IMG/VR virus record: IMGVR_UViG_3300005732_000040
Span: 1 to 22,283 of that record
Source of the DNA: a virus
Strand: one strand, 5' to 3'
Length of the DNA: 22,283 nucleotides
The notes below the pieces were generated by a model. The model was not told where the DNA came from, ran no database searches, and saw nothing but the letters and a program-made list of their open reading frames with translations. Made by a program: the position numbers and the translations under genes. This document shows positions 1 through 22,283 of the stretch, piece by piece. Every line of letters starts with the position of its first letter. The stretch's first letter is position 1.

Positions 1-4
1 TCTA

Positions 5-24
5 GTGTGTCTATAAAGACACAC
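5..24. repeat. Perfect 8-bp hairpin (GTGTGTCT / AGACACAC)
   Basis: GTGTGTCT at 5-12 pairs perfectly with AGACACAC at 17-24 around the 4-base loop ATAA. No T-tract follows on the plus strand, and the bases after the stem are CCCACCC then an A-run, so it does not read as an ordinary intrinsic terminator in that direction. It is the first of several inverted repeats crowded before the terminase gene. It could be part of a structured RNA, a protein-binding site or packaging-related DNA. The hairpin is seen directly and its role is unknown. Confidence 0.6.
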
Positions 25-123
25 CCCACCCAAAAAACAGCGTAGCATGTATATATATAATATACCCCTGTGACATATAGACCAAAAAAACAGGGGTGGT
101 ATCATGATGATGAATTGGGTGGG
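25..123. repeat. Nested inverted repeats forming a possible two-stem structure
   Basis: CCCACCCAA at 25-33 is the exact reverse complement of TTGGGTGGG at 115-123. Inside that pair, ACCCCTG at 64-70 is the exact reverse complement of CAGGGGT at 91-97. The inner stem can be extended by ATA/TAT if a three-base bulge is allowed. These are nearly the only GC-rich words in a very AT-rich stretch, so chance pairing is less likely than usual. The arrangement fits either a folded non-coding RNA or leader, or a DNA site for packaging or replication. No RNA family is recognised. Confidence 0.45.
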
Positions 124-133
124 AGCCTCGCCT

Positions 134-156
134 ATCTAATAAGACTCTTATTAGAT
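134..156. repeat. 23-bp perfect palindrome with one central base
   Basis: ATCTAATAAGA at 134-144 is followed by a single C and then its exact reverse complement TCTTATTAGAT at 146-156. As RNA it would form a roughly 10-bp stem with a 3-base loop, followed by a T/A-rich run (TCTTATATATA) and a 7-T run at 182-188. As DNA it is a dyad of operator size. The stem is AT-rich, so an intrinsic terminator would be weak. A dimeric repressor or activator site is an equally good reading. Confidence 0.5.
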
Positions 157-299
157 TCTTATATATATTATTATTGTTATCTTTTTTTAATCTTTATATA
201 AGTCTCTATATATCTCTATATATCTTATAAGACCCCCTCAGTGACTCGCCTAGCATATCATGCTTTGCAACAATGTGCAACTATGTTAATCTATTTTTT
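157..299. other. AT-rich non-coding stretch with short tandem decamers
   Basis: No convincing gene is seen here. The decamer TCTCTATATA occurs twice head to tail at 203-222, flanked by the related words TCTTTATATAAG at 191-202 and TCTTATAAGA at 223-232. A second tandem pair, TGCAACAATG then TGCAACTATG, lies at 266-285 and differs at one base. Repeats of about 10 bp place TA steps on one face of the helix, which can favour bending or easy melting. This could be a protein-binding array, a packaging signal or a replication-related site. Confidence 0.45.
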
Positions 300-431
300 A
301 TGATGAAAAGAATAAAAACAGCTTTGCCTATCTTCTTTGTCATTTTAAAGTGGTGTTTTTACTTGCCAACTTTGTCATGGTTGGGGTATATTGTAGTGAT
401 GATGATGTGGGGTACATTTTATGACAAGTAG
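300..431 (+). CDS. Possible 43-residue membrane peptide overlapping the terminase start
   Basis: A 43-codon frame opens with two Met codons and a basic N-terminus (MMKRIK). A long hydrophobic stretch follows (about residues 8-38, rich in F, L, I, V, W and M), and the frame ends in DK. Its stop lies 11 bases inside the terminase gene, which would suit translational coupling, because the terminase has only a weak ribosome-binding site of its own. The hydrophobic length could make one long or two short membrane helices. Arguments against it are the lack of a Shine-Dalgarno sequence, the short length in AT-rich DNA, and an overlapping promoter candidate. If real, it may be a small holin-like or membrane-active peptide. 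The function is not recognised. Confidence 0.35.
   Translation: MMKRIKTALPIFFVILKWCFYLPTLSWLGYIVVMMMWGTFYDK
363..392 (+). promoter_or_regulatory. Candidate sigma70-type promoter for the terminase/head operon
   Basis: TTGCCA at 363-368 matches the -35 consensus TTGACA at 5 of 6 bases. TATATT at 387-392 matches TATAAT at 5 of 6. The spacer is 18 bases. Transcription would begin near 399 and give a short leader of about 20 bases before the terminase ATG at 421. The site lies within the possible 43-residue frame, so the two interpretations compete. Chance matches are common in AT-rich DNA. Confidence 0.4.
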
Positions 432-1986
432 TTTTCCAGATGACTATGAAGAACTAGGTAGGGTAGGAACCTTTGCAGAGCTTTCATCGTCACTTGAACA
501 GTTGGCAATGGCAAATGCAAAGAATGACTTCCTGACCTTTGTAAGAATGTTTGCGCCTACGCTGGTATCTGACTGGCAAATGGGTAGGCACATTGAAGTT
601 CTTTCTCAGAAACTACAGGACGTGCATGAAGGCAAGATCAAAAGGTTGATGGTGTTCCTACCACCACGTAGTTCAAAGTCAGTTATATGCTCAAAGCTTT
701 TCCCTGCATGGTACATAGGTAATTCACCTAACCATGAGATTATGTCAGTTTCCCATAGTGACCAATTGTCATCAGACTTTGGACGTACTGTCAGAGATGT
801 AGTTAACACTGAAGAGTTCCAAAGAATATTTAAGGGTGTCACACTAAGGGCTGACGTTAGGGCAGCAGGTAAGTGGAAAACAAATCTTAATGGTTCATAC
901 TACGCTGCAGGTGTAAGATCACAGATCGCAGGTCGTGGTGCACATATCGCAATTCTAGATGACGTAATGTCAGAAGAGGATTCATTCTCTGAAAGTGGCA
1001 GAAAGTATATTAAAGATTGGTATCCTTCAGGTCTACGAACCCGTATCATGCCTAACGGTTCAATTATCATTATCAACACCCGATACCATTTTGATGATCT
1101 TTGTGGTTGGCTTTTAAAGCAAGAGCTAGAGAATGACTTGGAGTATTCATTGCCGTGGGAAGTAATCAGTATTCCTGCATGGATAGATGAACCTGCAAGT
1201 GAACTGCTGGGCCTACCTGTAGGGTCTTCCTACTTCCCACAGTGGAAGCCGGACGAGCTATTGCGTATTGATGAAGAAGAAATCAGAAACAGCAATGGTA
1301 GCAAGTATTGGGAAAGCCTTTACATGCAGAACCCCTCACCTGAAGAAGGTGGGCTGATTAAACGTAAGTGGCTGCAGGACTGGCCGTATGGCGACCCGCC
1401 TAGCTGTGACTTTGTAATCCAGACTTACGATACTGCGTTCTCAACCAAGACAACGGCTGACTATAGTGTTATCCAGACATGGGGCATCTTTGCCATGCCT
1501 GAAGAATATGAGGATGGTACTGAAGACTTTGCCTCTAACCTAATCTTGTTGTCAAACATCAAGGGTAGGTTTGAATATCCTGAGTTGAGAAGACTGGCAA
1601 AAGAAATGTATATGAAGTTTATGCCTGATGTATGTATGATTGAAAAGAAGGCAAGTGGTCAATCCCTTATTCAGGATATGAGACGGTCAGGGTTGCCAGT
1701 CATGGAATACCTGCCTGATCGTGACAAGACTTCAAGGGTATATGCTTCCACGCCTATGCTTGAGTCAGGCAGGGTATGGCTACCAGCAGAAAAGGCATGG
1801 GCTGAAGATTTGATAGGTGAAGCATTGTCATTTCCCTATGGTCAGCACGATGACCAAGTGGACGCAATGACAATGGCAATCCAGTATGTCAAGGAAAGCT
1901 GGAGATTGACACATCCTGAAGACCCTGACTGGGAAGATGATGTTAATCCACGTAGGCAGAAAAAGGTTGCATACTGGAGAAGTTAG
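421..1986 (+). CDS. terL: Terminase large subunit
   Basis: The 521-residue product has the two-domain layout of phage packaging motors. The N-terminal ATPase shows a Walker A-like loop PPRSSKS at residues 81-87, a Walker B segment AILDD at 177-181 and a coupling-type motif INTRYHFDD around 219. The C-terminal nuclease shows YDTAF at 336-340, IEKKASGQ around 407-414 and HDDQVDA at 477-483. These supply the acidic metal ligands expected of the RNase H-like fold. The enzyme would cut concatemeric DNA and pump it through the portal encoded next. No small-subunit gene is recognised in the window; it may lie upstream. The ATG start has only a weak purine run (TGGGG) before it. Length is normal for the family, and identification is firm from motifs and position. 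Confidence 0.95.
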   Translation: MTSSFPDDYEELGRVGTFAELSSSLEQLAMANAKNDFLTFVRMFAPTLVSDWQMGRHIEVLSQKLQDVHEGKIKRLMVFLPPRSSKSVICSKLFPAWYIGNSPNHEIMSVSHSDQLSSDFGRTVRDVVNTEEFQRIFKGVTLRADVRAAGKWKTNLNGSYYAAGVRSQIAGRGAHIAILDDVMSEEDSFSESGRKYIKDWYPSGLRTRIMPNGSIIIINTRYHFDDLCGWLLKQELENDLEYSLPWEVISIPAWIDEPASELLGLPVGSSYFPQWKPDELLRIDEEEIRNSNGSKYWESLYMQNPSPEEGGLIKRKWLQDWPYGDPPSCDFVIQTYDTAFSTKTTADYSVIQTWGIFAMPEEYEDGTEDFASNLILLSNIKGRFEYPELRRLAKEMYMKFMPDVCMIEKKASGQSLIQDMRRSGLPVMEYLPDRDKTSRVYASTPMLESGRVWLPAEKAWAEDLIGEALSFPYGQHDDQVDAMTMAIQYVKESWRLTHPEDPDWEDDVNPRRQKKVAYWRS

Positions 1987-2037
1987 TAATATACTTTCAA
2001 GTATTAAGTGTGAAGAATTATTTATGGGGAAGTTTTA

Positions 2038-4560
2038 ATGGCTGTAGAAAGAAATCCGTTTGATCGCATTGAAGGAGACAATATCATTGAGATTGGTATT
2101 GGTCCTGATAGCACTGAAATCGAAACAGGTCCAGTTAATATGGAGTTTGAAGATGACGGTGGTGTGGTTATTGAGTTTGGTAATTCAGATGAAGGACCAG
2201 ATGAAATTCCTGAATATGCAATGGACGATGAAGAAGGTTTTTTCAAGAACCTTGTTGACGATCTAGACGAGGACACTCTTGAGGAAATTGCAAATCAGGT
2301 ACTTGACAACTATGAAGCTGACAAAGAAAGTCGGGCTGAGTGGGAGTCAATGTTTGAGCGTGGCTTTGATCTCCTTGGTCTAAAGATTGAGGAAGCATCT
2401 GAACCATTTGAAGGTGCCTGTACTGCAGTCCATCCCCTAATTATTGAGTCAGCAGTTAAGTTCCAGTCAAAGGCAACGCAGGAGTTATTTCCTCCTGCTG
2501 GTCCTGTCAGAACACAGATCGTAGGTAAGTCAGATGAGCGGCGCGAACAACAAGCGCAGCGCGTCAAGACATTTATGAATTACCAGTTGACTGAGCAGAT
2601 TCCTGAATACTTCGATGAAACAGAGCGGATGCTATTTAACCTTCCGCTAATCGGTTCAGCATTTAAAAAGATTTACTTTGATACTACACTCAATAGGCCA
2701 GTCTCTGAGTTTGTGCCTATTGACCAGTTCTTCGTGTCGTACTACGCCACGGACCTGCGACGGGCAGACCGTTATACTCACTTAATCTATCGCAGTCCCA
2801 TCGAACTCCAACGCTGCATTAACGCAGGAATGTATGCGGAGATCGACCTACCTACGGCTGCAGTTCCCTCTCAGACCGCTATGGCTGAGAAGATGAATAC
2901 AATTCTAGGTCTTTCCCCCTCTTCACAGCATGACCCGCAGTACGTTCTTCTTGAACAGCACTGCTATTTAGAATTGCCAACGGAACTTACTGAAGAGGAT
3001 GACGGTCTCGCCCTACCCTATATTGTAACGATTGAAGAGCAGTCCAGAAGTGTTTTGTCAGTTCGCAGAAACTACAACCCTAACGACCCTTCTAAGCAGA
3101 AGAAAATGTTTTTCACTCATTATCGCTACGTTCCCGGCTTTGGATTCTACGGCCTTGGTCTTATTCACTTCCTTGGCAATCTTACCATGACCGCTACCGC
3201 TGCAATGAGAGCATTGGTAGATGCAGGTCAGTTTGCTAACCTTCCCGGCGGATTCAAGCAGAAGGGTGTACGGATTGTTGGAGACAATGATCCTATCAGT
3301 CCCGGTGAGTTTAAGGACGTTGAAGCAACGGGCGTTAATTTGCAACAGGCAATTGTGCCACTTCCATACAAGGAACCAAGCGCAACCCTGTACAACATGC
3401 TTAACTTTATTTCACAGACAGGCCAGAAGTTTGCTGACACCACTGAGCAGATGGTGTCGGATGCTGCCAGTTATGGTCCAGTCGGTACGACAATGGCATT
3501 GCTTGAAGCAAGTTCAAAGTTCTTCAGTGCTATTCATAAGCGTTTGCATAGGGCACAGAAGGACGAGTTTAAACTTCTTGCAAGATTAAACTACGAGTAC
3601 TTGCCAGATGAAGAAGCACATGATATTCCCGATGACACAATTACAATTTATCGCCGTGACTTTGATGGGCGTGTTGATGTAGTTCCTGTTAGTGATCCTA
3701 ACATTCCTTCCAATGCACACCGGATGGCCCTCGCACAACTTGCGCTTAACCTTGCACAGTCAAGTCCTCCGGGTATGTTTAATATGCAAGAGCTTAATCG
3801 CACAATCTTGTCAGCGGCTAATGTTCCTAACCTTGATAAGATTATGCCTGATAAGCCTGATCCTATTCCACTTGATCCAATGTCAGATATTCTGGCAGCA
3901 GTTAAAGGGATGCCTATTCAGGCATTTGTAGGGCAGAACCATGATGCACATGTTGCAATGAAAACAGCATACATTCAAGACCCAATGAACGGTGCTAATC
4001 CTGCAATGCAAAGAATTGTTCCGGTGTTACAGGCAAACATTCAGGAACACATGATCCTCAAGTATCAGGAGCAGATTGGCGGTATGGCTGAACAAGCTGA
4101 ACAACAGGCTGCAATGGCAGGTCAGTCAGTTGATGAGCAGACTGCTGAAATGATTATGGCACAGGCAGCACAACAGATTGCACAGACTAACATGACTCTT
4201 GCCAAGCAGGGTATGAACATTACACCTGAACAGCAGATGGTACAGCTTGAAGGTCAGCGTCTCAATATTGAGCAGCAGAAACTTCAAGCACAGATTGCCA
4301 AGGAACAGGCTGAAGGTGCACTGAAGAATAGAGAGCTACAGCTTAAAGAGATGAAACTTTCAGTTGATGCTTATACTCAGGGTGCAAGTGAAATTCTTAA
4401 GTCAGATGAGAAAGAAAAAGATCGTAATGCTAAGAAGGCAATGAAGGCAGTTGAAATCTTTGCTGACCTACTACAACAGGAAGAGAACCTGACCAATGAT
4501 CGCATACTAAAAGCTGCGGATATTGTAACTGACTTGGCAAAAGACGATACGATTGAATAA
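2038..4560 (+). CDS. Portal protein, P22-like large type
   Basis: This 840-residue protein follows the terminase, the usual place for a portal. The acidic N-terminus (about residues 1-100) precedes a portal core with the segment EPFEGACTAVHPLI and further text on QELFPPAGPVRTQIVG that I associate with large podovirus portals. The C-terminal roughly 170 residues are Gln-, Glu- and Lys-rich and strongly helical, as expected for the extended barrel of P22-type portals. The dodecamer would sit at one capsid vertex, be the DNA channel and dock terminase and later the adaptor. It is longer than P22 gp1 (about 725 residues). The ribosome-binding site is GGGGAAG before the ATG. The stop overlaps the next start by one base. 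Confidence 0.88.
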   Translation: MAVERNPFDRIEGDNIIEIGIGPDSTEIETGPVNMEFEDDGGVVIEFGNSDEGPDEIPEYAMDDEEGFFKNLVDDLDEDTLEEIANQVLDNYEADKESRAEWESMFERGFDLLGLKIEEASEPFEGACTAVHPLIIESAVKFQSKATQELFPPAGPVRTQIVGKSDERREQQAQRVKTFMNYQLTEQIPEYFDETERMLFNLPLIGSAFKKIYFDTTLNRPVSEFVPIDQFFVSYYATDLRRADRYTHLIYRSPIELQRCINAGMYAEIDLPTAAVPSQTAMAEKMNTILGLSPSSQHDPQYVLLEQHCYLELPTELTEEDDGLALPYIVTIEEQSRSVLSVRRNYNPNDPSKQKKMFFTHYRYVPGFGFYGLGLIHFLGNLTMTATAAMRALVDAGQFANLPGGFKQKGVRIVGDNDPISPGEFKDVEATGVNLQQAIVPLPYKEPSATLYNMLNFISQTGQKFADTTEQMVSDAASYGPVGTTMALLEASSKFFSAIHKRLHRAQKDEFKLLARLNYEYLPDEEAHDIPDDTITIYRRDFDGRVDVVPVSDPNIPSNAHRMALAQLALNLAQSSPPGMFNMQELNRTILSAANVPNLDKIMPDKPDPIPLDPMSDILAAVKGMPIQAFVGQNHDAHVAMKTAYIQDPMNGANPAMQRIVPVLQANIQEHMILKYQEQIGGMAEQAEQQAAMAGQSVDEQTAEMIMAQAAQQIAQTNMTLAKQGMNITPEQQMVQLEGQRLNIEQQKLQAQIAKEQAEGALKNRELQLKEMKLSVDAYTQGASEILKSDEKEKDRNAKKAMKAVEIFADLLQQEENLTNDRILKAADIVTDLAKDDTIE

Positions 4561-4754
4561 TGACACTATGGGATGACATCCTGAAAAAGTTTCAGGAAAA
4601 GCAAGAAGAGATGAAAAATTCTCTTGCGAACGGTGCAGCATCTGAATATCATGAGTACAGACAGATGGTCGGACAGATCACTGCTATTGAATGGTGTACC
4701 GATACACTAAAGGATGTAGTAAACAAACGCATCTACGAAGAAGAACAAGAATAA
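4560..4754 (+). CDS. Small acidic protein next to portal, function unknown
   Basis: The 64-residue product starts on the last base of the portal stop codon (TAATG) and so is probably translated by termination-reinitiation. It is charged and helical, with a Lys/Glu-rich N-terminus, the segment YHEYRQMVGQITAIEW in the middle and an acidic tail EEEQE. Small helical proteins of this kind occur between portal and head genes in other tailed phages, but I cannot assign a role. A minor head-assembly or portal-associated function is an inference from position only. Confidence 0.75.
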   Translation: MTLWDDILKKFQEKQEEMKNSLANGAASEYHEYRQMVGQITAIEWCTDTLKDVVNKRIYEEEQE

Positions 4755-4766
4755 AAAGGAGTAGAT

Positions 4767-5189
4767 ATGATTCAGGCTGGAATGGCAAAGGCCATTAAGA
4801 ATGACCAGTGGATTACAAACGGTGAAGTTCCTGATCTAACTGAAAATGAACTACCAAGTATTCCGGGTTACTTTCTGCTTATTCGACCAGTGTCAGTAAA
4901 GCAGGAAACAAAAGGTGGAATTATTCTACCTGATTCCACACAGGAAGATATGGCATATCTTACAACTGTTGGTAAAGTTCTTACAGTTGGGGACTTGGCA
5001 TATCAGGACAAAGAGAAGTTTGCAAATGGTCCTTGGTGTAAAGCTGGTGATTATGTTTGTTATGGCAAACATGCAGGAACCAAGTTTCACTATAAGGGAC
5101 ACAAGTTAATGCTTCTGTTTGACGATCAGGTAATGATGACGGTTAATGACCCCACAGAGTTAGACCCAACTTATAATTTGTCAAATTAA
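4767..5189 (+). CDS. Phage GroES-like co-chaperonin
   Basis: The 140-residue protein carries the Cpn10 pattern. IPGYFLLIRPVSVKQETKGG at 32-51 corresponds to the first strand and mobile-loop entry. IIL at 52-54 matches the GroES tripeptide (IVL) that contacts GroEL. TVGKVLTVG follows at 67-75, and KAGDYVCYGKHAG at 92-104 and LMLLFDDQVM at 114-123 are the later beta strands. An N-terminal extension of about 30 residues makes it longer than bacterial GroES (about 97). As with T4 gp31, it would replace host GroES on host GroEL to fold capsid protein. Its place among head genes supports this, and no GroEL gene is seen here. A strong AAGGAG ribosome-binding site precedes the ATG. Confidence 0.9.
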   Translation: MIQAGMAKAIKNDQWITNGEVPDLTENELPSIPGYFLLIRPVSVKQETKGGIILPDSTQEDMAYLTTVGKVLTVGDLAYQDKEKFANGPWCKAGDYVCYGKHAGTKFHYKGHKLMLLFDDQVMMTVNDPTELDPTYNLSN

Positions 5190-5206
5190 GTTTTATCAGT
5201 TACTAT
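5178..5206 (+). promoter_or_regulatory. Candidate promoter upstream of the scaffold/capsid genes
   Basis: TTGTCA at 5178-5183 (5 of 6 to the -35 consensus) and TACTAT at 5201-5206 (4 of 6 to TATAAT, keeping the key T-A and final T) are separated by 17 bases. They lie at the end of the GroES gene, ahead of a 69-base gap before the scaffold gene. An extra promoter here would raise scaffold and capsid expression above that of terminase and portal. This is a consensus match only. Confidence 0.35.
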
Positions 5207-5258
5207 ATAACTTATTAGCGTAATCGTAAGTTTCGCAACTGCGTAAAGGAAAAAATAA

Positions 5259-6311
5259 ATGTCAGAAGAATGGAATGAAGTTAATCTTAACCCTGCACCT
5301 ACAGAAAGGGAAAAGGTTGAGTTTGAAGTAGAAGGTCAAGAAGAAAATGAACCAGTGGCTGTCGCTTCAGAGCCAGTACAGATTGAGACTGAGACTGAGC
5401 CGGAGCCTGAACCAGATACTAAACCTGCACAAGATGCAGAAGAAGGTTTTGAACCAGCCGAAGCACAAGCAGATTCAGAGCTTAAAGGCGTTGAAACTAA
5501 AGGTGCACAGAAACGAATTAGGCAGTTAGTCCAGCAGCGCAAGGAACGTGAAGAACAGATTGCTGCGCTACAAAAAGAAAAGGATGATCTGCAGAAGAAA
5601 CTACGTGAACAGGAAAAAGATATTGCATCTTCACTAAAGAAGAGCATTGACTCAAACGAACAGTTTCTTCAGAACAAAATTGAATATGCCAAACGAGCAT
5701 ATCAACGCGCCGCAGATGAAGGTAATTCTGCTGAGATGCTTGAAGCTCAAGAGGCAATGTCCCAAGCTTATGCTGAGATGACAGGTGTTAATAGCAGCAA
5801 GAGTTCATGGGAAAAATATAACAGTGAGATTGAACGGCAGATACAAGAAGCTGAACAGTTTCAACAGCAGCAGGGACAGGAGCAGCAACAGCCACAGTAT
5901 GATCCAAAGGCTGTTGAATGGGCAGGACAAAACGAATGGTTTGGTTCTGACAACATAATGACTGCAGCAGCACTTGCGCTGGACTATGAGTTAAAGAATG
6001 AGGGGTTTAATCCTTCAGACAATGAGTTTTATGGAGAGATTGATCGCCGTATGCGCGAACAGTTTCCACATAAGTTTCAGGCTGCTCCAGTCGAAGAGCA
6101 ACCTGCAGTTCGTAAGTCGAGTGCGTCAAACTCGACTCAGGTGGTTGCCGGTGCGTCACGCACACCAGCATCTCCTTCTTCTGGAAAGAAGGTCAAGCTT
6201 ACGCAAGAAGATATCCGTCTTGCAAATAAGTGGGGGATTCCACTTGAACGATACGCTGAAGAGAAGCTTAAGGCTGAACGCTCTTCAGGTGAATATACCG
6301 CTATTGGTTAA
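5259..6311 (+). CDS. Probable capsid scaffolding protein
   Basis: The 350-residue protein is hydrophilic. Residues 1-75 are extremely acidic, with a run of Glu, Pro and Thr. Residues 80-125 are Lys/Glu/Gln-rich with heptad-like spacing, consistent with a coiled coil, and a Gln-rich linker lies at about 200-215. The C-terminus is basic and charged (KKVKLTQEDIRLANKWGIPL and beyond). An acidic, helical, gel-like protein just before the decoration and capsid genes is typical of a scaffold that directs procapsid assembly and is later lost. There is no recognisable protease motif. Identification rests on composition and position. The ribosome-binding site AAAGGA lies 7-8 bases before the ATG. Confidence 0.65.
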   Translation: MSEEWNEVNLNPAPTEREKVEFEVEGQEENEPVAVASEPVQIETETEPEPEPDTKPAQDAEEGFEPAEAQADSELKGVETKGAQKRIRQLVQQRKEREEQIAALQKEKDDLQKKLREQEKDIASSLKKSIDSNEQFLQNKIEYAKRAYQRAADEGNSAEMLEAQEAMSQAYAEMTGVNSSKSSWEKYNSEIERQIQEAEQFQQQQGQEQQQPQYDPKAVEWAGQNEWFGSDNIMTAAALALDYELKNEGFNPSDNEFYGEIDRRMREQFPHKFQAAPVEEQPAVRKSSASNSTQVVAGASRTPASPSSGKKVKLTQEDIRLANKWGIPLERYAEEKLKAERSSGEYTAIG

Positions 6312-6331
6312 TGCGCTGAAAGGATAATACT

Positions 6332-6826
6332 ATGACACGTACAACAACATCACGTAATGAGAACACTAGGGAAGTCCAGACAAGAGAAATGGAAAACGAC
6401 GTATTTGAAGAGCAAGACTGGCTCACAATCCCGCCGATTATCAAAGATCGTTTTGATCAAGAAGGTATGACGCTCCGTTGGATTCGCATTTTACTTAAGG
6501 GCAGAGATGACATCCAGAATATTGGTAAGCGTCTTTCTGAGGGGTGGCAGTTTGTTACCATTGACGAAGTTCCTGAAATGGCTCATAACTCTTTCGTGAA
6601 AGAGGAAGGGAAATACACTGGCGCAATCTGTCGTGGAGATTTGGCCCTAGCAAAGATGACTAAGGCTCGTGCACAGTCCCGAAAAGAATTTTATGAGAAC
6701 AAGAGTAGAGAAATGATTGATGCTGTTAATGCCCAGCTTATGCGCGAAAGCAATTCAGCAATGCCCATTTCAAACTCTAGTAGAACTAAAGTAACACGAG
6801 GCCGTGCGGCTTCTTTTGACGACTAG
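6332..6826 (+). CDS. Conserved-looking phage protein between scaffold and capsid genes, unknown
   Basis: The 164-residue product has a low-complexity polar N-terminus. A compact middle part follows (about residues 30-110) with segments such as TLRWIRILLKGRDDIQNIGK and RLSEGWQFVTIDEVPE, then a Lys/Arg-rich helix and a Ser/Arg-rich tail. I recall similar proteins in the head regions of marine phages, but no established function. It may be a minor capsid or assembly factor. AAGGA lies a short distance before the ATG. The window gives no further clue beyond its place in the head operon. Confidence 0.75.
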   Translation: MTRTTTSRNENTREVQTREMENDVFEEQDWLTIPPIIKDRFDQEGMTLRWIRILLKGRDDIQNIGKRLSEGWQFVTIDEVPEMAHNSFVKEEGKYTGAICRGDLALAKMTKARAQSRKEFYENKSREMIDAVNAQLMRESNSAMPISNSSRTKVTRGRAASFDD

Positions 6827-6884
6827 TCAATGAAGTCGGGACTGTCTTTTGTTGCTGTCACAGTATTAACAAGGGAGAACTGAT

Positions 6885-7469
6885 ATGACTGCTACTGCAA
6901 ATCCAGACGGTCTTCGCCCTTCACGCATCCGTGGTGGTTCACCAAATAGTGCTGCAGCAAATGAGTATCCAATTGCTTCAGCCTATAACAGCAACATTTT
7001 TGCTGGTGATATCGTTACAAATGCTGCAGGGTATGTAAATGTTCTAGCTACAACCACCGATAAGGCAATGGGTGTCTTTATTGGTTGTCGCTATGTTGTC
7101 AATGGGGAACCAAAGTGGTCCGATTTCTGGACTGCTGGTACTTCAGCTTCCGATGCTTATGCAATGGTAGTTGATAATCCACAGGCAACTTTCGTCGTAC
7201 AGGCTGATGCTTCATGCTCAATTGGTGACATCAACTCACAAAACTTCCAAGTTGCACTTGGCGCAGGTTCAACCGTTACTGGTCGTTCAGGTTTCGCACT
7301 AGATGCGTCTACCCGCACAACCGGCAGCGCAATGCTTCGCCCAATTGCTGTAGTTGATGAACCCGGTAACGACATTGAAGTCGCTGCTGAACGTGCCTTC
7401 CCCAAGCTTGAGGTTCGGATTGTACGCCACGTTGATGCGTATATCTCAGCCGACGCTTCAGCTAACTAA
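6885..7469 (+). CDS. Probable head decoration/stabilisation protein
   Basis: The 194-residue protein lies 13 bases before the capsid gene. It has small-residue-rich beta-type sequence: YPIASAYNSNIFAGDIVTNA near residue 27, then VGRY-like turns (GVFIGCRYV), and a late segment PGNDIEVAAERAFPKLEVRI. Proteins of this pattern commonly precede the major capsid gene and are annotated as decoration or head-stabilising proteins. That role is inferred from position and composition, not from a diagnostic motif. It begins with ATG after GGGAG. Expression would be high together with the capsid protein. Confidence 0.6.
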   Translation: MTATANPDGLRPSRIRGGSPNSAAANEYPIASAYNSNIFAGDIVTNAAGYVNVLATTTDKAMGVFIGCRYVVNGEPKWSDFWTAGTSASDAYAMVVDNPQATFVVQADASCSIGDINSQNFQVALGAGSTVTGRSGFALDASTRTTGSAMLRPIAVVDEPGNDIEVAAERAFPKLEVRIVRHVDAYISADASAN

Positions 7470-7482
7470 GGAGGGTTAACAA

Positions 7483-8424
7483 ATGGCTATCAATAGAGCT
7501 AGTATTGCAAAAGAACTACTTCCCGGTCTAAATGCCATCTTCGGCATTGAGTATGGCAGCGTCGATGACGAACATGCCTCTCTCTTTGAGACTGAAAATT
7601 CAGATCGTGCATTTGAAGAGGAAGTACTATTCACCGGATTCGGCACTGCCCCAACAAAGGGTGAAGGTGCTGCGGTCCAGTACGATCAGGCACAGGAAGG
7701 CTACACCGCTCGTTATACACACGAGACTGTAGCACTTGCATTTGCCATCACTGAAGAAGCAATGGAAGACAATCTTTATGATACGTTCTCCAAGCTTCGT
7801 GCACGTGGTCTTGCCCGTGCAATGGCTAACACCAAGCAGGTCAAAGCCGCCGATGTTTTCAACAACGGTTTCACTGGTGGTTCCTATGCAGGTGGCGACG
7901 GCGTTGCCCTATTCTCTGCTTCTCACCCAACCATTAGCGGCAACCAGTCCAACGTAATTGGTGCTTCTGATCTGAGTGAGTCTTCACTAGAGGCTGGTCT
8001 TATTGCCATCTCTAAGATTAAGGACGACCGTGGTATTCTAATCGGTGCACAGGCAGTTTCACTGCATGTTCCAACCGATCTAGTATTTACTGCCGATCAG
8101 GTTCTTAACAGCACGATGTCAACCACAATTGGCGTTAACCCCAATGATACTTCCATTGGTGCAACCAACGTCAATGACATCAACAGTGTTCGTAATCAGG
8201 GTATGGTTCCCGGTGGTTTCTTTGTAAACCGTCGCTTCACTGATACGAATAACTGGTTCCTTAAGACCGATGTACCTAACGGTACAAAGATGTTTGTCCG
8301 TGCACCTCTCGCCACCAAGATGGAAGAGGATTTCGACACAGGCAACCTTCGCTTCAAGGCTCGTGAGCGTTATAGCTTCGGCTGGTCTGACTGGCGCGGT
8401 TTCTTTGGCGCAAACCCAAGCTAA
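7483..8424 (+). CDS. Major capsid protein, Mu gpT-like
   Basis: The 313-residue protein begins MAINRASIAKELLPGLNAIF. It continues with the features of the Mu gpT-type HK97-fold head subunit: an early F-x-E-E segment, HETVALAFAITEEAMEDN around residue 80, a glycine-rich ALFSASHPTISG region near residue 145, and the C-terminal ERYSFGWSDWRGFFGANP. It would form the icosahedral shell. AAGGAGG precedes the ATG, giving a near-ideal ribosome-binding site suited to the most abundant virion protein. Third codon positions are richer in C than in neighbouring genes, as expected for a highly expressed gene. A strong hairpin terminator follows. Confidence 0.92.
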   Translation: MAINRASIAKELLPGLNAIFGIEYGSVDDEHASLFETENSDRAFEEEVLFTGFGTAPTKGEGAAVQYDQAQEGYTARYTHETVALAFAITEEAMEDNLYDTFSKLRARGLARAMANTKQVKAADVFNNGFTGGSYAGGDGVALFSASHPTISGNQSNVIGASDLSESSLEAGLIAISKIKDDRGILIGAQAVSLHVPTDLVFTADQVLNSTMSTTIGVNPNDTSIGATNVNDINSVRNQGMVPGGFFVNRRFTDTNNWFLKTDVPNGTKMFVRAPLATKMEEDFDTGNLRFKARERYSFGWSDWRGFFGANPS

Positions 8425-8448
8425 TTAACTTAGCTAGGTAAACAAAAA

Positions 8449-8495
8449 GGAGAAGGGGTGTTACGAAAAGTAATGTCCCTTCTCTGCTTTGTTTG
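8449..8495 (+). terminator. Intrinsic terminator after the capsid gene
   Basis: GAGAAGGGGTGTTAC at 8450-8464 pairs with GTAATGTCCCTTCTC at 8470-8484 around the loop GAAAA. The stem has 15 pairs, of which three consecutive ones in the middle are G-U. The T-rich tract CTTTGTTTG follows. Placement directly after the major capsid gene matches many phage genomes, where such a terminator lowers expression of the genes beyond and may protect the capsid mRNA 3' end. Confidence 0.78.
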
Positions 8496-8516
8496 TGCTA
8501 ACTAATGCGATATAAT
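8489..8516 (+). promoter_or_regulatory. Candidate promoter with perfect TATAAT box
   Basis: TATAAT at 8511-8516 is a perfect -10 box. TTGTTT at 8489-8494, 16 bases upstream, is a weak -35 (TTG conserved). It sits directly after the capsid terminator and would restart transcription for the gene at 8551. The -10 overlaps one arm of an inverted repeat (GCGATAT at 8507-8513, ATATCGC at 8524-8530), which could be an operator or a 5' hairpin. Confidence 0.45.
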
Positions 8517-8530
8517 GTAATGAATATCGC
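8507..8530. repeat. 7-bp inverted repeat overlapping the -10 box
   Basis: GCGATAT at 8507-8513 and ATATCGC at 8524-8530 are exact reverse complements separated by 10 bases. The left arm shares bases with the TATAAT box. A protein bound here would block the promoter. Alternatively it is a leftover stem with no function. Confidence 0.4.
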
Positions 8531-8550
8531 GCAAATGATTGAGGAACATC

Positions 8551-8856
8551 ATGGCATCAAATATTAGAGTAGGCTTTGTAACTGGTAGTGGCGCAGTGCT
8601 TGATACTGTGACCAGTGTTACTGTTACTGATACAAGACTTCATGCGGTACAGTCTTCAGGCGTTGGTACGTTTCTAATTACAGGAACTGAAACCGATGCC
8701 TATGGCACAGTAAACGGAAACAACATCAAGTATGTTAATACAACAGCTACCGATGTTAATGATGTTTATCTTCCGGGCCTTGGCGTAAGAATGTATGGTT
8801 CAGTAAAAGTTTCAGCACCAACCTCTATTGCTACGACTACGGTTTTCTATGGCTAA
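8551..8856 (+). CDS. Small beta-rich structural-type protein, unknown
   Basis: The start at ATG 8551 is chosen because GAGGA lies 5 bases before it; an in-frame TTG four codons upstream has no such site. The 101-residue product is almost free of Lys and rich in Thr, Val, Ser and Gly, with alternating pattern, so it is probably all-beta. It lies between the capsid gene and an adaptor gene and overlaps the adaptor start by 8 bases. A head decoration or head-closure role is possible from position. No family is recognised. Confidence 0.75.
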   Translation: MASNIRVGFVTGSGAVLDTVTSVTVTDTRLHAVQSSGVGTFLITGTETDAYGTVNGNNIKYVNTTATDVNDVYLPGLGVRMYGSVKVSAPTSIATTTVFYG

Positions 8857-9505
8857 TTACACTTACCTTGTTGGAGATATTATAGCTGCTGCAGAGGATG
8901 ACTCTACAGAGTTTTATAATTATATTCCTAATATGGTTAATCGTGCTGAAGAGCGATTAACAAAAGACCTTGACGATTATGGTTTGGTTACGTATACGTC
9001 TGTTGCAGTAGCTGCAGGTAATAACAAGGTAACACTTCCTTCAGGAACTCGTATTGTTAAGAATGTAAATATTACAAGCGATGGTTCAAAGATTAATCTT
9101 CTTCAGCGTACTGATGAATTTATTAATGACTACTGGCCTGTATCAGCTTCAACGTCAGAGCCAAAGTATTACGCACGAAGAAATAACACAACAATTTTAA
9201 TTGCACCAACACCCGCCTCTACAGTTAACGGTGAGATTGTTCATGTTAACAAACCTACCGCATTAACTTCAGCAAACCAAACTAATTACTTTAGTGATTA
9301 CGCATATGATCTTTTGTTCAATGCGTCAATGATTGAGGCTATGTTATTCATGAAGAACTATTCACAAGTAGGGACTTATCAAAATGTCTACAATCAAATC
9401 TTGGATTTGCAGAGGAACCAAGCTCGTCGTACAAGGCGCGACGACATGCAGTCGCCTTTTTCTCCGGCTGGTGGCGACAATACGATCATTCCCAATGCGA
9501 ATTAA
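8849..9505 (+). CDS. Head-tail adaptor protein (first copy, SU10-adaptor-like)
   Basis: The start is placed at ATG 8849 (MANYTYLV), inside the end of the previous gene, rather than at an upstream TTG. The 218-residue protein has an N-terminal helical part with NMVNRAEERLTKDLDDYG. A beta region follows containing VTLPSGTRIVKNVNI and YYARRNNTTILIAPTP, then a C-terminal helical part around DYAYDLLFNASMIEAMLFMK and an Arg-rich segment. This helix-beta-helix layout is what I associate with adaptor proteins that ring the portal in podoviruses such as SU10 and with P22 gp4. It would join the portal to the tail. A second adaptor-like gene lies at 12635. Confidence 0.7.
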   Translation: MANYTYLVGDIIAAAEDDSTEFYNYIPNMVNRAEERLTKDLDDYGLVTYTSVAVAAGNNKVTLPSGTRIVKNVNITSDGSKINLLQRTDEFINDYWPVSASTSEPKYYARRNNTTILIAPTPASTVNGEIVHVNKPTALTSANQTNYFSDYAYDLLFNASMIEAMLFMKNYSQVGTYQNVYNQILDLQRNQARRTRRDDMQSPFSPAGGDNTIIPNAN

Positions 9506-9527
9506 AAAGCTTATTCGGAGAAAATAA

Positions 9528-10214
9528 ATGGCTATTACTGCAAAAATTGCTCGTGAGATTATTAAGTTTGCCGGTTCAAAAGGTAGAGGTGAAGCCGTAA
9601 AGAAATACGGTGAAGAAGCTGTTAAGGGTGCACGTAAACAAATGCAGCGCGATGCACGTGAGGCTTATAAAAAGAAGGAACGCGCAAAAAAGAAAGGTGC
9701 TTCAGCCCCAAGGCAAACACCTACTGGTACACGCAAAGCACGTAAACTTACACGTAAAACTTCAAAAGCTGAACAGCGTAAAGAGCTTGGGAAAGGTATG
9801 CGTGGTCGATCAGATGAAGCTGAAACAACTGTAGTTTCAAAAGGTAAACGAGGTAAAGTTGCTACCAAAGAAGGTATGACCCGTAAACGTGCACGTGACA
9901 TGATTTCTAAACAAGAGAATGAAACGGGTGAAGAGTTTATGAGCCGTATGGGTCGAGAGGCTCAACAAGGTGGTGTAGGTACTGGTCGTAGATTTAGTGA
10001 AGGTGATCCCGGTTATGCTCGTGAGCAGATTGATTCTATGATGCGTGGTGAGTATAGTTCACCTGAAGAAACAACTAAAGATGTTCTTGAAATGATGGGC
10101 GAAAGTATTGGTCGTCGCAAGAAGGGTGGCAAGGTAGCCAAGAAATCTTCTAGACCTCGTGGTGTTGGCATGGCTCTTCGTGGCTATGGCAGAGCAATGA
10201 AAGGTACAAAGTAA
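9528..10214 (+). CDS. Lys/Arg-rich protein 1 with C-terminal PRGxGxAxRGYGRAM tag
   Basis: The 228-residue protein is very basic through most of its length and mainly helical. Its N-terminus is MAITAKIAREIIKFAGSKGR, and long Lys/Arg/Ala runs lie at about 35-115. The final 19 residues are PRGVGMALRGYGRAMKGTK, preceded by GGKVAKKSS. The same ending occurs in the next two genes. A less basic section at about 125-195 has several Glu and Met residues. Such composition suits binding to DNA or RNA, for example packaged in or ejected from the head, but this is inference. GGAG precedes the ATG. The stop overlaps the next ATG by one base, and AAAGG in the tag codons can be its ribosome-binding site. Confidence 0.8.
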   Translation: MAITAKIAREIIKFAGSKGRGEAVKKYGEEAVKGARKQMQRDAREAYKKKERAKKKGASAPRQTPTGTRKARKLTRKTSKAEQRKELGKGMRGRSDEAETTVVSKGKRGKVATKEGMTRKRARDMISKQENETGEEFMSRMGREAQQGGVGTGRRFSEGDPGYAREQIDSMMRGEYSSPEETTKDVLEMMGESIGRRKKGGKVAKKSSRPRGVGMALRGYGRAMKGTK

Positions 10215-10525
10215 TGAAAAAGACAAAACGTAATTATGCAAAGGGTGGGCTTCTTTCTTACCTTTCACCTGCATATGCTGCATCAAAAGGTGGTGCTGAA
10301 AATGTACTATCTGCATTTAGCCCTGCTTACATGATTGGTAAAAAACTTTCCAAGTCAGGTAAAAAAGAACCTAAAGTTATTAACATGACCAAGAGTAAAG
10401 ATTTTAAAGTTGGTGATGAATTTAATACAACTGGTAAGTTTAAAAAAGGTGGTAAGGTTGGTAAACCTCGTGGTTGTGGTGCTGCACAACGTGGTTATGG
10501 TCGAGCAATGAAAGGTTCAAAGTAA
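10214..10525 (+). CDS. Lys-rich protein 2 with the same C-terminal tag
   Basis: The 103-residue protein starts on the last base of the preceding stop. It begins MKKTKRNYAKGGLLSYLSPA, with a mildly hydrophobic stretch SPAYAASKGG and a second copy-like SAFSPAYMIGKKL. It ends KKGGKVGKPRGCGAAQ followed by RGYGRAMKGSK. The last 19 residues match those of protein 1 at 15 positions, and the coding DNA is also similar, so the two genes probably share ancestry at least in this part. The function is unknown. The small size and repeated SPAY words suggest a virion or DNA-associated protein rather than an enzyme. Confidence 0.8.
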   Translation: MKKTKRNYAKGGLLSYLSPAYAASKGGAENVLSAFSPAYMIGKKLSKSGKKEPKVINMTKSKDFKVGDEFNTTGKFKKGGKVGKPRGCGAAQRGYGRAMKGSK

Positions 10526-11124
10526 TGGCAAAAGGTAAAATTGTAAAAGAACTTCTGGATATAGGTGTAGGAGTTTCTGGTAAAACTGCTAAAAAAGCAA
10601 AAAGAAAAGCTGCTCAAGACGATAAAATGGCTAGAGCAGGTAAACGATATCGTGCTAGATCAGTTGAGCCAAAGGGAAGTACAGCAAGTACAACTACAAC
10701 TTCAAGAAAAAATACTCGTAAAGAAAATGAATTTCAAAAACTTTCACGTGAATATGATGGTTTAAAAATGTCTGCTAAACGAGCAGAAGTAGCAAAGGGA
10801 TCAGACAGTAAATACTATAAAGTTATTCAAGAAAGAAAACCTAAAAGACAAAGACCTAATCTTAGTGAAGTTGAAATTGATACGTCAAATTTTGGTGATG
10901 TAAGAAAAGCTGGTCAGTTGTCTAGAGGCGGTTTAACAAAAAATGCCAAACCTAAACCAAAGCCAACTCATGCTGGAGGAGCAACTCGCGGCAAAGCTGG
11001 TAGCTTGGGTAATTATACTTCTGGTAAGCAAACTAAAAAATACAAAGCAGGTACTGGTAAAGGTACAGTTGCAAAACCACGTGGCGTTGGTTGCGCCATG
11101 CGTGGTTATGGAAAGGCAATGTAA
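10525..11124 (+). CDS. Lys/Arg-rich protein 3 with a shortened C-terminal tag
   Basis: The start is placed at ATG 10525, which overlaps the previous stop by one base and has AAAGG 9 bases upstream; an earlier in-frame ATG at 10474 lies wholly within the previous gene. The 199-residue product begins MAKGKIVKELLDIGVGVSGK, similar in pattern to protein 1 (KIAREIIKFAGSKGR). It is strongly basic and disordered-looking throughout, and ends KPRGVGCAMRGYGKAM. It lacks the final KG-x-K of proteins 1 and 2. A paralogue of protein 1 is likely. A nucleic-acid-binding or virion-internal role is inferred only from composition. Confidence 0.78.
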   Translation: MAKGKIVKELLDIGVGVSGKTAKKAKRKAAQDDKMARAGKRYRARSVEPKGSTASTTTTSRKNTRKENEFQKLSREYDGLKMSAKRAEVAKGSDSKYYKVIQERKPKRQRPNLSEVEIDTSNFGDVRKAGQLSRGGLTKNAKPKPKPTHAGGATRGKAGSLGNYTSGKQTKKYKAGTGKGTVAKPRGVGCAMRGYGKAM

Positions 11125-11127
11125 CTA

Positions 11128-11298
11128 ATGCCTCTTAAAAAAGGTACTAGTAAAAAAACAATTAGTGCAAACATTCGTAAGTTAAAGAAGGAAGGGTATC
11201 CTGCAAAACAACGAGTGGCAATTGCACTAAGCAGTGCAGGTAAGAGTAAACCAAAAGGAAAGAAACGTGGCAGGGTATACAAAACCAAAACTGCGTGA
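11128..11298 (+). CDS. Small basic phage protein (PLKKG...KKTIS pattern)
   Basis: The 56-residue protein starts at ATG 11128, three bases after the previous stop. Its first part, [20 protein letters not shown], followed by [19 protein letters not shown], matches a small family found in many phages and some bacteria that I know as DUF6496 (name from memory). The C-terminus is a Lys/Arg run. No function is established to my knowledge. Its 3' end overlaps the next gene by 32 bases in another frame. Confidence 0.8.
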
Positions 11299-11674
11299 GC
11301 GGATTAAAAAAGAGGTAATGGCAAGTAGCAAGGGCGGTAAAGCTGGTCAATGGTCAGCACGTAAAGCCCAGCTACTTGCACAGCGTTACAAAGCTGCAGG
11401 TGGTGGTTATACTGGTGGTAAATCTAAAACACAAAAATCTCTTTCATCTTGGACTAAACAGAAGTGGCGTACTAAGTCTGGTAAACCTTCAACTCAAGGA
11501 CCAAAAGCAACTGGTGAAAGATACCTTCCTGAAAAAGCAATTAAGAAATTAAGTTCAAAAGAATACGCTGCAACGACTAAGGCAAAACGGGCTGGTACTA
11601 AAAAAGGTAAACAGTTTGTAAAGCAACCAAAGACTGTAGCAAAGAAAGTAAAGCCATACAGGAGAAAAGCATAA
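11267..11674 (+). CDS. Basic protein of the [11 protein letters not shown] family (DUF5872-like), GTG start
   Basis: The start is placed at GTG 11267, giving [20 protein letters not shown], because AAGGAA lies 6 bases upstream and family members begin near the YTKP motif. The 135-residue product contains [20 protein letters not shown], an [20 protein letters not shown] segment, then [13 protein letters not shown] and a very basic tail. This is the order seen in a small family I know as DUF5872, present in phages, bacteria and some large eukaryotic viruses. The function is unknown. It starts inside the end of the preceding gene and stops on the first base of the next. Confidence 0.82.
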
Positions 11675-12024
11675 TGGCTCTCAGTGATTCAGAAAAGGCA
11701 AAGCTAAAGCGTTATGGCTTGTCAGGTCTCAATAAACCAAAGAAGACACCAAGCCATCCTACTAAGAAAGGCGTAGTTGCCGTTCGTACAGGTTCTGGCG
11801 GTGTAAAGGTAATTCGCTTTGGTGCACAAAGCATGGGCCACAATTATTCTCCTGAAGCACGTAAGTCATTTAAGTCACGCCATGCAAAGAACATTGCACG
11901 TGGTAAGGAAAGTCCTGCATACTGGGCAGATAAGTTTTTTTGGGCAGGTAAGGGCGGTTCAAAGAAAATGCCACCTAAGTCACAAAAAGTAGTTCGTGGT
12001 ATTAAACGTAGAGGTAAAGCATAA
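11674..12024 (+). CDS. Basic protein with KRYGLSGLNKPKKTPSHP motif (DUF6321-like)
   Basis: The 116-residue product has KLKRYGLSGLNKPKKTPSHP near residues 10-29, VKVIRFGAQSMGHNYSPEAR in the middle and FKSRHAKNIARGKESPAYWA later. It ends in a Lys/Arg tail. This order matches a small family I know as DUF6321, which recurs in phages. The conserved HAKNI, His and Asp/Trp residues make it look folded rather than just a basic tail. A role cannot be stated. The start overlaps the previous stop by one base, with GGAG 9 bases upstream; the stop in turn overlaps the next ATG. Confidence 0.82.
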   Translation: MALSDSEKAKLKRYGLSGLNKPKKTPSHPTKKGVVAVRTGSGGVKVIRFGAQSMGHNYSPEARKSFKSRHAKNIARGKESPAYWADKFFWAGKGGSKKMPPKSQKVVRGIKRRGKA

Positions 12025-12119
12025 TGGCAATGGGAAGATCAAGCATGGCCCAGCAGGTTTCAAAACCCGGAACCAAAAAGAAACCAAAGAAAGGAAAACG
12101 TAATGGCAAAGGTAACTGA
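12024..12119 (+). CDS. 31-residue basic peptide (MGRSSMAQQVSKPG type)
   Basis: This very short gene begins on the last base of the preceding stop, with GAGG 9 bases before it. The product starts MAMGRSSMAQQVSKPGTKKK and ends in a Lys/Gly-rich tail. I recall comparable tiny proteins (RSSM...Q...KP..KK) in other tailed-phage head regions, which supports it as real despite its size. The function is unknown. It overlaps the next gene by 17 bases. Confidence 0.65.
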   Translation: MAMGRSSMAQQVSKPGTKKKPKKGKRNGKGN

Positions 12120-12273
12120 GTATACTTCAAAGTTTTATGTTGGTGCCTTCAATGACCCAAAGGATGTCTTTGAGTCAACTGGCAAACCAACTGGTCAGGG
12201 CTTTGGTGCAGCACGTAAAGGCCCACAGGTAACTGGTAAAGAAGTAAATCTAAAAGATAACTCTTCTGACTAA
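12103..12273 (+). CDS. 56-residue protein with GFGAARKG motif
   Basis: ATG 12103 has AAGGA at 12091-12095, 7 bases upstream, which lies inside the preceding gene. The product begins MAKVTEYTSKFYVGAFNDPK, continues through VFESTGKPTG to QGFGAARKGPQVTGKEV and has a polar acidic end. The GFGAARKG word resembles the G-x-G-x-A-x-R-G core of the tag in the first three genes of this cassette. The link is weak because the word is short. It is the last of the eight small genes. Function unknown. Confidence 0.72.
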   Translation: MAKVTEYTSKFYVGAFNDPKDVFESTGKPTGQGFGAARKGPQVTGKEVNLKDNSSD

Positions 12274-12296
12274 AAAAGTTTAACCTAGAGTGTAAG

Positions 12297-12635
12297 TTGA
12301 AAAAGTTTTTAAATAAATTTTCAGAAGCATGGATACAAGCTTTTATATCTTGTTGTACTATGATGGTACAAGGTAACTTTTTATCTTTATCTTTAAACCA
12401 TGCTTTTGTTGCTTCTAAAACAGCTACAATAACAGGAATATTAACAGGTTTATTTTTAGTAAAGTTTAATAAAAATATGTCTCCTTTTATAGTAGCATGG
12501 ATAGTTGGTTTATTTACATCAATAAGTGATTATATTGTACATCCAACACACTTTGGTGACTTTTTTTATGAAGCATTAGCTACAGGTATTATGGCAGGGT
12601 TTCTTGCTTATGCTTATGAAAGGTTTAAAAAATAA
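12297..12635 (+). CDS. Small multi-helix membrane protein, holin candidate
   Basis: The 112-residue protein has hydrophobic segments at about residues 12-30, 39-56, 63-82 and 88-106, and a basic C-terminus ERFKK. A TTG start at 12297 is chosen (giving MKKFLNKFSEAWIQAF), because the first ATG would remove the first helix. The ribosome-binding site before it is weak. The sequence (SCCTMMVQGNFLS, then DYIVHP near residue 79) resembles a family of membrane proteins I recall from marine phages. A holin role is plausible from size and topology but no endolysin is adjacent. The DNA is much more AT-rich than neighbouring genes. The stop overlaps the next ATG. Confidence 0.78.
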   Translation: MKKFLNKFSEAWIQAFISCCTMMVQGNFLSLSLNHAFVASKTATITGILTGLFLVKFNKNMSPFIVAWIVGLFTSISDYIVHPTHFGDFFYEALATGIMAGFLAYAYERFKK

Positions 12636-13309
12636 TGACTACTTCAGGAACATTTAACTTCTCATTGGATATTGACGAAGTTATCCAAGAAGCAACTGAG
12701 ATGATTGGTGGGGAAGAGACGCTAGGTCATGAACCTAAGTCTGCTCGTCGTTCAATTAACCTGCTGCTACAGGATTGGCAGAATCGTGGCGTTTTGCTGT
12801 GGACTGCTGACACTACAACGGTTTCAGTATCTACTAGCGTAACAGCATATGATCTAGGCTCAACAGTTGTAGATGTTCTTGAGACAGTTGTCAATAGAGA
12901 TAATACTGATTTGCAACTTGAACGTATTTCAATGGAAGAGTATTTGCGTCTTCCACGTAAGGGACAGACAGGCAGACCCTCACAATATGCAGTTCGTAGA
13001 GGACAGGCAGGAGTAACAGTTTATCTATGGCCTATTCCTGAAAACACTACTGATCTTCTTAAGTTTGAAAAAGTGAGATATATGGAAGATGTTAATAAAT
13101 CTGCAATACAGACTGCTGATATTTCCAGAAGGTTTTTACCATGTCTTACCGCTGGTTTGGCATATCAACTATCTATGAAACGTCCCGGTGTTGAAGGTGG
13201 TCGTATTCAGTTTCTTAAGGCAGAGTATGAAGAACGTCTTGCAAGGGCAATGTCAGAAGATCGTGAAAGAGCAAGTTATTATTTGAAACCACGACTAAAT
13301 AGAGTATAA
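12635..13309 (+). CDS. Head-tail adaptor, P22 gp4-like (second adaptor)
   Basis: The 224-residue protein has an N-terminal helical part with DIDEVIQEATEMIGGEE and SARRSINLLLQDWQNRG. This is the pattern of P22 gp4-type tail accessory factors, where early helices pack on the portal. A beta region (TTVSVSTSVTAYDLG, then VTVYLWPIPENTTD) and C-terminal helices with AGLAYQLSMKRPGVEGGR and an Arg-rich tail follow. It would join or seal the portal after packaging. This is the second protein of adaptor type in the window, about 3.1 kb beyond the first. ATG overlaps the preceding stop by one base. Confidence 0.72.
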   Translation: MTTSGTFNFSLDIDEVIQEATEMIGGEETLGHEPKSARRSINLLLQDWQNRGVLLWTADTTTVSVSTSVTAYDLGSTVVDVLETVVNRDNTDLQLERISMEEYLRLPRKGQTGRPSQYAVRRGQAGVTVYLWPIPENTTDLLKFEKVRYMEDVNKSAIQTADISRRFLPCLTAGLAYQLSMKRPGVEGGRIQFLKAEYEERLARAMSEDRERASYYLKPRLNRV

Positions 13310-13310
13310 T

Positions 13311-13589
13311 ATGGCTAGTAACAAAAGGGCAATTGCCATATGTGACACATGCGGATTTCAGTATCCACATCGTGTTTTAAAGAAAAATAGTTATGGTATG
13401 TTGGTTTGCCCTACTGATTGGGAAGGCCAATTTGATTTAAAGAACCATCCGCAGAACAGAGTTGCAAATACATTTGACGATCCTTCAATCCGTGATCCCC
13501 GTCCACCACTTAATGATGATCGCAACATACTCTGGAATAATGCTAACGTAAACTGGGAAGACGAAACTAGCAATTGGAATAATGTATAA
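13311..13589 (+). CDS. Small Cys-containing (zinc-ribbon-like) phage protein
   Basis: The 92-residue protein has CDTC at residues 11-14, His20, Cys33 (LVCPTDWEG) and His46. A CxxC pair plus a third Cys within 20 residues is suggestive of a metal-binding knuckle, with a His as a possible fourth ligand. The second half is polar, rich in Asn, Asp, Pro and Trp. Similar short proteins with CxxCGFxYP and NHPQN words appear beside adaptor and fibre genes in marine phages. It might be a neck or fibre-attachment component, but this is inference. It begins one base after the adaptor gene stop, and its stop overlaps the fibre gene start. Confidence 0.75.
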   Translation: MASNKRAIAICDTCGFQYPHRVLKKNSYGMLVCPTDWEGQFDLKNHPQNRVANTFDDPSIRDPRPPLNDDRNILWNNANVNWEDETSNWNNV

Positions 13590-16500
13590 TGGCAACACTT
13601 ACTGGTCAAAATATTGCAAATACTTATAAGCAGCTACTACAGGTTGGTAGTGACAATGCTGGTCTAACTACTTCAGTTCAGACTATACAAGATGGTAGTG
13701 GCACAAACAGTGCACTACAGTTAAGTCAGTCAGCAGTCAACATCAACGGTACTTTCCAGCTTAATGGTACAACCCTTACAGCTACTGCTTCAGCACTTAA
13801 TGCAGTTCCTGATATTACGGCGTACACTGGCTTTATTGCAGTTAGTGGCACCAATATTAATGGTAGAACTCTTGTAGCTGGTACTGGTGTTTCAATTACA
13901 AATGCTGACGGTACTGAAGGCAATCCAAATATTTTCTTAAATACAACTGGTGTTACCTCTGGTACATACGGTCCTGCAACAAACTTTGAAGTAAATGCAG
14001 TAGGTCAGGTTGTAAGTGCAGGGGCAGCTACAAGTGTAAGTGTTTCAGCAGTGACTGCAAATACATTTACAGGCGGTACGTTTGAAGGCACAACTGGTAA
14101 CTTTAGTTCAAATGTTTCAGTTGGTGGCAACCTTACTATTACTGGGGCATTTAGTCCTGCAGTTGTAAGCACATCAGCAGTTAATGCAACAACTGGTACA
14201 TTCTCAAGTACAGTTAGTGCAGGGTTCTTTTATGGTGATGGTTCAAACCTTATTAATGTTCCGTCTGCTGAAGGTGGTACAGTAAAAAGAATTGAAGCTG
14301 GTCAGGGTATTAGAATAACTGTAGATGGTGCGGTGTCTGCATCTATTCCAGTTAGCGGTACAGTAGCAGTAAGTGCTAACCAAAACTTTGGAACTGTTTC
14401 AGTTAGTACTGCTATTGCAGTTACAGGATCAGCAAAGTTTGGTATTGTTTCAGCAACCAATGTTGATACAGATGAACTTCTTATTGCAGGTGTTTCAGCG
14501 GCAAATGTAACAGAGGTTGCTGTAGTATCTGCTTTAACACAAGTTAATCTTGATTCAATCACTTCAATCAATGCAATCATTGGTGATGGTGGAAACTATG
14601 CAACGAGTGCAGAGTTAGCTGCTGTATCTGCAGCATTGGCAACAAGTATTGGCAACAGCAACACCAACATTACTGCAAATGCAAATGCAATTACATCTAT
14701 TAATACAGTAGTTGCAAATGTCTCTGCTCTTACAAGTGTCAATGCTGCAGCAATTACTTCTATTAATACAGTTGTTGCAGGTGTTTCAGCCCTAACATCA
14801 GTTAATGCTGCGGCTATTACATCAATTAATGCAGTAATTGAAGGTAACGTATCTGCTGATAGTGGAACATTTAATACACTAACAGTTATTACATCTGCAT
14901 CAGTTGGCGGTACATTTAATGTCGGCGGCAATGTCGGTATTGGAACGAGCAGCCCTAATGCAAACTATGCCCAGACTATTGTAGGCAACCTTGCTATTGG
15001 GTCTGGTTCAGCAGCCGCGCTGGGAGGCGAGAATTTTATCGTCACCGACGGCACCACGACTGGAAAAATCACGCTTGGTGGCGGACCAACCGTTCAATTT
15101 GGATCGAAGTCAAATCATCCTGTTACATTTTTTGTAGCTAATGCTGAGAAGGTCCGCATCGACAGCAGTGGCAACGTCGGCATTGGTACTACTAGTCCAT
15201 CAACGAAACTGGATATTACTGGATCAGGAGCATACAGTAATCGAATTATTCATATCGCTGGAGACATAAATCCAACAGGTTATGATAGCGGAACTTCAGG
15301 TGCACGAATTGGCTTTACATATGGCGCAACGCCAGTTGAAGTTGCTGGTATTCGTTCAGGCGTGACAAATGGTGGGGCTGGGTCTGAAACAGCCCAACTA
15401 GTTTTTTCGACAGCGAACTCAGGTACGCTTTCAGAAAAGATGCGTATCACCAGCAGCGGCAATGTTGGTATTGGCAGCGTTAATGGACTTGATAAATTAC
15501 ATGTTTATGAAGAAGTTAATTCTGCAGTTGCCACGCAACTCCTCCTCCAAAATCAAGGGGGTGGGAACCACGCTGCCGGTATAGCATTTCAAGTCACTTC
15601 GTCGGCTGAAGCTGCGTTAACAGTATACGCACCCAAAGCTGCTATTATTCAAGAACGTACAACTGCATATGGCCGTGGTCCCATCAAGTTTATGCAGGAC
15701 AATGCTGCTGATGCTAATCCGTTTGGCGCTGGTGACGAGGTTATGCGTATCGAATCCAGCGGCAACGTCGGTATTGGTACATCGTCTCCAGATTTTTTGT
15801 TAGATGTAGCAGGTCGCATAGGCATTTTAGAGGGCACTAACGGTATTGCATTTCATGATGGAGCAGGTAGCGTTTCTGCTGGGGTAAGAGCAGATAGTGG
15901 TGACAATCTAGTATTCGCTACAGGATCAAGTGATACAGAACGTATGCGTATCGACAGCGGCGGCAATGTCGCGGTGGGACGCACGTCCAGTGTTGGCGGC
16001 GCTAAAGTTACTGTTGAGACTGGTGCGAGTACCCCCGCAGTTTTGGGCTACGGGGATCGAACGTGGCTTAACGCCTACGACCCAAACAGCGGAGGAACCC
16101 CTGTTGATCTACGCCTCTGGGCATATGGCAACAGCAACGCCACGAATGACGCCTACGTTGGCACATGGTCGGCACACCCGCTAAAGTTTGCAACCGGAGG
16201 CAGCATCAGGGCAACTATTGATACCAGCGGTAACGTCGGTATCGGTACTACCAGCCCTGCAAAACAATTTGAAATTACCAAAGCATCTCGTGCTTTAATC
16301 GGAACGCTAACAGATGGCGCAACCATCACGCCTGACTTCGATGCTAATCAAAACTTTACAGTAACGCTAGGCGGCAACCGTACACTTGCCAATCCAACAA
16401 ATGTTGATGCAGGTCAGACAGGTAGTATCTTTGTCGTGCAAGATGCAACAGGTGGTCGTACACTATCATTTGGTTCCTACTGGAAATTTGCCGGTGGCAC

Positions 16501-16603
16501 TGCCCCGACACTTTCAACTGGTACTAACGCTGTAGATCGCATTGACTACATTGTAAAATCAGCTACAGAAATACACGCTGTGGCATCACTCAATCTAAGT
16601 TAG
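13589..16603 (+). CDS. Large repeat-containing tail fibre
   Basis: The 1004-residue protein is low in charge and rich in Thr, Ser, Ala, Val and Gly. Residues 1-330 form a beta-rich shaft. A 21-residue unit beginning AITSINTVV is repeated about two and a half times at residues 367-420. From about residue 447 a pattern of RIDSSG plus NVGIGT recurs six times at intervals of about 70-100 residues, as in many marine phage fibres. The last roughly 100 residues (TDGATITPDFDANQNFTVTL onward) are a distinct C-terminal domain. It probably forms trimers that contact the host. Base composition changes near 15,010: A/T-ending codons before, more G/C-ending after, which suggests exchange. The gene starts by one-base overlap with the previous stop. 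Confidence 0.85.
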   Translation: MATLTGQNIANTYKQLLQVGSDNAGLTTSVQTIQDGSGTNSALQLSQSAVNINGTFQLNGTTLTATASALNAVPDITAYTGFIAVSGTNINGRTLVAGTGVSITNADGTEGNPNIFLNTTGVTSGTYGPATNFEVNAVGQVVSAGAATSVSVSAVTANTFTGGTFEGTTGNFSSNVSVGGNLTITGAFSPAVVSTSAVNATTGTFSSTVSAGFFYGDGSNLINVPSAEGGTVKRIEAGQGIRITVDGAVSASIPVSGTVAVSANQNFGTVSVSTAIAVTGSAKFGIVSATNVDTDELLIAGVSAANVTEVAVVSALTQVNLDSITSINAIIGDGGNYATSAELAAVSAALATSIGNSNTNITANANAITSINTVVANVSALTSVNAAAITSINTVVAGVSALTSVNAAAITSINAVIEGNVSADSGTFNTLTVITSASVGGTFNVGGNVGIGTSSPNANYAQTIVGNLAIGSGSAAALGGENFIVTDGTTTGKITLGGGPTVQFGSKSNHPVTFFVANAEKVRIDSSGNVGIGTTSPSTKLDITGSGAYSNRIIHIAGDINPTGYDSGTSGARIGFTYGATPVEVAGIRSGVTNGGAGSETAQLVFSTANSGTLSEKMRITSSGNVGIGSVNGLDKLHVYEEVNSAVATQLLLQNQGGGNHAAGIAFQVTSSAEAALTVYAPKAAIIQERTTAYGRGPIKFMQDNAADANPFGAGDEVMRIESSGNVGIGTSSPDFLLDVAGRIGILEGTNGIAFHDGAGSVSAGVRADSGDNLVFATGSSDTERMRIDSGGNVAVGRTSSVGGAKVTVETGASTPAVLGYGDRTWLNAYDPNSGGTPVDLRLWAYGNSNATNDAYVGTWSAHPLKFATGGSIRATIDTSGNVGIGTTSPAKQFEITKASRALIGTLTDGATITPDFDANQNFTVTLGGNRTLANPTNVDAGQTGSIFVVQDATGGRTLSFGSYWKFAGGTAPTLSTGTNAVDRIDYIVKSATEIHAVASLNLS
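14687..14848 (+). repeat. 63-bp tandem repeats inside the tail-fibre gene
   Basis: Two full units (14687-14749 and 14750-14812) encode nearly the same 21 residues (AITSINTVVA-N/G-VSALTSVNAA). A partial third follows from 14813. Synonymous positions differ between units, so the repeat is old or is maintained at the protein level. The hydrophobic spacing suggests a fibrous, possibly coiled-coil, shaft. Confidence 0.85.
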
Positions 16604-16612
16604 GAGAAACCC

Positions 16613-16936
16613 ATGGCAATTACATGGTCTATTGTACAGCTTGACTACGCCCTGTCTGAAGACGGACATACCGACGTGGTCAATAATTCGCACTGGCAGT
16701 GCATCGACGAAGATGCCTCCGGTAATCAGGCACGGGTCTACGGGTCCGTAGCTATCCCGACAGATGACCTGTCAAACTTTACCCCGTATGCCGACATCAC
16801 CGAGGCAGAGGCGCTTCAGTGGACGCTGGATGCCCTTGGTGCTGACGAGGTTGCTTCCATTGAGGCGAACGTAGCCGCACAGCTACAGCTAATTGAAAAT
16901 CCTGTTGAGGGTAGCGGTACTCCGTGGGCTGCTTAG
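16613..16936 (+). CDS. Fibre-associated small protein (ITWSIxQLD family)
   Basis: The 107-residue protein begins MAITWSIVQLDYALSEDGHT. It continues with VVNNSHWQCIDEDASG and PYADITEAEALQWTLDALGA, and ends with Pro and Trp (SGTPWAA). This order is common in small proteins next to tail-fibre genes of cyanophages and other marine phages. They are probably fibre-associated or assembly factors, although I know of no proven function. Its codons are richer in G/C than those of its AT-rich neighbours, like the distal half of the fibre gene. The ribosome-binding site is AGGAGA before ATG. Confidence 0.75.
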   Translation: MAITWSIVQLDYALSEDGHTDVVNNSHWQCIDEDASGNQARVYGSVAIPTDDLSNFTPYADITEAEALQWTLDALGADEVASIEANVAAQLQLIENPVEGSGTPWAA

Positions 16937-16966
16937 TCTAATAACAATAACTAAAGGAAAATAAAG

Positions 16967-17173
16967 ATGGGAAAAAATGAAAAGACCCCAATCATTATTG
17001 ACGATGTTGAATATCAATATGAAGATATGTCTGAAGAACAACAGCTATATGTAAACCACATTGCTGATTTAGATCGTAAACTTACTTCTGCTAGATTTAA
17101 TGTAGATCAGTTAGAAGTTGGCAAACAAGCTTTTGTTAATATGCTAACAGAATCATTAAAGACTAAGGAATAA
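16967..17173 (+). CDS. Small helical protein (DUF6447-like)
   Basis: The 68-residue protein has an N-terminal beta piece IIIDDVEYQYEDMSEEQQLY. Helical repeats of hydrophobic residues follow (HIADLDRKL, VDQLEVGKQAFVNML). This matches a family of short proteins near fibre genes in marine phages that I know as DUF6447 (name from memory). The likely product is a helical hairpin or coiled coil. The function is unknown. AAAGGAAAA precedes the ATG. It is AT-rich and is followed two bases after its stop by the GTG of the next gene. Confidence 0.72.
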   Translation: MGKNEKTPIIIDDVEYQYEDMSEEQQLYVNHIADLDRKLTSARFNVDQLEVGKQAFVNMLTESLKTKE

Positions 17174-17175
17174 TA

Positions 17176-19575
17176 GTGGTATTTCAAAACGACATAATTG
17201 CAGGTGCGGCTGGTGCTGGTGTTGGTGGTTACACCATCGATCAGTCGATCCGGTTTCCGTCACCTACGACTGGCTACTTAAACCGGACACCTAGCAGCGC
17301 ATCAGATCGTCGTACATGGACGTGGAGTGGTTGGATTAAACGAAGCACGTTAGCGACACTTTCTGGTAGCGCAGACGCTGTTATTTTTGGGGCTGATGCC
17401 AGTTCAAGTAATTTTCTACATCTCAGAATTGACGGTGCCTCTACAAATGCTGACCAGTTGTATTTGGTTGCAAGTAGCTCGACGATGGCAATTAGATATG
17501 CGCCTCTGCTACGCGATGTAAGCGCGTGGTATCACATTGTAGTTCGTATAGACACTACCGACGCTACGGAGGCTGATCGCGCTAAAGTTTATCTAAACGG
17601 AATTCAGATTACAGATATTGTTTCGGCAACATACCCTTCTCTAAACCGTGAATTTGCGGTCAACAATACCGTGGAGCATGATCTTGGAAGACTATCCTAC
17701 GCAGGTACAGAAACTTTTGAAGGGTATATGGCCGAAATTAATTTTGTTGATGGCACTGCATTAGACGCAACTTCCTTTGGGGAGTACAACGACGACGGCG
17801 TTTGGATTCCAAAAAAATATACAGGAGCCTACGGAACGAACGGCTGGTATCTTACAGGAGCGACTGCTGCTGACCTTGGCGAAGATTTTTCAGGCAATGG
17901 ACATGATTGGACATCAACAGGGCTGGACACTGACGATCAGCGCGGCGATACACCGACCGCTAACCATGCAACATGGAACCCGTTGTTCTTCCGACGCACT
18001 GGCTCGTACAAGCCGACCTTTGCAGATGGTAATCTCTACGTCGCAGGTAAGAGTTCTCAGGTTAGCCACACCGGAACAACGATTTCTAGCACCGGAAAAC
18101 ATTACGCTGAGTTTCTACTAGGCGGGACTTCTTCAATTACCGGTCCCGGTGTTGTTCGCAGTTATTGGGACGGAGGCTTGGCTGAAAGCTACGCTAGTAA
18201 CTTCGGCGGCAGCTATTACGGGTCTAACGGGACCCGCAAGTATAACGCTACCAGCGATGTCCAAACTGCGCCGGGAGCCAACCGTGTCGGTATCGAAGTT
18301 GACTTTGCCAACAACGAAGTCGAATACTTTATCGTGACGAGCGGCGGAACTAAGACAAGCCAAGGCGGTAAACTTACTTCCTCTGACGGTATTGCTTTTG
18401 ACGGTGAAGGTATCTTTACCGCGACGTTGCATGACACCTCCTCTCGCAATATCACGGCATTTTTTGAGGAGGCCGATTGGTGGGGTACGCCCAATACGGG
18501 ATACAAAGCCCTGTCCACCGCCAACCTGCCTACACCTACAATCGCTGACGGCTCGGCTCACTTTTACACTAATGTCTATACCGGCACGGGCGTTAGCGGC
18601 ACGTCAATCACAAACGACGCAAACGCCGGAGACTTTAAGCCTGACTTCTTCTGGGTAAAGCCTCGTTCAGTAGCTGACAACCATGTGGTTTTTGACAGTG
18701 TTCGTGGAGAAACCTCACGACTTTACCCGAATAAAACTGACGCCCAAGATACGGACGCAACTGCTCTTATAACCTTTGAGGCCAATGGCTTTGACCTCGA
18801 CACCACCGACCGAAACTACAACCAATCTGGCGACACATATGTAGCGTGGCAGTGGCACACGACTGGCGGCACATCTAGCAGCAACACAGACGGCACCATC
18901 ACGTCCACGGTGTCGGCTAATACCACGGCTGGATTTAGCATTGTCCGTGCTGCGTCTATGGCGGGAGCGGGTGGAACGATTGGTCACGGACTGTCACAAG
19001 CACCCGACATGGTGATAGGCCGTATGCAGACCGAAGTGTTTAACTGGTGGGTTTGGCACCAAGGGCTATCCGGCGGTACTTACAGCATGAAGCTGAACGA
19101 CACCTCCGCACAGGCAGCAGTTGCGACTGTTTATACAGCAGAGCCAACGTCCACAGTTATCAACACAGGAGCATCGTGGACCGGCGGCAATCCGGCAATT
19201 TTCTACTGCTTCCACGAAGTCGAGGGCTTTAGCAAGTTCGGCAGCTTCGAGGGCAACGGTTCGACAAATGGCCCATGTATTTTTACGGGTTTCAGACCTG
19301 CTTGGGTCATGATTAAATGCTCCAGCGTAGCTAACTCATGGACAATGTATGACACGGCCCGTCAAACATATAATCCAGACGGCAGATATCTATTAGCTGA
19401 AAGTACTGCGGCTGAAGTTGCTTCGACCACTGTTGAAATTGATATTTTGTCGAACGGTTTTAAACCACGAGATAACCAGAATAACATTAACGGCTCTGGC
19501 AGAAGTTACATCTTTATGGCATTTGCAGAACACCCCTTTGGCGGCGATGGTGTCGCCCCCGTCCCGGCTCGATAG
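17176..19575 (+). CDS. LamG/SPRY-type tail adhesin
   Basis: The 799-residue protein starts at GTG 17176, with AAGGA ending 6 bases before it. Residues about 20-225 have the pattern of a LamG/concanavalin A-like domain (RTWTWSGWIKRS near 45; WYHIVVRIDT near 118; VYLNGIQI; GYMAEINFVDGTALD near 182). Residues about 280-450 resemble a SPRY-like beta sandwich (GKHYAEFLLGG; NRVGIEVDFANNEVEYF). Residues about 450-799 contain two related segments of the type VSGTSITNDANAGDFKPDFF and a later FTGFRPAWVMIKCSS. I associate these with fibre proteins of marine myoviruses (DUF7483-like, from memory). It is a probable receptor-binding protein for glycans. The gene is distinctly more GC-rich than its flanks. 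Confidence 0.8.
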   Translation: MVFQNDIIAGAAGAGVGGYTIDQSIRFPSPTTGYLNRTPSSASDRRTWTWSGWIKRSTLATLSGSADAVIFGADASSSNFLHLRIDGASTNADQLYLVASSSTMAIRYAPLLRDVSAWYHIVVRIDTTDATEADRAKVYLNGIQITDIVSATYPSLNREFAVNNTVEHDLGRLSYAGTETFEGYMAEINFVDGTALDATSFGEYNDDGVWIPKKYTGAYGTNGWYLTGATAADLGEDFSGNGHDWTSTGLDTDDQRGDTPTANHATWNPLFFRRTGSYKPTFADGNLYVAGKSSQVSHTGTTISSTGKHYAEFLLGGTSSITGPGVVRSYWDGGLAESYASNFGGSYYGSNGTRKYNATSDVQTAPGANRVGIEVDFANNEVEYFIVTSGGTKTSQGGKLTSSDGIAFDGEGIFTATLHDTSSRNITAFFEEADWWGTPNTGYKALSTANLPTPTIADGSAHFYTNVYTGTGVSGTSITNDANAGDFKPDFFWVKPRSVADNHVVFDSVRGETSRLYPNKTDAQDTDATALITFEANGFDLDTTDRNYNQSGDTYVAWQWHTTGGTSSSNTDGTITSTVSANTTAGFSIVRAASMAGAGGTIGHGLSQAPDMVIGRMQTEVFNWWVWHQGLSGGTYSMKLNDTSAQAAVATVYTAEPTSTVINTGASWTGGNPAIFYCFHEVEGFSKFGSFEGNGSTNGPCIFTGFRPAWVMIKCSSVANSWTMYDTARQTYNPDGRYLLAESTAAEVASTTVEIDILSNGFKPRDNQNNINGSGRSYIFMAFAEHPFGGDGVAPVPAR

Positions 19576-19584
19576 GAGAAGACA

Positions 19585-20151
19585 ATGTGGACATATAATG
19601 GAAAACGTATTCGTGAGGGTCGGGCATGGACGGACGACAATGGCGTTCAGCATCCGGCCAACTGGGCTATCTGGTCTGAGGACGAGAAGGTTGCTCACGG
19701 TCTTGTCTGGGTCGCCCCTCAGACAAAACCTGATGAGCGATTCTATTGGTTCTCGCAAAACGCTGACGGCACGTACACGAGTACGCCAAAATCTCTGGAA
19801 GACATCAATGAGGTCGATGAAAATGGTGATCCGCTTCTGGATGATGATGGTGTACAGATCGTTACAAAGGGACTGAAGTCTAACTGGATTGCACAGATCA
19901 AGGAGACACAAGGTTCGCTTCTGTCTCAGTCTGACTGGGCGTATATTCGTAAGCAGGATACTGACATCGACGTCCCAACGGACATTCAGCAGTATCGCAA
20001 CGAGGTACGTCTAGCGGCAGGAACTATTGAAGGACAGATTGCAGCGTGTGCTGATCTGGACGCCTTCAAAGCATTGTTCGTTACCCCAACGGACGTTGAT
20101 GGTAATCCGACCGGTAATGCGCCGATCTATAATTGGCCTGATTCAATCTAA
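19585..20151 (+). CDS. Tail fibre assembly-like protein
   Basis: The 188-residue product has an N-terminal domain with MWTYNGKRIREGRAWTDDNG and WVAPQTKPDERFYWF. Its C-terminal part contains LLSQSDWAYIRKQDTD at 112-127, then PTDIQQYRNEVRLAA at 131-145. The DW...R...P...YR..VR arrangement is the signature of fibre-assembly chaperones and related XkdW/DUF4376-type proteins. Its place directly after the adhesin supports a role in folding or attaching that fibre. AGGAGA lies before the ATG. Its stop overlaps the next ATG. GC-rich like the adhesin gene, which suggests the two were acquired together. Confidence 0.72.
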   Translation: MWTYNGKRIREGRAWTDDNGVQHPANWAIWSEDEKVAHGLVWVAPQTKPDERFYWFSQNADGTYTSTPKSLEDINEVDENGDPLLDDDGVQIVTKGLKSNWIAQIKETQGSLLSQSDWAYIRKQDTDIDVPTDIQQYRNEVRLAAGTIEGQIAACADLDAFKALFVTPTDVDGNPTGNAPIYNWPDSI

Positions 20152-20453
20152 TGTTTAAGTATCTTGCAGCATTTGCTTTACTTATAGCATCAGTTAACTT
20201 TGCTAATGCACAGGTTTCTGATAATATATGTAATACAGACTTTAATGAAGTGGATAGAAAGTTAACTGAAGATTTTGGTGAAAAACATATTTTTTCAGGA
20301 CTAACTATCACAGGTGTTCCTATTCATTTTTACGTTAACAATAAAACATGGACTGTTATTATTGAAACTCCTCAAGGATTTTGTACTGGTCCAGCCTATT
20401 CAGGAAAAACAATTATTAACAATACAGTAGAAGAACGCCATGTCAGACGATAA
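20151..20453 (+). CDS. Secreted small protein with signal peptide
   Basis: The 100-residue product begins MFKYLAAFALLIASVNFANA, a clear Sec-type signal peptide with predicted cleavage before Gln21. The mature part of about 80 residues contains Cys27 and Cys78, which could form a disulfide in the periplasm. It also has the segments DFGEKHIFSGLTITG and TWTVIIETPQGFCTG. I recall a similar pattern in small alphaproteobacterial periplasmic proteins and phage accessory genes. It sits between fibre genes, is much more AT-rich than the gene before it and may be an accessory (host-derived) gene. Roles such as envelope modification, superinfection exclusion or lysis accessory are possible, none proven. 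Not structural by appearance. Confidence 0.8.
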   Translation: MFKYLAAFALLIASVNFANAQVSDNICNTDFNEVDRKLTEDFGEKHIFSGLTITGVPIHFYVNNKTWTVIIETPQGFCTGPAYSGKTIINNTVEERHVRR

Positions 20454-20646
20454 ACTTAGCGAACTAGATTTAGGTAGACTTATTCAGGCAGTTGAAACTT
20501 TAACTAGTGAAGTTACAGCTTTAAATGCTCGTGTACGTGAACTTGAAACTCAACTTGCAAAAGGTAAAGGTGTTTTTTCAGGGGTGGTTTTAGTTTCAGG
20601 TGCATGTGGTGCCTTGATTGCAGCACTTTTTAATAAGTGGCTATAG
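20440..20646 (+). CDS. Coiled-coil plus C-terminal membrane helix protein (XhlA-like)
   Basis: The 68-residue product has heptad-like residues at about 5-40 (LGRLIQAVETLTSEVTALNA then RVRELETQL). One hydrophobic segment follows at about 45-65 (VFSGVVLVSGACGALIAALF) and it ends KWL. This layout matches XhlA-type phage membrane proteins, which act with holins in lysis. It overlaps the preceding secreted protein gene by 14 bases. A role in host lysis or membrane anchoring is inferred from topology. No endolysin gene is adjacent. Confidence 0.72.
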   Translation: MSDDKLSELDLGRLIQAVETLTSEVTALNARVRELETQLAKGKGVFSGVVLVSGACGALIAALFNKWL

Positions 20647-20666
20647 CTTAAAAGGAAAAATTAAAT

Positions 20667-21800
20667 ATGGCTTCAACATATACAACTCGTATTCGTCTTG
20701 AAAAACAGGGAGACGGAGAGAACCCAAACAGTTGGGGTGATATTCTTAACCAGAACGTAATTGATCTGGTTGACTCAGCCATTGCTGCTTATACAACTGT
20801 AAGTATTTCAATTGGTGACACAACCCTAACTAACAACGATGGATCAGCGGACCAATCCCGTTCAGCATTTATTGAGTTTGTCGGTACAGTAAGTAATAAC
20901 ATTAATGTTGTTATTCCGGGTGTATCTAAAGGCTACATTGTCAAGACAAACTTTACTGCAGTTTCAGCCGGGGCTTCAATGACGCTTAAGACGGCTGCTG
21001 GTACTGGTCTTTCATTTACTGAAAACTCAACTGGCATTGTTGTATGTGACGGCGTGTCAGTCTTTGGCGGTACATTTAATGCACTATCAGGAACTTCAGT
21101 GTCAGTTGCCAGTGGTACGTTTAATACAGTAAAAGTAAATACCAGTCTTGGTTTCCAAGATACCGATAATGGTAATTATATTTCACTACAAGCTCCTACC
21201 AGTGTTGCCAGTAACATCAGCTTTACATTGCCCGAAGCCGACGGGACCAGCGGTCAGCTTATGCAAACAGACGGCAGCGGTGTGTTGTCGTTTACCAGCG
21301 TCACCATCCCGTCCAGTACTCCGACAGGTACGGTCAATTCATACGCAGGTACGACAGAGCCGTCGGGTTGGTTGTTCTGCTACGGTCAAGCTATCAGCCG
21401 ATCAACTTATGCTGATCTATTTGGTGTCATTAGCACGACATACGGTGTCGGTGACGGGGCTACGACATTTAATCTACCTGACCTTCGTGGCCGTGTTGTT
21501 GCCGGTCAGGACGATATGGGTGGATCGTCAGCCGACCGTCTGACAGGACAAAGCGGAGGTGTAGATGGCGATACTTTGGGTGCATCTGGTGGTGGTGAGC
21601 AACATACATTAACCATCTCAGAAATGCCTTCGCATGACCATAATGCTGGTGGGTCTACTTCCTTTGCACAGGGAGATTCAGCCCCAGCCAATGCACGAAA
21701 TACTGCTGAAGGTACTTTGCCAACTTCTGATACTGGTGGAGGCAGTGCACATAATAACGTACAGCCAACATTTATTTTGAATTATATTATTAAGACATAA
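20667..21800 (+). CDS. Tail fibre with phage tail-collar domain
   Basis: The 377-residue protein has an N-terminal module (residues 1-130, TRIRLEKQGDGENPNSWGDI onward). A short beta shaft follows at about 130-215, then a tail-collar domain at about 220-285: GTVNSYAGTTEPSGWLFCYG, then ISRSTYADLFGVI, YGVGDGATTFNLPDLRGRVV. The histidine word PSHDHNAGG near 321 and the final QPTFILNYIIKT are also typical of collar-domain fibres. It is probably a short fibre or baseplate-type spike. Base composition rises in GC in the collar part (about 21,230-21,500). AAAAGGA precedes the ATG. Confidence 0.87.
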   Translation: MASTYTTRIRLEKQGDGENPNSWGDILNQNVIDLVDSAIAAYTTVSISIGDTTLTNNDGSADQSRSAFIEFVGTVSNNINVVIPGVSKGYIVKTNFTAVSAGASMTLKTAAGTGLSFTENSTGIVVCDGVSVFGGTFNALSGTSVSVASGTFNTVKVNTSLGFQDTDNGNYISLQAPTSVASNISFTLPEADGTSGQLMQTDGSGVLSFTSVTIPSSTPTGTVNSYAGTTEPSGWLFCYGQAISRSTYADLFGVISTTYGVGDGATTFNLPDLRGRVVAGQDDMGGSSADRLTGQSGGVDGDTLGASGGGEQHTLTISEMPSHDHNAGGSTSFAQGDSAPANARNTAEGTLPTSDTGGGSAHNNVQPTFILNYIIKT

Positions 21801-21802
21801 GT

Positions 21803-22198
21803 ATGTTAGATAAAATTAAACACGAAAAATTTGGAGAAATAGTGGGTGAGTTTACTTTTGGATTTACTCACAAAACTTTTATGTTTAAAAATAATGTGTA
21901 CTCATTTTTCTTTTATGATTTAGTTTATTTATTAATTGGTTATATGGGTAATGTTGAAACATTTCAAGTTAGAGGGGCAGATGGTGATTGTCACGAATTA
22001 ACTAGAGATGAAGTTGAAGAATTATTTAATAAAGTGTATACAGAAATTATTGCAGTTAGGCAAGAAGAGTTTTGTCAGAAATACAAAGAGTGGAATGAGT
22101 GTGCTACTCTTGAAGAGTTGTCAAGTTTAAATCCAAAAGAAGGCTGGTCATGGCGTTCACCAGCACTTGAGGCTTATGAAAAAGGTGATGTTAACTAA
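21803..22198 (+). CDS. Protein of unknown function near the fibre genes
   Basis: The 131-residue product has an aromatic-rich first half (FTFGFTHKTFMFKNNVYSFF then FYDLVYLLIGYMGNVETFQV). An acidic helical second half follows with LTRDEVEELFNKVYTEIIAV, ending in GWSWRSPALEAYEKG. I do not recognise the family. The hydrophobic part looks buried rather than membrane-spanning because it is broken by charged residues. It is AT-rich. It begins two bases after the fibre stop, and its own stop overlaps the next ATG. Confidence 0.78.
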   Translation: MLDKIKHEKFGEIVGEFTFGFTHKTFMFKNNVYSFFFYDLVYLLIGYMGNVETFQVRGADGDCHELTRDEVEELFNKVYTEIIAVRQEEFCQKYKEWNECATLEELSSLNPKEGWSWRSPALEAYEKGDVN

Positions 22199-22283
22199 TG
22201 GCTTCTACTGATTCCAGACTTAATAAACTTGAGTTTAGACCGGGATTTCACCGTGAGTCAACCCAGTATTCTGAGCAGGGTTC
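22198..22283 (+). CDS. Start of a probable P22 gp10-like/nozzle tail protein (truncated by window end)
   Basis: Twenty-eight codons are visible, starting at ATG 22198 by one-base overlap with the preceding stop. The product begins MASTDSRLNKLEFRPGFHRE and continues STQYSEQG. In P22 gp10-like and nozzle-type tail proteins of marine podoviruses I recall an early L-x-x-F-R-P/A-G-x-x-x-E-x-T-x-Y-S-x-x-G pattern, usually followed by a Trp-Tyr motif that would lie beyond this window. The assignment is tentative as so little is present. Confidence 0.5.
   Translation, partial: MASTDSRLNKLEFRPGFHRESTQYSEQG

Follow-up and report, generated by a model that had tools for sequence, protein, structure and literature searches.

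Phage promoters are known to carry sites for host regulators, such as LexA in phage GIL01 (PMC4551915) and CtrA in phages of Alphaproteobacteria, and the use of host LexA, Spo0A and CtrA by phages has been described (PMC9437464). The LexA box published for Caulobacter has the form GTTC-N7-GTTC (PMC12700426, PMC9578287). Judged by the terminase large subunit (TerL), the closest isolates to the phage studied here are the Pelagibacter phages HTVC023P and HTVC027P (40-41% identity), in which the late genes, including GroES, are arranged in a similar order. Unlike the relatives of the present locus, these two phages show no detectable copy of the core motif described below in the sequence examined, and neither did the sequence examined of 023Pt_psg01. 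HTVC023P (L080) carries short direct repeats of ACTAGGAAA at 11687-11763, upstream of the gene for the terminase small subunit, and these are possibly control or origin repeats of its own.

Gene setting of the locus

The window, i.e., the whole stretch of DNA analysed here, is a virus record of 22,283 bases. Its first 10,372 bases are identical to the contig L003/L116. Both contigs start at one and the same position, within the hairpin array treated below, and this shared start is probably an assembly break at the palindromes. Two coding features open the record:

421-1986, plus strand: gene for the terminase large subunit (phrog_38, E 2e-102), the first large gene of the rightward late arm
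303-431, plus strand: small hydrophobic ORF, MKRIKTALPIFFVILKWCFYLPTLSWLGYIVVMMMWGTFYDK, just before terL

Portal, GroES and capsid genes follow terL in the window. The product of the small ORF, which has a counterpart in L008 (MKKIFSTFLVILRLLFLSFFFLGVGYIEYMMF...), is possibly a small membrane protein.

Relatives in IMG/VR reach further to the left and have leftward genes left of the element, with terL and the late genes running rightward. In G002, the leftward arm encodes a T7-like primase-helicase, PolA, ribonucleotide reductase and ThyX. Because leftward genes lie on the left and late genes on the right, the element marks the divergence of early and late genes, and the region is a divergent early/late intergenic region, not simply a leader of terL. 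G015 (106,894 bases; L232-L237) holds two cores and two TerL genes about 58 kb apart; it is a chimera made in assembly or else two related genomes joined together. Relatives of terL were sought in bacterial genome contigs as a link to a host, and none was found there.

A conserved DNA core upstream of terL

A profile HMM built from 22 relatives revealed a conserved motif of ~75-100 bp upstream of terL, made up in the window of CCCCACCC, an A-tract, TATATATATA, and CATATAGACCAAAAA...AGGGG. Its parts are as follows:

24-100, plus strand: conserved core, an unstructured DNA motif found by the profile HMM in one copy per genome, in fixed orientation, upstream of terL
24-31, plus strand: C-box CCCCACCC, followed by the A-tract (32-37); near-invariant columns in the 40-sequence alignment A1
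50-60, no strand assigned: TATATATATAA tract, a candidate DNA unwinding tract, in the same place in most relatives
74-96, plus strand: CATATAGACCAAAAAAACAGGGG block, conserved more strongly than the rest of the core, with invariant or near-invariant columns; most contigs scanned have one strong site per genome

The motif was found in nearly all relatives with enough upstream sequence. Further TerL relatives were fetched as an independent set, and 39 of its 40 loci with at least 700 bases upstream, none of them used for the profile, carry the core. It occurs once per phage, always on the strand of terL and 0.2-1.4 kb upstream of it (224 to 1377 bases before terL), at the divergence point of the replication arm (leftward) and the late arm (rightward). 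The C-box with its A-tract, the TATATA tract and the CATATANNACCAAAAATACTAGGG block are the constant parts of the 40-sequence alignment. The core is a DNA sequence motif rather than a folded RNA.

Inverted repeats in the first 156 bases

The earlier note had described four exact inverted repeats with GC-rich arms at 1-156 of the window, and had held that no annotated gene explains them. All four pairs of exact reverse-complement arms are present where it placed them:

5-24, no strand assigned: perfect 8-bp hairpin GTGTGTCT-ATAA-AGACACAC (arms 5-12/17-24), the rightmost unit of the left-flank tandem hairpin array
25-123, plus strand: long-range pairing 25-33/115-123, full only in the window, with 7/9 pairs in close relatives and absent elsewhere
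64-97, plus strand: hairpin 64-70/91-97, confined to the window's clade, where its sequence is identical, and lost elsewhere
134-156, no strand assigned: AT-rich 11-bp hairpin (134-144/146-156), with 5/11 pairs left in 88%-identical relatives

These repeats exceed chance, as five inverted-repeat centres with arms of at least 7 fall within 1-156 against 0.61 in dinucleotide shuffles, none of 500 shuffles reaching five. The arms are not GC-rich in the fourth pair, which is AT-rich (18% GC). The region also folds better than shuffled controls, a comparison that the note had proposed: its folding energy is -53.1 kcal/mol, whereas shuffles give -30.3 +/- 4.1 (z = -5.6 on the plus strand and -4.2 on the minus strand). 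Searches gave no Rfam covariance-model match, no tRNA and no tmRNA.

The pairing is, for the most part, private to the window and its closest kin. Across 40 aligned relatives, 41.7% of cells retained the window's pairing against 39.3% when shuffled, the alignment yielded 0 consensus base pairs and no consensus fold, and neither 25-33/115-123 nor 64-70/91-97 showed a single double change among relatives. Only the first hairpin (5-24) is part of a maintained structure, and the other three are clade-specific; they may be by-products of the C-run, the G-run and the AT-rich composition of this clade.

A structured flank to the left of the core

The 200 bases to the left of the core fold much more strongly than shuffled sequence on both strands in most clades (z about -3 to -12), which is not so for the core itself. 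In the independent set, the mean folding z was -2.81 for the left flank, -0.28 for the core, -1.43 for the right side and ~0 inside terL. Repeats were abundant in the left flank at 62% of 53 non-redundant loci and in none of 50 coding controls. An unstructured, single-copy core in fixed orientation lies at the divergence point, with a flank rich in repeats or palindromes on its left. A hairpin directly beside the C-box was considered as a universal feature and set aside, as support for it was partial (mean z -0.9).

The tandem hairpins that make up this flank in the window's clade, and in its neighbours L008 and L052 (84% identical), have a density of 5-7 per kb; elsewhere the figure is about 1-3. 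A covariation test, which covers the two clades A and B only, found 94.7% of cells in the array paired and a score of 0.119, against 0.047 for shuffled and 0.03-0.05 for slid alignments, higher than all 500 shuffles and all slid controls. Six in-register double changes separate fully paired hairpins of clade A from those of clade B (U-A to C-G, A-U to U-A, U-A to A-U, G-C to A-U, U-A to A-U and U-A to C-G). The hairpin at 5-24 (helix 9) is invariant across both clades, and the compensatory changes occur in the array units adjoining it. Paired conservation with compensatory changes is a property of the left-flank array in these two clades, and it is there, not within 1-156, that the covariation for which the earlier note had proposed a test appeared. 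The note's interpretation is partly supported: structure is under selection nearby, but a multi-stem leader over 1-156 is not supported. As the contig begins inside the structured region, most of that region lies outside the window. A DNA-pattern search for more relatives of the A/B array found none: its matches, in coding DNA of unrelated phages, were attributable to chance.

Operator-like arrays in relatives

Fur operators share a 19-bp consensus box, GATAATGATAATCATTATC. Matches with at most 4 mismatches to this box numbered 40 in 63 kb of flank and 37 in 958 kb elsewhere (redundant loci counted), with up to 5 per locus at 2-3 mismatches. Boxes of the Fur type occur in L024, L030, L032 and L037 (2-4 mismatches) and not in the window's clade. 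Left of the core in these four loci, the boxes stand in tandem (e.g., GAAAATGAGAATCATTATC), and they are absent elsewhere in the same loci.

A second pattern is that of the alphaproteobacterial LexA operator, present in several relatives and absent from the window and its own clade. GTTC-N7-GTTC boxes numbered 42 in 19.6 kb of left flank and 36 in 333 kb elsewhere, with a gap of almost always exactly 7 and up to 7 boxes per locus against a shuffle mean of 0.01. Clusters of LexA-type boxes lie left of the core in L017, L019, L027, L029, L046, L048, L186, L189 and L221, some of them arranged as inverted arrays stepped by 11 bp. A further 14 boxes lie in L046 near 3503-3769, between leftward genes. 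The spacing of units in some arrays is ~28-30 bp, close to that of the hairpins in the window's clade, and these arrays stop ~10 bp short of the C-box.

No phage-encoded LexA, Fur or HTH_3 was found in 10 genomes, and a tyrosine integrase domain was present in one of them (G016). With no HTH_3 repressor in the 10 and an integrase domain in one, the phages look lytic. As these genomes lack LexA, Fur and HTH_3 of their own, the sites, if they work, would be read by host proteins.

Promoter-like sites and a model of the control region

Promoter-like sites were scored at 10/12 or better. The left side and core together had 0.37 leftward against 0.08 rightward sites per locus (0.18 shuffled), and on the right side rightward sites numbered 0.50 and leftward sites 0.37 (0.26 shuffled), statistics that suggest leftward sites on the left and rightward sites on the right. 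The window has one candidate:

363-392, plus strand: weak candidate sigma-70 late promoter, TTGCCA-18-TATATT, which lies inside the 303-431 ORF and does not reach significance in the window by itself

L087/L096 have a perfect TTGACA-17-TATAAT right of the core, in the same intergenic spacer as the window's candidate, and five more relatives have a TTGACA-16/17-TATAAT-like sequence directly after the core. Several clades have such sigma-70-like late promoters on the right of the core, which is therefore probably absent from the late mRNA. In the window's clade, the left flank gave no convincing early promoter. A leftward sigma-70 promoter inside the core (TTGGTA-17/18-TATAnT) gave a peak in the first 40 sequences and was rejected, as it was not replicated in independent loci. 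In L017, L019, L024 and L027, a terminator-like hairpin on the leftward strand (CCACCCCC...GGGTGG beside an A-run) follows the core on its right at a distance of ~50-100 bases, and beyond the hairpin AAAAATACTAGGGT occurs a second time.

The data support a new control element: it is conserved, and its flank is either structured or rich in operator-like sites. We favour, at a probability of roughly 60% and on sequence evidence, the reading that the region acts in cis as a DNA control hub, placed between two divergent transcription units, the early one leftward and the late one rightward, in an HTVC023P-like podovirus family. As the promoter-like sites face outward, the core would lie between divergent promoters and may be a site of protein assembly, with the TATATA tract as an easily melted stretch. 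The arrays on the left would be operators, or hairpins in the window's clade, that set when the leftward early operon is read; the hairpin at 5-24 is the last unit of this clade's array. The earlier note was right that the element, non-coding and regulatory in character, is left unexplained by the annotated genes.

Alternative explanations

The leading candidate for a specific function of the core is a phage replication origin, in which an AT-rich melting tract would be flanked by lineage-specific, iteron-like arrays; this is compatible with a control hub, and we regard it as plausible, albeit at less than even odds. The single copy, fixed orientation and TATATA tract of the core agree with it, as do the repeat arrays on one side and the minimum of cumulative GC skew at the element. 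The few ORFs that run against their arm keep the skew of that arm, but they are putative genes only, and no initiator was identified. Moreover, the skew maximum sits at the point of gene convergence and not opposite the element, even where the arms are very unequal; for this reason the skew may follow gene orientation and is no proof of an origin. A packaging site (cos or pac), another suggestion of the earlier note, would suit an element placed immediately before terL and, in the most distant clade, before a terS-like ORF. Nevertheless, three genomes (G001, G002 and G014) overlap their own ends by 123-141 bp at unrelated places, as in circular assemblies, and this circularisation elsewhere disfavours a fixed-end site such as cos. 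Many contigs pass through the element unbroken, its distance to terL varies sixfold, and terS is not adjacent in annotated distant relatives, so that we consider packaging improbable. The note's remaining proposals, a multi-stem RNA leader of the late (terminase) operon or an undescribed non-coding RNA over 1-156, draw on the strong folding of these 156 bases themselves. Both are contradicted by the 40 relatives, in which no pair is shared by consensus, pairing is near the shuffled level and the stems are lost outside the closest kin; with no Rfam match and late promoters downstream of the core in several clades, a conserved RNA at 1-156 is very improbable.

Two further readings concern the left flank. 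The hairpins of the window's clade might form a structured 5' leader of the leftward early mRNA, for which the covariation and the six double changes speak. The array nevertheless folds equally strongly on both strands, with no GU asymmetry favouring RNA over DNA, and template switching at quasi-palindromes can also yield compensatory changes. With only two clades compared and no strand asymmetry, RNA and DNA are indistinguishable here, and we hold the RNA leader to be somewhat unlikely. In relatives, the arrays may be operators for host LexA or Fur that tie early phage transcription to SOS or iron status, a tentative reading from sequence, at less than even odds, that is favoured by the enrichment of both box types in the flanks, the match to the Caulobacter box, the lack of such regulators in the 10 genomes and the precedent for phage use of host LexA, Spo0A and CtrA. 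Against it stand the absence of LexA and Fur arrays in the window's clade, the small number of boxes that overlap a clear promoter, and half-site runs every 11 bp, which are unusual for LexA and could be iterons. It is attractive to speculate further that a universal early/late core is paired with swappable arrays copying host operators (LexA, Fur and others), that close lytic relatives thereby time their early genes by different host states (DNA damage, iron), and that the window's clade swapped its operators for a hairpin array, but this whole scheme seems rather unlikely.

Significance and comparison with known systems

The focus thus moves from a leader RNA of the terminase gene to a divergent DNA control region whose structured part lies mostly beyond the window. 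The core can be used as it stands to mark the control centre in a large family of uncultured aquatic phages; it is also a candidate origin, and swapped operator-like arrays would make host-stress sensing by lytic phages through host repressors testable.

Like the divergent early/late regions of phages that use host RNA polymerase, the element lies between leftward replication and rightward structural modules with outward promoter-like sites; unlike them, it has an unusually conserved single-copy core, unnamed in the libraries and literature searched. In having an AT-rich tract with short repeats next to it, at a period of ~11 or ~29 bp, it resembles iteron-type origins; it differs from them in that no initiator was identified and that its repeat units, depending on the lineage, either match known host operators or are hairpins of no relation to them. 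As in GIL01 and the CtrA cases, relatives carry clusters of sites that, by their sequence, look like those of host regulators beside the phage control region; unlike in those cases, one type of site (LexA, Fur or others) replaces another from one close relative to the next, and these phages appear to be lytic.
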